Below, in pieces: positions 1 through 64,000 of a stretch of 64,000 bases of DNA. Under the pieces are notes generated by a model, which saw only the letters and a program-made list of their open reading frames with translations, ran no database searches and was not told where the DNA came from. The DNA comes from Atopobiaceae bacterium (lineage in GTDB: Bacteria > Actinomycetota > Coriobacteriia > Coriobacteriales > Atopobiaceae): assembly GCA_022482785.1 (NCBI GenBank), contig JAKVON010000004.1:124001-188000 (forward strand), in the 5' to 3' direction. Position 1 is the first letter of the stretch, and each line of letters begins with the position of its first letter. The position numbers and the translations under genes were made by a program.

Positions 1-727
1 GCGCCTTGCGGGCGCGGGCGACCGTCTCGGGCGTGAGGGCTATCTCGCGGCAGGGCGAGACGGTGACCTCCTCGAGCTCGCCGATGGTCTGGCCGGTCGC
101 GGCGACCATGCGGCGCACGTGGTCGATCTCGTCGCCGAAGAACTCGATGCGCACCGGGCTCGAGGCCTGGGCGGGAAACACGTCGACGGCATCCCCGTGG
201 ACGTGGAACTGCCCTGGGGAGTCGACGGCTCCCTCGTCGGCATAGCCGAGGCCCACGAGCAGCGCGCCCATGTCCTCGAACGGGACCTCGTCCCCCACCG
301 AGAAGGTCGAGCTCGCGAAGTAGCCCGAGCCGACGGGAGGCACGCAGCGCATGAGCGAGCGGGCGCTCGCGACCACGATGACGGGCTCGGCGGCCGAGAG
401 CCGCGCGAGGGAGCGGCAGCGGGCGCCGATGACGGCGTCGTCGGCGGCCACGTCGGCCCAGGGCCAGTCCTTGCGCTCGGGGAACCGACCCACGCTCCCC
501 AGGCCGAGCCAGGCGGCAAGCGTGCGCGACGCCCTGTCGGCAGCCTCCTCGCCCGAGACAACGAACAGGCAGGGGCGGGGATGCTCCGCCCAGAGGGCGG
601 CGAGGAGCAGTGGCCGCGCGGACTGCGCGACGGCCAGCGTCGCGTCATGGCCGTCCGCGAGCTCACGGGCAATCGCCGCGTACTCGGGGGAGGTCCTCAG
701 TTGTCGTGCGACCCTGTGAACGAACAT
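1..727 (-). CDS. mfd: Transcription-repair coupling factor Mfd, N-terminal part (cut by window edge)
   Basis: The frame opens at an ATG at 727 and stays open to base 1, giving the first 242 residues of a protein of normally about 1,150. Mfd is a DNA translocase that removes stalled RNA polymerase and recruits UvrA. The visible part matches its UvrB-like N-terminal module: a segment reading VIVVASARSLMRCVPP, then a GxFxVxGDxVDVFPA-type stretch followed by PVRIEFFGDEIDHVRRM, which is the conserved core shared by Mfd and UvrB. The helicase motifs would lie beyond the left edge. The start is 19 bases after the preceding glycosyltransferase stop, with AGAGGT further upstream as a modest ribosome site, so it may be read through from the polysaccharide block. 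No frameshift is seen in this part. Confidence 0.88.
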   Translation of the reverse strand, partial: MFVHRVARQLRTSPEYAAIARELADGHDATLAVAQSARPLLLAALWAEHPRPCLFVVSGEEAADRASRTLAAWLGLGSVGRFPERKDWPWADVAADDAVIGARCRSLARLSAAEPVIVVASARSLMRCVPPVGSGYFASSTFSVGDEVPFEDMGALLVGLGYADEGAVDSPGQFHVHGDAVDVFPAQASSPVRIEFFGDEIDHVRRMVAATGQTIGELEEVTVSPCREIALTPETVARARKA

Positions 728-746
728 GGGGCTAGTCTACCTCTCG

Positions 747-2732
747 TCAGCGCCCGCTCTTCTTGAGCTGGAACAGGCCGTTGGAATCGTCGAACGCCTC
801 CGAGAAGTAGGGGTCGCCGTCAGCCACCTGGGGATGCAGGGACCTCACCAGCGCAAGGCCCGCCTCCCATGACGCGGCGTCACGCCGTTCGGCGGCCCAT
901 GCGGTACGTCTCCTGGCAAACCGGGACGCGAGGCACACGACCAGGAGCCCGTGCTCGCGCAGCCTGAGGCAGTAGTCCTCGACGCAGAGGGTCTCCGGAA
1001 GGGATTCGTCGAGAGGCCCGATGCGCTCGACGTCCGCACGCCTCATCACAAGACAGCCCGCCGAGAGGGCCGTGCAGTCCCGGGAGTGGCGGATCACGTT
1101 CATGTAGCCCAGGTCAACGGGAGCAAGGCCCTGCTCAACGGGAAGGGGGCTGCCATCCTTCCTCACCACAAGCCCGACCGACTGAATCACGTCGTCCTGG
1201 TCGCACATGAGAGGCCCCACACAGCCCACCTCGGGCCTCGCGAACGGAGCGACCAGGTCGTCGAGCCAGCCCCTGCCAGGGGGGTTGCAGTCCTCGTCGA
1301 GAATCACCACGAGGTCACCGGCCGATCTGGCGATGGCCTCGTTGACGGCCCTCCCGAACGACGCGTTCCGGGTGCCCCTGCGAACCTGCGTACGCACGCG
1401 GCACAGGCGCATGAGCGCCATCGTCCTCATGTGGTCGAGGGCATCGGAGCCATCCCGGGGAACGACGACGACGCTCGCCGTCGGAGACGGGTCCGGCAGC
1501 TCGTATCGGACGCGATAGGAGAAGTCGGTGCTCCCGTACTCGACCGTCGCGGGCAGCCCTCGGCGGTCGATCTCCCTCTGGACTGCCTTCTGCCGGCGAC
1601 CAGGGCGTAGGGCTTGCTCTCGCGATGGCGTGCGGTCGACGCGGCATGGTCACGCCAGTGGTAGAGCATGCGCGGAACGTGCACGATCTCGCGCGCGACG
1701 GAGGCCGCCTTGAAGGTGAGGTCGTAGTCCTGCGCGGCGGCGACCTCGGCGTCCGAGCGCTCCGTGAGCTCGAGCGCGCGACGGCTCACGCAGAGCATGT
1801 GGCACACGTAGTTGTAGGTGTAGAGCAGGTCCGGGTTCCATCCCGGCTTGAACTTGGGAGCGAAGAAGAGCTCGCGCCCGTCCACCTCCCCCCAGTAGTC
1901 CTCGTCGCAGAAGAGGAGGTCGCACTCGGGATGGGCGTTGATGGCCTCGACGTAGCGGAAGAGCGCGTCAGGCTCGACGAAGTCGTCGTGGTCGACGAAG
2001 GCGACGTAATCGCCTCGGGCGGCCGCTATGCCCACGTTGGTGTTGGACGAGATGTCTTTGTTCTCGGCAACGATCACGCGGATGCGTTCGTCCTCGTAAG
2101 CCCCGAGACCTCATCGACCTCGGGGCAGGCACCGCTCACGTTGACGAGCACGAGCTCCCATTTCTCGTACGACTGCGCGATGACGGAATCTATCATCTGC
2201 CTGAGGAAGTCGGGCGGGGTGCGGAACACCGGCGTCACGATGCTGACGAGGGGCCGAAGGGGAAGGTCCGCGCTCTTGAGACGCTGATCGGCCAGCTCTT
2301 CGCCGCTTGGCCTCTGCGCAAGGAGCCACTTCTCGTAGTCCATGTCGTCGATGGCGTTGAGCCTGCCGTCGCACCACCTCTCGCGGGTGCCGTCGTACTC
2401 GTCCGAGCCCACGAGCAGGCGGGCGGAGATGGCCTCAGACCCACGCCGGAGCGAGACCTCGACCCCACAGGAGTGCGTTCCGGCAGGAACGCGCAGCGAG
2501 ATGGTCGCCACGCGCGAGTGCTGGGACGATCCGTCGGGGGACGCCTCGTCATGCTCGTCGAAGACGAGGGATGGCCAGCCAACAGGGGCGTCCCGGACTC
2601 GTCGAGGGCCCGCGGCCTGATGCGACCCGTCGCCGTCGACGGCACCGCACACGCGAAGCGAACGACATCGCCCCCGTCATAGAACGGGAAGACCCCCGCG
2701 AGAGAGATGCGTGGGCGAGCACCGCCCGCCAT
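747..2732 (-). CDS. Tandem GT2-type glycosyltransferase (three frameshifts)
   Basis: A glycosyltransferase of about 660 residues with two GT-A folds, likely adding sugars to a rhamnose-containing surface polysaccharide. The first GT2 domain begins near residue 162 with PLVSIVTPVFRTPPDFLRQM and holds the sugar-nucleotide motif FVDHDDFVEPD and LLFCDED. The second begins near residue 420 and contains LVVILDEDCNPPGRGWLDDL. The order and phrasing copy the C-terminal two thirds of the large transferase at 8961-12239. The reading frame changes three times, near 2590 (C run), near 2100 and near 1588 (AGAAGG, probably a lost G). Each change restores a conserved frame, so I treat them as indels. The ATG at 2732 lies five bases after the rfbC stop, so the two genes are probably cotranscribed. 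Donor and acceptor are unknown. Confidence 0.8.
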
Positions 2733-2737
2733 ACCGG

Positions 2738-3321
2738 CTAGAGGCCCTTCTCGGAGCGCCACTCGTCGAACGAGGGGTGCTGGGTGTCCTTCTCGGAGAG
2801 GTTGAGCTCGACCCCCTCGACGAGCGGCCAGTCGATGCCGATGGCGGGGTCGTTCCACATGAGGCCGCCCTCGTCGCCAGGATGGTAGGTGTCGTCGCAC
2901 TTGTAGCAGAAGACCGCCGTCTCGCTCATGACGTAGAAGCCGTGGGCGAAGCCGCGCGGGATGAAGAACTGGCGGTGGTTCTCGGCCGAGAGGACGACGC
3001 CCTCCCACTTGCCGAAGGTGGGGACTGCCGGGACGAAGGTCGACGGCCACGTCGAAGACCTCGCCCTCCACCACGCGCACGAGCTTGGACTGCGGGTGGT
3101 TGATCTGGAAGTGAAGGCCACGCAGGACGCCCTGCGTGGAGGCGGACTGGTTGTCCTGGATGAACTCGACGTCGATGCCACCGGCCACGAAGTCGGGGCG
3201 CTTGTAGGTCTCCATGAAGTAGCCGCGCGCGTCGCCGTACGCCTTGGCGTCGACGATGGTCACGCCCTCGATCGAGGTGGGCGTGAAGGTGAAGTTACCT
3301 GCTGGCAATGGCTTCGGACAT
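2738..3321 (-). CDS. rfbC: dTDP-4-dehydrorhamnose 3,5-epimerase (two frameshifts)
   Basis: RmlC/RfbC epimerises dTDP-4-keto-6-deoxyglucose at C3 and C5, the third step to dTDP-L-rhamnose. The visible family motifs are YGDARGYFMETYKRPDF, FIQDNQSAS, GVLRGLHFQ and FFIPRGFAHGFYVMSE, all in cupin order. Two single-base disruptions are present. One is at about 3030, where CCCC should be CCC (joining VDLRPGSP to TFGKWEG). The other is at about 3297. The best start is the ATG at 3321, which follows AGGAGG by four bases; its frame meets TAA after eight codons unless one base near 3297 is removed, which then joins it to NFTFTPTSIEGV. Without this repair only a weak TTG start at 3308 exists. The 173 bases upstream are AT-richer than average and hold a possible -10 (TATAAC), but no convincing -35. 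RfbA is not in the window. Confidence 0.85.
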
Positions 3322-3494
3322 GAGACCTCCTGGCTCGTGAACCGACTCTTGGCATCATGGTTATATTATGGAACAAGTGCTCCATCGCCCACCCAACACC
3401 CGAGTATTTTTCATGCAGGACAGCAGAAGTCCGCACCGTGAAATCGAAAAAAGAACCCTGCAAGATTCCAAAGCATCGACTTATTCCGTCTCCC

Positions 3495-5174
3495 TCACAG
3501 GAGGCTCTTCACGAAATCTGACGATAGAGGGATGAGCAGCATCAACGGGGAAAGAAAGATGAGCGGTATAAGATAGCGACCGCCGTCGAATGAGATCGAG
3601 ATGGGCGAGAGCCAGACCCCCATACATGAAAGAAGTACGGGAAGCGAACAGAGCGCTAAAGCCGTCCTCCTCCTGCCCTTTGCAGAGAAGGTCATCCCAA
3701 AGAGAAACGCAGGCAGCAGCACCGCATACGTTGAACACTGGAATGCGATATCGATAGCTGGCATGGCACTAACCCACGCGTAGAGATTCGAAGCCAGCTC
3801 TGACGTTTTCTGAGACAGGCCTGTCCTGACATACGCATCCGACATGTCAACGCTGTCGAAATCTCCCATGTCGCTCGAGTCGGTTCTCACGTATATCGCA
3901 GAGCCCTCGGCCCCGAACCCCTTCTCGAGGGCAACGAACGATTCAAGGTAGCAAAGCGGATGGCGCAAACCTTCAGCAACGTAGGCATGCAGCCATGGGC
4001 CATACGCATCAGTCGGCTCTGTTATCTTGGATTTCACTGGATCCGCAAGCCAATAGACGTATCTTTCGGAAAGGGTTTGATACCCCAGCAATGCATCGAT
4101 TTCCTCGTGCTCCTCGTCTGTGACATCGTCTCCGTGATCGATTACGTATCGCGCAGTCTGCTGAAGAGGAACGGCCAGCGACTCGTACCTCTCCCCCAAA
4201 GCAATTCCGGCAAGAGGGAACACGACATGAGGAAGCAGAACGAAGACGATAGCTGCCGGGATGACCGTGACCAGGGCGAGGCTGGCGACTCCTACCTGCT
4301 TTCTCCGTGCACGAGACTGCCAGATGGCCCGAAATAGCAGGATGACCAGAGGAGGAAAGATGACATAGGCCCCCAGTTTCTTCGTCAGACATACCATCAA
4401 GCTAATCACCATGAACTGGATACATCGGGTCTTAGAATTCTCGAAAATTCTGCCGTTAGTCCTGACCTCCTCGACGAAAATGACAAACCATACGACGAGG
4501 AAAGGGGCGTTCATCGAGTCTTTTGAAAGGTAGTTATTCCAGATAGGGAATAAGGGACAAATGCAGATGAAAATCATTGTCACACGAAACGCCATCGCGG
4601 ATATGCATAGCTTTGACCTCGCATAGTTCGCCATGAGCGAAAGAGCGAGACTGCACATCCAGGACTGCAGTATGACGAAGCAGAAGAATGCAAGCGGCAT
4701 ATTATGAATGACAAATCTACCAAATAGGGCCACCGCGCCAAAGACATATATCGTCAGCACCGGATTGTGATCATAAATAAGACCAGTGGAGCCTTCCAGC
4801 GTCTTGAATACCCATCCGATGGAGATTATCGTATCCCCAAGATAATTTGCGGGATACAGTGCAATGAGCCATGGAATCCAGCACATCAGGATAATTGCAG
4901 CGTCCTTCAGAATCCTGTCCGTCTTCATCCCGTGAGGCCGAGCATCTGTGTCCCCCACTTTTAGATTTCCTAAAAGATGAAAGCCCACGACAATGACGCA
5001 AGACAAGACGATGAGACGAAGAGCGAATGCCTTTCCAAGGACGAGGTACCCATCAGACCCAACGGAACTGCACGTTGTTATGAGGATGGCGGCCGCGACG
5101 CCAAAGACGACGAAAGAGGTGTTTGGCCTAAAGAGCCGCTTCTCGGCCATTATCAGCTTGATGTCACGAATCAT
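3495..5174 (-). CDS. Polytopic membrane protein, DUF6020-like, AT-rich
   Basis: A 559-residue integral membrane protein with about a dozen hydrophobic spans. The N-terminal half includes the motif ALYPANYLGDTIISIGWV and a later DHNPVLTIYVFG. An extracytoplasmic segment of about 140 residues (around 350-480) sits before the last spans. It resembles the upstream gene at 5174-6945 in length, span order and the PGNYSSDG/PANYLGD loop, so the two are paralogues. I associate them with the DUF6020 family from memory. The ATG at 5174 overlaps the upstream stop (TAATG), indicating translational coupling. Base use is clearly lower in GC than its neighbours, with many A/T-ending codons, suggesting separate acquisition. 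It may be a polymerase, flippase or lipid-linked-sugar transferase (GT-C-like topology), but no catalytic motif proves this. Confidence 0.7.
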   Translation of the reverse strand: MIRDIKLIMAEKRLFRPNTSFVVFGVAAAILITTCSSVGSDGYLVLGKAFALRLIVLSCVIVVGFHLLGNLKVGDTDARPHGMKTDRILKDAAIILMCWIPWLIALYPANYLGDTIISIGWVFKTLEGSTGLIYDHNPVLTIYVFGAVALFGRFVIHNMPLAFFCFVILQSWMCSLALSLMANYARSKLCISAMAFRVTMIFICICPLFPIWNNYLSKDSMNAPFLVVWFVIFVEEVRTNGRIFENSKTRCIQFMVISLMVCLTKKLGAYVIFPPLVILLFRAIWQSRARRKQVGVASLALVTVIPAAIVFVLLPHVVFPLAGIALGERYESLAVPLQQTARYVIDHGDDVTDEEHEEIDALLGYQTLSERYVYWLADPVKSKITEPTDAYGPWLHAYVAEGLRHPLCYLESFVALEKGFGAEGSAIYVRTDSSDMGDFDSVDMSDAYVRTGLSQKTSELASNLYAWVSAMPAIDIAFQCSTYAVLLPAFLFGMTFSAKGRRRTALALCSLPVLLSCMGVWLSPISISFDGGRYLIPLIFLSPLMLLIPLSSDFVKSLL

Positions 5175-6945
5175 TAGGCCCTGCTTCCCATCAGAGGCAA
5201 GCTGGCGGCGAACGGCAGGCAATAGAACAGGGGCGTGACATAGCGGATGCACATGACCGGACCCAGCCCCAGCGACAGCCAGTACACGAACAGCAGCATC
5301 CAGGCGATGAGCAGCGAGGACCCCCGTCTGCGCGCGAGGAGGCAGAAAGATGCGAGAAGGACATAGAACGGCAGCGCCATGCTCACCCAGAGCATGAGAA
5401 GGGGATTCTCGGGAAAGATGTTTTGGGTGCCATCGACCAGCCACGATAGGTAGCCTGGCAGCAAGCTCGTTTGATGGTAGTCGGCTATCTGGTTGGCCGC
5501 GCCGCCCTCGTCGAGGGCAACCGAGAACTCGTTCCACGGCGACATTCCCGTCCAGCGATTGGCCACCTTCGAGCTGGGATAGACATAGCCGACCTCCCCC
5601 CACAGGAACGCCTCGGAATAGAGGCCCTCGTGCCCACGCGCAAGAGCCATCCAGCCCGAGAGGTATCCCAGCTTATCCTCTGCATACGCCGCGTCGTTCA
5701 GGGCGCCCTTCGACAAGTCGGCCAGGCAGTCGAGATAGCCCGTGCCGGTGATGGTGTCATAGAAGCGGCCGTTTCCGGCAGAGGCATAGGGAGCGGTGGT
5801 CAATCTTCCCGACTCGAACTGGGCGATGTCATAGTAGCGGGAATACCACTCGATCTCTCCGGTCGTGAGGCTGTCGTAATCGAGCATGTACGTACGAGCC
5901 ACTTGCTGCGACGGAACCGAGAGGGTCTCGCGCTCCGAGTCGCTGCGCGTGGGAACCAGCAGGGATATCAAGGGATTGCATAGGAAAGCCGCAGCCAGCG
6001 GGACGACGATTGCGACGGCGAATCGCACTCGCGACGACGGCCTGGCGAGCCAGACGAGCGCGACGATTCCCACGACCACGAGAACATAGGCCCCTTGCTT
6101 GCGCATCAGGCACGTTGCCAGCACGGCAAGGGCAAAGCGAACGAGAGAGGGCGTGCTCTCAAGAAAACGCGCTGGATCACGAACCATCTCGGCGAGATAG
6201 ACGAGAACGATGAGGAAGAACGCCGCGAACATCGAGTCCTTCGTGGTGGTGAAGGCATAGGTCTGAAGGACCGGGTTGAGGGCCATGACGAGTGTCGTCG
6301 CGACCACGAACGGCGCGGGGACCTTCCATCGAATCGCACGTTCCGCCGCAAAGGCCATCGAAAAGGCGAGGAGGAGCCCTTGCCCGATGCAATAGACGGA
6401 CAGACCGAAATCGAAGGAGTTGGCGACCGAGCGTCCCAGCTCGAGACAGCCCGCGAGGACGAGGGTATGGACAGCCGGCCAATGCAGGTCGATGAAGCCC
6501 TCGGTTGAGGAGAGCGGAGACCTGGAGAGGACCGTCACTCGAATAGTTGCCTGGGAAGAAGGCGAGGAAAGCCGGGACCCAAAGGGCGAAGATCGCAATC
6601 GTGAAGATGGCCCTGATCAGGCGCGGGGGCAGTCGGGAGAACCAGGACCCCTATCCTACCAGGCCTTTCGAGAGGGGCATCACGAGCCTGCCACTTGTCC
6701 CATAGCCGAAAGGAGAGGAGGACGACGGCGAAGACGGCGACCGAGAGGACCAGACCCTCAACCCACATACCGGGGTCACGGAAGTCAACGTATCCCAAAT
6801 CGCGATAGAACGTTCGCCCAACGGACAGGGACGTTCCCGTCACAATCCCAGCAAGGCCGGCGAGGACGCAGTCACGTCGAAGCGTTGTCCTCCCACACCC
6901 GTCTCTGCCCATGCTTTCCCTCATCCAGGCGTTCCCTTTCGTCAC
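5174..6945 (-). CDS. Polytopic membrane protein, DUF6020-like paralogue (two frameshifts)
   Basis: A membrane protein of about 590 residues split over three frames. The N-terminal frame (from 6945) has two spans and ends near VLVLP. A middle stretch in a second frame reads ALWVPAFLAFFPGNYSSDG. The long C-terminal frame begins near EGFIDLHWPAVHTLVLAG and carries the rest. Switch points are near 6640 and 6505, and joining the three gives a normal-looking family member colinear with the downstream paralogue. A large outside loop (tyrosine- and glycine-rich, roughly residues 345-490) precedes the last spans. It starts 27 bases after the rfbB stop, so it sits inside the rhamnose block. A role in assembling or exporting the polysaccharide is inferred from context only. 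Unlike the paralogue, its GC content matches the surroundings. Confidence 0.68.
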
Positions 6946-6972
6946 CCGCCGCGGCAGAAAGCCGCAGGCCGG

Positions 6973-8050
6973 CTATGCACGCCCCCCGTACATCTTCTCG
7001 TAGTACTCCATGTACGCACCGCTGGTGACGTGATCCATCCACTCCTTGTGAGCGAGGTACCAGTCGATGGTGAGCACGATGCCGTCCTCGAACTTGGTCT
7101 CGGGATACCAGCCGAGGTCCTCCTTGATCTTGTCGGGAGCGATGCCGTAGCGGCGGTCGTGGCCCTTGCGGTCCTCGACGTAGGTGATGAGCCGCTCGGT
7201 GATGGCAGGGTCAGCCCACGGCCTTCGCGCACTCGGCGATGATGGCCTTCACGATGAAGATGTTGGGGCGCTCGTTGTGGCCGCCCACGTTGTAGACCTC
7301 GCCGAGCCTGCCGCCGTTGATCACCATGTCGATGGCCTTGCAGTGATCGGCCACGTAGAGCCAGTCGCGGATGTTCGCGCCGTCGCCGTAGACGGGCAGT
7401 GCCTTGTGGTCGAGCGCGTTGTTGATCATGAGCGGGATGAGCTTCTCGGGGAACTGGAACGGACCGTAGTTGTTGGAGCAGCGGGTGATGTTGATCGGGA
7501 AGCCGTAAGTGTCGCCGTATGCCTTGACGAACATGTCGGCCGAGGCCTTGGATGCCGAGTAGGGCGAGTGCGGCGACAGCGGGGTGGTCTCGCGGAAGAA
7601 CGTGTCGGGCTCGTCGATGGAGAGCGAGCCGTAGACCTCGTCGGTCGAGACCTGCAGGAACTTATGGTCGCCATAGGTGCCGTCGGCCTGCTCCCAGGCG
7701 GCCTTGGCCGCGTTGAGCATGGTGACCGTGCCCATGACGTTGGTGTTCGCGAAGACCTCGGGCTCCTTGATGGAGCGGTCGACATGGCTCTCGGCCGCGA
7801 AGTTGACAACGTAGTCGGGCTGGTACCTCTCGAAGAGGACTGCGATCGCCGGCTTGTCGCAGATGTCGGTCTGCGAGAAGATGTGGCGCTCGTCGCCCTC
7901 GAGCGAGGCGAGGTTCTCGAGGTTGCCGGCGTAGGTGAGCTTGTCGACGTTGACGATGCGGATGTCATCGTACTTGTCGAGCATGTAGAGCACGAAGTTC
8001 GAGCCGATGAACCCGGCGCCGCCGGTGACGAGGTAGGTCTTGGTGGACAT
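6973..8050 (-). CDS. rfbB: dTDP-glucose 4,6-dehydratase (one frameshift)
   Basis: RfbB/RmlB is an NAD-dependent short-chain dehydratase that converts dTDP-glucose to dTDP-4-keto-6-deoxyglucose. It shows the Rossmann motif TGGAGFIGSNF at residues 8-18, the dehydratase signature VSTDEVYG with the catalytic Asp/Glu region, and the YSASKA active-site Tyr and Lys. NNYGPFQFPEKLIP and YVADHCKAID are also typical. The frame breaks near 7212 after AECAKAVG. The C-terminus (AITERLITYVEDR, LGWYPETKFEDGI, MEYYEKMYGGRA) continues in another frame to a TAG at 6973. The repaired length is about 358 residues, slightly above the usual 340-350. It lies 20 bases after rfbD and is expected to be cotranscribed with it. 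Confidence 0.92.
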
Positions 8051-8070
8051 GATGATTTCCTTCCTAATTC

Positions 8071-8961
8071 CTAGAGCGAGGCCAGGTTGTCTCTCATGAA
8101 CTCATCCAGCGCGACGTCCCACGAGCGCATGGAGTCGCCGATCGTGTCGCGGAGGTGCTTGTTGTCGAGAATCGACCAAAGGGGCCTGGTCGCATCCGCA
8201 TTCCACTCCGCCGTGGTCACGGGCTTGACCTCGCAGTCGAGACCGGCATCGGCCATGATTCGGCGCGCGAAGACGTCCCAGGTGGTGGCACCGTTGGCGG
8301 TGCAGTGGTAGAGGCCGTAGGCCTCGGTGCCCAGCAGGGCGAGGACCTCGTAGGCGAGGTCGCCCGCAAAGGTCGGGGACCCATGCTGGTCGCACACGAC
8401 GGTGATGCTGTCGTGGGTGCGGCCGAGGCCCACCATCGTGCGCACGAAGTTCTTTCCCCTCGTGCCGTAGAGCCAGGCCGTACGCAGAGTGAAGTGCCTG
8501 GGACACAACTCCTCGACCGCCCTCTCGCCGGCAAGCTTGGTGGAGCCGTAGACGGTCACGGGCGCCGTCGGCGCCTCCTCGGTCTGTGGCATGGGATCGG
8601 TGCCGGCGAGAACGTAGTCGGTCGACACCTGGACCAGGGTGGCCCCCACCGCAGCCGCGGCACGAGCGAGGTTCGCAGGGGCGTCTGCGTTGAGCACGCG
8701 GGCGAAGTCGGGCTTGGTCTCGCAGCCGTCGACGTTGGTGGCTGCGGCGCAGTTGATGATCGCGTCGAACTCGCCGGCACGAACGAAGTCCATGACGGCC
8801 TCGGCATTGGTGATGTCGAGCTCGGCCACGTCGGTGGGCACGACCTCGCAGCGCGCCCAGGCGGGGTCGATCGGGCCGATGCTGGCCTTGCCTGCAGAGA
8901 GAATCATCTGCAGCTCGTTGCCAAGTTGCCCGTTGGCACCAGTGATCAGGAGCTTTCTCAC
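8071..8961 (-). CDS. rfbD: dTDP-4-dehydrorhamnose reductase
   Basis: RmlD/RfbD reduces dTDP-4-keto-L-rhamnose to dTDP-L-rhamnose with NAD(P)H. The N-terminal LLITGANGQLGNEL is the nucleotide-binding glycine motif. INCAAATNVDGCE, VSTDYVLAG and YGSTKLAGE (catalytic Tyr and Lys) follow in the usual order, and the 296 residues are a normal length. I place the start at a GTG at 8961, whose first base is the last base-pair of the upstream glycosyltransferase stop (TAGTG), with GGGAGG about nine bases ahead. An in-frame ATG at 8970 is possible but sits almost on the ribosome site. The gene is flanked by the large transferase and rfbB, forming a dTDP-rhamnose module that lacks rfbA here. Confidence 0.95.
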   Translation of the reverse strand: MRKLLITGANGQLGNELQMILSAGKASIGPIDPAWARCEVVPTDVAELDITNAEAVMDFVRAGEFDAIINCAAATNVDGCETKPDFARVLNADAPANLARAAAAVGATLVQVSTDYVLAGTDPMPQTEEAPTAPVTVYGSTKLAGERAVEELCPRHFTLRTAWLYGTRGKNFVRTMVGLGRTHDSITVVCDQHGSPTFAGDLAYEVLALLGTEAYGLYHCTANGATTWDVFARRIMADAGLDCEVKPVTTAEWNADATRPLWSILDNKHLRDTIGDSMRSWDVALDEFMRDNLASL

Positions 8962-11900
8962 TATTCCCATTCCTCCCTTTCTGGTTTGGGATTCAACCTC
9001 TCGTAGGAGATCCCCTGGTAGAAGTTCGGGTTTCCGTAGGGGTCCACCTCTTCGAAATACCGAGGCCACCGGAGCATGAACAGGCCCTTCTCCCTACGGA
9101 ACCGAAGTGCCTTCTCCCCGCTCCTTTCGCTGCCCCTTGAGACGGACTCGAGGTGATAGAGCTCGGAGGTGGGGCAGAACACGATAAGCCTTCCGGCCTC
9201 GATGAGCTTGAGGCAGTAGTCCACGTCGTTGTAGTTTACGGCAAGCTCCTCGTCCAGCCCTCCCACCGCATCGAAGTCCTGCCTGCTCGTAAGGAGGCAC
9301 GCCCCCGTCACCGCGCTCACGTCGCGCGCCAGGAGGGTGCTTTCGAAGTTCCCTCCCACCCGCCTGGGAAGCAAGTAGTTCAGATGGCACGGGCCGTCGT
9401 TGCCGAAGGTGACGCCTGCATGCTGAATTGTGCCATCCGGGAAGAGGAGCCTTGCTCCCGTGGCCCCGACGTCTGCCCTCATGCATGGGCCGAGCAGCTC
9501 CTCGATCCAGTTGGGGCTGATGACCTCGGTGTCGTTGTTCAGCATGAGCAGGTATTCGCCTTTGGAATGCGCCACCCCGAAGTTGATGATCCTCGAGAAG
9601 TTGAAGGCCTGCATCCCCTCGAGCGTGACCACGCGGACACGCGGGTCGAGGTGCTGAATCTCGTCGTAGTAGTCAAAGGTCTCTTGGCGCGAGCTGTTGT
9701 TCTCGACGATCACGACCTCGAAGTTATCATAGGTCGAGTGGTTCAGCACGGACATGAGGCAGCGATTGAGCACCTTCACGGAGTCGTTGTTGGGAACGAT
9801 GATCGAGACGAGGGGATGGCTGCCGAGATCATACTCGACCACGAACCTCCGAGGGCTCAGCGGAGAGTCGGAGACCCGTCCCCCGATCCCCATGCGGTCC
9901 AGATGCGTTTTGACCGCCAGCCGGCTGCTCTCGAGCGTATAGTCCTTTTGGCCGGCGCTTTTCGCCGTCGAATTGTCATGGATCCTCCAGTGGTAGAGAA
10001 CCCGGGGGACATGGAGGACGAAGCGGGCGCGCTCGCCGACCCTGAAGGTCATATGCCAGTCCTGGGATCCGTCGTACTCGCTGCCCGGTGGCGTGAGCGT
10101 GTCGACGATCGACTTGCGCACCGTAAGGAAGTGGCAGACGTAGTTCATCCCCAGGAGAAGGTCCGGGTTCCAGGCAGGCTTGAAGAAGGGAGCGGCGTAG
10201 CGCCCGTTCTCGAGCTTATCCTCGTCGCAGTATATGAGATCGGTATCGGGATGCTTATTGATGCCATCCACGTAGTGGAAGAGGCAATCGGGCTCGAGAA
10301 CGTCGTCATGGTCCAGAAAGGAAATGAAGTCTCCGGACGCGGCGCGGATTCCCTCGTTCGTGTTCTCGGTAATGCCGCGGTTCTCGGTCAGCGTGACGCA
10401 TCTGACTCGCGGGTCGGCCGCCACGCATCGCGCGACCTCTCGAGAGAGCTTCGCATCCTCGGGGCTCGCGTTCACGAGGATGAGCTCCCAGCCGCCGTAT
10501 GTCTGCGCGACCACGGAACGCACCATCTCGCGGAGGAACGGGATGGGGGTCTTGAAGAGCGGCACCACTATCGAGAAAACGGGCTCCTCTGCGAATTCCC
10601 GGTGGCGCTGGGAATCGAGGGCGAGCTCGCTCGCGCGATGGCTCTCGGTAAACCATTTGCCATAGCCCTTGTCATCGCAGGCCGGAAGAATGAAAGCGTT
10701 CCAGAGACTGCGAGAGTCCCGCGCGAAGAACCATTCGGCCGAAAGGAAGCCGTCGGGATGTTCCCCGTCGGGAAACTTCGCCCAGACGACATACGAGGCG
10801 ACACGCGGCATGCGAATCGAGTAGGCGATTCTGCGCACGCGCATGCCAGGATATTCGAGAACGGGAACCACCTGGTCTCCACCGCACACCCAATCACCTA
10901 TCCCGACGGGGCTGCCGTCTGATCCGATGACGCTCACCTCGACGAAGGCATCATCCGGGTCGGTCGGCCCCAGGACGACCGTGACTTCGCCGCGGATGAT
11001 GTCGGTTCCGTCAACGTCTCCTATCGAGTGAAGGACGCTCACGCGGGTGTCATGGGGCAGCGGGTGCTCGTCGCAATTCCTGATATGCCGGGCGACGTTG
11101 TTCTTGAGCAGCGTATTCCCCCGGGAGCGCAGTTTTGTCAGCTGGGGGGAGAACGTGCAGGCACTCGAGGCGAGGGGGCTTGCCGAACCATCCACGACTT
11201 CGACCGTTGCCGTCTGGTCGACCGAGAGAACAGGCAGAACCAGGACCTTGCCAGCGGGCCCATCCACGACCTTGGCCGGAACGGGATTTCCTCCCTGGGT
11301 CCGTGCGTGGGCCACGACCCCATCGCCCTGGAGCTCGGGCGGGATGGAGAGGGACGAGTAGATGTTTCCCCTGCCCCTCGATATCGTCCCGAACTCGATG
11401 CGCGCATCTCGGGAGGGTTCCGCCGACCCTTGGAGAAGCGGATTCTCCGGGTGCCGGAAGAACACGCGCTGCAGGTTCTTGCCGTCGTACCCCGAATCAT
11501 AGAGATACGAGAGGTAGATGCCACAAAGCCTCTCCCCGAGATAGCCGCTCACGCGCCTTCCCACACCCGAATAGTGCGAGGAGTCGCAGAGCCTCTCGTG
11601 GGCGAAGAGGATGTCGAAGAGCCATTCCGAATAGGAGTTGAACAGCTTGCTGCTCATTACGAACATGTTGCAGACATAGAGCTTGTTCTGGTTCAGGTAG
11701 CGTTCGGTGCTCGGCCACATCCTCGGGTAGCGGGCTTTGATGAGAGAGAGGACCGTATCGAAGTCCTCGATGTGATGGCCTGCGGACATCCTGTATTGGT
11801 CGTAGACGTTCACGCCGTCGGGAGTCGCTATGGGCTCGGGGGCGATGAAGTCGTGGGCCTCGATCACCGAGCGCATGGTCGTTTCGGAAAAACCGATTTT

Positions 11901-12239
11901 CTCCAACGTCTCGGGATCGTTGCGATCGAAGACGACGTCGCCAAAAATAAAGGGCTCGTGATGAATCGGATAGACCGTCTCGGAGAAGTTGAAATACCTC
12001 CTGTAGTGCAGGAAGCCGTAGAAGTCGGCCTCGAGGTGCTTCCACGCCCAGTACTGCCCCGTCAGCTCGCAATAGGAGTAGTTCTTGGACGAGATGTTGC
12101 TTCCTTCGTCATCATGGAGCATGCCCTCGAGACGGGCCTTCCCCTTGGCTCCCACCTGAATGGGGCAGAGCAGCGAATTCTCAGGGACCAGTATCCCCTG
12201 CTTGTGGCAGGAGACAAGCAGTCTGATATTCGATGACAT
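8961..12239 (-). CDS. Multidomain glycosyltransferase: DUF4422 plus two GT2 domains
   Basis: A 1,092-residue cytoplasmic transferase, probably building a repeat unit of a surface polysaccharide. Residues about 5-240 resemble the DUF4422 family (LLVSCHKQG, YCELTGQYWAWKH, YGFLHYRRYF), which occurs in capsule loci. A beta-rich linker of about 280 residues follows. The first GT2 domain begins near residue 555 (FSIVVPLFKTPIPFLREM; SFLDHDDVLEPD; LIYCDEDK; WHMTFR). The second begins near 810 (PLVSIIVPNNDSVK; LLMLNNDTEV; GGLDEELAVNYNDVDYCLK, a GT2 acid/base region). The ATG at 12239 follows GGGGAGG by nine bases. The gene opens the rhamnose block and its stop overlaps the rfbD start. The C-terminal part is paralogous to the gene at 747-2732, pointing to a duplication that flanks the block. 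Confidence 0.88.
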   Translation of the reverse strand: MSSNIRLLVSCHKQGILVPENSLLCPIQVGAKGKARLEGMLHDDEGSNISSKNYSYCELTGQYWAWKHLEADFYGFLHYRRYFNFSETVYPIHHEPFIFGDVVFDRNDPETLEKIGFSETTMRSVIEAHDFIAPEPIATPDGVNVYDQYRMSAGHHIEDFDTVLSLIKARYPRMWPSTERYLNQNKLYVCNMFVMSSKLFNSYSEWLFDILFAHERLCDSSHYSGVGRRVSGYLGERLCGIYLSYLYDSGYDGKNLQRVFFRHPENPLLQGSAEPSRDARIEFGTISRGRGNIYSSLSIPPELQGDGVVAHARTQGGNPVPAKVVDGPAGKVLVLPVLSVDQTATVEVVDGSASPLASSACTFSPQLTKLRSRGNTLLKNNVARHIRNCDEHPLPHDTRVSVLHSIGDVDGTDIIRGEVTVVLGPTDPDDAFVEVSVIGSDGSPVGIGDWVCGGDQVVPVLEYPGMRVRRIAYSIRMPRVASYVVWAKFPDGEHPDGFLSAEWFFARDSRSLWNAFILPACDDKGYGKWFTESHRASELALDSQRHREFAEEPVFSIVVPLFKTPIPFLREMVRSVVAQTYGGWELILVNASPEDAKLSREVARCVAADPRVRCVTLTENRGITENTNEGIRAASGDFISFLDHDDVLEPDCLFHYVDGINKHPDTDLIYCDEDKLENGRYAAPFFKPAWNPDLLLGMNYVCHFLTVRKSIVDTLTPPGSEYDGSQDWHMTFRVGERARFVLHVPRVLYHWRIHDNSTAKSAGQKDYTLESSRLAVKTHLDRMGIGGRVSDSPLSPRRFVVEYDLGSHPLVSIIVPNNDSVKVLNRCLMSVLNHSTYDNFEVVIVENNSSRQETFDYYDEIQHLDPRVRVVTLEGMQAFNFSRIINFGVAHSKGEYLLMLNNDTEVISPNWIEELLGPCMRADVGATGARLLFPDGTIQHAGVTFGNDGPCHLNYLLPRRVGGNFESTLLARDVSAVTGACLLTSRQDFDAVGGLDEELAVNYNDVDYCLKLIEAGRLIVFCPTSELYHLESVSRGSERSGEKALRFRREKGLFMLRWPRYFEEVDPYGNPNFYQGISYERLNPKPEREEWE

Positions 12240-12611
12240 GATGTGACGCCTCCCCTATCGGACCTGACAACGATACCCAACATCAGGCTATCTCACGGCG
12301 AATGCACCCATCGCGCCAAGTCGCGACTTCATGGAAAACCTGCCGCACGTTTTGGGCGCAAGGCCTCGTTCGTTAACATGCGGCCCATCTCGCGCCCCTG
12401 CCATGCGGATGCCCCGTCAGCGCATCCGCCCCCCGACGAAGAGACCCCGCAGAGGGTCCTTGGGACTCCCGGCGACCCATCCGTCAGGGCATGCGCCCCG
12501 AAGGGGCTGCCAGGGACGGCAACGCCCTCGAGGCGCCGCTTTCCGAAAAGGGAGACGCAGCGGGAACGCCCTGCGAGAGGCCGCGGGAAGGCCCTTCGCC
12601 CGGGCGCATCC
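12240..12611. other. Intergenic region between glycogen operon end and polysaccharide block
   Basis: These 372 bases should hold the end of the glycogen transcript and the promoter of the minus-strand polysaccharide block. I find no convincing sigma-70 pair. There is a 12-base perfect palindrome, AAGTCGCGACTT, at 12318-12329, a possible operator about 80 bases upstream of the transferase start. A short GCCCC-GAA-GGGGC hairpin lies near 12491 without a U tract. No protein-like frame is supported. Confidence 0.4.
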
Positions 12612-15600
12612 CTAGACCCGCCCGCTCTTCTCCGTGAGCCCGCGCAGAAGCTCGGCCTGCTCGTCTCCGATCTGGCTCCACCGAGCCTGCCAGGCCCAGT
12701 TATGCTCCGCCGTGCCGGGCATGTTCATGCGGGCGTCGTCGTCGAGGCCTATGACATCCTGCAGCGGGAAGATGACGACGTTCGAGCTGGACTGCATGAC
12801 CTTGGCGAAGAGGTCCCGCGCGAGCGCGATGTCGTCCTGGCCCGGGAAGCGCTGCTCGCACCAGCCAAGGAGCGTCTGGTTGTCGTGCGTGCCCGTGTAG
12901 GAGATCTTGTCGGGGTGCGGCTGGTAGCCGTCGCGCACGTCGCCGTCGGCGAACTGGAGGATGTCCATGCCCGGGCATCCCACGCCCGCCACGAGCGAAC
13001 GCACGGCCGGGGTGATCACGCCAAGGTCCTCGGCGATGATCGGCAGCTCGCCCAGCTCGCGCTTCGCGACCTTGAACAGGTCGAGCCCGGGACCCGGCAG
13101 CCACTCCCCTTGCGTCGCGAGCTTGCCCTGCTCGATGGAGTAGTAGTGCTCGAAGCCGAGGAAGTGGTCGAGGCGCACGTAGTCGTAGAGGGTGAAGGCC
13201 CGCGACAGGCGCTTGAGCCACCAGGCGTACCCGTCGGCGCGCATGGCGTCCCAGTTGTACGTCGGGTTGCCCCAGAGCTGGCCGTCCGGCGCGAAGCGGT
13301 CGGGCGGGGCGCCTGCCATGCGGCCGGCATAGCCCTGGTCGTCGAGACGAAACATGTCCTTCGACGCCCATACGTCAGAGGAGTCGACCGACACGTACAT
13401 CGGCATGTCGCCGATGATGCGAACGCCTCGGGATCGGGCGTAGTCGTGCAGCTCGTCCCACTGGCGGGCGAACTCGTACTGGCACCACTTGTGGAAGGCG
13501 ACGCCCTCGCGGAACTCCCACTTGCGGGCGAGCCTGGGATCGTAGTCCTTGTACTCGTCGGGCCAGGTCTGCCAGGCGCAGGCACCCTCCCTCTCGCGGA
13601 TCGCCATGAAGAGCGCGTAGGGGTCGAGCCACTCCGCGTTCTCGTCGCACCAGGTACGGAACGCGCGGTCCGCGTGGAAGCCGCGGTGGAGCTCGCGCAG
13701 GTCCTTGCCGCCCGTGTCGATGAGGCGCGTGTTGCCCGCGAACGCCGAGATGCCCGCATAGGGCGAGCCGAACTGGTCGGTCGGGTTGATGGGCAGGACC
13801 TGCCAGTAGCGCTGCTCGCACATGGCCAGCCAGTCGATGAAGCGCTTGGCGGAGTCGCCCATCGTGCCAGGCCTCCCGCCCTCGGTGGGAAGGGAGGTGA
13901 TATGGCACAGGATGCCCGAGCCGTGCTCGAGGGGCTTGGCGAGGCGGGTGCGCTTGTGGAAGTAGACGACCGCGCTGCCCAGGTTCGAGAGGGTGAGGCT
14001 CACCTTGCCGTTCTCGATGCGGAGAGGGCTGGCCACCGATGAGCTCGGAGGCGCACTCGCCACGCATCTCGATCGAGACCTCGCGCGACTCGGAGAGGTT
14101 CCTGTTCACCAGGACGGCGGCGCCGTCGCCGTCGGACCCCATGCGGTAGAAGCCGAACACGTCCTCGCCGCAGCTGATCACCTCGAAGTCGCCACCCGTG
14201 AAGAAGTCGAACGAGCGACGGAGCGAGACGCAGTTGCGGTAGATGGTCTCGCAGTCCTCGTCCTCGCGTCCCCCACGGGAAGCCGGCGCGGTTGAAGGGG
14301 TCGGAGTAGCCCTCGAGGCCCGCCTCGTCGCCGTAGTAGATGCAGGGGACGCCGGGGAGGGTCATCTGGAGCAGGGTCACGAGCCAAAGCCGACCCTTCG
14401 CCAGCCCGCGCTGCCCGTCGTTCAGGCGATACACCTCGCGCTCGTGCTCGCTCATGCCCCCCTCGGCCAAGGCGCCGCCCAGAAGGGTGAGGAGACGCGG
14501 CCTGTCGTGGCTCCCCATGAGGTTGAGTGCCTCCGCGAAGGCGTCGGGCGGGTAGTTCTCGTGAAGGCTCTCGAGCTTCTCGGCCGCGGCGGGAGCCGAG
14601 ACGGCACCCATCACGTACCCCACGACGGCATCGCGCACGGGGTAGTTCATCGCGGAGTCGAGCTCGTCTCCCAGCAGGTAGCTCCTCAGCTTGGAATAGG
14701 AGATCTTGTTCGAGGCGTCCTCCCAGACCTCGCCGAGCAGGAGGCCGTCGGGCTTGGTGTCGAGCACCGCGCGCTTGATCCCCGCGATGAAGTCGTCCGG
14801 CAGCTCGTCGGCCACGTCGAGCCTCCAGCCGCTGGCGCCGAGCGACAGCCACTTCTCGACGACGCCGCCTGGCTTCCCGAAGATGAACTTCCGGTAGGAG
14901 GGATCCTCCTCGTCGACGTCGGGCAGATCGTCGACGCCCCACCAGCTGCAGTAGGTCACGCCGTCGCCGTCTATGTTGTACCAGGAGCGATAGGGGGAGT
15001 CCTCGCTCTGGTAGGCTCCCACGGAGTCGTAGTTCCCGTACTTGTTGAAATAGATGGAGTCACAGCCCGTGTGGTTGAACACCCCGTCGAGAATGACGGA
15101 GATGCCGTTCTCGGCCGCCTTGTCGCACAGGAAGCTGAAGTCCGCCTCGTCGCCGAGCATGGGGTCTATCTTGAGGTAGTTCGCCGTGTCGTAGCGGTGG
15201 TTCGAGGCGGCCTCGAAGATGGGGTTGAGATAGAGGGCCGTGATGCCCATGTCCTTGAGCGAGGGGAGCATCTCGGCGATGCCGAGCAGCGTCCCGCCGT
15301 AGAAGTCCCAGGCACGCACGCGACCATGCTCGTCACGGGCGTAGGCGGGGGTCTCGTACCAGTCGCGGCGCAGGACGCGGTCGGGACCGTTGCGATGCTG
15401 GCCGAGAGAGCGTTCGCAGAGCTCCCTCCAGCCGGGGCCCCGACGGTAGCGATCGGGGAATATCTGGTAGACGATGCCCTTCGTGTACCAGTCGGGCTTG
15501 GTCTGACGCTCCTTGTAGACCGTGATCTGGAACGAGGCCGGCTCGGAGTCTCCCCAGGGCTGGCCCTCGCCTCCCGTCCTGCCACGCTGGGCCCCGTAGT

Positions 15601-15886
15601 GCTCGACGTGGCCGTCTCCGCGGGTGATGACGAAGCTGTACCAGATGATCTCCGGGCGCTCGGGGGTAAGCTCGCAGGTATGCCGGACGGCGCCGTTCTC
15701 GCCCTCGCCAGGGCGAGCATCCATATCGATGGTCGTCTCGCCGTCCCCGTCGACCCACGTGCGACAGCTCACCTTCGCGTCCGGGTCATCCCAGATGTCG
15801 ATGGCAAGGTGTACGGCGCCACCCAGTCGAATGGCGCCGTAGGGATTGCGATAGGCCTGCGACCTGCTGTTATGAAAGGCCCACAC
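12612..15886 (-). CDS. Bifunctional GH13 glycogen-debranching enzyme / GH77 4-alpha-glucanotransferase (two frameshifts)
   Basis: A fusion of about 1,090 residues that degrades and rearranges alpha-glucan. An N-terminal beta domain (1-130) precedes a GH13 barrel starting at YTKGIVYQIFPDRY. It has VILDGVFNHTG, nucleophile motif GWRLDVADE (about 357), acid motif LLLGEVWED (about 387) and MGSHDRPR (about 457). After the GH13 C-terminal sheet the chain runs without a stop into a MalQ domain (GSGILCHITSLPT from about 652), with FGSPYAG, the VRLDHFLGFEHYYS nucleophile region, IIAEDLG and TGTHDNQT. Frame changes near 14268 (a G run) and 14031 otherwise split it; repairing both leaves one gene, not two. 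The GTG at 15886 follows the glgA stop directly, so translation is probably coupled. Similar GlgX/4-alpha-glucanotransferase fusions are known in other anaerobes. Confidence 0.87.
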
Positions 15887-18079
15887 TTATTTGCTGCCCT
15901 TTTTCTTCGTCTTGGGCTTCGGAGCCGCCTTGGCGGCAGGCTTCGGGGCCGGCTTGGCGGCAGGCTTCGGAGCGGGCTTGGGCGCCGGCTTCGGGGCCGG
16001 CTTGGGGGCAGCCGCCTTCTTGGCAGCCTCCAGCTTGGCCTTCTCGGCGGCGGCCTTCTTCTCCGCCTCCGCCTTCGCGGCGGCGGCCTTCTTGGCTGCC
16101 TCGGCCTTCTCTGCCTCGAGCTTCGCCTTGGCCTCGGCGGCCTTCTTCTCGGCCTCGGCCTTCGCGGCGGCGGCCTTCCTCTCGGCCTCGCGCTTGGCTG
16201 CCTCCAGCTTGGCCTTCTCGGCGGCGGCCTTCTTCTCCGCCTCCGCCTTCGCGGCGGCGGCCTTCTTGGCTGCCTCGGCCTTCTCTGCCTCGAGCTTCGC
16301 CTTGGCCTCGGCGGCCTTCTTCTCGGCTTCCGCCTTCGCGGCGGCGGCCTTCTTCTCGGCTTCCGCCTTCGTGGCGGCGGCCTTCCTCTCGGCCTCGCGC
16401 TTGGCTGCCTCCAGCTTGGCCTTCTCGGCGGCGGCCTTCTTGGCTGCCTCGGCCTTCTCTGCCTCGAGCTTCGCCTTGGCCTCGGCGGCCTTCTTCTCGG
16501 CTTCCGCCTTCGCGGCAGCTGCCTTGGCCTTTTCGTCCTCGGCCTTCTTCTCGGCGACCTTGACGGCCGGCGCGGGCTCGGGCTCGGGTGCGACCTCGGA
16601 CTCGGGCTTGACCTCGATCTCCGGGTGAAGCCCCTTGTACACGTTGACGTACTGCTCGGCGGAGCGATCCCAGGAGAAGTCGGCCTCCATGGCCTGCCTC
16701 TGGATCTTCGTCCAGGCGTCGTGGTTGTTCCAGAAGACCTCTGCCGCGTAGAACAGGGTGTCCTTCATCTCGCTCGCGTTGAAGTTGGCGAAGGAGAAGC
16801 CCGTGCCCTCGCCCGTGAACTCGTTGTAGGCTGCGACCGAGTCACGCAGGCCGCCGGTCTCGCGAACGACGGGGAGCGTGCCGTAGCGCATGGCGATGAT
16901 CTGAGAGAGTCCGCACGGCTCGAACAGCGACGGCATGAGCAGCATGTCGGCGCCGGCATACATGCGATGGGAGAGGTCGTTGTCGAACGCGGCGCGGAAC
17001 CCGACCTTACCCGGGTACTTCCAGGCGAAGTAGCTGAGGGAGTCCTCGAAATTCTTGTCTCCGGTTCCGAGGATGGCCACCTGGATGGTGCGGCCGACGA
17101 TCTCGTCCATGGCATAGTTGACCAGGTCGAGGCCCTTTTGCTTGGTGAGGCGGCCAATCATGACCACCAGCGGCCGCAGCGGGTCGACGTCGAGGCCGAA
17201 CTCCTTCTGGAGGGCCTCCTTGCACTTGGCCTTGTTCGCGAAATCCTTGGCCGAGAAGTTCGCGGCGATCTTCTTGTCGGCGGCAGGGTCCCAGAGCTTG
17301 TAGTCGATGCCGTTGAGGATGCCGGAGAGGACGTCGGAGCGACGCCGGAAGACGTCGTCGAGGTGCTCGCCGAAGAAGGGGTCCTGGATCTCCTGGGCAT
17401 AGCTCGGGCTCACCGTGGTGAGGGCATCCGAGTAGCAGGCCCCGCCCTTCATGAAGTTGATGGCATCCGGCCCGCAGGTGAGCTGGCTCGCCGCTGCCGG
17501 GATGTGGGCCATGCCCAGGATGTCGTTGAGCACGAACTCCGAGAACTGGCCCTGGAACTTGAGGTTATGAACCGTGAGGACGGTCTTCACGTTGTCGTAG
17601 AGGGGAAGGCCGTTGTAGAACTCACGGAGGAACACGGGCGACAGGGCGCTATGCCAGTCGTTCACGTGCAGGATGTCCGGAGTGAAGTCAGGCAGGTACT
17701 GGAGGGCCTCGGTGACGGCCTTCGAGAAGAACGCGAAGCGCTCGCCGTCGTCGAAGTAGCCATAGGGATGGTCGCGGTTGAAGTAGTCCTGGTTGTCGAC
17801 GAACTCGTACTTGACCCCGTCGAGCTCCAGCTCGTCGATGCCGCACCAGACGTTTCGCCAGGAGAGGGGCACATAGAAGTCGGCGATGTGCGTGACCTTG
17901 CTCGTGTACTCCTCGGGGATGCACCCGTACTTGGGAAGGATGACGCGGACGTCGCAGCCCTCACGTTGGAGCGCCGCAGGGAGCGACCCGGCGACATCCC
18001 CGAGACCGCCCGTCTTCACGAAGGGGACCGCCTCGCTCGCTGCGAAGACCACGCCCATCTTCCTGGTTTGATCGCTCAT
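15887..18079 (-). CDS. glgA: Glycogen synthase GlgA with long Ala/Lys/Glu/Pro tail
   Basis: GT5 glycogen synthase, moving glucose from ADP-glucose to glycogen. Residues 1-487 are a normal enzyme: KTGGLGDVAGSLP (ADP-glucose loop), DILHVNDWHSAL, TVHNLKFQGQF, IGRLTKQKG and SLFEPCGLSQIIAMRYG (catalytic Glu region). Residues 488-730 are a tail not needed by the family: a Pro/Glu linker, about 170 residues of TolA-like AEAEKKAAEAKAKLEAEKA helix in three imperfect copies, and a purely basic KPAPKPA end closing with KTKKKGSK. I choose the ATG at 18079 because AAGGTGG lies five bases upstream. An in-frame ATG at 18100 has no ribosome site. It follows glgD after 121 bases containing a hairpin and is coupled to the downstream debranching fusion. 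Confidence 0.95.
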   Translation of the reverse strand: MSDQTRKMGVVFAASEAVPFVKTGGLGDVAGSLPAALQREGCDVRVILPKYGCIPEEYTSKVTHIADFYVPLSWRNVWCGIDELELDGVKYEFVDNQDYFNRDHPYGYFDDGERFAFFSKAVTEALQYLPDFTPDILHVNDWHSALSPVFLREFYNGLPLYDNVKTVLTVHNLKFQGQFSEFVLNDILGMAHIPAAASQLTCGPDAINFMKGGACYSDALTTVSPSYAQEIQDPFFGEHLDDVFRRRSDVLSGILNGIDYKLWDPAADKKIAANFSAKDFANKAKCKEALQKEFGLDVDPLRPLVVMIGRLTKQKGLDLVNYAMDEIVGRTIQVAILGTGDKNFEDSLSYFAWKYPGKVGFRAAFDNDLSHRMYAGADMLLMPSLFEPCGLSQIIAMRYGTLPVVRETGGLRDSVAAYNEFTGEGTGFSFANFNASEMKDTLFYAAEVFWNNHDAWTKIQRQAMEADFSWDRSAEQYVNVYKGLHPEIEVKPESEVAPEPEPAPAVKVAEKKAEDEKAKAAAAKAEAEKKAAEAKAKLEAEKAEAAKKAAAEKAKLEAAKREAERKAAATKAEAEKKAAAAKAEAEKKAAEAKAKLEAEKAEAAKKAAAAKAEAEKKAAAEKAKLEAAKREAERKAAAAKAEAEKKAAEAKAKLEAEKAEAAKKAAAAKAEAEKKAAAEKAKLEAAKKAAAPKPAPKPAPKPAPKPAAKPAPKPAAKAAPKPKTKKKGSK
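16026..16575 (-). repeat. Tandem coding repeats in the GlgA tail
   Basis: The segment encoding the helical part of the GlgA tail repeats itself. The marker GCCTCCAGCTTGG (plus strand) recurs at 16026, 16200 and 16407, so the units are 174 and 207 bases (58 and 69 codons). They differ mainly by an inserted AKAEAEKKAAA-type block. All spacings are multiples of three. Such arrays change length by slippage or unequal recombination, so strain-to-strain length variation is likely. Confidence 0.9.
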
Positions 18080-18140
18080 GTGTTCCACCTTGTCACTCAT
18101 GCGAATACTCGCGATGCCCGTGTTGCTTCTCGAAAGAACG

Positions 18141-18181
18141 AAAAACGGTCTGATGGCGGGGGCCGAAGTCGGCCCCCGCCA
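18141..18181 (-). terminator. Hairpin with U tract between glgD and glgA
   Basis: An 11-base-pair perfect stem (TGGCGGGGGCC, loop of six, GGCCCCCGCCA) at 18154-18181 is followed on the minus strand by TCAGACCG and then five T. The U tract is nine bases from the stem, so it may act as a leaky terminator or an mRNA-stabilising hairpin that sets GlgA below GlgC/GlgD. Confidence 0.55.
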
Positions 18182-18200
18182 GCTCGTACGTCCTTGGGCC

Positions 18201-19301
18201 CTAGTGGCGCTCGGGGCTCTTCTCCTTGACCAGGACCGCCTCGGGGGTGCCCCTGAGCTCGGTGCCGGCAGGAATGAAGTTGTTGCGGTCGACGATCGCG
18301 TTCTCGATGATCGCGCCGGACTCGATGACGACGCCCTGGCCGATCAGCGAGTTGCGAACCGTCGCGCCACGCTCGACGCGGACGCCGCGACCGAGGATGG
18401 AGCCCGTGATCGAGCCGGAGATCCTCGACCCGGCAGAGACGAGCGAGTTGCGGACGCGGGAGCCCGTCTCGTACTTCGCGGGGGGCGTGTCGTGCGCCTT
18501 GGTCATGACGGGACGGCCCTCGGGGAACAGCTCCTCCGCGATCTTGGGGTCGAGGAGCTCCATGCTGTGACGGAAGTAGCCCTGCGTGGTGAAGATGGAG
18601 GCGGCGTAGCCATTGAACTGGTAGTCCATGACATTGACCTTGTCGAAGTCCTGAGCGAGGGCCTCGAACAGGTCGAGGTGGCTCACGGCCGCGTACCAGT
18701 CGAGCGCCTTCAGGAGCACCTCGCGCTTGATGATGAACGTGTCGAGGAACTCGTCCTCGCCATACTTGGCGCCGCGATGCATGCCCTTGACGCGGCCGTC
18801 CTCGATCCAGGCCGACGAGAGGTTGGGATCGTCGCAGGTGGCCTTGCGCGTGACGATGGTGATGTCGGCGCCGGTGGAGGCATGGCAGTCGATGAGCGGG
18901 TCGTAGTCCATGTTGAAGATCACGTTGGAGGAGCTGACGATCACGTAGGGCTCCGTGGCGCGGTCGAGGAACAGGCGGTTGAAGTCGATGTCGCGGAGCA
19001 GGAAGCGCGAGCCCTCGCGAGTCGACCCGAACGCCGATCCGGGGAGGATGAACAGGCCCCCGTTCTTGCGGTCGAGCGACCAGTCCTTGCCCGAGCCGAT
19101 GTGGTCGATGATCGAGCGGTAGTTGTAGGGCATGACGACGCCCACGGTGCGCACCCCGCAGTTGACCAGGTTGGACATCGGGAAGTCGATGAGGCGGTAG
19201 CGGCCTGCGTAGGGCAGGGACGCCGCCGGCCGCACGTCGGTGAGCATGCTCGAGTTCTGAGTGGAGTAGTTAGCGGTGATGATGCCGATTGCCTGTGCCA
19301 T
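18201..19301 (-). CDS. glgD: Glucose-1-phosphate adenylyltransferase subunit GlgD
   Basis: GlgD is the non-catalytic, modulatory partner of GlgC in the ADP-glucose pyrophosphorylase of Gram-positive bacteria. The 366-residue protein has a degenerate nucleotidyltransferase fold (YAGRYRLIDFPMSNLVNCGV, DYDPLIDCHASTGADIT). It lacks the canonical N-terminal GGxGxRL loop that GlgC keeps, which is the hallmark of GlgD. The C-terminal left-handed beta-helix shows hexapeptide repeats (NSLVSAGSRISGSI, NSLIGQGVVIESGAIIENA). It begins two bases after the glgC stop, with GGGAGGAG lying across that stop, so the two subunits are coupled for balanced synthesis. Confidence 0.94.
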   Translation of the reverse strand: MAQAIGIITANYSTQNSSMLTDVRPAASLPYAGRYRLIDFPMSNLVNCGVRTVGVVMPYNYRSIIDHIGSGKDWSLDRKNGGLFILPGSAFGSTREGSRFLLRDIDFNRLFLDRATEPYVIVSSSNVIFNMDYDPLIDCHASTGADITIVTRKATCDDPNLSSAWIEDGRVKGMHRGAKYGEDEFLDTFIIKREVLLKALDWYAAVSHLDLFEALAQDFDKVNVMDYQFNGYAASIFTTQGYFRHSMELLDPKIAEELFPEGRPVMTKAHDTPPAKYETGSRVRNSLVSAGSRISGSITGSILGRGVRVERGATVRNSLIGQGVVIESGAIIENAIVDRNNFIPAGTELRGTPEAVLVKEKSPERH

Positions 19302-19303
19302 CG

Positions 19304-20452
19304 TTACTCCTCCCCCTTTCCGACTACCACGTCGTCGCCGATGACGGCGGTGTCCTTCGTGACGTCGACGCTGCCGAGCGTGACGTTCTCCTCGACGGTC
19401 GAGTTCTCGCCGAGGATGGCGCGAACCACGCGGGCGCCTTCCTTGACCTTGGCACCCGGAAGCAGGATCGAGTCGACGACCGTCGCGCGCGGGCCGACGT
19501 AGGAGTCGGTGGACAGGACGGAGTGCTTCACCGAGCCGAACACGCGGCAGCCGTTGCCGACCAGGCTGTCGTCGATGTCGCCCTCGGGCCCGACGTAGTG
19601 AGGCGGACGCGTGCTGGCGTTCGACATGATCGGGAAGTCCTTCGCGTACAGGTCGAACTCGGGCTTCTCGCCCAGCAGCTCCATGCTCGTCTCGTGGAAC
19701 GACGCGATGGTGCCGACGTCGCGCCAGAAGCCGTTGAACTCGAAGGTGTAGAGGCGACGGCCCTCGGAGAGGAGCTTGGGGATGATGTTGTTGCCGAAGT
19801 CGTGCTCGCTCTGGGGATCGTTGTGATCCTCCTTGAGCTTCTCGATCAGCAGGTCGGTGTTAAAAATGTAGATGCCCATGGAGGCGAGGTTCGAATCGGG
19901 CTTCTTGGGCTTCTCGGTGAACTTGAGGATCTTCTCGTCGTCATCCTGCGTGATGATGCCGAAGCGGGAGGCCTCCTCCCAGGGCACGGGCATGACCGAG
20001 ACGGTGAGGTCGGCGTTGTGCCTGATGTGGTTCTCGAGCATCTTGTGGTAGTCCATGCGGTAGAGCTGGTCGCCCGAGAGGATGAGGACGTAGTCGGGCT
20101 TATAGCCCTCGATGTAGCCGATGTTCTGGTAGACGGCGTCGGCCGTGCCCTCGTACCAGGCACCGCCCGTCTCGGTGGCATAGGGCGGCAGGATCGAGAC
20201 GCCCGCGCCGCGCTCGTCGAGGTTCCAGGCCTCGCCGGTGCCGATGTAGGAGTGAAGAACGTAGGGACGATACTGGGTGAGCACGCCCACCGTGTCGATC
20301 CCCGAATTCGCGCAGTTCGAGAGGGCGAAGTCGATGATGCGGTATTTTCCTCCGAACGAGACCGCTGGCTTGGCGATGTTCCTCGTCAAAGCCCCCAGTC
20401 TGCTTCCTTGCCCGCCGGCAAGGAGCATTGCGATGCACTTCTCTTTGCTCAT
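19304..20452 (-). CDS. glgC: Glucose-1-phosphate adenylyltransferase GlgC
   Basis: The catalytic subunit of ADP-glucose pyrophosphorylase: ATP plus glucose-1-phosphate to ADP-glucose, the committed step to glycogen. The N-terminus has [14 protein letters not shown] (nucleotide loop), [19 protein letters not shown] and [22 protein letters not shown] holds the metal-binding Asp, and [10 protein letters not shown] and [13 protein letters not shown] bind glucose-1-phosphate. A C-terminal beta-helix ends in [13 protein letters not shown]. At 382 residues it has the normal length for the Gram-positive type. It is followed two bases later by glgD and preceded 72 bases earlier by glgP. Confidence 0.97.
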
Positions 20453-20524
20453 CGCGCCCTCCTTCTCTTTGACGCGCCCTTACGCGCCAACCGCAGTTAT
20501 CCGCACGATCCCTGTCCCGGCGCG

Positions 20525-23026
20525 CTACTCTGCGTGCCAGATTTCGCGGGCGTACTCCTCGATCGTGCGGTCGCTCGAGAAGAAACCCGACTTTGCAGTA
20601 TTGTGAAGCGCCTTGCTGAACCACTCCTGCCTCTTGCGGTAGTCATGGTTGAGCTCCTCGAAAGCCTCCACATACGGCTTGAAATCCCTGAGAATGAACT
20701 CCTGGTCGTTATTGGTCATGAGCTCGTCATGGATATTCTCAAAGTTGCCGGAGAGTCGCGCAAGGGTGCCATCGGTGAGCTCGTCGACAATCCGGCCGGT
20801 GCGGTCCCGATCGGAGTTGTACTCGTTCCAGGCCCAGTACTGGCCCGAGGCGCGGAGCGCCTCGACGTCCTCGACGCGCATGCCGAAGATCTTGATGTTC
20901 TCCTCGCCCACCAGCTTGGCGATCTCGACGTTGGCGCCGTCGTAGGTGCCGAGCGTAATCGCGCCGTTGAGCATGAGCTTCATGTTCGACGTGCCGGAGG
21001 CCTCCTTGCCGGCGGTCGAGATCTGCTCGGAGATGTCGGCGGCGGAGTAGATGTACTGGGCGTTCGAGACCGCGAAGTTGGGGACGAACGCGACGCGGAT
21101 CTTGTCGTTCACCCTCTTGTCGTTGTTGATCACGTCGGCCGTGGAGTTGATGAGGCGGATGACCTCCTTGGCGAAGAAGTAGCTCTGGGCCGCCTTGCCC
21201 GCGAAGATGAAGCTCGTGGGCTCGATGTCGAGGCTCGGGTCGTCGCAGAGGCGGTTGTAGAGGTCGAGCACCTTGAAGACGTTCAGCAGCTGGCGCTTGT
21301 AGGAATGGAAGCGCTTGATCTGCGCGTCATAGATCGTGTTCGGGTCGAGGACGACGCCGGAGGCCTTCTCGACGTAGGCGGCGAGGCGCTTCTTGTTCTC
21401 GAGGCGCGACGCCTCCATGTCCTCGAGGAAGGAGGCGTCCTTCTCGAAGGGGACGAGCTTCTCGAACTCGTTGGAGTCGGTCATCCACCTGTCGCCGATG
21501 GCGGACGTGATGAGCTTGGAGTAGGAGGGGTTCGCCTCGCCGAGGAAGCGACGGTGCGAGATGCCGTTGGTCTTGTTGTTGAACTTCCCCGGATCGATCT
21601 CGTAGTAGTCCTTGAAGACCTCGTGCTCGAGGATGTTGGTGTGGAGGTCGGACACGCCGTTCACGGAATGGCTGCAGATGATGGAGAGGTTCGCCATGCG
21701 CACCTGGCCGTCCCAGAGGATGGCGGTGTTCCTGAGCATGTCCTGCCAGTTGTCGTACCTGTCGCGGGGGAAGCTCTCGCGGTAGCGGCGGTCTATCTCC
21801 TCGACGAAGGTGTAGACGCGGGGAAGCAGGGTGCGGAAGGTGTTGATGGGCCACTTCTCGAGCGCCTCGGGCATGATCGTGTGGTTGGTGAACGAGACGG
21901 AGCCCTTGACCACGGCCCAGGCCGCGTCCCAGTCGAGCCCCTCGTCGTCGATGAGGATGCGCATGAGCTCGGGGCCGCAGAGGGCGGGGTGGGTGTCGTT
22001 GGTGTGGATGGCGACGTGGTCGGCGAAGTGGGCCCAGTCGTTGCCATGCTCCTTGTGGTAGGTGCGGATGATGGTCTGGAGGCCGGCTGAGACGAAGAGG
22101 TACTCCTGCTTGAGGCGCAGGAGCCTGCCGTGCTCGCCCGCGTCGTTGGGGTAGAGGATCGTCGAGATGGCCTCGACGTCGGAGCGGAACTTCATGGCCT
22201 TGGCGTAGTCGCCCGAGTTGAAGGCGTCGAGGTCGAAGTCCTCGCGCGCGGGCTCCGCGGACCAGAGGCGCAGCTTGTTGACCGTCTTGCCGTCATAGCC
22301 GACGACCGGCACGTCATAGGGGACCGCGAGGACCTCGTCGGCGTTGTCCCAGGTGAACCAGAACTTGCCGTTCTCCTCGTGTCGGACCTCGTCGCCGTTG
22401 AAGCGCACGACGACGGCGGACTCGGGCTTGCGGGCCTCGAAGGGATATCCGTGCGCGAGCCAGTTGTCGGTCTCCTCGACCTGGCAGCCATCCTTGATCT
22501 CCTGGCGGAACAGGCCGTAGCGGTAGCGCATGCCGTTGCCGTACCCGGCGATTCCGAGCGTCGCCATGGAGTCGAGGAAGCACGCGGCCAGACGCCCGAG
22601 GCCGCCGTTGCCCAGCCCGGCATCCGCCTCCTGGTCGCAAAGCGTCGCGAGGTCGCTGCCGAGCTCGTCGAGGCCCTCGGCGACGAGCTCGCGCGCGCCG
22701 TAGTCCATGAGGTAGTTGTCAAGGAGCTTGCCGATGAGGAACTCGAGGCAGAAGTAGTAGACCTTCTTCTGGTCGCTCTTGACGGCGCGACGCGTCGTCG
22801 CGGACTCGATGGAACGGGACTTGACGGCGATGAGCTTGGCGAGCATCGAGTAGCGGTCGAGGTCGTCGCACTCCTCGAAGGTCTTGCCGAGCTCGCTCTC
22901 GAAGATTGCCCTGTACTGGTCGATGAAGTCCTGCTTGTCCTTGAACAGCTGCATACCGTTTTCCTGTTTTGTCGACGGGACCGGTGCCACGACGGCCTCG
23001 GTCTTCTCCTTCTTGAATAGAGACAT
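20525..23026 (-). CDS. glgP: Glycogen phosphorylase
   Basis: GT35 phosphorylase that releases glucose-1-phosphate from glycogen ends using pyridoxal phosphate. The 833 residues include ALGNGG-type DAGLGNGGLGRLAACFLDS, HTNDTHPALCGPELMR, KTNGISHRRF, QIKRFHSYKRQLLN, and the cofactor lysine in EASGTSNMKLMLNG. The N-terminal 25 residues (MSLFKKEKTEAVVAP) are an extra leader; the conserved part starts near MQLFKDKQDF. It lies 15 bases after glgB, so synthesis and breakdown enzymes share one transcript, implying control at the level of enzyme activity or substrate rather than by separate promoters. Confidence 0.97.
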   Translation of the reverse strand: MSLFKKEKTEAVVAPVPSTKQENGMQLFKDKQDFIDQYRAIFESELGKTFEECDDLDRYSMLAKLIAVKSRSIESATTRRAVKSDQKKVYYFCLEFLIGKLLDNYLMDYGARELVAEGLDELGSDLATLCDQEADAGLGNGGLGRLAACFLDSMATLGIAGYGNGMRYRYGLFRQEIKDGCQVEETDNWLAHGYPFEARKPESAVVVRFNGDEVRHEENGKFWFTWDNADEVLAVPYDVPVVGYDGKTVNKLRLWSAEPAREDFDLDAFNSGDYAKAMKFRSDVEAISTILYPNDAGEHGRLLRLKQEYLFVSAGLQTIIRTYHKEHGNDWAHFADHVAIHTNDTHPALCGPELMRILIDDEGLDWDAAWAVVKGSVSFTNHTIMPEALEKWPINTFRTLLPRVYTFVEEIDRRYRESFPRDRYDNWQDMLRNTAILWDGQVRMANLSIICSHSVNGVSDLHTNILEHEVFKDYYEIDPGKFNNKTNGISHRRFLGEANPSYSKLITSAIGDRWMTDSNEFEKLVPFEKDASFLEDMEASRLENKKRLAAYVEKASGVVLDPNTIYDAQIKRFHSYKRQLLNVFKVLDLYNRLCDDPSLDIEPTSFIFAGKAAQSYFFAKEVIRLINSTADVINNDKRVNDKIRVAFVPNFAVSNAQYIYSAADISEQISTAGKEASGTSNMKLMLNGAITLGTYDGANVEIAKLVGEENIKIFGMRVEDVEALRASGQYWAWNEYNSDRDRTGRIVDELTDGTLARLSGNFENIHDELMTNNDQEFILRDFKPYVEAFEELNHDYRKRQEWFSKALHNTAKSGFFSSDRTIEEYAREIWHAE

Positions 23027-23041
23027 GGATTCCTTTCGGTC

Positions 23042-25215
23042 CTATTTGGCTGCTTGCCCCTTCTTGGGCGCGACTTTCCTCGTGCCTGCGGGCTTTGCCG
23101 CAGACGGCTTGGCAGCCGCTGCCTTCTTGGCGGTCGCGGCGGGCTTCGTCGCGGTCGCGGGCTTCTTGGCCGCGGGCGTAGCCTTCCTTGCCGCAGGGGA
23201 TGTCTTCTTGGTGGCCGGCGCCGCCTTCTTTGCCGCAGGGGCCGCCTTCTTGGCAGCCGCGGCCTTGGAGGCGGCGGGCTTCTTGGCGGTTGCCCTCTTC
23301 GGGGCCGCCTTCGGCTTGGGGAGGTCGCCCGTGCGCTTGAACACCTGGCCGCCGATGGGGGCTATGCGCACGACGATCGAGTTGTCGCAGCCGTTCCAGG
23401 CGACCTTCTCGCTCTTCGCGGCGACGGTGTTGAGGACGCCGGAGCCGCCGAACTCCTCCGCGTCGCTGTTGAAGACCTCTTTCCACACGCCCTCGCGCGG
23501 GACGCCGATCCTGAACTCCTCGTAGGTCGCCGGGTCGAAGTTGATGACGACGAGCAGGTCGTCATCCGGCTCGTCGCCATGGCGCAGGAAGCTCACGATC
23601 GACTGGTCGGAGTCGTCCGCGTCAATCCACTCGAAGCCGTCCCAGGAGTAGCCCTCCTGCCAGAGGGCGGGTGACTTCTTGTAGAAGTCGTTGAGCCTCT
23701 CGATGAAGTGCTGCTGATGGGCATGAGTCTCGTACTCGTCGGTGAGGAACCACTGGATTCCCCTCGTAGTAGCGCCACTCGATGAACTGGGCGATCTCGT
23801 TGCCCATGAAGTTGAGCTTGGCGCCAGGGTGCGTGATCTGGTAGAAGGCCAGCGCGCGCATGCCCGCGAACTGACGCCAGTAGTCTCCCGGCATGCGGCC
23901 GATGAGCGAGCACTTCCCGTGCACGACCTCGTCGTGGCTGAGCGGCAGGATGAAGTTCTCGTTGAAGGCGTACATGATGGAGAACGTGATGAGCGTGTGG
24001 TTGCCCGGCCGCCAGGGGAAGTCCGTCTGGCAGTAGTGCAGGGTGTCGTTCATCCAGCCCATGTCCCACTTGTAGTGGAATCCGAGGCCGCCGTCCTTGA
24101 GAGGATAGGTGACGAGCGGCCAGGCCGTCGACTCCTCCGCCATCATCATGACGTCGGGGTGGTACTCCCCCACGCGCGCGTTGCACTCCTGGATGAAGTC
24201 GATGGAGACGAAGTCCTCCTCGGTGCCCTTCTCGTTGAACTTCTTCTTGGACGGGTCGTCCACGCCGAAGTTGAGGTAGAGCATGCTGGTGACGCCATCC
24301 ATGCGGATGCCATCGGCGTGGTACTGCTCGAGCCAGTAGAGGACGTTGGAGATGAGGAAGCTGCGCACCTCGCCGCGACCGAGGTCGAACTTGAAGGTAC
24401 CCCAGTCGGGATGCTCCTCCTTCTCGTAGAGCATGTGGCCGTTGAAGTGGACGAGGCCGTGCTCGTCACGGCAGAAGCCGCCGGGCACCCAGTCGAGGAT
24501 GACGCCGATGCCCGCCTTGTGGAACGAGTCGACGAGGTGCATGAACTGCTTGGGCGTGCCGTAGCGGGAGGTCGGCGCGAAGTATCCGGTGACCTGGTAG
24601 CCCCACGAGCCGTCGAAGGGGTGCTCCATGACGGGCAGCAGCTCGACGTGGGTATAGCCCATCTTCTTGACGTAGGCGACCATGCGCTTGGACATCTCGT
24701 CATAGGTGAGGTAGTCGCCGTTCTCCTCGCGGTCCCAGGAGCCGAGGTGCACCTCGTAGATGTTGAGCGGCTTCTTCATGTGGTTGGTCGCGCGGCGCTC
24801 GTCCATCCAGGCCTTGTCCTTCCAGGCATAGCCCGAGATGTCGGTGGCGCAGGAGGCGGTTCCCGGAGGGCACTCCGCCTCGAAGGCATACGGGTCGGCC
24901 TTGAACATGCGGCCCGCGTCCTTGGTGTCGATGACGTACTTGTAGAGGTCGCCCGCCTTGACGTTGGGGACGAAGCCCTCCCACACGCCGCCGGTCTCGG
25001 AGGGGGCCAGGGGATACTGGTCTGCGTCCCACTCGTTGAAGGTGCCCGTCACGTGGACGGCCTCGACGTCTGGGGCCCAGACGGCGAAGCGGAAAGCCCT
25101 TCTTGCCGCCCTCCGTCGCGGGGTGGGCACCCATCTTGTCGTAGCTTCGGTACCAGTTGCCCTTCGCGAGCAGATAGAGGTCATCGCTGGTAAGAGTGCG
25201 CTTGTCGTCTGCCAT
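23042..25215 (-). CDS. glgB: 1,4-alpha-glucan branching enzyme GlgB with basic tail (two frameshifts)
   Basis: GH13 branching enzyme of glycogen. The start at 25215 (MADDKRTLTSDDLYLLAKGN) follows GGGAG by eight bases. A CBM48 domain (VWAPDVEAVHVTGTFNEW) leads into the barrel with HVELLPVMEHPFDGSWGYQ, DWVPGGF, DGIRMDGVTSMLYL (nucleophile), MMAEESTAWP (acid) and LPLSHDEVVHGK. Frame changes occur near 25105 (TTTCC, one extra base) and near 23757 (GGGGAAT, one extra base). Both joins give conserved sequence. After the normal C-terminal sheet, about 92 residues form a Lys/Ala/Pro tail from PKPKAAPKRATAKKPAAS to QAAK, with 24 Lys, 3 Arg and no acidic residue. It is the first gene of the glycogen operon and is divergent from nth across 230 bases. 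Confidence 0.93.
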
Positions 25216-25445
25216 TCTTCGACGCTCCCTTGTCACACCGGCCTGAAAGGATCGGAAACGAGCATGCTGCGGTCGATCGCCACGCGAAGACGATCGTTCA
25301 CAGTGTATCTCTGATGTTCCCGAAAACTGACACCTGTTCGACGGACGCGCGACACTTCCGCCCTCTGTGCCGAATCGCCTTCTGAGCGTACCATGCCAAG
25401 TGGGAATTGCGAAATGTCGTGTCACCAGCAAGGAGGTTCGAAACC

Positions 25446-26138
25446 ATGCCGAGGGAGTCCAAGGCACGCAGGCGCGAGCGTGCGGTCGAGATGTGCCGCA
25501 GGATGGACGAGCGCTATCCCGAAGCGGAGTGCGCGCTTCACTACGGGACTCCGTTTGAGCTGGTAATCGCCGTGCTGCTCTCGGCTCAGACCACCGACGC
25601 CGCCGTCAACAAGGTCACGCCCGAGCTGTTCGACCGTTGGCCGAATCCTGCGGAGATGGCTGCGGCGAACCAGGCCGACGTGGCCGAGGTGATCCGCTCG
25701 ATCGGCTTCTGGAGGACGAAGTCGGCACATTGCGTGGAGTGCGCCCAGAAGATTATGGCCGACTACGCCGGCGAGGTCCCTCGCACGATGGACGAGCTCA
25801 AGACCCTGCCGGGCGTGGGAAGGAAGACGGCGAACATCGTCCTCAACAACGCCTTCGGCATAGTCGAGGGAATCGCCGTCGACACGCACGTCTTCAGGAT
25901 CGCGACGCGGATGGGCCTCACGAGGGCGGACACCCCGCTCAAGGCCGAGCAGGACCTGCTGGACGTCATCCCCAGGGAGCTCTGGGGACCCGTGAACCAC
26001 CAGCTGGTGCTGTTCGGCCGCGAGGTGTGCGACGCGCGCCGGCCGCTCTGCGGGGAGTGCCCGCTCGCGGACATCTGTCCGAGCGCAGGCAAGCCCCCCG
26101 AGAGCACGAGGCGCAAGGCGGCCGCGAGGCGCGGCTAG
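25446..26138 (+). CDS. nth: Endonuclease III
   Basis: A base-excision repair glycosylase/AP lyase for oxidised pyrimidines. The 230 residues show LLSAQTTDAAVNKVTPELF, the helix-hairpin-helix LPGVGRKTANIVLN with the Schiff-base Lys, the catalytic Asp in AVDTHVFRIATRMGL, and the iron-sulfur loop C-x6-C-x2-C-x5-C (CDARRPLCGECPLADIC). AAGGAGG nine bases before the ATG at 25446 fixes this start over a longer upstream frame. Its stop overlaps the convergent metY stop in CTAG, so the two transcripts must overlap. It stands alone on the plus strand, and no clear promoter was found in the 230-base divergent gap. Confidence 0.96.
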   Translation: MPRESKARRRERAVEMCRRMDERYPEAECALHYGTPFELVIAVLLSAQTTDAAVNKVTPELFDRWPNPAEMAAANQADVAEVIRSIGFWRTKSAHCVECAQKIMADYAGEVPRTMDELKTLPGVGRKTANIVLNNAFGIVEGIAVDTHVFRIATRMGLTRADTPLKAEQDLLDVIPRELWGPVNHQLVLFGREVCDARRPLCGECPLADICPSAGKPPESTRRKAAARRG

Positions 26139-27449
26139 ATTCGGTCGAGGGCCTGGTCGAGGTCGGCGATGATGTCGTCGACGCTCTCGATTCCCACGGA
26201 GAGGCGCACGAGGTCCTCGCTGAGGTGCGCCGCCTCGAGCTGCTCGGCCGTGAGCTGGGAATGCGTGGTGGACGCGGGATGGATGATGAGGGTCTTGGCA
26301 TCCCCCACGTTGGCCAGGTGCGTGGCGAGGCGCACGTTGTCCACGAGGTCGAGGCCGCTCTGCCGGCCTCCCCTTGACGCCGAAGACGACCACGCCGCCG
26401 AAGCCATGCCGCAGGATGCGCGCCGCGACGTCATGGGTTGGGTGGCTCTCGAGGCCCGGATAGCTCACCCAGGCGATCTTCGGATGGCTCTCGAGGTGCC
26501 TGGCGACGGCCAGCGCGCTGTCGGACTGACGCTGGACGCGCAGCGAGAGAGTCTCTATCCCGAGGCCGATCTGCTGGGCGTTGAACGGGGAGAGGGTGGG
26601 CCCGAAGTCGCGGAGCTGCTGTGCCAGCACGCGGGTGCCGAACGCCGCGCTGCCGAGGGCATCCCAGAAGACGAGCCCGTGATAGTCGGGGTCCGGCTCG
26701 GTGAGGGTGGGGAACTTGCCCTCGACCTTGCCCCAGTCGAAGTTGCCTCCGTCTATGACGGCGCCTCCCACCGAGGTCCCATGTCCGCCGATCCACTTCG
26801 TGAGGGACTCGATCACCACGGCGGCGCCGTCCTCGGCCGGACGGTAGAGGTAGGGCGTCGCGAAGGTGTTGTCCACGAAGACCGGCACGTCGACCGTGCT
26901 GGCCGCGGCGACGAGGGCGGGCACGTCGGAGACGTCGAGCCGAGGGTTGCCGATGGTCTCGGCATACCAGAGCTTGGTGTTCTCGTCGGTTGCGGAGAGG
27001 AACCCCTCGACGTCGTTGTTCTCCACGAAGCTCGTGTGGATGCCGAGGCGCTCGAAGGTGTGGAGGAAGATGTTCCACGTCCCGCCGTAGAGGGAGTTCG
27101 AGGCCACGATGTTGTCGCCGGCCCGCGCGATGTTGAGGATCGCGAGGATCTCGGCCGCATGGCCCGAGGCGACCGCGACGGCCGCCGAGCCATGCTCGAG
27201 CGCGGCGACGCGCGCGGCGACGGAGTCGGTCGTGGTGTTGGTCAGGCGGCCGTAGACGTTGCCAGGCACCTGGAGCGCGAACTTTCCGGCGGCATCGGCC
27301 GCGTCCTTGAACTCGAAGGCGGCGGACTGGTAGATGGGAAGGGACGAGGACCCGGTGACGGGATCGGGGGCAAGCCCCGCGTGCACCTGAAGGGTGTCGA
27401 AGTGGGCTTCGGGGTCGTTGGCGAAGCTGGGATCGAGTTGGAAGGCCAT
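26135..27449 (-). CDS. metY: O-acetylhomoserine sulfhydrylase (one frameshift)
   Basis: A PLP enzyme of the Cys/Met family that makes homocysteine from O-acetylhomoserine and sulfide. FDTLQVHAGLAPDP, NVYGRLTNTTTD, VASGHAAEILAI, NPRLDVSD, the PLP Lys in SLTKWIGGHGTSVGG, and HPASTTHSQLTAEQ are all present. The frame breaks near 26368 between VVVFGVKG and GRQSGLDLVDNV, one base off in AAGGGGAGG; the repaired protein is about 437 residues. The start at 27449 has AAGGAGG nine bases ahead. It has its own strong promoter and a leader of about 200 bases with stable stems, so methionine or SAM control is likely at RNA level. MetF/MetH near the right edge complete the pathway. Confidence 0.93.
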
Positions 27450-27645
27450 GGTGTTTCCTCCTTGGTTTGGCGCAGGCCATGCCCGCCGAGTCGTCGGGGC
27501 CGTGGCCTGAGCCTGTGCTGTTTGGGAAAGACGGACGTTTTACGCCCGGACTCCGGAACGACATCGTCGCTCAGGCAACGAGAGCCCGGGCTAGCGCATC
27601 ATCCGACAGGAAATGCAGGTGTATGTCGTCTTGGTCACCATGATG
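27450..27645 (-). promoter_or_regulatory. Structured 5' leader of metY, candidate regulatory RNA
   Basis: About 200 bases separate the predicted transcript start from metY. On the minus strand an outer stem GCCCGGGCT/AGTCCGGGC (nine pairs, one G-U) encloses a seven-pair hairpin TCGTTGC-CTGA-GCGACGA. CGTAAAACG follows. Nearer the gene, CAGGCCA pairs with TGGCCTG around a C/G-rich loop, just ahead of the ribosome site. The SAM-I core (GGCAACC, GATGAAACC) is not present, and I recognise no other SAM or SAH riboswitch consensus. Confidence 0.5.
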
Positions 27646-27651
27646 TCCTAT

Positions 27652-27679
27652 ATCATAGCTAATGACTAGGATTTGTCAA
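27652..27679 (-). promoter_or_regulatory. metY promoter
   Basis: TTGACA (27674-27679) and TATGAT (27652-27657) are separated by 16 bases on the minus strand, a near-consensus sigma-70 promoter. An inverted pair ATGAT-N7-ATCAT overlaps the -10 and start point and could be an operator. Confidence 0.8.
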
Positions 27680-27882
27680 CGCATGGGGAGGGAATCCCCC
27701 GACATTTGTCGATGGTTGCGACAATCATGCACAGTCTGCGACTGTTCCCGCGATTCGAAGACCCATCGAGCATCTCGCCAGGGAAGATCGAAGGGCCCTC
27801 TTGGGAGGGTCTGCATTCGCCCGGGAAACGAATGGGATAGGTCGCGATCTGCGCAGCGGGCCGCACGCGCCGCCCGCGGACG

Positions 27883-27928
27883 GAAAAGCCCCCGGACCGC
27901 AGCCAGAAGGCCACGGTTCCGGGGGCTT
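27883..27928 (-). terminator. Terminator of rubrerythrin
   Basis: On the minus strand AGCCCCCGGAACCG pairs with CGGTCCGGGGGCT (one mismatch) across a 14-base loop and is followed by TTTT. It lies 34 bases after the rubrerythrin stop. Confidence 0.85.
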
Positions 27929-27961
27929 CGACGCACCCGTGCCAGAGCGCGGGCGAAGAGG

Positions 27962-28504
27962 CTAGTAGTTGATCGCCTGCTCCTCGAAGTAGGCCTGCGG
28001 GTGGTTGCAGACCGGGCAGATCTTGGGGGCGGCGGCGCCCACATGCAGGTGGCCGCAGTTGGTGCACTTCCAGACCTTGACGCCCTCGCGGTCGAAGACC
28101 TCGCCCTTCTCGACGCGCTCGGCGAGCTTGTTGTAGCGCTCCTCGTGGGCCTTCTCGACCTTGCCGACGCCCTCGAACTTGGCGGCGATCTCGGTGAAGC
28201 CCTCCTCCTTGGCGGTCTTGGCGAAGCCGGCGTACATGTCCGTCCACTCGTAGTGCTCGCCGGCGGCAGCGTCCTTGAGGTTGGTCAGGGTGTCGGGGAC
28301 GGAGCCGTCGTGCAGGTACTTGAACCAGAGCTTCGCGTGCTCCGCCTCGTTCTTCTGCGTCTCGGCGAAGATGTCGGAGATCTGGACGTACCCCTCCTTC
28401 TTTGCGGCAGAGGAGTAATAGCCGTACTTCATCGAGGCCTGGGACTCGCCCGCATAGGCGGTCTCGAGGTTCTTCTTTGTCTGTGAGGCAGCGAAGTCAG
28501 TCAT
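27962..28504 (-). CDS. Rubrerythrin
   Basis: A non-haem di-iron peroxidase of anaerobes that reduces hydrogen peroxide in the cytoplasm. The 180 residues have the ferritin-like four-helix domain with metal-ligand Glu motifs ([41 protein letters not shown]). A C-terminal rubredoxin domain has [10 protein letters not shown] and [11 protein letters not shown] (two CxxC pairs). The ATG at 28504 has GGGAG nine bases upstream; a longer frame to 28576 is not supported. The leader holds two inverted repeats, and the gene has its own terminator, so it is a single-gene unit. The Rrf2 regulator 1 kb upstream may belong to the same stress response, which is an inference. Confidence 0.95.
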
Positions 28505-28551
28505 TGGTTTCTCCCATCGTGCATCTGAATGGTTTTCCAGCCGATAGCGGC

Positions 28552-28571
28552 TTTGGGTTCCTATACCCAAA
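28552..28571. promoter_or_regulatory. Inverted repeat in the rubrerythrin leader
   Basis: TTTGGGT-N6-ACCCAAA is a perfect seven-base inverted repeat 48 bases upstream of the rubrerythrin ATG. A second short hairpin, AGCCG-ATAG-CGGCT, lies between it and the gene. It is a candidate operator for a peroxide or iron-sulfur regulator; the promoter itself (TTCCAA-17-TAGTAT) is weak. Confidence 0.45.
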
Positions 28572-28640
28572 AACAAATACTACCTGATTTATGGCATTTT
28601 TGGAATTACCAAATCTCGACAGGACGGCGGGGAGCCGGCA

Positions 28641-29522
28641 TCACAGGCGCCAGCGGCCGTCCTCCGCCGAGCAGAACCCCTCGGCGGCGAGCTCGTCCAG
28701 GATCGCGCGCACGTCCTCCGGGGAGAGGGGGTCTCTCCCGGCCCCCGTCTCGGCCGACGAGAGGGCCTCGGCCGCCTCCTCGAGGCCGATTCCGCCCGCC
28801 CCCGCCGCGAGGAGGATGCGCACGGCCTCCGCACGCTTCTGGCGGTGGGATCCCTCGAAGCGGGACTGGCGCACGTGCGCCTTCGAGCGCCGGGACGGGT
28901 TGGGGACGGTGCGCTTGAGGTGCGCACCGTAGTCGAGCAGGGCATAGTACCAGGTGCGAGGATCGTCGGCAGGATCATGCGCATCCTGCGGGCAGGTCGC
29001 CGCCACGCAGCGCGCGACCTCGCGGTCCGGGACGTCGACCATCCCGGCGAACAGCTCGTGGAGGAAGACGGCACGCACGTTGGTCTCGAGATAGGTTCCG
29101 GGGAGGTCGAAGGCGAAGGCGCGGACGCCCGCGGCGGTTGCGGGCCCGATCCCGGGCAGGCGCACGAGCGCATCCTGCCCGGAGGGGACGGAGCCCCCCA
29201 AGGCCGACATCGCCCGCGCGGCATTCCACAGGGCGAGCGCACGACGGTTGTAGCCCAGGCCCTGCCACTCCTCGAGCACGTCGGCAGCATCGGCCGAGGC
29301 GAGGGCGTCGACGGAGGGAAAGCGCGAGAGCCACCGCTGCCAGCGGCCGTCCACGCGGGCCACCTGCGTCTGCTGGAGCATGACCTCGCTCACGAGGACG
29401 GCATAGGGGTCGCGCGTGCGGCGCCAGGGCAGGTCGCGATAGAGCTCGCTGCCGCGGGACAGGACGCGCCTTCGGAACGGGCCGAACGAGGCGGGGTCCA
29501 GGGACTCGGGGGGCGCCTGCAT
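28641..29522 (-). CDS. MutY-like adenine glycosylase lacking the iron-sulfur cluster
   Basis: A HhH-GPD superfamily glycosylase of 293 residues. The N-terminus is MutY-like: LPWRRTRDPYAVLVSEVMLQ with the catalytic Glu, QTQVARV, LQGLGY-type WQGLGYNRRALAL and the hairpin LPGIGPATAAGVRAF. At the position of the usual catalytic Asp (DGNV) it reads ETNVRAVFLHELF. The four-Cys iron-sulfur loop and the MutT-like C-terminal domain are absent; a basic stretch RQSRFEGSHRQKRAEAV follows, then a winged-helix-like tail. It therefore belongs to a divergent MutY-related clade and may not act on A:8-oxoG. It lies 13 bases after the Rrf2 regulator stop and is probably in the same operon. Confidence 0.8.
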   Translation of the reverse strand: MQAPPESLDPASFGPFRRRVLSRGSELYRDLPWRRTRDPYAVLVSEVMLQQTQVARVDGRWQRWLSRFPSVDALASADAADVLEEWQGLGYNRRALALWNAARAMSALGGSVPSGQDALVRLPGIGPATAAGVRAFAFDLPGTYLETNVRAVFLHELFAGMVDVPDREVARCVAATCPQDAHDPADDPRTWYYALLDYGAHLKRTVPNPSRRSKAHVRQSRFEGSHRQKRAEAVRILLAAGAGGIGLEEAAEALSSAETGAGRDPLSPEDVRAILDELAAEGFCSAEDGRWRL

Positions 29523-29535
29523 CGCGATGGCCTGC

Positions 29536-30048
29536 CTACCCTGCGACGACGACGTCGCAGGCGAGGTCTGCGGCCGCCTCGGCGGCGACGTCGGCGAAGG
29601 AGTCCTCCCTGCAGTACAGGGGCGCGACCACGGGCGCCTTCGATCCCGAGACCACCTGCTCGAGGGTCACCGAGCCGAGGTAGTCGACGAGCAGGGCGCA
29701 CGCGCCCTTCCAGATGGGGTTGAAGCGGCACTGCTCCATGCGCGGGCAGGGACCCCCGTTCGTGCCCGCGGTGTCGCACGACGAGACGCCCACGGGCCCC
29801 TGGATGGCCTCGACCACCTGGAGGAGGGTCGTCTCGTCGGGATCGATGGCGATGCGCATGCCGCCCCTGCTCCCGCGGAGGCTCTCGATGAGGCCGGCCC
29901 GCACGAGGTCGTGCTGGATCGAACGCGCGAACGAGTAGGGGACGTCGTTGTCGTCGGCCGCCGTGCGCACGGAGAGCACGCCGTCGGGATGCCTGACCAA
30001 GGCGGCCATCATCCTCAGCGCATAGTCGGTCTTCCTCGAGATGTCCAT
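29536..30048 (-). CDS. Rrf2-family transcriptional regulator
   Basis: A 170-residue DNA-binding regulator with an N-terminal winged helix (MDISRKTDYALRMMAALV, IQHDLVRAGLIESLRG, SRGGMRIA). The central cysteines (SSCDTAG, GGPCPRMEQC) are spaced as in Rrf2 proteins that hold an iron-sulfur cluster, such as IscR or NsrR. It may therefore sense iron-sulfur status, nitric oxide or redox stress. GAGGGAG eight bases upstream selects the ATG at 30048 over upstream in-frame starts. The target is not shown; rubrerythrin and the MutY-like gene downstream are plausible candidates. A C-terminal extension of about 40 residues (FADVAAEAAADLACDVVVAG) is unusual in length. Confidence 0.88.
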   Translation of the reverse strand: MDISRKTDYALRMMAALVRHPDGVLSVRTAADDNDVPYSFARSIQHDLVRAGLIESLRGSRGGMRIAIDPDETTLLQVVEAIQGPVGVSSCDTAGTNGGPCPRMEQCRFNPIWKGACALLVDYLGSVTLEQVVSGSKAPVVAPLYCREDSFADVAAEAAADLACDVVVAG

Positions 30049-30080
30049 GGTGACGCTCCCTCTCGTGACGCTCTCCCGGG

Positions 30081-30770
30081 TCATGCCTCCCAGTCGAGCC
30101 TCTCCCAGTCCTGTTTCCTGGCGATTCTCTTCAGGGCCTCCCCGGGGTTCACCGCGAAGGACTTCTCGGCCAGGGAGAGGAGCTCCTCGTCGGAATGATG
30201 GTCGCCGTAGGCGTAGGCGAGCCTCCATCTCCCCTTCCCGAGATGCCCGTCGCACCAGGCGGAGACCGCCCGGGGCTTGGCGGGGCCCTCGATGACCTCG
30301 CCGAGGACGTTCCCCGTGAAGTGCCCGGCCGCGTCCTTCTCCATCTCGGTCGCGACGACGCCGTCGACGCCCATGTGCTCGCCGGCCACCTGCGCGATGC
30401 CGAGGAAGGTGGCGGAGGCGAGCAGCGTGACGCAGCCCTCGTCGTGGCGGCGCCTCACCTCGGCCAGGGCCGCCGGACGATAGCGGGACAGCAGGCATTC
30501 GTCATGGAAGTCCCGCATGATGCCGAGGACCTCGGCAAGGTCGCGGTGGCCCAGGTCCTTGAAGATGATCTCGCGCGACTCGTCCTGCTCGTGCGGGAGG
30601 TGCAGGGTGTAGCGGGCGCCCCACCAGATGAGCTTGCACACCTGCCAGGGCGATATGAGGCCATGGGTGAGCAGGTACTTCGTGAAGAGGGTGCCCGACT
30701 GGCCGTCGATGGTCGTGCCGTCGAAGTCGAACACGGCGACCGGCGTCCTCGATGTCTGCCCCTCGCCCAC
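30081..30770 (-). CDS. HAD-IB family phosphatase
   Basis: A 229-residue haloacid-dehalogenase-type hydrolase of the SerB/phosphoserine phosphatase-like subfamily. Motif I is VFDFDGTTIDGQSG with both catalytic Asp residues, motif II is TLLASATFLG, and motif III/IV is YAYGDHHSDEELL. It is cytoplasmic with no signal peptide. The substrate cannot be read from the sequence; relatives act on phosphoserine or phosphorylated lipids and sugars. The start is a GTG at 30770 with AGGGGG five bases ahead. It ends 32 bases before the Rrf2 gene, so cotranscription is likely. Confidence 0.85.
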   Translation of the reverse strand: MGEGQTSRTPVAVFDFDGTTIDGQSGTLFTKYLLTHGLISPWQVCKLIWWGARYTLHLPHEQDESREIIFKDLGHRDLAEVLGIMRDFHDECLLSRYRPAALAEVRRRHDEGCVTLLASATFLGIAQVAGEHMGVDGVVATEMEKDAAGHFTGNVLGEVIEGPAKPRAVSAWCDGHLGKGRWRLAYAYGDHHSDEELLSLAEKSFAVNPGEALKRIARKQDWERLDWEA

Positions 30771-30868
30771 AAAGCCCCCTCACCGCTTCCGTGCCGTCCT
30801 CGTGCCGCAAAGAATTGTAGCTTGTGCGCCGCACTTTGTCGCGTATGCGTCATGCGCAGCCAGACGAA

Positions 30869-30900
30869 GAGAGGGCCCGGCCTTGAGGCCGAGCCCTCTC
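30869..30900 (-). terminator. Hairpin downstream of tRNA-Asp
   Basis: GAGAGGGC...GCCCTCTC (eight pairs, with further GGCC/GGCC pairing inside) lies ten bases after the tRNA 3' end. The following minus-strand bases are TTCGTCTG, so the U tract is poor, but the position fits the end of the tRNA transcript. Confidence 0.6.
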
Positions 30901-30909
30901 GTGAGGTTC

Positions 30910-30986
<77 letters not shown>

Positions 30987-31008
30987 AAACGCGCGTTGCG
31001 CGGAGAGA

Positions 31009-31038
31009 ATGGTACACGACTTCGTGCTCCCCTGTCCA
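31009..31038 (-). promoter_or_regulatory. tRNA-Asp promoter
   Basis: TGGACA (31033-31038) and TACCAT (31009-31014) are 18 bases apart on the minus strand. The -10 lies 22 bases upstream of the mature 5' end of the tRNA. Confidence 0.6.
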
Positions 31039-31076
31039 CTAGATGCCGGAAAAAGTGGAGGATTCGTCGGGAGACG

Positions 31077-31949
31077 TCACGAAAGGGGTACCGACGTGCT
31101 CTTTCCCTCCGAATCGACCAGGGTCAGGCGGCCGTCGGCAAGCTGGGCGGAGGAGACGGTCCCGGAGCCCTTGATCGCATTGCCCGAGGAGTCGCTGAGC
31201 TGGGTCTGCACGGAGCCGTCGCCCACCATGTAGGCGACCACGTCCCACGTGCCGTCGGAGAGGTCCTCGGGGATGAAGAACGCCCCGTTGAAAAGGACGA
31301 GGGCCTTCGGGGTCCCGTCGATCTCGAAGACGACGTCGGCCGCGGACGACGAGCTCTTGCGGGTGAGGGCATACTTGCCGTCCGGCTGCTTCGCCAGGGC
31401 GTAGGTGAGGTCGCCGAGCGCGATGGAGCCGTCCGCCGCGGCCTGGGTCTGGGATGCCTGCTCGCTGGCGACCTGCTGCGTGGAGGTGGAGTCGTAGGCG
31501 CGCCCGAAGACGAAGCCGAGGACGGCGATGACGGCGAGCGCCGCCACCGCGAGGCCGAGGAAGAGGCGCTTGTCGGTCTTGATGCGCGTGTGGCGGCGCT
31601 TGACCTTGGGAAGGCGGGACGAGGGGATGCGCATGGAGCCGGTCGTCTCGAGGTTCGTCCGGGCGGCGCTGGCGGCCTGCTCGGAGGTGGCCCGGGTGGC
31701 GATGACGGCCCCCTCCCCCGCCGAGAGCCGGGCGAAGGCGCCCGTCTCGGACGGGTCGACGCCAATCGGCCGGGGCGTCTCGGATGCCCCGAAGGCATCG
31801 TCGGAGGGAAGGGAGGTCCTGATGCTCGCCGCACTCGAGGCCTCGTGGCGTCGTGCCGCGGCGGCGAACGTGGCGGAGTCGGCAGAGCCGGCCGGGGCGA
31901 AGTGCGAGCCTGCGCGCCTGCGCGGTGTGTTGTTGGTCTCGGAGGGCAT
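31077..31949 (-). CDS. Single-pass membrane protein of unknown function
   Basis: A 290-residue protein I do not recognise. Residues 1-125 are a low-complexity, Ala/Ser/Arg/Pro-rich cytoplasmic part. A basic stretch KVKRRHTRIKTDKRL precedes one membrane span (FLGLAVAALAVIAVLGFVFG, about 135-155). The outside part has a Gln/Ser/Ala linker and then a compact, beta-rich domain (GSIALGDLTYALAKQPDGKY, KALVLFNGAFFIPEDLSDG) that may bind a ligand or an envelope component. GAGGAG six bases before the ATG at 31949 sets the start; the longer upstream frame lacks a ribosome site. The topology, inside N-terminus and outside domain, is inferred from the positive-inside rule. Confidence 0.75.
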   Translation of the reverse strand: MPSETNNTPRRRAGSHFAPAGSADSATFAAAARRHEASSAASIRTSLPSDDAFGASETPRPIGVDPSETGAFARLSAGEGAVIATRATSEQAASAARTNLETTGSMRIPSSRLPKVKRRHTRIKTDKRLFLGLAVAALAVIAVLGFVFGRAYDSTSTQQVASEQASQTQAAADGSIALGDLTYALAKQPDGKYALTRKSSSSAADVVFEIDGTPKALVLFNGAFFIPEDLSDGTWDVVAYMVGDGSVQTQLSDSSGNAIKGSGTVSSAQLADGRLTLVDSEGKSTSVPLS

Positions 31950-32123
31950 GAGGGTCTCCTCGGGGAACGTTTGCGGTCTGTTTCGTGACACCCCTTGAGC
32001 GTGTGGCCCGGACTCCGGCCACGCCCCTACCTTAGCACCATGGCGCCCGGACGTCGCGGCTCCGCTCGGCATGCGGAGAAACTCCCTCGAGACGCGGCGC
32101 CCGCCGGGCCCCGGCGGCGCGGC

Positions 32124-32570
32124 CTACCGGTCGGCGGGCGGGGCCTCCTGCTGGGAGGCGAGGTATATCTCGTAGGCGCGGGCGTCGAGGCGGACGTATT
32201 CCCTCGCGTCGTCCTCGCCGAGCTGCCTCAGGAACCACGTCATGTCCTCGCGGGCCAGGCGGCGCTTCTCGCGCGTCGCCGACCTGCCCCTCTCGGTGAT
32301 GGTGACGACCTTCTTGCGGCCGTCGTTCGGGTCTGCCGACCTCGTGACGAAGCCTTTGGCCTCGAGCCCGTTGACCATGCTCGCGATGCGGGCCGAGGTG
32401 AGCATGAACTGCTCGGCGATCTCGCCGGGGGCGGCCGTGTCGCCGTTGTCGTCGAGATAGCCCAGCACCGCGTACTCGCCGGTCGAGACGTCGCGCTGCC
32501 TTCTGCCGTGCCCGCGGAACACGACCGGGGAATGGCCGATGATCTGGGCGGCCGCCTCCTCGTAGTCCAT
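32124..32570 (-). CDS. MarR-family transcriptional regulator
   Basis: A 148-residue winged-helix regulator. VLGYLDDNG, the recognition helix region TSARIASMVNGLEAKGFV and the wing ADPNDGRKKVVTITERGR are the typical MarR order. The N-terminal FRGHGRRQRDVSTGEYAVLG is close to regulators found beside efflux or stress genes. It starts three bases after the argD stop, so it is read with the arginine genes although no functional link is evident. A GC-rich hairpin (CCGCCGGGGCCCGGCGG) just after its stop may end the operon. Confidence 0.88.
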   Translation of the reverse strand: MDYEEAAAQIIGHSPVVFRGHGRRQRDVSTGEYAVLGYLDDNGDTAAPGEIAEQFMLTSARIASMVNGLEAKGFVTRSADPNDGRKKVVTITERGRSATREKRRLAREDMTWFLRQLGEDDAREYVRLDARAYEIYLASQQEAPPADR

Positions 32571-32573
32571 GGC

Positions 32574-33782
32574 CTAGTCGCCTGCGCCCAGGATCGCCGA
32601 GAGCACGTCGACCAGGACGTCGACGTGCCGCCTCTCGCAGACGAGGGGCGGGAGCAGGCGCAGCGTGCGGGGGCCGGTGGCGTTGAGCACGACGCCGCCC
32701 TCCAGCGCGGCGGCGACCACGTCATGCGCGTCGGGGGCGACGTCGTCGAGGTCGCAGCCGACCATGAGTCCGGCGCCGCGCACGTCGGTCACGTGCGGCA
32801 CCTGGGCGAGCCGCCCCATGAGGTAGGAGCCCACCTCGGCGGCACGCTCGTCGTAGCGCCCCCGCTCGAGCTCGGCGATCACGGCATCGGCCGCCGCGCA
32901 GGCGAGGTTCGAGCCGCCGAAGGTGGAGCCGTGGTCGCCGGGGCGGAAGACGTCGGCGACGTCGGCGCGGGCGACGCAGGCCCCCATGGGGACGCCTCCG
33001 GCGATTCCCTTCGCGAGCGTGAAGATGTCCGGGGTGGCGCCGGAGAGCTGGAAGGCGAACGGCCTGCCGGTGCGGAACATGCCGCACTGGACCTCGTCGG
33101 CGATCATGAGGGCGTCGTGCTCGTCGCAGAGGCGCCTGACGGCGCCCATGAACTCGTCGGTCAGGGGATGGACGCCGGACTCCCCCTGGATGGGCTCGAG
33201 CATCACGGCGCAGATGGCGTCGCCCTGCTCGGCGAAGAGCCGCTCGAGGGCCGCGACGTCGTTGGGCTCGGTGGCGACGAACCCGGGGGGCAGCGGGCGG
33301 AAGTCCTTCTGCAGCCTCTCCTGCATGGTCGCGGCGACCGTCTCGAGCGTGCGGCCATGGAAGCCGCGACGCAGCGCGACGATCGTGGTGCCGCCCTTCC
33401 CCGAACGGGTGGAGCGGAGGCGCGCGAGCTTCATCGCGCACTCGTTCGCCTCGGCGCCGGAGTTGGCGAAGAAGGTCTTCCAGGTGGTGGCTCCCTGGCC
33501 GGCGAGGTCGGAGAGGCGCTTCGCCACCGAGCCGCGATGCTCGATGTAGAAGTAGTTCGACACGTGGACGAGCTTCTCGGCCTGCTCCTCGAGGGCCCCC
33601 ACGAGCACGGGATGGCAGTGGCCGAGGGAGCAGACGCCGATGCCGGCCAGGAAGTCGAGGTACTCCTTGCCCTGGTCGTCGACGAGGGTCATGCCCCGGC
33701 CGCCCACGAACTCGACGCCGAACCTCCCGAAGGTGGGCATCACGTAGGCGTCGTCGAGCTTCTTCTCTTCTGCGAGTGACAT
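32574..33782 (-). CDS. argD: Acetylornithine aminotransferase
   Basis: A class III PLP aminotransferase that makes N-acetylornithine from N-acetylglutamate semialdehyde. The 402 residues include FLAGIGVCSLGHCHPVLV, FFANSGAEANECAMKLAR, RRGFHGRT, EPIQGESGV, LMIADEVQCGMFRTG, and the cofactor Lys in FTLAKGIAGGVPMG, followed by HGSTFGGSNLACAAA. It lies 36 bases after argB within argCJBD. Because argJ recycles the acetyl group, this operon covers all acetylated steps except the later carbamoyl transfer to citrulline. Confidence 0.95.
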   Translation of the reverse strand: MSLAEEKKLDDAYVMPTFGRFGVEFVGGRGMTLVDDQGKEYLDFLAGIGVCSLGHCHPVLVGALEEQAEKLVHVSNYFYIEHRGSVAKRLSDLAGQGATTWKTFFANSGAEANECAMKLARLRSTRSGKGGTTIVALRRGFHGRTLETVAATMQERLQKDFRPLPPGFVATEPNDVAALERLFAEQGDAICAVMLEPIQGESGVHPLTDEFMGAVRRLCDEHDALMIADEVQCGMFRTGRPFAFQLSGATPDIFTLAKGIAGGVPMGACVARADVADVFRPGDHGSTFGGSNLACAAADAVIAELERGRYDERAAEVGSYLMGRLAQVPHVTDVRGAGLMVGCDLDDVAPDAHDVVAAALEGGVVLNATGPRTLRLLPPLVCERRHVDVLVDVLSAILGAGD

Positions 33783-33818
33783 GGTTGCTCCTTCACCTCG
33801 GGCGTTCGGCCGCGGGGA

Positions 33819-34772
33819 CTAGAGGGCGAGATGGCGGGCGAGCGGGTCGAGCGGGGCGGGCGAGAAGTCGTCCGCGGGAGGCTCGGAGCCCTTGATGCGG
33901 TAGATCATGGTGCCGATTCCCTCGTCGGTGAGGACCTCGAGCAGTATCGAGTGCTCGCGCTTGCCGTTGATGATGTGCGCGCGCGGCACGCCGGACTCCA
34001 GGGCCTTGATCGAGCACTCCACCTTGGGGATCATGCCCTTGGAGAGGGCTCCCGAGGAGGCGAGCTCGCGCGCCTCGCACAGCGTCATCTTCGAGATGAG
34101 GGAGGTCTTGTCGGAGATGTCCTCGTAGACGCCGTCGACGTCGGTGATGAAGACCACCTTGTGGGCGCCGACCGCCGAGGCGACCTCGCCGGCGACGACG
34201 TCGGCGTTCACGTTGAGGCAGCCGCCGTGGTCGTCGGAGGCGATCGAGGAGAGGACCGGGATGTAGTCGGCCGCGACGAGCGACTGGAGGTAGGCGGCGT
34301 TCACGCGGGTCACCCTCCCCACGCGCCCGAGCTCGTCGGAGACGGGCTCGCCCACGACGGTGTTGGCATCCATCCCCGAGAGGCCCACGGCCAGCGCGCC
34401 GTGCACGTTGATGGCACTCACGAGCTGCGAGTTCACGGTTCCCACGAGGACCTCGCGGACGACGTCCATGGCCTCGGGGGGCGTCACGCGCAGGCCGTCG
34501 ACGAAGCGCACCGGCAGGCCGGCCTTCTCCATGGCGGCAGAGACGGCCTTGCCCCCGCCGTGGACGAGGATGGGCTTCACGCCGAGGAGCTTGAGGAGGA
34601 CGACGTCGTCGGTCACCTGCTGCCGGAGCGCGTCCGAGACCATGGCGGCGCCACCGTACTTGATGACGACCGTCTTGCCGGTCGCCTCCTTGAGCCAGGG
34701 CAGGGCCTCCACGAGCGCCCGGCTCTTGTCCTGGGCGTAGCGGGGGGTACGTACCTCGTTGATGTACTCCAT
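33819..34772 (-). CDS. argB: Acetylglutamate kinase
   Basis: An amino-acid kinase that phosphorylates N-acetylglutamate, usually the arginine-feedback step. Visible motifs are TVVIKYGGAAMVSD, ILVHGGGKAVSAAME, VGLSGMDANTV, NVNADVVAGEVA and the ATP-site Lys region ALSKGMIPKVECSIKAL. At 317 residues it is a little longer than typical (about 295) because of an N-terminal lead of some 25 residues and a C-terminal PADDFSPAPLDPL tail. The N-terminal helix YAQDKSRALVEALPWLKEATG resembles that of hexameric, arginine-inhibited forms. It lies 73 bases after argJ. Confidence 0.95.
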   Translation of the reverse strand: MEYINEVRTPRYAQDKSRALVEALPWLKEATGKTVVIKYGGAAMVSDALRQQVTDDVVLLKLLGVKPILVHGGGKAVSAAMEKAGLPVRFVDGLRVTPPEAMDVVREVLVGTVNSQLVSAINVHGALAVGLSGMDANTVVGEPVSDELGRVGRVTRVNAAYLQSLVAADYIPVLSSIASDDHGGCLNVNADVVAGEVASAVGAHKVVFITDVDGVYEDISDKTSLISKMTLCEARELASSGALSKGMIPKVECSIKALESGVPRAHIINGKREHSILLEVLTDEGIGTMIYRIKGSEPPADDFSPAPLDPLARHLAL

Positions 34773-34845
34773 GGTGACCTGCCTCGTTCGTGATCGGATG
34801 CCAGACGAAGTTCCCCGCTAGCTTAGCGCACGGGAGGCGGACTCG

Positions 34846-36093
34846 TTAGGTGCGGTAGTCACCGTTGATGCGAACGTAATCGTAGGTGAGGTCGCACGTC
34901 CAGATCGTGGTCGAGCGGTCCCCCTCCCCGAGGTCGCAGTCGATGACGATCTCGTCCTGCTCGAAGCGGCGCAGGGCCTCGTCCTCGTCGAAGTCGAGGG
35001 CCATGCCGTGCCGGCACACGGGAATCCCCATGATGTCGATGGAGACGTTCTCCTGGGAGAAGCGGGCGCCCGACGAGCCCGCGGCGACCGCGATGCGGCC
35101 CCAGTTGCAGTCATGGCCGAAGATGGCCGTCTTCACCAGGGTCGAGTTCGCGACCTTGCGGGCGGCGGCGTCCGCGTCGGAATCCGAGGCCGCCCCGGTG
35201 ACGTTCACGGTGATGATCTTGGTCGAGCCCTCGCCGTCGCGGGCCACCATGCGGGCCAGGTAGCGACAGACGTCATGGAGCGCGAACGCGAACTCGTCGA
35301 AGGCCGGGGTGCCGCGCTCGATGCGCGCGCCCGGCGCGGCGGCGCCGGAGCAGAGCAGGAGGCAGGTGTCGTTCGGGGAGGTGTCGGCGTCGATGGTGAG
35401 CTTGTTGAAGGTCTCGCCCACCACCGAGGAGAGCGCGGCCTGGGCCGTCTCGTGGTCGAGGGGGGCGTCGGTGGTGATGATGCAGATCATGGTCGCCATG
35501 TTCGGCATGATCATGCCCGAGCCCTTGATGCAGCCGCCGATGGCGAACTCCCTGCCCTCGAGCCCAGGGGCGGCGCTCGCGTACGTGACGGCGTACTCCT
35601 TGGGGAAGGTGTCTGTGGTCAGGATGGCGCTTGCGGCGAAGGCACCGCCGTCGTCCCAGCTCAGACGCTCGATGGCTTGGGGAAGGCCGACCTCGAACGG
35701 CTTCATGGAGAGCTGCTGGCCCACGACGCCCGTCGAGCTCACCAGCACGTTCTCGGCGTCGCACCCCAGGGCCCTGGCGGCGAGATCACAGGTGTCGAGG
35801 GCCGTCTTGCGCCCCGCCGCGCCCGTCGCCGCGTTGGCGTTGCCGGAATTCACGACGACCGCCTTCACGAGCGCCCCGGAGCGGACCTTGGAGCGGGTGA
35901 TGCGCACGGGCGCCGAGGCGAAGGGGTTCTGCGTGAAGGTGCCCGCGCAGGGGCAGGGCTCGTCGGCGACGACGAGCGCCATGTCGAGGCGTGCCGGGTT
36001 GCGTCGGAAGCCCGCGTGGACCCCCGAGGCGGAGAAGCCCTTCGCCGAGGTGATGCCGCCGGAGACGATGACGTTGAGTTCTGGAGTGTTCAT
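34846..36093 (-). CDS. argJ: Bifunctional ornithine acetyltransferase / N-acetylglutamate synthase
   Basis: ArgJ moves the acetyl group from N-acetylornithine to glutamate and so makes arginine synthesis cyclic. The 415 residues carry GVHAGFRRNPARLDMALV, NSGNANAATGAAG, GCIKGSGMIMPNMATMICII (self-cleavage before the Thr of NMATM), TIDADTSPNDTCLLL, and TAIFGHDCNWGRIAVAAG. The ATG at 36093 gives MNTPELNVIVSGGITSAKGF, the standard N-terminus. Family members cleave themselves into alpha and beta chains at the Ala-Thr bond, and the required residues are all present. It lies 53 bases after argC. Confidence 0.96.
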   Translation of the reverse strand: MNTPELNVIVSGGITSAKGFSASGVHAGFRRNPARLDMALVVADEPCPCAGTFTQNPFASAPVRITRSKVRSGALVKAVVVNSGNANAATGAAGRKTALDTCDLAARALGCDAENVLVSSTGVVGQQLSMKPFEVGLPQAIERLSWDDGGAFAASAILTTDTFPKEYAVTYASAAPGLEGREFAIGGCIKGSGMIMPNMATMICIITTDAPLDHETAQAALSSVVGETFNKLTIDADTSPNDTCLLLCSGAAAPGARIERGTPAFDEFAFALHDVCRYLARMVARDGEGSTKIITVNVTGAASDSDADAAARKVANSTLVKTAIFGHDCNWGRIAVAAGSSGARFSQENVSIDIMGIPVCRHGMALDFDEDEALRRFEQDEIVIDCDLGEGDRSTTIWTCDLTYDYVRINGDYRT

Positions 36094-36146
36094 GCGCGTT
36101 CCTTGCCTTGGGGAGCAGACGTTTCCGGGGAGGCCGACGGCCCGTC

Positions 36147-37205
36147 TCAGACGGCGCGGCCGATGGCGGCGAGGCCTCGTCGCTCGTCGAGCCCGAAGAC
36201 GACGTTGGCGCACTGGACGGCCTGGCCGGCGGCCCCCTTGCAGAGGTTGTCGATGGCACAGGTGGCGACGGCATGCCCCGTGCGAGCATCGGCGACGACG
36301 GTGAGCTGGGCGTTGTTGGTCCCCGCCACGCTCGCGCTCCGCGGCTGGGAGCCATCGAGGACGTGCACGAACGCGGTGTGGTCGTAGGCCTCGTGATAGA
36401 GGGCGAGCAGCTCGTCCGTCGTCGCGGGCCGCGAGAGCGACATGGTCACGGTCGAGAGGATGGCCCGCTCGACCGGCGCGAGATGGGGGGTGAAGACGAC
36501 CTGCTGGACGCCCCTGCCGGCATCGGTGAGGTTCTGCTCGATCTCCGGCGTGTGCCGATGGGTGCCGACGCCATACGCCTCGAGGTTCTCGTTGGCCGAG
36601 CAGAAGTGCGTCCTCGTGCTGGCCCTCTTTCCGGCCCCCGTGACGCCGGAGATGGCGTCCACGATGACGGCGCCCGTCGTGAGGCCGGAGGCGACCAGGG
36701 GAAACGACGCGAGCGTGGAGGCCGTGGGATAGCAGCCGGGGCAGGCAACCAGGGCGGGCGTGCCCTGCGCGCGCTCGGCGGCGAGGCGCTCGAGCCCCTG
36801 CCCGAAGAGCTCGGGCAGGCCATAGGCCGCACGGGCGAGGAGCTCGGGGCAGGCATGGGGAACGCCGTACCACCTCTCGTAGGTCGCCGCGTCGCGCAGG
36901 CGGAAGTCGGCGGAGAGGTCGACGACCGTCACGCCATGCTCGAGCAGGGCTGGCACGCGGGCCATCGACGCCGTATGGGGAAGCGCGAGGAAGATCGCGT
37001 CGAGGTCGTAGGCGGCCGGGTCGTCATGCGAGGAGAAGGCGAGGTCGGTCGCGCCCACGAAGGAGGGGTACACGGCGTCGAGCCGCTCGCCCTCGTCCGC
37101 GTTGGACGTCACGAGCGCCAGCTCGAAATCGGGGTGGGAGAGGAGGATCCTCGCCAGCTCGGCGCCGGCATAGCCGGCCGCACCCATCACTCCGACACGA
37201 ATCAC
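36147..37205 (-). CDS. argC: N-acetyl-gamma-glutamyl-phosphate reductase
   Basis: The NADPH-dependent third step of arginine synthesis. IRVGVMGAAGYAGAELARIL is the nucleotide-binding start, LPHTASM and LSADFRL follow, and the catalytic Cys lies in ACPGCYPTAS. HRHTPEIEQNL and FTPHLAPVERAILSTV close the set. A GTG at 37205, five bases after GGGAGG, gives 352 residues beginning VIRVGVMG. A longer frame to 37331 would start inside the regulatory region. It heads argCJBD, and the upstream 190 bases hold two ARG boxes. Confidence 0.95.
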   Translation of the reverse strand: MIRVGVMGAAGYAGAELARILLSHPDFELALVTSNADEGERLDAVYPSFVGATDLAFSSHDDPAAYDLDAIFLALPHTASMARVPALLEHGVTVVDLSADFRLRDAATYERWYGVPHACPELLARAAYGLPELFGQGLERLAAERAQGTPALVACPGCYPTASTLASFPLVASGLTTGAVIVDAISGVTGAGKRASTRTHFCSANENLEAYGVGTHRHTPEIEQNLTDAGRGVQQVVFTPHLAPVERAILSTVTMSLSRPATTDELLALYHEAYDHTAFVHVLDGSQPRSASVAGTNNAQLTVVADARTGHAVATCAIDNLCKGAAGQAVQCANVVFGLDERRGLAAIGRAV

Positions 37206-37328
37206 GTATGCCTCCCTGGGTCTCGAGACGGTCGAATCCTGCTGCCGGGCGAGCGCCGCATGGCTGGCCCGACCCTGCATGGGCAGGTCTGACAACCATA
37301 GGCCTCGGGTGTGGCCCATGCAAGTGCC

Positions 37329-37346
37329 CATGCATCACAATGCATA
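37329..37346 (-). promoter_or_regulatory. ARG box 1 (ArgR operator)
   Basis: On the minus strand TATGCATTGTGATGCATG matches the ArgR consensus WNTGNATWWWWATNCANW at all but three weak positions, with a perfect ATGCAT-N4-ATGCAT core. It lies 124 bases ahead of the argC start. Confidence 0.7.
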
Positions 37347-37363
37347 GATTCGAAATAGAACGA

Positions 37364-37381
37364 CTTGGATACGCATATATA
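37364..37381 (-). promoter_or_regulatory. ARG box 2 (ArgR operator)
   Basis: TATATATGCGTATCCAAG on the minus strand fits the same consensus less well (the second half-site ATCCA is good, the first lacks G). Its centre is 35 bases from box 1. The overlapping TATATA could serve as a -10, so ArgR bound here would block initiation. Confidence 0.5.
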
Positions 37382-37395
37382 GGCAAGACAATCCA

Positions 37396-38004
37396 TTAGA
37401 CCTCGCGACGCGCCTCGATGGCGCGCCCGAGCGTGACCTCGTCGGCATACTCGAGCTCTCCCCCCACGGGAAGGCCGCTCGCGAGACGGGAGACGGCCAC
37501 GCCCAGGGGCTTGATGGTGCGGGACAGGTAGGTCGCGGTGGTCTCGCCCTCGACGTCGGGGTTCGTGGCGAGGATGACCTCGCGCACCTCGCCGTCGGCA
37601 AGGCGGGCGAGGAGCTCGCGCACGTGCAGCTGCTCCGGGCCGATCTTGTCCATGGGGGAGATGACCCCTCCCAGGACGTGGTAGAGGCCGTGGTAGGTGC
37701 CCGTGCGCTCGATGGCGGAGACGTCGCGGGGCTCGGAGACCACGCAGATGGTCGTGCGGTCGCGTCGCTCGTCGGAGCAGATGTCGCAGGTGTCGCGCGT
37801 CGCATAGGAGAAGCAGATGGGACAGAAGTGGACCTGCCTCTTGACGTCGAGCACCGCCTGCGCGAGCCGCCTGGACTGCTCGTCGTCCGCGCTGAGCAGG
37901 AAGTAGGCGATGCGCTGCGCGGACTTGGGGCCGATGCCGGGAAGCCTGCCCAGCTCGTCGAGAAGCCGCTCGAGGGCGTGGCCGTCGTTCGTGATGGGGT
38001 CCAT
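37396..38004 (-). CDS. recR: Recombination mediator RecR
   Basis: RecR helps RecF/RecO load RecA at gaps. The 202 residues show the N-terminal helix-hairpin-helix (LGRLPGIGPKSAQRIAYFLL), a zinc finger (FCPICFSYATRDTCDICSD, two CxxC pairs), and the Toprim domain (CVVSEPRDVSAIERTG, ILATNPDVEGETTATYLS) ending GGELEYADEVTLGRAI. It follows ybaB by 17 bases in the common dnaX-ybaB-recR order. Confidence 0.97.
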   Translation of the reverse strand: MDPITNDGHALERLLDELGRLPGIGPKSAQRIAYFLLSADDEQSRRLAQAVLDVKRQVHFCPICFSYATRDTCDICSDERRDRTTICVVSEPRDVSAIERTGTYHGLYHVLGGVISPMDKIGPEQLHVRELLARLADGEVREVILATNPDVEGETTATYLSRTIKPLGVAVSRLASGLPVGGELEYADEVTLGRAIEARREV

Positions 38005-38021
38005 CTTCTCCGAGGCCCGCC

Positions 38022-38339
38022 CTACATCAGGCCGGGGATGCTCATGCCGCCGGTGACGGCCCCCATCTGCCTGTTGGCTGCCTCCTGGGCCTGCGCGAGG
38101 GCATCGTTCACCGCCGCGAGCACCATGTCCTGGAGGAGCTCGACGTCATCGGGGTCGATCGCCTCGGGGTCGATGGAGATCGAGGTGACCGTCATCTCGC
38201 CGGTCGCCGTGACCTTGACCATCCCGCCGCCCGCGCTTGCCGAGACCTCGATGTCCTTGAGCTTGTCCTGCGCGACGGCCAGCTGCTCCTGCATCTTGCG
38301 GGCCTGCTTCATCATCTGCTGCATGTTCATCTGAGCCAT
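38022..38339 (-). CDS. ybaB: YbaB/EbfC nucleoid-associated protein
   Basis: A 105-residue dimeric DNA-binding protein. Methionine-rich helix MNMQQMMKQARKMQEQLAV, then VSASAGGGMVKVTATGEMTV and ISIDPEAIDPDDVELLQDMV are the family signature. It sits between dnaX and recR as in many bacteria, where it is thought to help organise DNA, but its exact role is not settled. The start at 38339 is 66 bases after the dnaX stop. Confidence 0.95.
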   Translation of the reverse strand: MAQMNMQQMMKQARKMQEQLAVAQDKLKDIEVSASAGGGMVKVTATGEMTVTSISIDPEAIDPDDVELLQDMVLAAVNDALAQAQEAANRQMGAVTGGMSIPGLM

Positions 38340-38404
38340 GGGTCGCCTTTCCTGGGGGGGGACGTCGTGTTGCCACTCGAAGGTATCTTAGCGAATGGGA
38401 TGCC

Positions 38405-40468
38405 TCATGCGCCCGCGGGGCCGCCGTCCGCCCCGCGCGAGCCCTCCTGCGCCGGGACCTTGCTCACGGTGACGCCCGCGCCGAAGACCCCCTCGAGCAT
38501 GGAGGCGAGATCACCCTCGGGCGTTCCCGGGGCCGGCGAGGGCGCGGGGTCCGGGGACGTCGCGCCGGCCCCCGCCTCCGCGGGGGTTCCCGCGGCGCGC
38601 TGCGGCGCCGTCCCCGCGACCCCCTCGGGGGACGGGAGGTCGCCCGCCTCGTAGCCATAGGGTTCGTCCTCGTACACGTACGGGCCGTCGGCGAGGGGCG
38701 GCTCCTCGAAGGCGGGCGGGGCGGGCACGGGCTGGGCCGCGGCCGCCTGCGGCCGCGCGGCGGTCGGGTTCGGCGCGGGCGCCGGGGCCGTGCGCGCGGC
38801 TGGGCGGGAGGGTGCCGGGGAAGGCGCGGGGGACCCCGCGACGACCACCCTCAGCTTGCGCTGGCCGAGGACCGAGGCCATGACCCGCACGATCCCGGCG
38901 CTCACGTCCGGGCGCTCGAGCATCTTCGCGGCGAAGTTGCTTCCCGCCGGCAGGGAGACGACGACGTGCTCCCCGTCGTCGGCCAGGGCGGTCGAGTTCA
39001 GGAGGAAGGCCCCGTTCGCCGGCTGCTCCTTCGTCACGCGGGCGACGACCTCCTTCCAGGCGCGCTGGAGCGCGCCTGGGTCGCTCGTGGGCGCAGGGGC
39101 CGGACGGGCCGGGGCGGGCGCGGGGGCCGGGACGGGCGTCGGGGCGGCCGTGACGGGAGCCTGCGCCCGTGGCGAGGGGGGAACGGGCCGCTGGCCTGCC
39201 TGGTCGCGCGTGGAGGGCTGCTCGCGGGGGGCGGGGGAGGTCGTCTCGGCCTGTCGCGCCGGACGCGGGGCCGGCTCCTCCCGGCGCGGGGAGGACGGGA
39301 CCGTCACCCCGCGCGCGATGGCCTCGAGCTTGCCCTCGAGGGTCGCGACCCTCTCGGCGAGGGCGGCGAGCGTGAGGTCGCCCTCGGGCAGGGCGAGCCT
39401 CGTCAGCGCGATCTCGAGGGCGAGGCGCTGGTTCGTGGCCGTCCTCATCTCGTTCGACACCTCGCCGAGCACGCTCAGCACCCGGGCGAGCCGTTCGGTC
39501 GAGCCGAAGGCGCGCGCCTCCTCCTCGTACTCGCGGTCCTCGTCGGGCCCCGCCGAGACCATGCCGGCGGCGGTGCCCACGGCGCTCGTCACGTAGACGT
39601 CGCGCATGTGGGCCGCGAGCTCGCGGGTGAACTGGAGGAGGTCCGTGCCGTTGTCCGCGAGGTCGGCCACGCAGGCGAACAGGGCCGGCACGTCGCGGGC
39701 GGCAAGGGCGCGGGCGACGTCGTCGAGCCTCTGCGACGAGACCTCCCCGAGGAGGTCCGTCGCCGACTCGAGCGATATCGCGCCGTTTCCGAACACCGAG
39801 AGCTGCTCGAGCGTCGAGAGCGCGTCGCGCATGCCGCCGCGCGCGTGGCGGCACACCAGGGCGAGCGCGGGCTCGTCGTAGGTGAACCCCTCCGCCTCGC
39901 ACACGTGGGCGAGACGGGCCTCCATGTCCTCGTTCGAGATGGCGTGGAAGTCGAAGCGTTGCACGCGGGAGAGGATGGTCGCGGGAATCTTCTGCGGGTC
40001 GGTGGTGCAGAGCACGAACACCACGTGGGCGGGCGGCTCCTCGAGGGTCTTGAGCAGCGCGTTGAACGCCGCCGTGGTGAGCATGTGGACCTCGTCGACG
40101 ATATAGACCTTGTAACGGCCCTCGATGGGCGCGAAGTCGACGTGGTTGATGATCTCCTCGCGGACGTTGTCGACGCCCGTGCGGCTCGCGGCGTCGAGCT
40201 CGTAGACGTCGGGGTGCTCGCCGGAGGCGATCTTCCTGCATTGGTCGCAGGTGCCGTCGGGCAGCCTGCCCGGGCCCTGCTCGCACATGAGGGCCTTCGC
40301 GAGCAGGCGCGCCATGGTGGTCTTTCCCGTGCCGCGCGGCCCGCAGAACAGGTAGGCGTGGTTGGTGCGGCCCTCGACGACGGCCCGCTCGAGGGTCGAG
40401 ACCACATGCCTCTGCCCCACGACGTCGTCGAACGTCTGCGGGCGGTACTTGCGGTAGAGAGATTCCAT
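38405..40468 (-). CDS. dnaX: DNA polymerase III subunit gamma/tau
   Basis: The clamp-loader ATPase. YRKYRPQTFDDVVGQ, the Walker A GPRGTGKTTMARLLAK, zinc-binding cysteines ending CDQCRKI, the Walker B VYIVDEVHML, sensor LCTTDPQKI and the arginine finger region SRVQRFDF are present in the first 370 residues. After residue 400 the chain is a Pro/Ala-rich linker with a small DnaE/DnaB-binding-like domain (ALQRAWKEVVARVTKEQP) and ends in another Pro/Ala-rich stretch. No obvious programmed frameshift slippery site was noted. TATACT at 40517-40522 is a possible -10, divergent from the vapBC promoter. Confidence 0.96.
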   Translation of the reverse strand: MESLYRKYRPQTFDDVVGQRHVVSTLERAVVEGRTNHAYLFCGPRGTGKTTMARLLAKALMCEQGPGRLPDGTCDQCRKIASGEHPDVYELDAASRTGVDNVREEIINHVDFAPIEGRYKVYIVDEVHMLTTAAFNALLKTLEEPPAHVVFVLCTTDPQKIPATILSRVQRFDFHAISNEDMEARLAHVCEAEGFTYDEPALALVCRHARGGMRDALSTLEQLSVFGNGAISLESATDLLGEVSSQRLDDVARALAARDVPALFACVADLADNGTDLLQFTRELAAHMRDVYVTSAVGTAAGMVSAGPDEDREYEEEARAFGSTERLARVLSVLGEVSNEMRTATNQRLALEIALTRLALPEGDLTLAALAERVATLEGKLEAIARGVTVPSSPRREEPAPRPARQAETTSPAPREQPSTRDQAGQRPVPPSPRAQAPVTAAPTPVPAPAPAPARPAPAPTSDPGALQRAWKEVVARVTKEQPANGAFLLNSTALADDGEHVVVSLPAGSNFAAKMLERPDVSAGIVRVMASVLGQRKLRVVVAGSPAPSPAPSRPAARTAPAPAPNPTAARPQAAAAQPVPAPPAFEEPPLADGPYVYEDEPYGYEAGDLPSPEGVAGTAPQRAAGTPAEAGAGATSPDPAPSPAPGTPEGDLASMLEGVFGAGVTVSKVPAQEGSRGADGGPAGA

Positions 40469-40559
40469 GGGGGGCCTCCGGGCATGGGTTCACGATGCGT
40501 TCGCGAGCGTGCCCCAAGTATAGGACAGGACCGGGACGCGCCTTGCGCCCCCTTGGGTG

Positions 40560-40576
40560 TATACTTCATGCGAAGT
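40560..40576 (+). promoter_or_regulatory. vapBC -10 and inverted-repeat operator
   Basis: TATACT (40560-40565) overlaps ACTTC-ATGC-GAAGT (40563-40576), a perfect five-base inverted repeat, and TTCATGC occurs twice. Antitoxin binding here would cover the -10, the usual autoregulation of vapBC. The -35 is weak. Confidence 0.6.
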
Positions 40577-40596
40577 TCATGCAGAGAGGAGAGACC

Positions 40597-40887
40597 ATGT
40601 CCGCGTTGCAGGTAAGGGACTTCCCGGCAGACCTCCACGAGCGGCTCAGGGAACGGGCCCGCCGCGACCACCGCAGCGTCTCCCAGGAGGCGACGATCGC
40701 CATCAGCGAGTTTCTCGCCCGGCACCCTGACGCCCACGAGACGTATCGCGACTTCTCCTGCGACGAGTCCATCGCCGAGCAGAGAAGGCGGCTGTTCGCC
40801 GAGATCGACGCCATGCCCGTCATCGACATACCTGACGACTTCCCCACCCCCGAGCAGATCATACGGGAGCTGCGTGACGGCCGATGA
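40597..40887 (+). CDS. Antitoxin of a VapBC/FitAB-type pair
   Basis: A 96-residue antitoxin with an N-terminal ribbon-helix-helix: SALQVRDFPADLHERLRERA followed by DHRSVSQEATIAISEFLARH, as in FitA and other RHH antitoxins. The acidic C-terminus (FAEIDAMPVIDIPDDFPTPE) would wrap the PIN toxin and block its active site. AGGAGAG stands five bases before the ATG at 40597. Its stop overlaps the toxin start in ATGA, keeping the two coupled. The upstream palindrome fits self-repression. Confidence 0.88.
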   Translation: MSALQVRDFPADLHERLRERARRDHRSVSQEATIAISEFLARHPDAHETYRDFSCDESIAEQRRRLFAEIDAMPVIDIPDDFPTPEQIIRELRDGR

Positions 40888-41309
40888 TCGTCATGGACTG
40901 CAGCGCGGCAATCAATATCGTCCGGGCCACTCCGGAAGGGAGGGGCCTAAGGGGCCTCATGGTCATCGACGAAAGGTGCTTGGCTCCCGACCTGTTCAGG
41001 GCTGAGGCCGCCAATGCCCTCACGAAGTACGTCCGAGCCGGTCAGATGAATCACTCGGAGGCACTCGGCCTCTTTTGCAAGGCGACCGCTCTCGTCAACG
41101 AGTTCCATCCCCTCTCCGAGAACGACGTCGAGGCCCTCTCGGAGGCATGCCGGCTCGGGCATTCCGTCTACGACATGTTCTACTTCACGCTCGCGCGGCG
41201 CTATGGGGCGACCCTCTTCACGGAGGACCGTCGCCTCATCGAGCTCTGCGACCGCGAGGGCGTGGAATGCATCCACCCGACGAGGCTCAGCGCCCCGGAC
41301 CGTCCCTGA
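40884..41309 (+). CDS. vapC: PIN-domain toxin VapC
   Basis: A 141-residue ribonuclease toxin. The PIN acidic residues are visible: Asp in MIVMDCSAAINIV, Glu in LFRAEAANAL, Asp in SVYDMFYFTLARR and the final Asp in LFTEDRRLIEL. These coordinate magnesium, and VapC toxins cut tRNA or rRNA. It overlaps the antitoxin by four bases. Its last 23 bases overlap the end of the convergent beta-glucosidase, so the pair looks inserted between dnaX and that gene. All active-site residues are intact, so it is probably active. Confidence 0.9.
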   Translation: MIVMDCSAAINIVRATPEGRGLRGLMVIDERCLAPDLFRAEAANALTKYVRAGQMNHSEALGLFCKATALVNEFHPLSENDVEALSEACRLGHSVYDMFYFTLARRYGATLFTEDRRLIELCDREGVECIHPTRLSAPDRP

Positions 41310-43740
41310 GCGAGGAGCGTTGCCTGGCGTTGGCGACGACGTTGGCCACGATTCCGGCAAGGCACCTCGTGAGCCCGATGAGCCAGAGTCCCCGGGCCTC
41401 CATGACGAGGCCGTCAACCGCGCCCATCGAGAAGACCCCGCTCGCGTTCTTGGCCAGGGCGCGCAGTGGCATGTTCCACGCGAAGAGCAGCTCGGGCCTG
41501 GGCTTGCCCGAGGCCTCCGCACAGCGCTTGACCAGGAGCATCACAGCCCAGAGCAGCCAGAGGAGCGGGCTGCGCCCATGGATGAGGTCGCAGATGCAGA
41601 GGTTGCGATCGAGACGTATCCGGCTCGAAGGAATCTCGTGGCCGAGCAGGGCGGCGAAGCGCGCGTCGTCGACGTCGGCCACGCGGCCCGTCTCGTAGGG
41701 GCCGAGGTCGAGGCCCTCGTAGGGATTCGGCGCCCCCGTGCCGGCAAGGTCGATCTCCCCCGAGAGCCGGATGTCGTCGACCGAGGCGCCGATGCGCACC
41801 ACGTAGGTGCCTCCCTCGACCTCCCAGGAGCTCGTGCCCACGTTCCAGTAGCGGAAGGCCGCCTGGCCGAGGGGGATGCTCACGCGCCTGCCCTCGCCGG
41901 GCCCGAGGGCCACCTTCGCGAACCCCCTGAGCTCCCGCTCCGGGCGGAACACCTCGTGACGGGGCTTCGACACGTAGAGCTGGGCCACCTCGGAGCCTTC
42001 GACGGGGCCCACGTTGGCGATGGAAAACGACGCCTCGTCCTCGCTCACGACCAGGTCGGAGTAGGCGAACGTCGTGTACGAGAGCCCGAAGCCGAAGGGG
42101 AACGCCACGGGGATGCCGGCCGTCTGGTAATAGCGGTAGCCCACGTAGGGCCCCTCGCGGTACTCGGCCGTAGCCGCCGGGCTGGGAAAGGTCCGCGCGC
42201 AAGGGGTGTCGGCGAGCGCGACCGGCCAGGTCTCGTTGAGCCTGCCCGAGGGGCTCACGCGGCCGAGCAGCACGTCGAGCGCCGCCGCGGCCCCCGCCTG
42301 CCCGCCCAGCGCGAGATAGAGGACGGCCCGCGCGGCGGCCATCCAGCCGCTCTCGACGGGGCCTCCCCCGGAGAGGAGCACGACCACGTTGGGGTTGGCC
42401 TCCGCGACGCGGGAGAGGAGGTCGACCTGGTTCCCGTTCACCCTCATGTCCGGCCGGTCGGCGCCCTCCGACTCCGCCCGCTCGTCGAGCCCCAGGCAGA
42501 CCAGCACGACGTCCGCCCTCGCAGAGAGCGCGACGGCCTCCGCCGCGAGCCGGTCGCTCGCGGCGCCATGCCGCTCGAAGCCCTGCGCGTAGCCGACGCA
42601 GTCGAGGTCGCTGTCCCCCACGAGGCCACATAGGCTGTCGAGCCTCGTGCAGACGACGCGGGACGACCCTGCGCCCTGGTAGCGTGGGGTCTTGGCGAAG
42701 TCGCCGACGAGTGCCACCGAGGTGCCCGCAGCAAGCGGCAGGAGGGGCGCGCCCGCCTGGCCGCCCCCGCCGGCAGGCGGGTCGTTCTTGAGCAGGACGA
42801 TTGACTGGGCCGCGATCTCCCGCGCGAGCCGGTGATGGGCATCGGCGTCGAAGCCGACGCGAGTCGTCCGCCCTCCCGGCGCCGAGAGGGCGAGGCCCAA
42901 CGCCTCGTCCACGCGGGCGTCGACGTCCGCCTCGGAGACCTCGCCCCTGCGGACGGCCGCGGCGAGCTCGCGCGCCGAGCAGAGCCCCGGGCCCGGCATC
43001 TCGAGCGTCGAGCCGGCCGCGACGCCCGCGGCGCGGTCGTTCGAGCCGCCCCAGTCGGAGACCACGGCGCCCTCGAAGCCCCATTCGTCGCGGAGGACGT
43101 CGCGAAGCAGGTGGCGGCTCTCGTTGGCATAGGTGCCGTTCACGAGGTTGTAGCTGCTCATGATGCAACGGGGACGGCCGACGCGCACCACCGTCTCGAA
43201 CCCCGAGAGGTAGATCTCCCGCAACGTGCGCTCGTCGAGGACCGAGTCGGATGCCTGGCGGCGCGTCTCCTGGCTGTTGCAGGCGAAGTGCTTGGGGCAG
43301 GCCGCCACGCCCGTCGACTGGATGCCCCGCACGTAGCCCGCGGCCATCCTGCCGGCCAGCAGGGGGTCCTCGGAGAAGTACTCGAAGCCGCGGCCGCACA
43401 GCGGGCTTCGCTTGACGCAGAGCCCCGGTCCCAGCACCACGTCCACCCCTTGGGCGAGGGCCTCCTCGCCCAAGGCACGGCCCAGCCTCTCGCCGAGGGC
43501 GGGGTCCCAGCTGTTGGCGACCGTCGTGGCGGTGGGAAAGCACGTGGCGGGGACGCTCCCGCCCAGCCCCAGGCCGCCGCTTTCCTCCCGCTGGAGGCGC
43601 AGGCCATGGGGGCCATCGGAGAGCTGCAGGGAGGGGATGCCGAGCCGAGGCAGGGCACGTGTCGTGAAGGTGCCTCCCCCGGAGAGGAGCAGGCACTTCT
43701 CCTCGAGGGTCATCCGCGCGATACGGTCCTCGTCATGCAT
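41287..43740 (-). CDS. GH3 beta-glucosidase with C-terminal hydrophobic extension
   Basis: An 817-residue family 3 glycoside hydrolase releasing glucose from beta-glucosides. Key parts are LSDGPHGLR near the N-terminus, KHFACNSQETRRQASDS, CIMSSYNLVNGTYANES and the nucleophile Asp in GAVVSDWGGSNDR. The second domain has IVLLKNDPP and LGLDERAESEGADR, then a fibronectin-III-like domain (FGFGLSYTTFAYSDL). No signal peptide is seen, so it is cytoplasmic and may act on imported disaccharides. The last 110 residues go beyond the FnIII domain and include hydrophobic LLWLLWAVMLLV and GLWLIGLTRCLAGIVANVV, perhaps a membrane-contact segment. Confidence 0.92.
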   Translation of the reverse strand: MHDEDRIARMTLEEKCLLLSGGGTFTTRALPRLGIPSLQLSDGPHGLRLQREESGGLGLGGSVPATCFPTATTVANSWDPALGERLGRALGEEALAQGVDVVLGPGLCVKRSPLCGRGFEYFSEDPLLAGRMAAGYVRGIQSTGVAACPKHFACNSQETRRQASDSVLDERTLREIYLSGFETVVRVGRPRCIMSSYNLVNGTYANESRHLLRDVLRDEWGFEGAVVSDWGGSNDRAAGVAAGSTLEMPGPGLCSARELAAAVRRGEVSEADVDARVDEALGLALSAPGGRTTRVGFDADAHHRLAREIAAQSIVLLKNDPPAGGGGQAGAPLLPLAAGTSVALVGDFAKTPRYQGAGSSRVVCTRLDSLCGLVGDSDLDCVGYAQGFERHGAASDRLAAEAVALSARADVVLVCLGLDERAESEGADRPDMRVNGNQVDLLSRVAEANPNVVVLLSGGGPVESGWMAAARAVLYLALGGQAGAAAALDVLLGRVSPSGRLNETWPVALADTPCARTFPSPAATAEYREGPYVGYRYYQTAGIPVAFPFGFGLSYTTFAYSDLVVSEDEASFSIANVGPVEGSEVAQLYVSKPRHEVFRPERELRGFAKVALGPGEGRRVSIPLGQAAFRYWNVGTSSWEVEGGTYVVRIGASVDDIRLSGEIDLAGTGAPNPYEGLDLGPYETGRVADVDDARFAALLGHEIPSSRIRLDRNLCICDLIHGRSPLLWLLWAVMLLVKRCAEASGKPRPELLFAWNMPLRALAKNASGVFSMGAVDGLVMEARGLWLIGLTRCLAGIVANVVANARQRSSLRDGPGR

Positions 43741-43769
43741 GTGCGACCCTCGCAGACGGCTCGCGACGC

Positions 43770-43973
43770 CTAGATGCCATGCTCCGCGAGCTTGTCCAGG
43801 ATTCCCTTGAGCAGGAAGCGGTTGGCAAAGAGCTGCTGGTAGGTGGCAGTCTTGGTCTTATGCTCCGCCTTGAGCGAGCGTAGGCTCGCCTCGGTCTCGA
43901 CGAGCTCGGCGACGACGTCGCGCCTGAACGCCTCGTATCGCTCGAGGCGTGCCACATCCTCTGGTGTCGGCAT
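43770..43973 (-). CDS. Small coiled-coil protein, unknown function
   Basis: A 67-residue protein, charged and almost entirely helical: ARLERYEAFRRDVVAELVET, then TEASLRSLKAEHKTKTATYQ and FANRFLLKGILDKLAEHGI. Heptad-like spacing suggests a coiled-coil dimer. The ATG at 43973 is three bases after the DedA stop, so it is cotranscribed with that membrane protein and ends 29 bases before the beta-glucosidase start. I cannot assign a family. Coding potential is supported by tight packing in the operon and sensible composition. Confidence 0.7.
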   Translation of the reverse strand: MPTPEDVARLERYEAFRRDVVAELVETEASLRSLKAEHKTKTATYQQLFANRFLLKGILDKLAEHGI

Positions 43974-43976
43974 GAC

Positions 43977-44648
43977 CTAGCGCCTGCCAGCCTCGTGCGC
44001 GCCCTTGGCCTTGCTGCCCTGACGCGCCTTCACGGCACCCACGATCGCCGGAATCACCGAGACGCCGACGATTCCCACGATGACCAGCTCGAAGTGGTCC
44101 TGCACCGCGGGGATGCCGCCGAAGAAGTACCCGAGCAGCACGAACAGCGTGGACCAGCAGATGCCGCCCAGGACGTTGAAGATGAAGAAGTTGTGCCACT
44201 TCATGCCGCCCATGCCCGCGAGGAACGGCACGAACGTGCGGATGAACGGGAAGAAGCGCCCGAGGAAGATGGCGAGGTTGCCCCACTTGTCGAGGAAGGC
44301 CGTGCTCTTCTCGACCCGCTCCGGCGTCATGGCCTTGACCTTGCCCGACGCGATGACCCTCTCGCCGAAGAAGTGGCCGATGAAGAAGTTGCACTGGTCG
44401 CCGAGGATGGCCGCCGCCCACGCGACGCCGAGCAGCACGAAGATGCTGAGTGCCTTGTCGGCCGCGAAGAAGCCGGCCGCGAAGAGCAGCGAGTCCCCTG
44501 GCAGGAACGGGAAGACCACGACGCCCGTCTCGATGAAGATGATGAGGAAGATGAAGCCGTATGCGGTGACCGGACCCATCGCGATCCATCCGGCGATGGC
44601 GTCCTTGGGGTTGCGGAGAAGCTCGGTGATCAGGTTGATGAAGCCCAT
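43977..44648 (-). CDS. DedA-family membrane protein
   Basis: A 223-residue DedA/SNARE-associated (VTT-domain) membrane protein. It has FIETGVVVFPFLPGDSLLFAAGFFA near the N-terminus (split as ETGVVVFPFLPGDS), the re-entrant-loop motif GDQCNFFIGHFFG, and the signature FLGRFFPFIRTFVPFLAGMG, with the conserved Arg, Phe and Gly. DedA proteins help recycle undecaprenyl phosphate or phospholipids across the membrane. The start at 44648 is only about 43 bases after the SRP RNA 3' end on the same strand, so it may be transcribed through that RNA gene. The ribosome site (AAAGG) is weak and far. Confidence 0.93.
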   Translation of the reverse strand: MGFINLITELLRNPKDAIAGWIAMGPVTAYGFIFLIIFIETGVVVFPFLPGDSLLFAAGFFAADKALSIFVLLGVAWAAAILGDQCNFFIGHFFGERVIASGKVKAMTPERVEKSTAFLDKWGNLAIFLGRFFPFIRTFVPFLAGMGGMKWHNFFIFNVLGGICWSTLFVLLGYFFGGIPAVQDHFELVIVGIVGVSVIPAIVGAVKARQGSKAKGAHEAGRR

Positions 44649-44690
44649 GTGGCTGGCAGGCCTTTCGGTCGGGTGCGATGCGCGGAGGAA

Positions 44691-44795
44691 GTGCGCTCGG
44701 TGGGAGCGGGCGCCCGACGGAGGCCCCTTATGGCTGCTGCCTCCCGGCCCTGACCAGGTTCGAGGCATGTCGTCGCCCGCACCCACCCAACGCGC
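44691..44795 (-). ncRNA. ffs: Signal recognition particle RNA, small bacterial type (4.5S)
   Basis: The minus strand reads CCTGGTCAGGGCCGGGAGG and CAGCAGCCATAAGGGG, the conserved Ffh-binding core of domain IV with its asymmetric and symmetric loops. Flanking strands pair into one long rod: GGTGGG/CCCACC, GCGGGCG/CGCCCGC and outer GCGCG/GCGC. No Alu domain is seen. Ends are set by the last pairs and could move by several bases. TATACT at 44807-44812 is a likely -10. The RNA forms the SRP with Ffh for membrane-protein targeting. Confidence 0.9.
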
Positions 44796-44806
44796 TTGCT
44801 CCACGC

Positions 44807-44812
44807 AGTATA
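44807..44812 (-). promoter_or_regulatory. -10 element of SRP RNA
   Basis: TATACT on the minus strand, 12-16 bases before the predicted RNA 5' end. The -35 region is G-rich and not recognisable. The rest of the gap up to 44972 holds nothing else clear apart from the ade ribosome site. Confidence 0.5.
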
Positions 44813-44972
44813 CAGGAGGCCGCGCCCGACCCCCCAGGCCCACACCAAAAGGCCATGCCAGAAACCAGGCGCCGGATGGCCTGCCGCTGGAGACCGGCCA
44901 TCCGAGGGGCCCTCCACACGAGTGGGTATGTACGGGAAAGCGAATCCGAAGGACGACAACGGGAGCCCTGCC

Positions 44973-46788
44973 ATGATCAACACCTTCTGCAAGAAGCCGC
45001 TCTGGGGATGCAACTCGACGCTCGTGCGGGTCGCCCAAGGCCTGGCACCGGCCGACCTGGTCGTTCGCGACGCACGGCTCGTGAGCGTCACCACGCACGA
45101 GGTGCTCGAGCACGCGGACATCGCCGTCGCCGAGGGCAGGATCGCCTACCTTGGCCTGGACGGCCACACGGCCGAGCATTGCACGGGGCCCGACACCCAC
45201 GTGATCGACGCCGCCGGCGCCTACGTGGCGCCAGGGTTCCTCGACGGGCACATGCACGTGGAGAGCGCCATGGTGGGCGTCTCCGAGTACGCCCGCGCCG
45301 CCATCCCCCACGGCACCGTGGGCATCTACATGGACCCGCACGAGATGGCCAACGTCTGCGGCCTCGACGGGGTCCGCACGATGTTGGAGGAGGCGGCGGA
45401 GTCCCCGATCAAGGCCATGCTCACCACCCCCTCGTGCGTGCCGGCCGTCCCCGGCTTCGAGGACACCGGCGCCTCCGTCGACGCCGACGACGTCGAGGCG
45501 ACCATGTCGTGGCCTGAGACGGTGGGCCTCGGAGAGATGATGAACTTCCCCGGCATCCTCGCCGCGGATGCCGACGCGCTCGCCGAGGTCGACGCCACGC
45601 TCCGCGCGGACAAGTGCGTGACCGGCCACTACTCCACCCCGAGACCGACCGCGGCCTCAACGCCTACGTGGCCGCGGGCATCTCGGCCTGCCACGAGAGC
45701 GTCCGCCCCGAAGAAGTCCTCGCCAAGCTGCGCCTGGGCATGTACGCCCAGCTGCGCGAGGGCTCTGCCTGGCACAACCTCGCCGCGCTCGCCCCCGCCA
45801 TCACCACGCACGACGTCGACACGCGCCTCTGCTGCCTCGTCTCCGACGACAACCATCCCAACACCATCGTGAGCGAGGGGCACCTCGACCGCATCCTGCG
45901 CATGGCCGTGCGTCTGGAATCGACCCCGTCACCGCCATCCAGATGGTCACCATCAACACCGCCTCGTGCTTCCGCCAGGCGCGCGACCTCGGCTCCGTCA
46001 CGCCGGGAAAGTGTGCCGACCTGGTCTTCCTCGACGACCTGCACGACTTCGGCGTCACGCGGGTCATCATCGACGGCGAGGTCGTGGCCGAGGACGGCAG
46101 GCCCCTCTTCCCCGAGGCGCGCTTCGCCTGGCCCGACGCCATCCTGCATACCATGCACGTCGGGGAGAGGATCGAGGCCGAGACCTTCCGCATCCCCGCG
46201 CCCGTTGGCGACGGCGTCGTTCCCGTGCGGGCGATGGGATGCGCGGGCGGCTCGACCGTGACCAGGGAGCTGCACGCGCATGCACCGGCTCGCGGCGGGG
46301 AGCTCCTCGCAGATGCCGAGAACGACCTGCTCAAGGTGTTCGTGTTCGAGCGGCATCACGCCACCGGCGCCCATGCGGCCGGATTCGCGAAGGGGTTCGG
46401 CATCCACGGGGCCCTCGCGCAGACGGTCGCGCACGACGCCCACAACCTCATCGTGATGGGCGACAACGACGACGACATGGCCATTGCGGCAAACGCGCTG
46501 GTCTCCTGTGGCGGCGGCGAGGTCGCCGTGCGTGACGGACGCGTGCTCGCCCTGGTCGAGCTGCCCATCGCCGGGCTCATGAGCCCCAAGCCCGTCGAGG
46601 AGGTGGCGCGAGACGTCGCGGACATGGAGCGGGCCTGGGCGGAGATGGGCTGCACGATGCCGTCGCCCTTCATGACGATGGCGTCGATGTCGCTCGCCTG
46701 CATCCCGGAGCTGCGCCTCACCGACAAGGGCTACGTGGACTGCACGGCGTTCCGCTTCGTGCCGCTCGTCATGGGCTCGGAGGCCTAG
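44973..46788 (+). CDS. ade: Adenine deaminase (two frameshifts)
   Basis: An amidohydrolase converting adenine to hypoxanthine for purine salvage. It has PGFLDGHMHVESAMV with the metal-binding His residues, GTVGIYMDPHEMANVCGLDGV, and TTPSCVPAVPGFEDTGAS. After the breaks come AAGISACHESVRPEE, CCLVSDDNHPN and NTASCFRQARDLGSVTPGKCADLVFL, with the C-terminal MGDNDDDMAIAANAL and GGGEVAVRDG. Frame changes lie near 45640 (TACTCCACCCC) and 45920 (CGTCTGGAATC). Both joins restore family sequence, so about 604 residues is the true product, a normal length. GGGAG seven bases ahead fixes the ATG at 44973. It is divergent from the SRP RNA. Confidence 0.9.
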
Positions 46789-46830
46789 GCGAAGGCGCGG
46801 CCGAGGCCGCCTCGGGACAACACGGACGGC

Positions 46831-46864
46831 GGCGGGCCCGGACGAGGAGTCGTCCGGGCCCGCC
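46831..46864. terminator. Hairpin between convergent genes
   Basis: GGCGGGCCCGGACGA-GGAG-TCGTCCGGGCCCGCC is a perfect 15-base-pair stem with a four-base loop, between ade and the convergent membrane-protein gene. There is no U run on either side, but position and strength suggest a bidirectional terminator. Confidence 0.75.
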
Positions 46865-46892
46865 TCGTTGCCTCATGGCCGGAGGGCCGACG

Positions 46893-47900
46893 CTATGCGG
46901 CCTTCTTGGTTGTAGCCGCGGTCGTCGTCGCGGCGGTCGTCGTCGCGGCGGAGGCATAGCTGCTCGCGGCCGCCACGGAGGCGTCGTTGGAGACGTTGGT
47001 CACGCTGCTGTCCGACTTCGCGGCGAGGTCCGCCGCGACCTTGTCGGCGGTGGGCAGGACGTCGGAGCCGCCGGCCCTGGCGCAGAACTCGCACTCGCGG
47101 CTGCGCTTCGCGGCGAAGGCGTCGGCGAGGGAGCCGGAGTAGATCGTGGCGGAGTTCTTGATCGCCTGGCAGTTGGGGTTGAGGTGATAGACGCGCCCGA
47201 AGGTCGTCCAGTATGCGGTGATGTCGTTCGAGGTGACGGTCGCGGGGGCGGTCGTCGTCGACTGGCCCGTGGAGCCGAGCTGCGCCGCGCTCTGGACGGC
47301 CGCGTCGTAGTCCTCCTGGGTGGCAGGATGGAAGTCGACTCCCGAGATGCCGGCGGCCGCGAGCGCCACGCAGGCGATGATGGAGCAGATCTGGCGCGTC
47401 TTCTTGTCGAGCTTCTTGTCGTTGAGCAGCACGAAGATGATCGGCGCGAAGGCGATTATCGCGACGATGACGCCGGCCTCGGTCTGGAGCCAGTACTCGG
47501 CCTTGTTGGCCTCGCTCGGCGGGTTGATGTGGTTGGCGCGCTTCCACATCTGGCTGCCGATGACGACGAGCACGAAGTCGAGCACGAGCCAGATGATGAG
47601 CCAGGTCTGCTGGGAGAACCTGGGGAAGTAGATGTTGCCGTTGATGAAGTTGATGCCGACGATCTCGCAGACGATGCCCAGGATCCAGAGGATGACGGCC
47701 ACGATGCGGAACGGCTTCGCGGCGGCCTTGCGGTTGGCATGCTCGGCATCGAGGTCGACGGCGGGGGCAGAGCCCTCGGGCGGCCTTGTCGGGCTCTGCG
47801 CGGCTGGCGCCTGGGCAGGGGCGGGCTGCCCCGAGGCCTGCTTCCCGGAGCGGACGTCGACGAACTTCCTCTCGACGGGCGGCTTACCTGCACTTGCCAT
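46893..47900 (-). CDS. Four-span membrane protein with a small YH-C-CxxC domain
   Basis: A 335-residue protein I cannot name. Residues 1-60 are a Pro/Ala/Gln-rich cytoplasmic head, and four spans follow (IVAVILWILGIVCEIVGI; TWLIIWLVLDFVLVVIGS; VIVAIIAFAPIIFVLL; ICSIIACVALAAAGI). After a Thr-rich linker comes a compact module VYHLNPNCQAIKN...RECEFC with His, Cys and a CxxC pair, like small zinc-binding folds seen at the ends of other Gram-positive membrane proteins. The tail is a run of Ala/Thr. I choose the ATG at 47900, nine bases after AGGGGG; the upstream ATG at 47909 sits directly on that site. The function is unknown. Confidence 0.75.
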   Translation of the reverse strand: MASAGKPPVERKFVDVRSGKQASGQPAPAQAPAAQSPTRPPEGSAPAVDLDAEHANRKAAAKPFRIVAVILWILGIVCEIVGINFINGNIYFPRFSQQTWLIIWLVLDFVLVVIGSQMWKRANHINPPSEANKAEYWLQTEAGVIVAIIAFAPIIFVLLNDKKLDKKTRQICSIIACVALAAAGISGVDFHPATQEDYDAAVQSAAQLGSTGQSTTTAPATVTSNDITAYWTTFGRVYHLNPNCQAIKNSATIYSGSLADAFAAKRSRECEFCARAGGSDVLPTADKVAADLAAKSDSSVTNVSNDASVAAASSYASAATTTAATTTAATTKKAA

Positions 47901-48047
47901 GTCGGTCATCCCCCTTGGATAGGGGAAGGGACCGCTGCCCGACTGGCAGCCCCCCTTCCGGGTCAGGACGAAAGCTGCAGGTATAGTATATCAGCGGCGG
48001 CGCGGGAGTCGCGACGCACGCATCTGAATCGACACAAGGAGTGATTC

Positions 48048-48656
48048 ATGGCTACCACCGATGTCGCACAGCAGCTGGTCGAGGCTGCGAAGAACGATCC
48101 GAACCTCCTCAGCCAGCTCACGGAGAACCCCTCGGGAGCCGTCAAGTCGGTCACGGGGCTCGACCTCTCGAGCCAGGAGATCGCGGAGGCCCTGACGTGC
48201 GCCTCGAAGATCGCGAAGGGCGAGAACGTCGACATGGGCACCGTCGCCAGCCTCGCCGCCGACCTGTTCTCCAAGCATGGGGGCGACCTCACCAAGATCG
48301 TGGGGGCGCTCTTCGGGGGCGACCAGGCCGCCGCATCCACGACGACGACCCAGACGGCCACCCAGTCCGGCGCCGGCTCGGAAGGCGGCATCGACCTCGG
48401 CGAGGTGGCCGGGCTCGCGGAGACCCTCCTCGGCGGGGAGTCGGGCTCGACCACGTCTGGCAAGAAGACCTCCTCGTCCGGCGGCATCGACCTCGGCGAG
48501 GTCGCAGGCCTTGCCGAGACCCTCCTCGGGGGCTCCGGCAAGACCACGGGCTCGGGCAAGAAGACCTCGAAGAAGACCTCCTCGAGCCAGTCGGGGGGCG
48601 GCCTCGACCTCGGCGGGGTGGCCAACATCGCCGAGGAGCTCTTCGGCGGCAAGTAG
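48048..48656 (+). CDS. Three-repeat small protein of unknown function
   Basis: A 202-residue soluble protein. Residues 1-90 are helical (LVEAAKNDPNLLSQLTENP, AVKSVTGLDLSSQEIAEAL, TVASLAADLFSKHGGDLTKI). Three copies of a motif GIDLGEVAGLAETLLGG (the last GLDLGGVANIAEELFGG) follow, separated by Ser/Thr/Lys/Gly linkers. The motif also resembles the end of the N-terminal domain. The leading LTENP-GAVKSVTG-DLSS pattern recalls the Nif11/NHLP leader style, but no precursor-processing genes are near. AAGGAG six bases before the ATG fixes the start, and a strong terminator follows, so it is a single-gene unit. TATAGT at 47982-47987 is a possible -10. Confidence 0.82.
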   Translation: MATTDVAQQLVEAAKNDPNLLSQLTENPSGAVKSVTGLDLSSQEIAEALTCASKIAKGENVDMGTVASLAADLFSKHGGDLTKIVGALFGGDQAAASTTTTQTATQSGAGSEGGIDLGEVAGLAETLLGGESGSTTSGKKTSSSGGIDLGEVAGLAETLLGGSGKTTGSGKKTSKKTSSSQSGGGLDLGGVANIAEELFGGK

Positions 48657-48676
48657 CGCCATGCGTCATCGCTCGG

Positions 48677-48716
48677 GCGGGGCCGCGGGCGAGGACGCCC
48701 GCGGCCCCGCTTTCGT
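48677..48716 (+). terminator. Terminator of the three-repeat protein gene
   Basis: GCGGGGCCGCGGGCG-AGGA-CGCCCGCGGCCCCGC, a perfect 15-base-pair stem, followed by TTTCGTCT. It lies 20 bases after the stop at 48656. Confidence 0.88.
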
Positions 48717-48782
48717 CTCGTCGCATGGCGCCGCCGAGTCCCCAGGCCGTCGCGGGACCCGGGCGCTCGCGGCGCGGTTCCC

Positions 48783-50456
48783 CTAGGCCAGGTAGCCGAT
48801 GATGGACGTCTTGCCGTACCACTGGCAGAGACGGTAGTTGATGTAGTTCGACATGTTGTCTCTGATGTCGCCCATGAACAGCACCTTCGGGGCGTTCGTG
48901 TAGAACGGCACCTGAAGCGTGCTCTCCGTCGAGGACTCGATCGTCTGGAGACGGTCCCTCACCTGCTGGTCGTAGTCCGCAGCCTGCCCGGAGACCAGGC
49001 TCCTCGTGGCCGACACCGAGGTCAGGTCCTCGCCCGTCTTCGTGTCGGAGGCGATGGAGCCATACGTGAGGGCGAACACGAGCAGGAGCATGCCGCAGAT
49101 GGCGCTGACCGTCCGTGCGCCCAGCAGCGGGCTGCGGGAGGTCGCGGGAGGCTCTGCGGCAGGACCCTGGCACCGCCCCGCGGCCGGGCCCTCGTCCCCG
49201 GCGGCCGGGGCCACGGCCTCGGGAGAAGACGAGAGAAGCCCCGATGCGGGCCTTGCCTGCGCCGCCACGGCGGACGTCGGCACGTCCCGCTCGCGACGCG
49301 CGCGGACCTTCCATGCGGCCCAGCCCGCCCAGTAGACGACGTCGAGCACGAGCAGCACCACGTAGAGCTCGAGCCGGACGTCCTGCACGCGGCCGGGGCC
49401 CACGGTCCCCATCGAGTAGAACGTGGGGGTGAAGCTCGTCGCGAACAGCGCGACCAGGCCCACGCTCACGAGGCCGGGAAGCCGCCAGGCGCGTCGCGGG
49501 GCATCCTTGCCGAACGCGGCGCGGACGGCCAGCACCGCGATGACCCCCATCGCCAGGACCACGAGGCCCGTCGTCCAGCTCGAGAGGTACTGGAACGCGG
49601 AGAGGGACGAGCGCCAGATGGTGTCCGCCGCGCCGAGGGCGTCCTGGGGATACTGCGTCTGCTGCCGGACGGAGTTGCCGGGCGCGGTCATCGAGATGAC
49701 GGCGCCGCAGAAGAGGGCCGCCGTGGGAAGCAGGGCCCACGAGAAGGACGTCACGTTGCGCCGCCACAGGACCACGCAGAGGACGACGAGGAGCTCGCCC
49801 GTCACGAGCACGGTCACGAAGTTCCCGCCAGCCAAGACGAACGCCACCACCGTCGAGGCTATGACCAGCTTGAGGACGGGCTTCGAGCGGTTCGGGTCGA
49901 CGCTTCGCAGCACCATGCCGAGCAGCACGAGCATGAGCGAGTGGAAGAACGTGTAGTAGACGGCCGAGTTGTACCAGAAGATCCCCTCGACGGGGCTGGG
50001 AAGCAGCTGCGTCTGGAGGACGAGGACGAGCGAGGCGACCGCTATCCAGCTGGGACGGTCGAGGTGCAGCCATTCGCGAAGCAGGACGTGGCTCGACCAG
50101 AACGTCGCCGCGACGAGAGCGGCGAGGATGATGGGAGCCGCCACGACATAGGCGCCCTCCCCCACGATGCCTGGCTCGAGGGCCATGAGGAAGATCGCGG
50201 AGTACGTTCCCTGCCAGTCGACATATGCGGTGCCCACCTGCTGGAACGCCGCCCCCAGCGCAGAGAGGAAATCCCCGCCGCTCGCCTGGAGGGCCAGGTG
50301 GGCCCATACGCCGTAGTGCCAGTCGTCCGCGTAGGAGTGGTTGTAGGCCGAGATGGCGAGAAGGGGGGCGAGCGCTGCCGTCAGGGCGGCCAGGGCACCG
50401 GCCGCGACCAGCCAGAGGGTCCAGAGTCCCCTATCTCCGCGAGCAGCCCGAGCCAT
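48783..50456 (-). CDS. Polytopic membrane protein, probably DUF6056
   Basis: A 557-residue membrane protein with about ten to twelve spans. The first outside loop reads AYNHSYADDWHYG and a later one WYNSAVYYTFFHSL, resembling GT-C-like transferases with an acidic DD pair in loop 1. I connect it with DUF6056 from memory. A cytoplasmic Pro/Ala-rich insertion (about 395-445) precedes the last span, and a C-terminal outside domain ends RLCQWYGKTSIIGYLA. GGGAGG stands near the ATG at 50456. No neighbouring polysaccharide genes are seen here, so the substrate is open; cell-envelope glycan decoration is the best inference. Confidence 0.75.
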   Translation of the reverse strand: MARAARGDRGLWTLWLVAAGALAALTAALAPLLAISAYNHSYADDWHYGVWAHLALQASGGDFLSALGAAFQQVGTAYVDWQGTYSAIFLMALEPGIVGEGAYVVAAPIILAALVAATFWSSHVLLREWLHLDRPSWIAVASLVLVLQTQLLPSPVEGIFWYNSAVYYTFFHSLMLVLLGMVLRSVDPNRSKPVLKLVIASTVVAFVLAGGNFVTVLVTGELLVVLCVVLWRRNVTSFSWALLPTAALFCGAVISMTAPGNSVRQQTQYPQDALGAADTIWRSSLSAFQYLSSWTTGLVVLAMGVIAVLAVRAAFGKDAPRRAWRLPGLVSVGLVALFATSFTPTFYSMGTVGPGRVQDVRLELYVVLLVLDVVYWAGWAAWKVRARRERDVPTSAVAAQARPASGLLSSSPEAVAPAAGDEGPAAGRCQGPAAEPPATSRSPLLGARTVSAICGMLLLVFALTYGSIASDTKTGEDLTSVSATRSLVSGQAADYDQQVRDRLQTIESSTESTLQVPFYTNAPKVLFMGDIRDNMSNYINYRLCQWYGKTSIIGYLA

Positions 50457-50559
50457 TCCTGCCTCCCATCCGTCCGTCTAGGATACGTCAAAGCCCCGCA
50501 CGACCCTTTCAAAGGTTGTGGATGTTGGTCGCACGCGGTCGACCGCCGAGCCTTTCGCT

Positions 50560-50587
50560 TTGGATTCAGGTCCTTTTGGTCGATAAT
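50560..50587 (+). promoter_or_regulatory. Promoter of the penicillin-binding protein gene
   Basis: TTGGAT (50560-50565) and GATAAT (50582-50587) are 16 bases apart, 23 bases upstream of the ATG. A short palindrome CCTTT-C-AAAGG lies about 50 bases further upstream. Confidence 0.65.
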
Positions 50588-50610
50588 GGGGCACTGACTT
50601 AGGAGGAAGC

Positions 50611-52620
50611 ATGGGAATCCGCAACCGCAGGGCACGGAAGCACGCGCATACCCACATCGTCGGCTTCGGCCTCGCCGGAGTCATCGGGTTCGTCGCCCTT
50701 CTCGTCATCGCCCTCGTGTTCTCGGTCACGTCGCTCGTGAACTCGTGGCTCACCGACCTCCCCGACTACACGTCCGCCGACGCGTACCTCGTCGCGGAGC
50801 CCACCGAGGTCTACGACTCGAGCAACAACCTCATCGCCGAGTACTACCTCCAGAACCGCAAGTCCATTACCATCGACCAGGTCTCCACCTACGTGCTCAA
50901 GGGTACCGTCGACACCGAGGACGTGCGCTTCTACCAGCACAACGGCGTCGACCCCCAGGGCATCATCCGCGCCATGGTCGCGCAGCTCGGCGGCAACTCC
51001 GAGGGCGCGTCGACCATCACCCAGCAGCTCGTGCGCAACACCATCCTCTCCGACGAGCAGTTCGACAAGACGCTCAAGCGCAAGGTGCGCGAGGCCTACA
51101 TCGCGATCCAGATGGAGAAGACCTACTCCAAGGACCAGATCCTGATGATGTACCTCAACACCATCTACTACGGGCATTCGGCCTATGGCATCGAGGCGGC
51201 CTCCGTCACCTACTTCAACAAGGACGCGAAGGACCTCACGCTCTCGGAGGCGGCCACGCTCATCGGCCTGCCCAACTCCCCGTCGCTCTATGACCCCACG
51301 GTCAACCCGGACGCCTGCAAGCAGAGGCGCAACGTCGTCCTCGACCGCATGCTCTCGGCAGGGGACATCACCCAGGAGGAGCACGACGCGGCGCAGGCGG
51401 AGGACATCGAGCTCGACACCGGCAGCTCGGTGATGAGCTCCAAGGGGACGTACCCCTACTTCACCGACTACGTGAAGCAGCTCCTCCTCGAGGACTTCGA
51501 CCAGAAGACCGTCTTCCAGGGCGGCCTCAAGGTCTACACCACGCTCGACCCCACCGACCAGCAGGCGGCCGAGGACGCCTGCAACAAGCAGCTCGAGTCG
51601 ATCGGCGACGACTCCCTCGAGGCGGCCCTCGTGGCGGTCGACCCCTCCACCGGCTACATCAAGGCCATGGTCGGCGGGCGCGACTATGACGCCGACCAGT
51701 ACAACCTCGCCTCCCAGGCACGACGGCAGCCGGGCTCCGGCTTCAAGGCGTTCACCCTCGCGGCGGCGATCTCTGCTGGGATGAGCCCGCAGACCTACAT
51801 CAACTGCAACTCGCCCATCCAGGTCACCTCGTCCTGGAAGGTTCAGAACCACTACAACACGAGCTATGGGACCATCACGCTCGCCCGCGCGACCGAGCTC
51901 TCCTCGAACACCGGCTACGCCCAGGTGGCGAACGCCATCGGCGCCGACTCCATCGTCTCGACCGCGAAGGCCATGGGCATCAAGGTCGACCTGCCGAACT
52001 ACGCCTCGATCACCCTGGGGACCATCGGGGTGCCGCCCCTCCAGATGGCCGAGGGCTACGCGACGCTCGCGGCTGGGGGAGTCCACCGCGACGCGATCGC
52101 CATCGACAAGATCCTCGACCGCAACGGCAACTCGGTCTACCAGCACACCGATGCCCCCACGCAGGCCATCTCGGCCGAGGCCGCCTACGCGGAGACCCAG
52201 GTGCTCGAAGGGGTCGTCAAGAACGGCACCGCCACCGTGGTCAACAGCAACGCGAAGATCAACCAGCCCATCGCCGGCAAGACGGGAACGACGGAGTACG
52301 CGGGCGACCTCTGGTTCAACGGCTATACGCCCCAGATCGCCGTCTCGGTCTGGGTGGGGCACCGCGAGTCGGGGGAGAAGACCGTCTACGTGCACGGCTC
52401 GACGGGCTCGCCGGCCACGACCTCCTGCCCGATCTTCGCGAGCTACGTGAACGCCACGCTGTCGAACGTCTCGCGCCAGGAGTTCCAGACGGCCGCCTCG
52501 CCCGACTACAAGTCGAGCAGCTCCTGGACCTTCTCCAAGAGCAGCGGCAGCTCGTCGTCGAGCGGCAAGAGCTACAGCAGCTCGGACTCCAGCAACTACG
52601 ACGCGGGAGCGAGCGAGTAA
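50611..52620 (+). CDS. Class A penicillin-binding protein
   Basis: A 669-residue bifunctional peptidoglycan synthase. A basic cytoplasmic start (MGIRNRRARKHAHTH) leads into one membrane anchor (about residues 18-42). The GT51 glycosyltransferase domain shows EDVRFYQHNGVDPQGIIRA with the catalytic Glu, GASTITQQLVRN and KRKVREAYIAIQMEK. The transpeptidase domain has the SxxK Ser in PGSGFKAFTLAAAI, the SxN motif SSNTGYAQ and KTGTTEYAGDLWF. The last 50 residues are a Ser-rich tail (SSSWTFSKSSGSSSSSGKSY), common in this group. AGGAGG six bases ahead fixes the ATG. All catalytic residues are present. Confidence 0.95.
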   Translation: MGIRNRRARKHAHTHIVGFGLAGVIGFVALLVIALVFSVTSLVNSWLTDLPDYTSADAYLVAEPTEVYDSSNNLIAEYYLQNRKSITIDQVSTYVLKGTVDTEDVRFYQHNGVDPQGIIRAMVAQLGGNSEGASTITQQLVRNTILSDEQFDKTLKRKVREAYIAIQMEKTYSKDQILMMYLNTIYYGHSAYGIEAASVTYFNKDAKDLTLSEAATLIGLPNSPSLYDPTVNPDACKQRRNVVLDRMLSAGDITQEEHDAAQAEDIELDTGSSVMSSKGTYPYFTDYVKQLLLEDFDQKTVFQGGLKVYTTLDPTDQQAAEDACNKQLESIGDDSLEAALVAVDPSTGYIKAMVGGRDYDADQYNLASQARRQPGSGFKAFTLAAAISAGMSPQTYINCNSPIQVTSSWKVQNHYNTSYGTITLARATELSSNTGYAQVANAIGADSIVSTAKAMGIKVDLPNYASITLGTIGVPPLQMAEGYATLAAGGVHRDAIAIDKILDRNGNSVYQHTDAPTQAISAEAAYAETQVLEGVVKNGTATVVNSNAKINQPIAGKTGTTEYAGDLWFNGYTPQIAVSVWVGHRESGEKTVYVHGSTGSPATTSCPIFASYVNATLSNVSRQEFQTAASPDYKSSSSWTFSKSSGSSSSSGKSYSSSDSSNYDAGASE

Positions 52621-52678
52621 TGGGATCGGGCGGAAGAGGGCCAAGAGGTCCGAGGCCAACGAGCCATGCCCCGACGGG

Positions 52679-53182
52679 GTGCTCTTCTCCTCCGGCTACG
52701 ATCTCACCGACTCGCTCATCGGGCATGTCGCCGTCCTCGTCACCGGCGAGCGCAAGCGCACGATGACGCAGTTCGCGAGCGTGGGCGTCATCGTGCTCAT
52801 ACTCGCCGGGCTCTGGTTCAAGATTTTCCCCACCGAGGTGGCGGTCGTCCTCGTGCTGGTTTCCGCGGGGCTTCTCGCCCTGGCCGACAAGTGGGTGAGC
52901 ATCACGCGCCGCGCCCTGGGAAGGCTCGGGTGGGCGACCGCCGGCAGGCCCACCGAGGAGCTCGGCTGCAGGGCCGAGGCCTACGAGGACAAGGTCGTGA
53001 TGGCGCTTCCCGACGGCGCCACCACCTATCCCCTCTCCGACCTCACGGCGGTCAACGCCGACGACACCTGCTGCGCCCTCGCCTTCAAGGGCGGCGGGAC
53101 GGCCGTCTTCGTCCGCCAGAGCATGAGCATGAGCCGCTACAAGGAGCTCGTCACGCTCATGCGCTCGAAGCTCTCCCGGTAG
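52679..53182 (+). CDS. Small membrane protein with two spans, start uncertain
   Basis: About 167 residues: VLFSSGYDLTDSLIGHVAVL, a hydrophobic hairpin (ASVGVIVLILAGLWFKIF and TEVAVVLVLVSAGLLALA), and a C-terminal soluble domain (YEDKVVMALPDGATTYPLSD, GGGTAVFVRQSMSMSRYKEL) that looks like a bacterial PH fold. The GTG at 52679 is the only start in the conserved frame. Upstream the frame stays open into the end of the PBP gene with no start or ribosome site, while GAGG precedes an ATG at 52665 in a different frame. A lost base near 52660-52680 would explain this. It may be cotranscribed with the PBP 58 bases upstream. Confidence 0.65.
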   Translation: MLFSSGYDLTDSLIGHVAVLVTGERKRTMTQFASVGVIVLILAGLWFKIFPTEVAVVLVLVSAGLLALADKWVSITRRALGRLGWATAGRPTEELGCRAEAYEDKVVMALPDGATTYPLSDLTAVNADDTCCALAFKGGGTAVFVRQSMSMSRYKELVTLMRSKLSR

Positions 53183-53184
53183 TC

Positions 53185-53221
53185 CCCCGGGACGCGATAT
53201 CCCCGCCCGTCCCGGGGATAT
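53185..53221. promoter_or_regulatory. Two overlapping inverted repeats before the Memo-AMMECR1 gene
   Basis: CCCCGGGACG (53185-53194) pairs with CGTCCCGGGG (53208-53217), and ATATCCCCG (53197-53205) pairs with CGGGGATAT (53213-53221). The two stems share bases and cannot form together. TATACT at 53219-53224 overlaps the second and could be a -10. The first may end the upstream transcript and the second may be an operator. Confidence 0.55.
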
Positions 53222-53260
53222 ACTCCGAGGAGAGCCGGCGCTTCCCGAGGAGGTCCTGAG

Positions 53261-54666
53261 ATGAGCATCATCGCAGCATACGCGGTACCGCATCCCCCGC
53301 TCATCATCCCGAGGTGGGGCAGGGTCGCCAGGATGGCATCCAGGCGACCGTCGACGCCTACGGGGAGGTGGGGCGCCGCATCGCCGGGCTTGCCCCCGAG
53401 ACGATCGTCGTCTCGACCCCCCATTCGGTCATGTACTACGACTACCTGCACATCTCCCCCGGACCAGGCGCCCAGGGAAGCTTCTCGCAGTTCGGCGCGG
53501 GTTCCGCGCGCTACTCCGCGAGCTACGACGAGGAGTTCGTGCGAGCCCTCTGCGACGCGGCGGAGGCGGCCGGCATCCCGGCCGGCACCGATGGCGAGCG
53601 CGACCCGTCCCTCGACCACGCGACCATGGTCCCTCTGCACTTCGTCCAGAAGGTGGCGGGATACGCGGGCTTCAGGCTGGTCCGCATCGGGCTGTCCGAC
53701 CTCTCGCCCCTCGTGCACTACCGCCTGGGCAAGCTGGTCGCAGAGGTCAGCGAGGGCCTGGGGAGGCGGGCCGTCTACGTCGCCTCCGGCGACCTCTCGC
53801 ACAGGTGCAGGCCCGACGGCCCCTATGGATATGCGCCGGAGGGTCCCGAGTTCGACGCCCTCGTCTGCGAGGCCTTCCGGAGCGGCGACTTCGCCCGCCT
53901 GCTCGAGCTCGACCCCGCCCTCTGCGAGAGGGCGGCGGAGTGCGGGCTCCGGAGCTTCCAGATGATGGCCGGGGCCCTCGACCGCACCCCCGTCCGTCCC
54001 GAGCTGCTCAGCCACGAGGACACGTTCGGCGTGGGCTACGGGGTAGCCTGCTTCACCCCCGAGGGGCCGCGCGGCTCCGCGCCCGAACGGGACTTCGGCG
54101 ACCAGTACGAGCGCTGGCACGAGCGGCGCATGGCAGATGCCCTGGCATCCGAGGACGCCTACGTCTCCCTCGCCCGCCAGAGCCTCGAGACGTACGTGCT
54201 CGAGGGCAGGAGGATCGAGCCGCCCGCCGGGCTTCCTCCCGAGCTCTCCGAGCGTCGGGCGGGGGCCTTCGTCTCCCTCAAGGTCGCGGGGGAGCTCCGC
54301 GGATGCATCGGAACCATCCTCCCCGTCCGGCCCACGCTTGCCGCGGAGATCTGCGCGAACGCCATCTCCGCCGGCACGGCGGACCCCCGCTTCCCGAGGG
54401 TTCGCGCCGAGGAGCTTCCCGAGCTGGTCTACGACGTCGACGTGCTCACGGAGCCCGAGCCCGCGGGGACCACCACGGAGCTCGACCCCAAGCGCTACGG
54501 CGTGATCGTGAGCACCGACGACGGGCGGCGCGGGCTTCTCCTGCCCGACCTCGACGGCGTCGACTCCGTCGTCGACCAGGTTCGCATCGCGGCGCGGAAG
54601 GGCGGGATCGACCTCGCGTCCGACGACATCCGCCTCGAGCGCTTCGAGGTGGCGAGGCACGCATGA
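53261..54666 (+). CDS. AmmeMemoRadiSam protein: Memo-like (LigB) domain fused to AMMECR1 (one frameshift)
   Basis: A fusion of about 467 residues. Residues 1-270 are Memo-like, of the class III extradiol dioxygenase fold: YAVPHPPLIIP, VSTPHSVMYYDYLHISPG and VYVASGDLSHR supply the usual His metal ligands, and LDHATMVPLHFV follows. Residues about 285-467 are AMMECR1: SLARQSLETYVLEG, GAFVSLKVAGELRGCIGTIL, FPRVRAEELPELVYDVDVL and RRGLLLPDLDGVDSVVDQV. Near 53313 one C is missing (ATCATCCCGAGG), splitting the first 17 residues from the rest. GAGGAGG seven bases upstream fixes the ATG at 53261. The stop overlaps the radical SAM start (ATGA). The three-part system is conserved in bacteria, archaea and eukaryotes, but its chemistry is unresolved. 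Confidence 0.92.
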
Positions 54667-55511
54667 GCGACGACCGCGTGACGTGCCGGGTCTGCCCCCG
54701 GCACTGCTCCCTGCCCGAGGACGCCCTCGGTGCCTGTCACGCCCGCAGGAACGTCTCGGGGGAGGTGGCCTGCGACTCGTACGGGCGCGTCACCTCGCTC
54801 GCGCTCGACCCCGTCGAGAAGAAGCCCCTCCTTCGCTACATGCCCGGCAGCCTGCTCCTCTCGGTGGGGAGCTATGGATGCAACCTGCGCTGCCCCTGGT
54901 GCCAGAACCACGAGATCTCGCAGGCGGGCCCCGACGACGTCCCCTGGCGCGAGATCTCCCCGGAGGAGCTCGTCGCCGTCGCGCGCGCCCAGCGCGAGAT
55001 GAACGAGGGCGTGGTGGGAATCGCCTACACCTACAACGAGCCGCTCGTGGGCTGGGAGTACGTGAGGGACTGCTGCGAGCTCGCGCACGAGGCGGGGCTG
55101 GTCAACGTGCTGGTCTCGAACGGGTGCGCGGAGATGCCCGTCATACGCGCGCTCGAGGGCCTCGTCGACGCGGCCAACATCGACCTCAAGGGCTTCACGC
55201 CCCGCCTCTACCAGGACTGCGGCGGAGACCTCGCGTGCGTCCGTGAGACGATCGCGGAGCTCGCGCTCTGCCCCACCTGCCACCTCGAGGTCACCACGCT
55301 CGTGATACCGGACGCGAACGACTCCGACGAGGAGGTCGAGGCCATGGCGGCCTGGCTCGCCCGGCTCGACCCCGAGATCACCTACCACCTGTCACGCTTC
55401 TTCCCCTGCTGGCGCATGGCACATGCGGCCCCCACGCCCACGTCCCGCGTCTACCACCTGGCAGACGTCGCCCGAAGGCATCTGCGCCACGTCTATACCG
55501 GCAACTGCTGA
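54663..55511 (+). CDS. AmmeMemoRadiSam radical SAM enzyme
   Basis: A 282-residue radical SAM protein of the AmmeMemoRadiSam set, related to pyruvate-formate-lyase-activating enzymes. An N-terminal Cys-rich lead (CRVCPRHCSLPEDALGAC) is typical of the family. The cluster motif is CNLRCPWCQN in VGSYGCNLRCPWCQNHEIS. Then IAYTYNEPLVGWEYV, LVNVLVSNGCAEMPVI, DAANIDLKGF and EVTTLVIPDANDSDEEVE follow. The enzyme is about 60 residues shorter at the C-terminus than longer homologues. Its start overlaps the fusion gene by four bases, so the two are made together. A substrate peptide or RNA is not known. Confidence 0.94.
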   Translation: MSDDRVTCRVCPRHCSLPEDALGACHARRNVSGEVACDSYGRVTSLALDPVEKKPLLRYMPGSLLLSVGSYGCNLRCPWCQNHEISQAGPDDVPWREISPEELVAVARAQREMNEGVVGIAYTYNEPLVGWEYVRDCCELAHEAGLVNVLVSNGCAEMPVIRALEGLVDAANIDLKGFTPRLYQDCGGDLACVRETIAELALCPTCHLEVTTLVIPDANDSDEEVEAMAAWLARLDPEITYHLSRFFPCWRMAHAAPTPTSRVYHLADVARRHLRHVYTGNC

Positions 55512-55580
55512 GCGCGGCTGCCCCCCCTCGCTGACAGGGGCGGTGGTGGTCCTCGGCCACGCATGCCACGCCATACGACG

Positions 55581-55614
55581 AAAAAAGGGGCGGCACCGGT
55601 CAGGTGCCGCCCCT
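55581..55614 (-). terminator. Terminator of the aquaporin gene
   Basis: On the minus strand AGGGGCGGCACC-TGACC-GGTGCCGCCCCT, a perfect 12-base-pair stem, is followed by TTTTTT. It is 22 bases past the aquaporin stop and faces the radical SAM gene end. Confidence 0.95.
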
Positions 55615-55636
55615 GGCATGCCCCGTAGGGAGGAGG

Positions 55637-56314
55637 CTACTCGTCGGAGTCGGACTGGAGGAAGTTCCAGACGACCGCCGCGAGCGCGCCGCCGGCAAGC
55701 GGCGCGAGGATGAAGACCCAGAGGCTCGAGAGGGCCGCGCCGCCCTTGAAGATGGCCGGGCCGAAGCTCCTGGCAGGGTTCACCGAGGTGCCGGTGAAGT
55801 GGATGCCCAGGATGTGCACGAGCACGAGCGACAGGCCGATGACGAGGCCGGCCATGTGCGCGTTCTCGATCTTGGAGGTGGCTCCCAGCACGGCCAGGAC
55901 GAACGTGAAGGTGAGGACGATCTCGATCAGGACCGAGAGCATGGCGTTGCCGTCGTAGAGGCCGTTGCAGCCCATGCTGCTGTCGAAGCCCACGATGACG
56001 CCGACCAGCGCGGCACCCACGATGGCACCCACGAACTGGGAGACGACGTAGCCCACGAAGTCCTTCACGTCCATGCCTCCCGTGAGCAGCACGCCAAGGG
56101 AGACGGCGGGGTTCACGTGGCATCCGGAGACGTTGCCGATGGAATAGGCCATCGCGACGATCGACAGGCCGAACGCGAGCGCGGTGAGCACGTAGGCGGC
56201 ATCGATGTTGGCGCCGTTGCACTTGACGGCGGCGGCCGTGCCGCAGCCGAACAGCACGAGCACCATCGTGCCGATCCCCTCGGCCACGTACTTCTTGATG
56301 CTTTCCGAGTTCAT
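55637..56314 (-). CDS. MIP-family aquaporin/glycerol channel
   Basis: A 225-residue channel with six spans and the two half-helix signatures GCHVNPAVSLG and GTSVNPARSFG (both NPA intact). The selectivity-filter Arg follows the second NPA, and the size is that of a water-type aquaporin rather than a long GlpF. The ATG at 56314 has AGGAGG seven bases ahead. It stands alone with its own terminator. In an organism of this kind it may carry water, glycerol or small solutes during osmotic change; the substrate is not proved by the sequence. Confidence 0.93.
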   Translation of the reverse strand: MNSESIKKYVAEGIGTMVLVLFGCGTAAAVKCNGANIDAAYVLTALAFGLSIVAMAYSIGNVSGCHVNPAVSLGVLLTGGMDVKDFVGYVVSQFVGAIVGAALVGVIVGFDSSMGCNGLYDGNAMLSVLIEIVLTFTFVLAVLGATSKIENAHMAGLVIGLSLVLVHILGIHFTGTSVNPARSFGPAIFKGGAALSSLWVFILAPLAGGALAAVVWNFLQSDSDE

Positions 56315-56431
56315 AAAGAAGACCTCCTGACCATGTTTGTTCTGCAGTTCCCTCAACCCTTCCCACAGGATAGCGCGACGTCCTCCACAGAACCGCCACA
56401 TTCCGCGAACGGAGGACGAGCGGCATGAGGA

Positions 56432-56463
56432 GACGGGCGACCGCCCGAGGGAGGCCGCCCGTC
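56432..56463 (-). terminator. Hairpin after pgi
   Basis: GACGGGCG/CGCCCGTC, eight perfect pairs around a 16-base loop that itself can pair GCC/GGC. It lies 28 bases past the pgi stop. The following bases (TCCTCATG) are not U-rich, so termination strength is unclear. Confidence 0.5.
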
Positions 56464-56490
56464 CGTGGGCTCGGCGCGTGTCGTGCGGAC

Positions 56491-58185
56491 CTACTTGCGG
56501 TGCCCCGCGTAGTAGTCGAGCAGGGCCTTGGTGGAGGCGTCCTGGCTCGCGGCGGCGGCATCGTCATGGAAGGCGGGGGTGATCTGCTTGGCAAGCTGCT
56601 TGCCGAGCTCGACGCCCCACTGGTCGTAGGAGTCGATGCCCCAGACCGTGCCCTCGACGAAGGTGATGTGCTCGTAGAGGGCGATCAGCTCGCCCAGGGC
56701 GTGCGGCGTGAGCTCCTCGCCGAAGATCGAGGTGGTGGGCTTGTTGCCCTCGAAGACGCGGGCGGGCACCATCCACTCGGCGGTTCCCTCGGCACGCACC
56801 TCGTCGGCCGTCTTGCCGAATGCGAGCGCCTTGGTCTGTGCGAGGTAGTTCCCGAGGAAGAGCTCGTGGATGTCCTGCTCGCCGTCCTTGGTGGGGTTGG
56901 GCGTGTTCGCGAAGGCGATGAAGTCCGCGGGGATCATCTGCGTTCCCTGGTGGATGAGCTGGTAGAAGGCATGCTGCCCGTTCGTGCCCGGCTCGCCCCA
57001 GAAGATCTCGCCGGTGTCGGAGGTGACGGGGGTGCCGTCCCAGCGCACGCTCTTGCCGTTGGACTCCATGGTGAGCTGCTGGAGGTAGGCCGGGAAGCGA
57101 TGCAGGTACTGGTCATAGGGCAGCACGGCATGGGTCCTCGCGCCGAAGAAGTTGACGTACCACACGTTCATGAGGCCCATGAGCGCGACGACGTTCTCCT
57201 CGAGGGGGGTCTCCTGGAAGTAGACGTCCATGTCGTGGAAGCCCTTGAGGAAGCACTCGAAGCGCTCGGGGCCAAGGACCACGATGAGGGAGAGGCCCAC
57301 GGCGGAGTCGACCGAGTAGCGGCCGCCGACCCAGCTCCAGAAGCCGAAGGCGTTCTCGGGATCGATGCCGAAGGCCGCGACCTTGTCGAGCGCGGTGGAG
57401 ACGGCGACGAAGTGCTTCTCGATGGCCTCGGCGTTCTGGGCGTCAGAGCCGTCGATGGCACCCTGGGCCTTGAGGGTGTCGAGGAGCCAGGTCTTGGCCT
57501 CGCGGGCGTTGGTGAGGGTCTCGAGGGTGGTGAAGGTCTTCGAGACGATGATGACGAGGGTGGTCTCGGGGTCGAGTCCCTTTATCTTCTCGGCCATGTC
57601 GTTGGGGTCGATGTTGGAGACGTAGCGGCAGTCGATGCCGGCGTCCGCGTAGGGCTTGAGGGCCTCGTAGACCATGACCGGGCCGAGGTCTGAGCCGCCG
57701 ATGCCGATGCTCATGAGATGCTCGATGGGCTTGCCGGTGACGCCCTTCCACTCGCCGGAGCGGACCTTCTCGGCGAAGGCGTACATCTTGTCGAGCACCT
57801 CGTGGACGTCGGCCACGGTGTCCTGGCCGTCGACCATGAACCTGCCGGCGTCGGACGCGGGACGGCGCAGCGCGGTGTGCAGGACGGCGCGGTCCTCGGT
57901 GGTGTTGATGTGCACGCCCCTGTACATGTCGTCGCGACGGCCCTCGACGTTCACGGCCTTGCCGAGCGCGACGAGGAGCTTGACGCCCTCGTCGTCGATG
58001 AGGTTCTTGGAGAGGTCGAAGTGCAGGTCCTCCATGTCGAAGCTGAGCTTCTCGACGCGCTTGGGGTCGTCTTCGAACCATTGCTTGAGGCTGATGCCCT
58101 TGGCCTCGAGCTCGTCGTGGTGCTTCTTGAGCGCCGCCCACTCGGGTGTGGCGGTCGCGTCAATCGGTGCCGGTACTGTTGCCAT
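56491..58185 (-). CDS. pgi: Glucose-6-phosphate isomerase
   Basis: Interconverts glucose-6-phosphate and fructose-6-phosphate. The 564 residues hold [62 protein letters not shown] (signature with the Arg), [26 protein letters not shown] (catalytic Glu) and [14 protein letters not shown] with the base Lys. I choose the ATG at 58185, six bases after GGAG, over a TTG twelve bases upstream. It links glycogen-derived glucose-1-phosphate (through phosphoglucomutase, not here) to glycolysis. It is a single gene, 114 bases after hipA. Confidence 0.97.
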
Positions 58186-58299
58186 ATGCTGCTCCAATCA
58201 CGAGGAGGACCTTCTAGGAACATGGTACCCCCTGGTCCGTGCCTGAGGGCCGTTGCGCGCGGCGAAGGTCGCCGAGACGGGCGGACGGCAGGGGCGCGC

Positions 58300-59598
58300 C
58301 TACGAGGTGCGCGCGAAGCGGGCCAGGACGGAGAGGCGCGGCTCGACGTCACGAGCCAGGTCTTCGGCGGAATAGCCAACGAAGTCGAGGTCCGGCGGCA
58401 AGTCCCTGGCTGCGTCGAGCAGGGCGGGGACGACCCTATCGACCAGGTCGGCACACACGCGCCCGAGCAGTCTCACCTTTACGCCACAAGACGAGGCAAG
58501 CCCTCTGAAGTCGTCGGGTGTCACGTCGTCGATGAGACTCGACGATCCGATGCGCATGCCCATCTCGCGCGAGTATCGTTCGAAAAATGCGGTCGGCACG
58601 ATATCATATGCCGGAGCCAGGCTCACCGACCTGTCCCCCTCGCGATGGAGCAGAGAGAGGTTCTTGAGGTGGTTGTCGCAGTTGCCCACCAGATAGTCGA
58701 AACAGACAAGTCTCAAAAACGAGATGACATCGACAAGGGGGCGATTGGACACCTTCCGGACAAGCCCACAGATCGCCTCGACCGTACTCGGTGACAGCTC
58801 GACGTATTTCGAACCCGGCATAATGCCCATGGCCTGGGCAAAGTCCTCCTGGTGGAGACGGCGGACATGGAGTTGGCTTGTCTCGTTATCGGTCTTCGAA
58901 TCGCACGAGACTGCCCGATCGAACCTCTCCACGCATATGACGAGCCGTCCCCTGCCAACATCGAGCAGTCCCACGTTCGGGACGTCGATGCCGCATGCCC
59001 TGGCGGCACGCATGCACACGTACTCGAGCTCTGGGATGCGCACGCTTTGCCCAGCCTTGAGGATATGCGTCGATGCGGCCCCGGCAACGGGCCTCAGCCA
59101 CCCCTCGTTCCATGGAGTCCCCGGTACATGGGCGAGCGCCGTTTTGGCCTGCGCCCCTGCGAGCGAGAGCCTGTCCTTGACGTTCCTCTTCGAAAGGGAG
59201 GCGTCATCTGCAAAGAACGTGCCGATCTCCTCCTCGGAGACGGACACGTAGTCGGTTTGGGAGAAGTCGGCGGCATCTCCATCCGGAGAAATCGCAACGT
59301 CACCCACGCAGTCTACGGCACTGCTCCCAAGCATCGAGAGGTAATCTCCCTCGCGCACCGCGAGCGCCGCCGCAAGGGCCCTTCGCGCATCCCCGTCAGG
59401 AAGCAGTCCCTCGAAGTAGGGACGAAATTCCCCTTCGGGATACGGCTCTTCCCTGAGAGGCAGCGAGAGGGACAGGGGTGGCCGGGCAACGGACTCACGA
59501 TAGGATTCCGCATACGAGAAAGTGCGGGAATCGAGGTCTATGAAGCCCACCTCGCAAACGTCGCGCTCCCCGACCCGACGGATGACGAGACGAGCCAT
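58300..59598 (-). CDS. hipA: HipA-type Ser/Thr kinase toxin
   Basis: A 432-residue HipA-like kinase. The N-terminal part has LREEPYPEGEFRPYFEGLLPDG, the HipA N-terminal domain. The kinase shows DRLSLAGAQAKTALAH (the regulatory loop), HILKAGQ with the ATP Lys, CVERFDRAVS, LVGNCDNHLKNLSLL (catalytic Asp and Asn) and LAPAYDIVPT (magnesium motif). In E. coli HipA phosphorylates glutamyl-tRNA synthetase and triggers persistence; that target is an inference here. Its ATG overlaps the antitoxin stop in TGATG. All catalytic residues are intact. Confidence 0.94.
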   Translation of the reverse strand: MARLVIRRVGERDVCEVGFIDLDSRTFSYAESYRESVARPPLSLSLPLREEPYPEGEFRPYFEGLLPDGDARRALAAALAVREGDYLSMLGSSAVDCVGDVAISPDGDAADFSQTDYVSVSEEEIGTFFADDASLSKRNVKDRLSLAGAQAKTALAHVPGTPWNEGWLRPVAGAASTHILKAGQSVRIPELEYVCMRAARACGIDVPNVGLLDVGRGRLVICVERFDRAVSCDSKTDNETSQLHVRRLHQEDFAQAMGIMPGSKYVELSPSTVEAICGLVRKVSNRPLVDVISFLRLVCFDYLVGNCDNHLKNLSLLHREGDRSVSLAPAYDIVPTAFFERYSREMGMRIGSSSLIDDVTPDDFRGLASSCGVKVRLLGRVCADLVDRVVPALLDAARDLPPDLDFVGYSAEDLARDVEPRLSVLARFARTS

Positions 59599-59813
59599 CA
59601 GGCCCTCGCCTCGGCGAACAGATCGATGCCCAGCGACTCGGCAACGCGGATGGCCTTGCCCATCTCGGAGGTCTCCTTGCCGTTCTCGAGGTTGAAGACG
59701 TACGTGATGCCCACGCCCGAGCCATCGGCCAGCTGAGTCTGCGAGAAGCCTTGCCGCCTGCGCTCATGGCGAATGACGGCTCCCAGATCGGCAACGGTCC
59801 TGATGTGTTCCAT
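59598..59813 (-). CDS. hipB: HipB-like Xre-family antitoxin
   Basis: A 71-residue helix-turn-helix protein: DLGAVIRHERRRQGFSQTQL, GVGITYVFNLENGKETSEMG, AIRVAESLGIDLFAE. It should bind the operators ahead of it and neutralise HipA. An in-frame ATG at 59840 would begin inside the operator palindrome, with no ribosome site. The ATG at 59813, after TTGGAATTGAC, is therefore preferred. It ends in TGATG, sharing its last base with the hipA start, so synthesis is coupled with toxin downstream of antitoxin. Confidence 0.92.
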   Translation of the reverse strand: MEHIRTVADLGAVIRHERRRQGFSQTQLADGSGVGITYVFNLENGKETSEMGKAIRVAESLGIDLFAEARA

Positions 59814-59826
59814 GTCAATTCCAATC

Positions 59827-59842
59827 TTATGCGTTCGCATAA
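59827..59842. promoter_or_regulatory. hipBA operator, gene-proximal copy
   Basis: TTATGCG-TT-CGCATAA, a perfect 16-base palindrome, identical to the copy at 59866 in its core and in four to five flanking bases. It lies just downstream of the predicted transcript start. Confidence 0.85.
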
Positions 59843-59857
59843 ATTTACGATAGAATC

Positions 59858-59886
59858 ATCCTATCTTATGCGTTCGCATAAATCAA
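59858..59886 (-). promoter_or_regulatory. hipBA promoter with operator in its spacer
   Basis: TTGATT (59881-59886) and TAGGAT (59858-59863) are 17 bases apart on the minus strand. The spacer is filled by the distal palindrome, so HipB bound there would block polymerase. Confidence 0.6.
59866..59881. promoter_or_regulatory. hipBA operator, distal copy
   Basis: The second perfect TTATGCG-TT-CGCATAA palindrome, centre-to-centre 39 bases from the first, about four helical turns, which suits two HipB dimers on similar faces. Confidence 0.85.
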
Positions 59887-59909
59887 GAGCGGCGTTCCCG
59901 AATCGCAGG

Positions 59910-62417
59910 TCAGCCCAGGACCTCGGCGGCGATGCGGGCGCTCTCCGCGGCGTCCTTGGCGTAGAAGTCCGCCCCCACCATCCGGGCGTACTCGGGATTG
60001 AGCACGGCGCCGCCCACCATGACCTTGCATTCCGGGGCCTGCTCGCGCAGGAGCGCGATGGTCTCGGCCATGGCGGGGACGGTCGTCGTCATGAGCGCCG
60101 ACAGGCCGGCCAGCCGGATGCCGTTTCTGACGATGCAATCGACGAACGCCTGGGGCTCGACGTCGCGCCCCAGGTCGATCACCTGATAGCCGTAGTTCTC
60201 GAGCAGCATCCGGACGATGTTCTTCCCGATGTCGTGGATGTCCCCGCGCACCGTGCAGAGGGCGACCTTGCCCTTGGAGGGAACGGAGCCCGCGGCAGAA
60301 CGGGCGCGGATGGTCTCGAAGCCTGCCTTCGCCGCCTCTGCCGAGGCCATGAGCTGCGGCAGGAAGAAGGTTCCCCTCTCGAAGCGCTCGCCCACCTCGT
60401 CGAGCGCGGGGATGAGCACCTGGTCGATCACGTACATCGCGTCGTGCTCGGCGAGCAGGGCCTCGGTCACCTCGGGCATGGGGCCCCTCCTGCCCGCGAT
60501 GACGAGCTCGGCGGCCCTCCTCTCGGGGGTCTGGTCCCCGGGGGAGGCCTTCTGGCCTGCGGCGGGCGGCTCGGCCGCGGACGAGGCGGCCCGTGTCGTC
60601 CCGGCCGCGGGCGCGCGGCCCGCGTAGGCGCCGATGTAGCCCGCCGCCCCCTCGTCCTGCGCGTTGACGACCCTCCAGGCGGCGACGGCATCCATCAGGC
60701 GCTCGTTCAGGGGGTTGATGATCGCGAGGTCGAGCCCGGCCCCGAAGGCCGCGGCGAGGAAGGTCGCGTTGAGCAGCTCGCGGAAGGGCAGCCCGAAGCT
60801 CACGTTCGAGACCCCGAGGACGCAGCGCACCCCAGGCATCTGCGACTTCACCAGGCGGATCGCCTCGAGGATCGTGCGCCCCTGGCTCTGGTCGGTGGAG
60901 ACCGCCATGGTGAGGCAGTCGACGAGGACGTCGGCTCGGCGGATGCCGGCGGCGTCCGCCGCGCGCACGATCCTCGCCGCGACGTCGGCCCTGCCTTGGG
61001 CGGTCGCGGGGATCCCGCCCTCGTCGAGGGCGAGGCCGACGAGGGCGCATCCGTAGTGCCGCGCGATGGGAACGATCGCCTCGAGCGAGCTCGCCTTGCC
61101 GTTCGTCGAGTTGATGATCGGCTTTCCGGGATAGCTCCTCACCGCCGCCTCGACGGCGAGGGGGTCCGCGGAGTCCACCTGCAGCGGGCACGAGCTCACC
61201 GCCTGGAGCTCGCCCACGAGGCGCACGAGCGTGGCAGGCTCGTCTATCTCGGGCAGGCCCGCGTTCACGTCGAGCACCTCGGCGCCCGCCCTCGTCTGCG
61301 CGATCGCCTCGCCCATCACGTAGTCGTGGTCCCCCGCGCGCAGGGCCTCCTTGAGACGGCGCTTCCCCGTCGGGTTGATGCGCTCCCCGATGACGCCAAC
61401 CTCGCCTGCCGCGAGGCTCACGAGACGCTGCGCGCTCGCCACGCAGAAGTCGCTGGAGGCCACGTGGGAGACGGGCTCGCGCGCATCGAGGAGGGCGCGC
61501 TCCGCGCGGACGAACTCGGGGGTGGTGCCGCAGCACCCGCCGACGATGGTGACGCCGGCCTCGAGCATCCGCCCCACGGCGCGGCAGTACTCGTCGGGGC
61601 CTATCGAGTAGGTGGTCCTGCCGTCGACCACGCTGGGCAGGCCCGCGTTGGCCTGCACCACGACCGGGCAGGCCGCCCAGCCGAGCATGCGCCTCGCCAG
61701 GGGGGCCACCTCGTCGGGCCCGAGCGAGCAGTTGATCCCAAGGGCATCCACGCCGAGGGCCGAGAGGGTCGCCGCGGCGACCTCGGGCGTCGTCCCCAGG
61801 AAGGTGCGGCCGTCCTCCCCGAAGGTCATCGTGCAGAGGACGGGCAGGTCGGAGTTCTCCTTCGCAGCCAGCACGGCGGCCTTGGCCTCCGCGAGGTCGG
61901 CCATGGTCTCGATCACGAAGAGGTCCGCCCCGGCGGCGTCGGCGGCACGGACCTGCTCGGCGAAGAGGTCGTAGGCATCGTCGAACGAGAGGGTGCCGAG
62001 AGGCTGCAGCAGCGAGCCGGAGGGCCCGATGTCGGCGGCCACGTAGCGCGGGCGCGCGGCGCGGGCGCAGGCGACGGCCGCCGAGAAGACCTCCCCGACG
62101 CCCGCGGCGCCGCCGAGCTTGGAGGCGTTCGCGCCGAAGGTGTTCGTGGTCACGACCTCGCTGCCCGCGGCCACGTAGGCGGCGTGCACGGCGGTCACGG
62201 CACCCGGGTCGGTGAGGCACAGGAGCTCGGGCAGGGCGCCCGCCTCGAGCCCCGCCGCCTGGAGCTGCGTCCCCATGGCACCGTCGAGCAGCAGGAAGGC
62301 CCGGCCCGCGAGGGCGTCGGCGAGGTGCCCGTCCGCCACGCGCACGCGGCGCGGGCGGAGGCGGTCCTCCGGCGCATGTATCGAGACGGAGCTCGTCGAG
62401 ACGGATGCGTTACCCAC
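59910..62417 (-). CDS. metH: Cobalamin-dependent methionine synthase, lacking activation domain
   Basis: An 835-residue MetH. The homocysteine domain has LLLDGAMGTQLQ, NTFGANASKLGG, and zinc cysteines in GINCSLGP and GGCCGTTPEFV. The folate domain has VIGERINPTGKRRLKEAL, DVNAGLPEIDE and NSTNGKASSLE. The cobalamin cap and Rossmann domain hold DIHDIGKNIVRMLLENYGY (the DxHxxG base-off ligand, near residue 725) and VMVGGAVLNPEYA. It stops after that domain; the SAM-binding activation domain is encoded by the preceding gene. The start is a GTG at 62417, seven bases after GGAAGG and overlapping the upstream stop. A longer frame to 62591 overlaps the activation gene fully and is rejected. Confidence 0.95.
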   Translation of the reverse strand: MGNASVSTSSVSIHAPEDRLRPRRVRVADGHLADALAGRAFLLLDGAMGTQLQAAGLEAGALPELLCLTDPGAVTAVHAAYVAAGSEVVTTNTFGANASKLGGAAGVGEVFSAAVACARAARPRYVAADIGPSGSLLQPLGTLSFDDAYDLFAEQVRAADAAGADLFVIETMADLAEAKAAVLAAKENSDLPVLCTMTFGEDGRTFLGTTPEVAAATLSALGVDALGINCSLGPDEVAPLARRMLGWAACPVVVQANAGLPSVVDGRTTYSIGPDEYCRAVGRMLEAGVTIVGGCCGTTPEFVRAERALLDAREPVSHVASSDFCVASAQRLVSLAAGEVGVIGERINPTGKRRLKEALRAGDHDYVMGEAIAQTRAGAEVLDVNAGLPEIDEPATLVRLVGELQAVSSCPLQVDSADPLAVEAAVRSYPGKPIINSTNGKASSLEAIVPIARHYGCALVGLALDEGGIPATAQGRADVAARIVRAADAAGIRRADVLVDCLTMAVSTDQSQGRTILEAIRLVKSQMPGVRCVLGVSNVSFGLPFRELLNATFLAAAFGAGLDLAIINPLNERLMDAVAAWRVVNAQDEGAAGYIGAYAGRAPAAGTTRAASSAAEPPAAGQKASPGDQTPERRAAELVIAGRRGPMPEVTEALLAEHDAMYVIDQVLIPALDEVGERFERGTFFLPQLMASAEAAKAGFETIRARSAAGSVPSKGKVALCTVRGDIHDIGKNIVRMLLENYGYQVIDLGRDVEPQAFVDCIVRNGIRLAGLSALMTTTVPAMAETIALLREQAPECKVMVGGAVLNPEYARMVGADFYAKDAAESARIAAEVLG

Positions 62418-63117
62418 GGCAGGTCCTTCCGGTCGCTCGGATGGTGCAGAAGTCATGGCAGTGGCACTTGGGGCAGAGGGCGGGCATGCCCGGCTGCGGC
62501 TCGCCGAACATCCCCAGCACGGCCGTGACGCTCTTCGTGGGCACGAGGAGGTTCGAGGGCGTGAGCCCGAGCCCGAGGAGCCGCCCGGCATCGAGCGTGC
62601 TCACGAAGGAGCGCTGCTCGTCGAGGGGAAAGTCGCCATAGCCGCAGCTGTAGCGGTCGTTCGCGAACAGCCCGCGAGAGGCGGCCTCCCCCACGAGGAG
62701 GGCCTCGGCCGCGTCGGCGGCGCGCTCGACGAGGGCGGTCGCCGCCGCGTCGAGGACCACCTGGGCCAGCGGGTCGGTCGCCGAGAGGAGCCGGAGCTCG
62801 CGGTCGATGCCGATGCCGAGGGTCACGGCCAGGAGCCCTGCCGCCGTGGCGCCCCCCAGATGCGCCGAGATGTCGCGCCCGTCAAGGGTGAGGGCCGCCC
62901 CCGCAAGGGCGACGCGCCCCGGCGACGAGGAGGGGAGGTCGACGTCGAAGACGCGGGTCACGCCGCGCGGGCGCGCGACCTCCATGCACCGCGCCACGGC
63001 GTCGTCGATCCTGGCGTCGAGGTCAGGGGGGATGTCCTGGCCGGCATGGCCAAGGTAGCGGAGCACCTCCCCGCGGTCGACGGACGGTATGTCGAAGTCC
63101 TCGACCATTCCCGTCAT
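62410..63117 (-). CDS. Stand-alone MetH activation-domain protein
   Basis: A 235-residue protein matching the C-terminal AdoMet-binding reactivation domain of MetH. It shows HLGGATAAGLLAVTLG, the signature RYSCGYGDFPLDEQRSF, and GLGLTPSNLLVPTKSVTAVLG. The C-terminus has extra cysteines (CPKCHCHDFC) not usual in the fused domain, perhaps for metal or redox. It would remethylate oxidised cobalamin in the shorter MetH using SAM. It overlaps metF by four bases (ATGA) and metH by eight, so the three are tightly coupled. Confidence 0.93.
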   Translation of the reverse strand: MTGMVEDFDIPSVDRGEVLRYLGHAGQDIPPDLDARIDDAVARCMEVARPRGVTRVFDVDLPSSSPGRVALAGAALTLDGRDISAHLGGATAAGLLAVTLGIGIDRELRLLSATDPLAQVVLDAAATALVERAADAAEALLVGEAASRGLFANDRYSCGYGDFPLDEQRSFVSTLDAGRLLGLGLTPSNLLVPTKSVTAVLGMFGEPQPGMPALCPKCHCHDFCTIRATGRTCRG

Positions 63118-63977
63118 GCCCCGAGGTACCCGCAGCCCGCGAGGGCGTCATGCGTCGCCTTGGCCACGTCGGGCCGGTTCATGCAGTAGACGTGCAGCCC
63201 GTCGACGCCGTTCCCGGCGAGGTCGCAGAGCTGCTCGCAGGCGTACTCGACGCCCGCGCGACGCTGGTCGTCCGGGTCGTCGCCCACCGCGACGAGCCTC
63301 TTGATGACGCGCGAGGGGATGGTGGCCCCACAGGTGAAGGCCATGCGCTGGATCTGCTTCGTGCTGGTGAAGGGCATGATCCCGCACACGATGGGTATCT
63401 TGACGCGGGCCTTGAGGGCGGCCTCGCGGAAGCGGTAGAACAGCTCGTTGTCGAAGAAGAGCTGCGAGACGAGAAAGTCCGCCCCGGCGTCCTGCTTCGC
63501 CTTGAGCCTCTCCATCGACCTCGTGGGGCTCTCGCACTCGACGTGGCCCTCCGGGTAGCAGGCGGCCCCGATGCACAGGCCCGTGCCCTTGAGGTGCGAG
63601 ATCAGGTCGGAGGCGTAGGAGAAGTCGACGGGCTCGCGGCCTGGGATGCGGTCGCCGCGGAGCGCGAGGACGTTCTCGATGCCGGCCTGCCGGAACCGGG
63701 CGACGTAGCCGTCGACGTCGGAGACGCTCGCGCCGATGCAGGTGAGGTGCGCGAGCGAGGTGAGCCCGAGGTCGTCCTGGACGCGCCGGGCTATCTCGAC
63801 GGTGTGCCGCGAGTTTCCCGTCCCGCCGGCAGAGAACGTGACCGAGACCCAGTCGGGGTCGTTGCCCTTGAGCTCCGAGACGATCGCGGCCGCCCTGTCG
63901 CACGACAGCTCCCCCTTGGGAGGGAAGATCTCGTACGAGAAGGACTGCTTCCGAGCGAGGATGTCGCTGATCCTCAT
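63114..63977 (-). CDS. metF: 5,10-methylenetetrahydrofolate reductase
   Basis: FAD enzyme making 5-methyltetrahydrofolate for MetH. The 287 residues include FSYEIFPPKGELSCDRAA, WVSVTFSAGGTGNSRHTV, HLTCIGASVSDVDGYV, ENVLALRGD, GADFLVSQLFFDNELFYRF and PIVCGIMPFTSTKQIQRM. A normal length for the bacterial type. The ATG at 63977 is 23 bases from the window edge, with GGGAGAGG nearby. It is the first visible gene of metF - activation domain - metH; the promoter or any riboswitch lies outside the window. Confidence 0.96.
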   Translation of the reverse strand: MRISDILARKQSFSYEIFPPKGELSCDRAAAIVSELKGNDPDWVSVTFSAGGTGNSRHTVEIARRVQDDLGLTSLAHLTCIGASVSDVDGYVARFRQAGIENVLALRGDRIPGREPVDFSYASDLISHLKGTGLCIGAACYPEGHVECESPTRSMERLKAKQDAGADFLVSQLFFDNELFYRFREAALKARVKIPIVCGIMPFTSTKQIQRMAFTCGATIPSRVIKRLVAVGDDPDDQRRAGVEYACEQLCDLAGNGVDGLHVYCMNRPDVAKATHDALAGCGYLGA

Positions 63978-64000
63978 GGTTGCCTGCCTCTCCCTCGCGC

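Follow-up and report, generated by a model that had tools for sequence, protein, structure and literature searches.

The window analyzed here, a 64,000-nucleotide stretch of an Atopobiaceae genome, carries a glg operon on the minus strand in the order glgB, glgP, glgC, glgD, glgA and a pullulanase-malQ fusion (Table 1). The glgB frame ends at position 23042, 15 bp ahead of the glgP start codon. At the distal end, the overlapping ORFs for a pullulanase-type enzyme and MalQ correspond to one intact ORF of 1102 amino acids in the complete genome G019, a correspondence that points to a fused debranching/glucanotransferase gene frameshifted in the window's assembly. GlgB and GlgA both continue well beyond their catalytic cores; in the relatives, GlgP, GlgC and GlgD have short extensions at most at nearly all loci.

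Table 1. Features of the glg operon in the window, with the basis of each assignment.
Feature	Position	Strand	Basis
GlgB basic tail, 96 aa plus stop	23042..23332	-	Translation and residue counts; predicted disordered
GlgB catalytic core: CBM48, GH13 alpha-amylase and C-terminal beta domain	23333..25215	-	Pfam and solved-structure matches; intact in relatives
Frameshift, extra G in a GGGG run between ...WRYYEG and IQWF...	23760..23763	-	Sequence; relatives' frame intact
GlgP, glycogen phosphorylase, tailless	20525..23026	-	Pfam Phosphorylase; relatives' GlgP stops at the core
GlgC, tailless	19304..20452	-	Pfam NTP_transferase; relatives
GlgD-like protein, tailless	18201..19301	-	Pfam; relatives
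GlgA catalytic core	16619..18100	-	Pfam Glyco_transf_5 and Glycos_transf_1
GlgA tail, predicted helical K/E/A stalk, residues 518-695	16016..16549	-	TRF tandem repeat; AlphaFold2
GlgA tail, disordered K/A/P tip	15887..16015	-	Sequence; pLDDT below 50
Pullulanase-type enzyme fused to MalQ, tailless	12612..15886	-	Two overlapping ORFs, frameshifted near 14000-14063

The core of GlgB matched the Pfam families CBM_48 (1e-17) and Alpha-amylase (9e-17), and its best matches among solved structures were GlgB structures (top match 5gqz, E 5e-142). The motifs RMDGV, AEES and SHDEV were found in the window and were invariant across an alignment of 22 relatives; their Asp, Glu and Asp residues we take to be catalytic, following established knowledge of GH13 enzymes. 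With a CBM48 and GH13 domain and the conserved Asp/Glu/Asp motifs, the protein can be assigned as GlgB from its sequence. It resembles typical GlgB in its CBM48, its alpha-amylase domain and its operon with glgP, glgC, glgD and glgA, but the Bacillota relatives lack a basic tail.

Direct translation of the last 92 residues gave 24 Lys, 3 Arg, 37 Ala, 13 Pro and no Asp or Glu, reproducing exactly the basic and acidic counts of the first-pass annotation, and the tail has a net charge of +26. In an AlphaFold2 model of the intact G019 orthologue, the tail was disordered (pLDDT about 30), with no secondary structure past the last beta strand. The possibility that the tail is an artefact of assembly or annotation and no part of GlgB arose from the window itself, where two breaks interrupt glgB upstream of the tail: the extra G listed in Table 1 and a second one-base frameshift near 25105. 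Dozens of independent genomes, some of them complete, encode core and tail in a single open frame; the tail thus belongs to GlgB, and an artefact can be ruled out.

Because the source genome is a draft (85.5% complete) whose neighbouring genes show similar breaks, the frameshifts in the window glgB look like assembly errors. One-base frameshifts in window genes lie at 23760-23763, about 25105, about 14000-14063 and 25422-27449, and suggest an error-prone draft assembly as a possible reason for the low completeness. In the same genome, a second GlgB paralogue (L239, G000:C1:78500-83000) seems to be split over several frames.

The distribution of the tail was surveyed by reading the operon from about 80 genomes covering most of the family's 35 genera. 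Operon GlgB was readable in 75 family genomes, and in 70 of these its C-terminal end had a net charge of at least +8; among tails of 40 residues or more, the medians were 83 residues for length and +20 for net charge. Nearly all Collinsella also carried a basic GlgB tail, as did related genera in the same separate family of the order. Neither GlgB nor GlgA had one in 22 Bacillota relatives, whose cores are as well conserved and whose GlgB ends at most about 30 residues beyond the core. By this distribution the tail is a clade trait of the Coriobacteriales. It is not essential to GlgB, since its length varies from 23 to 272 residues and it has nearly been lost in a few small genomes (G002, G017, G022 and G077). 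These four also lack PPK1, and three of them measure 1.5-1.7 Mb; a reduction in genome or in lifestyle may lie behind both the tail loss and the absence of PPK1.

Between close relatives, the tails shifted in length and sequence and kept their net charge. The pN/pS ratio was 0.39 for the tail and 0.05 for the core, in comparisons whose pairs are not independent and whose two rates are both inflated by the aligning of low-complexity sequence. Lysine made up 24% of the tails and arginine 4.7%, a ratio of five to one, against 2.5% and 6.75% in the proteome. The lysine fraction showed no correlation with genomic GC over the range 46 to 68%, and GC-driven low complexity was rejected as the source of the tail. 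Particular words were enriched over shuffled tails, KPAA about 7-fold (93 occurrences against 13, in 38 of 65 tails), PAKK 4-fold and AAKK 3-fold, and the DNA encoding the GlgB tail used mixed synonymous codons. The sequences thus show the tail to be under selection at the protein level.

The first-pass annotation had held two such tails in one operon to be unlikely by chance, and a census bore this out. Under a threshold of 11 or more Lys and a net charge of +9 or more within 50 residues, GlgB and GlgA were the only qualifying ORFs in the window, and only four qualified among 1379 non-overlapping ORFs in 1.6 Mb (70%) of G019: TopA, GlgA, GlgB and one doubtful ORF whose stretch lies near its N-terminus. 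Within the family, no basic tail was present on any of the second-lineage GlgB copies checked (L239-L249) or on any of nine GlgA paralogues. Basic tails as a generic habit of the proteome are ruled out by the census and these tailless paralogues.

One genome, G060, departs from the common arrangement, its glg operon beginning with glgP and lacking glgB. The only GlgB found there is 60% identical to a tailless second-lineage GlgB of genus g9 and 40% identical to the operon type, and bears its own K/A/S/T tail of about 72 residues. The sequence relationships indicate a separate gain of a tail on a non-orthologous GlgB, in a genome that is 89% complete and may hold an operon-type copy elsewhere.

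The tail of GlgA is of a different kind. The earlier description of both enzymes as ending in basic low-complexity tails holds insofar as both tails are long and net basic, but that of GlgA consists mostly of Lys, Glu and Ala. Of its 243 residues past the core, 64 are Lys and 42 are Glu, for a net charge of +25; the first 200 or so are a K/E/A repeat with a net charge of only about +10, and the Lys/Ala/Pro composition is confined to the final 45 or so (net +15). AlphaFold2 predicted helices at residues 518-586 and 599-695 (pLDDT mostly 70-85) followed by the disordered tip. The DNA of the stalk is a tandem repeat (TRF period 87 bp, 5.5 copies), the copy number of which may vary between strains. 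Since GlgA is modelled as a helical stalk with a tip and GlgB as disordered throughout, the two tails would share a basic tip and not an overall design.

Nor did the tails generally occur together. In the family, 61 genomes had a tailed GlgB with a tailless GlgA, two had both tails (besides the window genome and G060) and six had neither. In the Collinsella clade, 15 genomes had both, one (L053) combined a GlgA tail with a GlgB tail that was only weak, and a further one had the GlgB tail only, its GlgA being cut off by a contig end. On a GlgA tree whose labelled rows included two Bacillota with long, non-basic tails, the tail label required six changes, four of them forced by well-supported branches, so that there were at least four gains or losses of a GlgA tail. 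Together with the co-occurrence counts, these changes make GlgA tails a later and repeated addition in some lineages that already had the GlgB tail. Other kinds of GlgA extension exist, as two Bacillota relatives (L056 and L062) have Pro/Glu-rich tails of 202 and 90 residues that are not net basic.

Several known proteins carry tails comparable to that of GlgB. AlgP of Pseudomonas aeruginosa is a histone H1-like protein with KPAA repeats that acts in the spacing of polyphosphate granules (PMC9239181); like the GlgB tail, its C-terminal domain is long, disordered, rich in Lys, Ala and Pro and enriched in KPAA words, and AlgP too is tied to a storage polymer. It differs in that it is a protein in its own right, is not an enzyme and acts on polyphosphate, whereas the GlgB tail is fused to a branching enzyme and does not need polyphosphate. 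PhaF, with an AlgP-like tail (PMC9239181), and PhaM (PMC3556143) are granule-bound proteins that also bind DNA; unlike GlgB, a glycogen enzyme without a phasin domain, they are phasin-like and sit on PHA/PHB polyester granules. The tails of AlgP and PhaF that resemble that of GlgB bind DNA (PMC9239181). The mycobacterial HU protein HupB likewise has a Lys/Ala/Pro tail, of PAKK/KAAK type, and this tail is indispensable for nucleoid association (PMC5676037); it is joined to a DNA-binding HU body, which GlgB lacks. Actinobacterial TopA, from the same phylum and also present in G019, is an enzyme with a Lys-rich C-terminal tail, the lysine repeats of which give processivity (PMC7398561), although its substrate is DNA and that of GlgB is glucan.

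In composition, words and predicted disorder, the GlgB tail corresponds to the Lys/Ala/Pro C-terminal domain with KPAA-type repeats found in AlgP and PhaF. A Pfam scan of 442 core residues returned only CBM_48 and Alpha-amylase, with no phasin-like or AlgP-type N-terminal domain. We infer that GlgB works in the manner of the H1-like granule tethers while standing outside those protein families, as it lacks their domains.

By analogy with these systems, our preferred reading, held tentatively and at somewhat less than even confidence, is that the tail is a disordered polyanion-binding anchor that works like the tails of AlgP, PhaF and HupB but on a glycogen enzyme, with nucleoid DNA as its most likely ligand. 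Under this model the operon GlgB of Coriobacteriales would have gained a Lys-rich anchor at its C-terminus. The core and CBM48 would bind and build glycogen as the tail, at about +20 net, bound polyanions non-specifically; DNA is the most likely of these, preferred by analogy over RNA and acidic partner enzymes, both of which are possible ligands. Such binding would hold glycogen synthesis and the growing particles at the nucleoid, and the association would limit clumping of particles and share the store at division. A second tail would have been acquired by GlgA itself in a few lineages, the window version being a basic tip on a helical stalk. The sequences establish that the GlgB tail exists, where it occurs, that it is specific, constrained and repeatedly gained, and that it is predicted to be disordered; polyanion binding, DNA as the main ligand and a role in positioning glycogen are inferred. 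A bolder proposal, which we doubt more than we believe, is that GlgB is itself a nucleoid tether through which glycogen is placed and segregated together with the chromosome; it would then be the counterpart of PhaM, PhaF and AlgP for glycogen.

Were it true, glycogen would join PHA and polyphosphate among the storage polymers whose granules are tethered by lysine-rich tails, and here the tether would be the enzyme itself. A selected, clade-wide tail of H1 type, carried by GlgB in genera that are abundant in gut and rumen (Collinsella, Olsenella), is a direct candidate for the way in which a bacterium could organise its glycogen. A 2024 review of prokaryotic alpha-glucan enzymes (PMC11046441) reports no clustering protein for the glycogen particles of bacteria, nor does the nucleoid come up in its searchable text, and to that extent it speaks against the anchor model. 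A search of open-licence papers returned no earlier description of a tail on GlgB or GlgA.

The first-pass annotation had seen in the two tails a shared design, by which GlgA and GlgB would be recruited together to one scaffold of a storage-body organising system. An organising role in a storage body is plausible, because the tail is real, not due to chance, selected as protein and limited to the glycogen enzymes and TopA; the paired form is unsupported. Both tails do occur in the window genome, G019, G020, G060 and almost all Collinsella, yet GlgA is tailless in 61 of the 63 sampled family genomes with a tailed GlgB, so that the lack of correlation across genomes that the annotation itself had named as speaking against pairing is largely what was found. 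With GlgA tails also gained or lost at least four times and built differently, pairing as a general rule is ruled out, and a scaffold on which both tails gather both enzymes in one body is highly unlikely. Scarcely more probable is polyphosphate as the common partner, by which the tail would bind or coacervate with polyphosphate and link glycogen to its granules as for AlgP. The AlgP precedent, in which KPAA tails act on such granules (PMC9239181), favours it, as does the presence of both kinases in the window genome, one of the 107 (PPK1) and 77 (PPK2) positive genomes among 140 of the family. But polyphosphate is no requirement, because strong tails (net +24 to +37) persist in seven near-complete genomes with no match to PPK1 or PPK2 (G003, G038, G039, G043, G044, G046 and G051); nor did tail charge differ between genomes with and without PPK1 (Mann-Whitney p = 0.32).

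An electrostatic metabolon, in which the tail would bind acidic surfaces of GlgP, GlgC and the GlgA and GlgB cores and cluster the pathway without nucleic acid, has more in its favour and is still rather unlikely. The Glg enzymes share one operon, and the net charges of the window cores (GlgB -37, GlgP -36, GlgA -22, GlgC -18) oppose that of the tail. Bacterial proteins are mostly acidic, however, so acidic partner cores confer no specificity; moreover, the K-rich words of KPAA and PAKK type resemble known nucleic-acid-binding tails, and G060 has a tail on a GlgB outside the operon. That the tail is a neutral or solubilizing expansion of GC-rich low-complexity sequence with no specific partner would accommodate its strong variation in length and sequence and the DNA-level repeats in the tail of GlgA. 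We consider it improbable given the pN/pS of the tail, its conserved charge, its preference for Lys over Arg and its independence of GC, together with the mixed synonymous codons, the lack of such tails on paralogues and in the remainder of the G019 proteome sampled, and the separate gain in G060.

When the low-complexity tail was searched against the genomes, almost nothing was returned besides GlgB and one short ORF. This ORF of 149 residues (L231:1525-1974, minus strand; near 52472 of G000:C4) is TatA-like by eye and has a K/A/P tail resembling the GlgB one. Within genus g30 the GlgB tails (L138-L144) end in a conserved terminal motif, RSAAAKKAAATRKANAAKK, in contrast to the free-form tails elsewhere; the motif may be a defined binding element.
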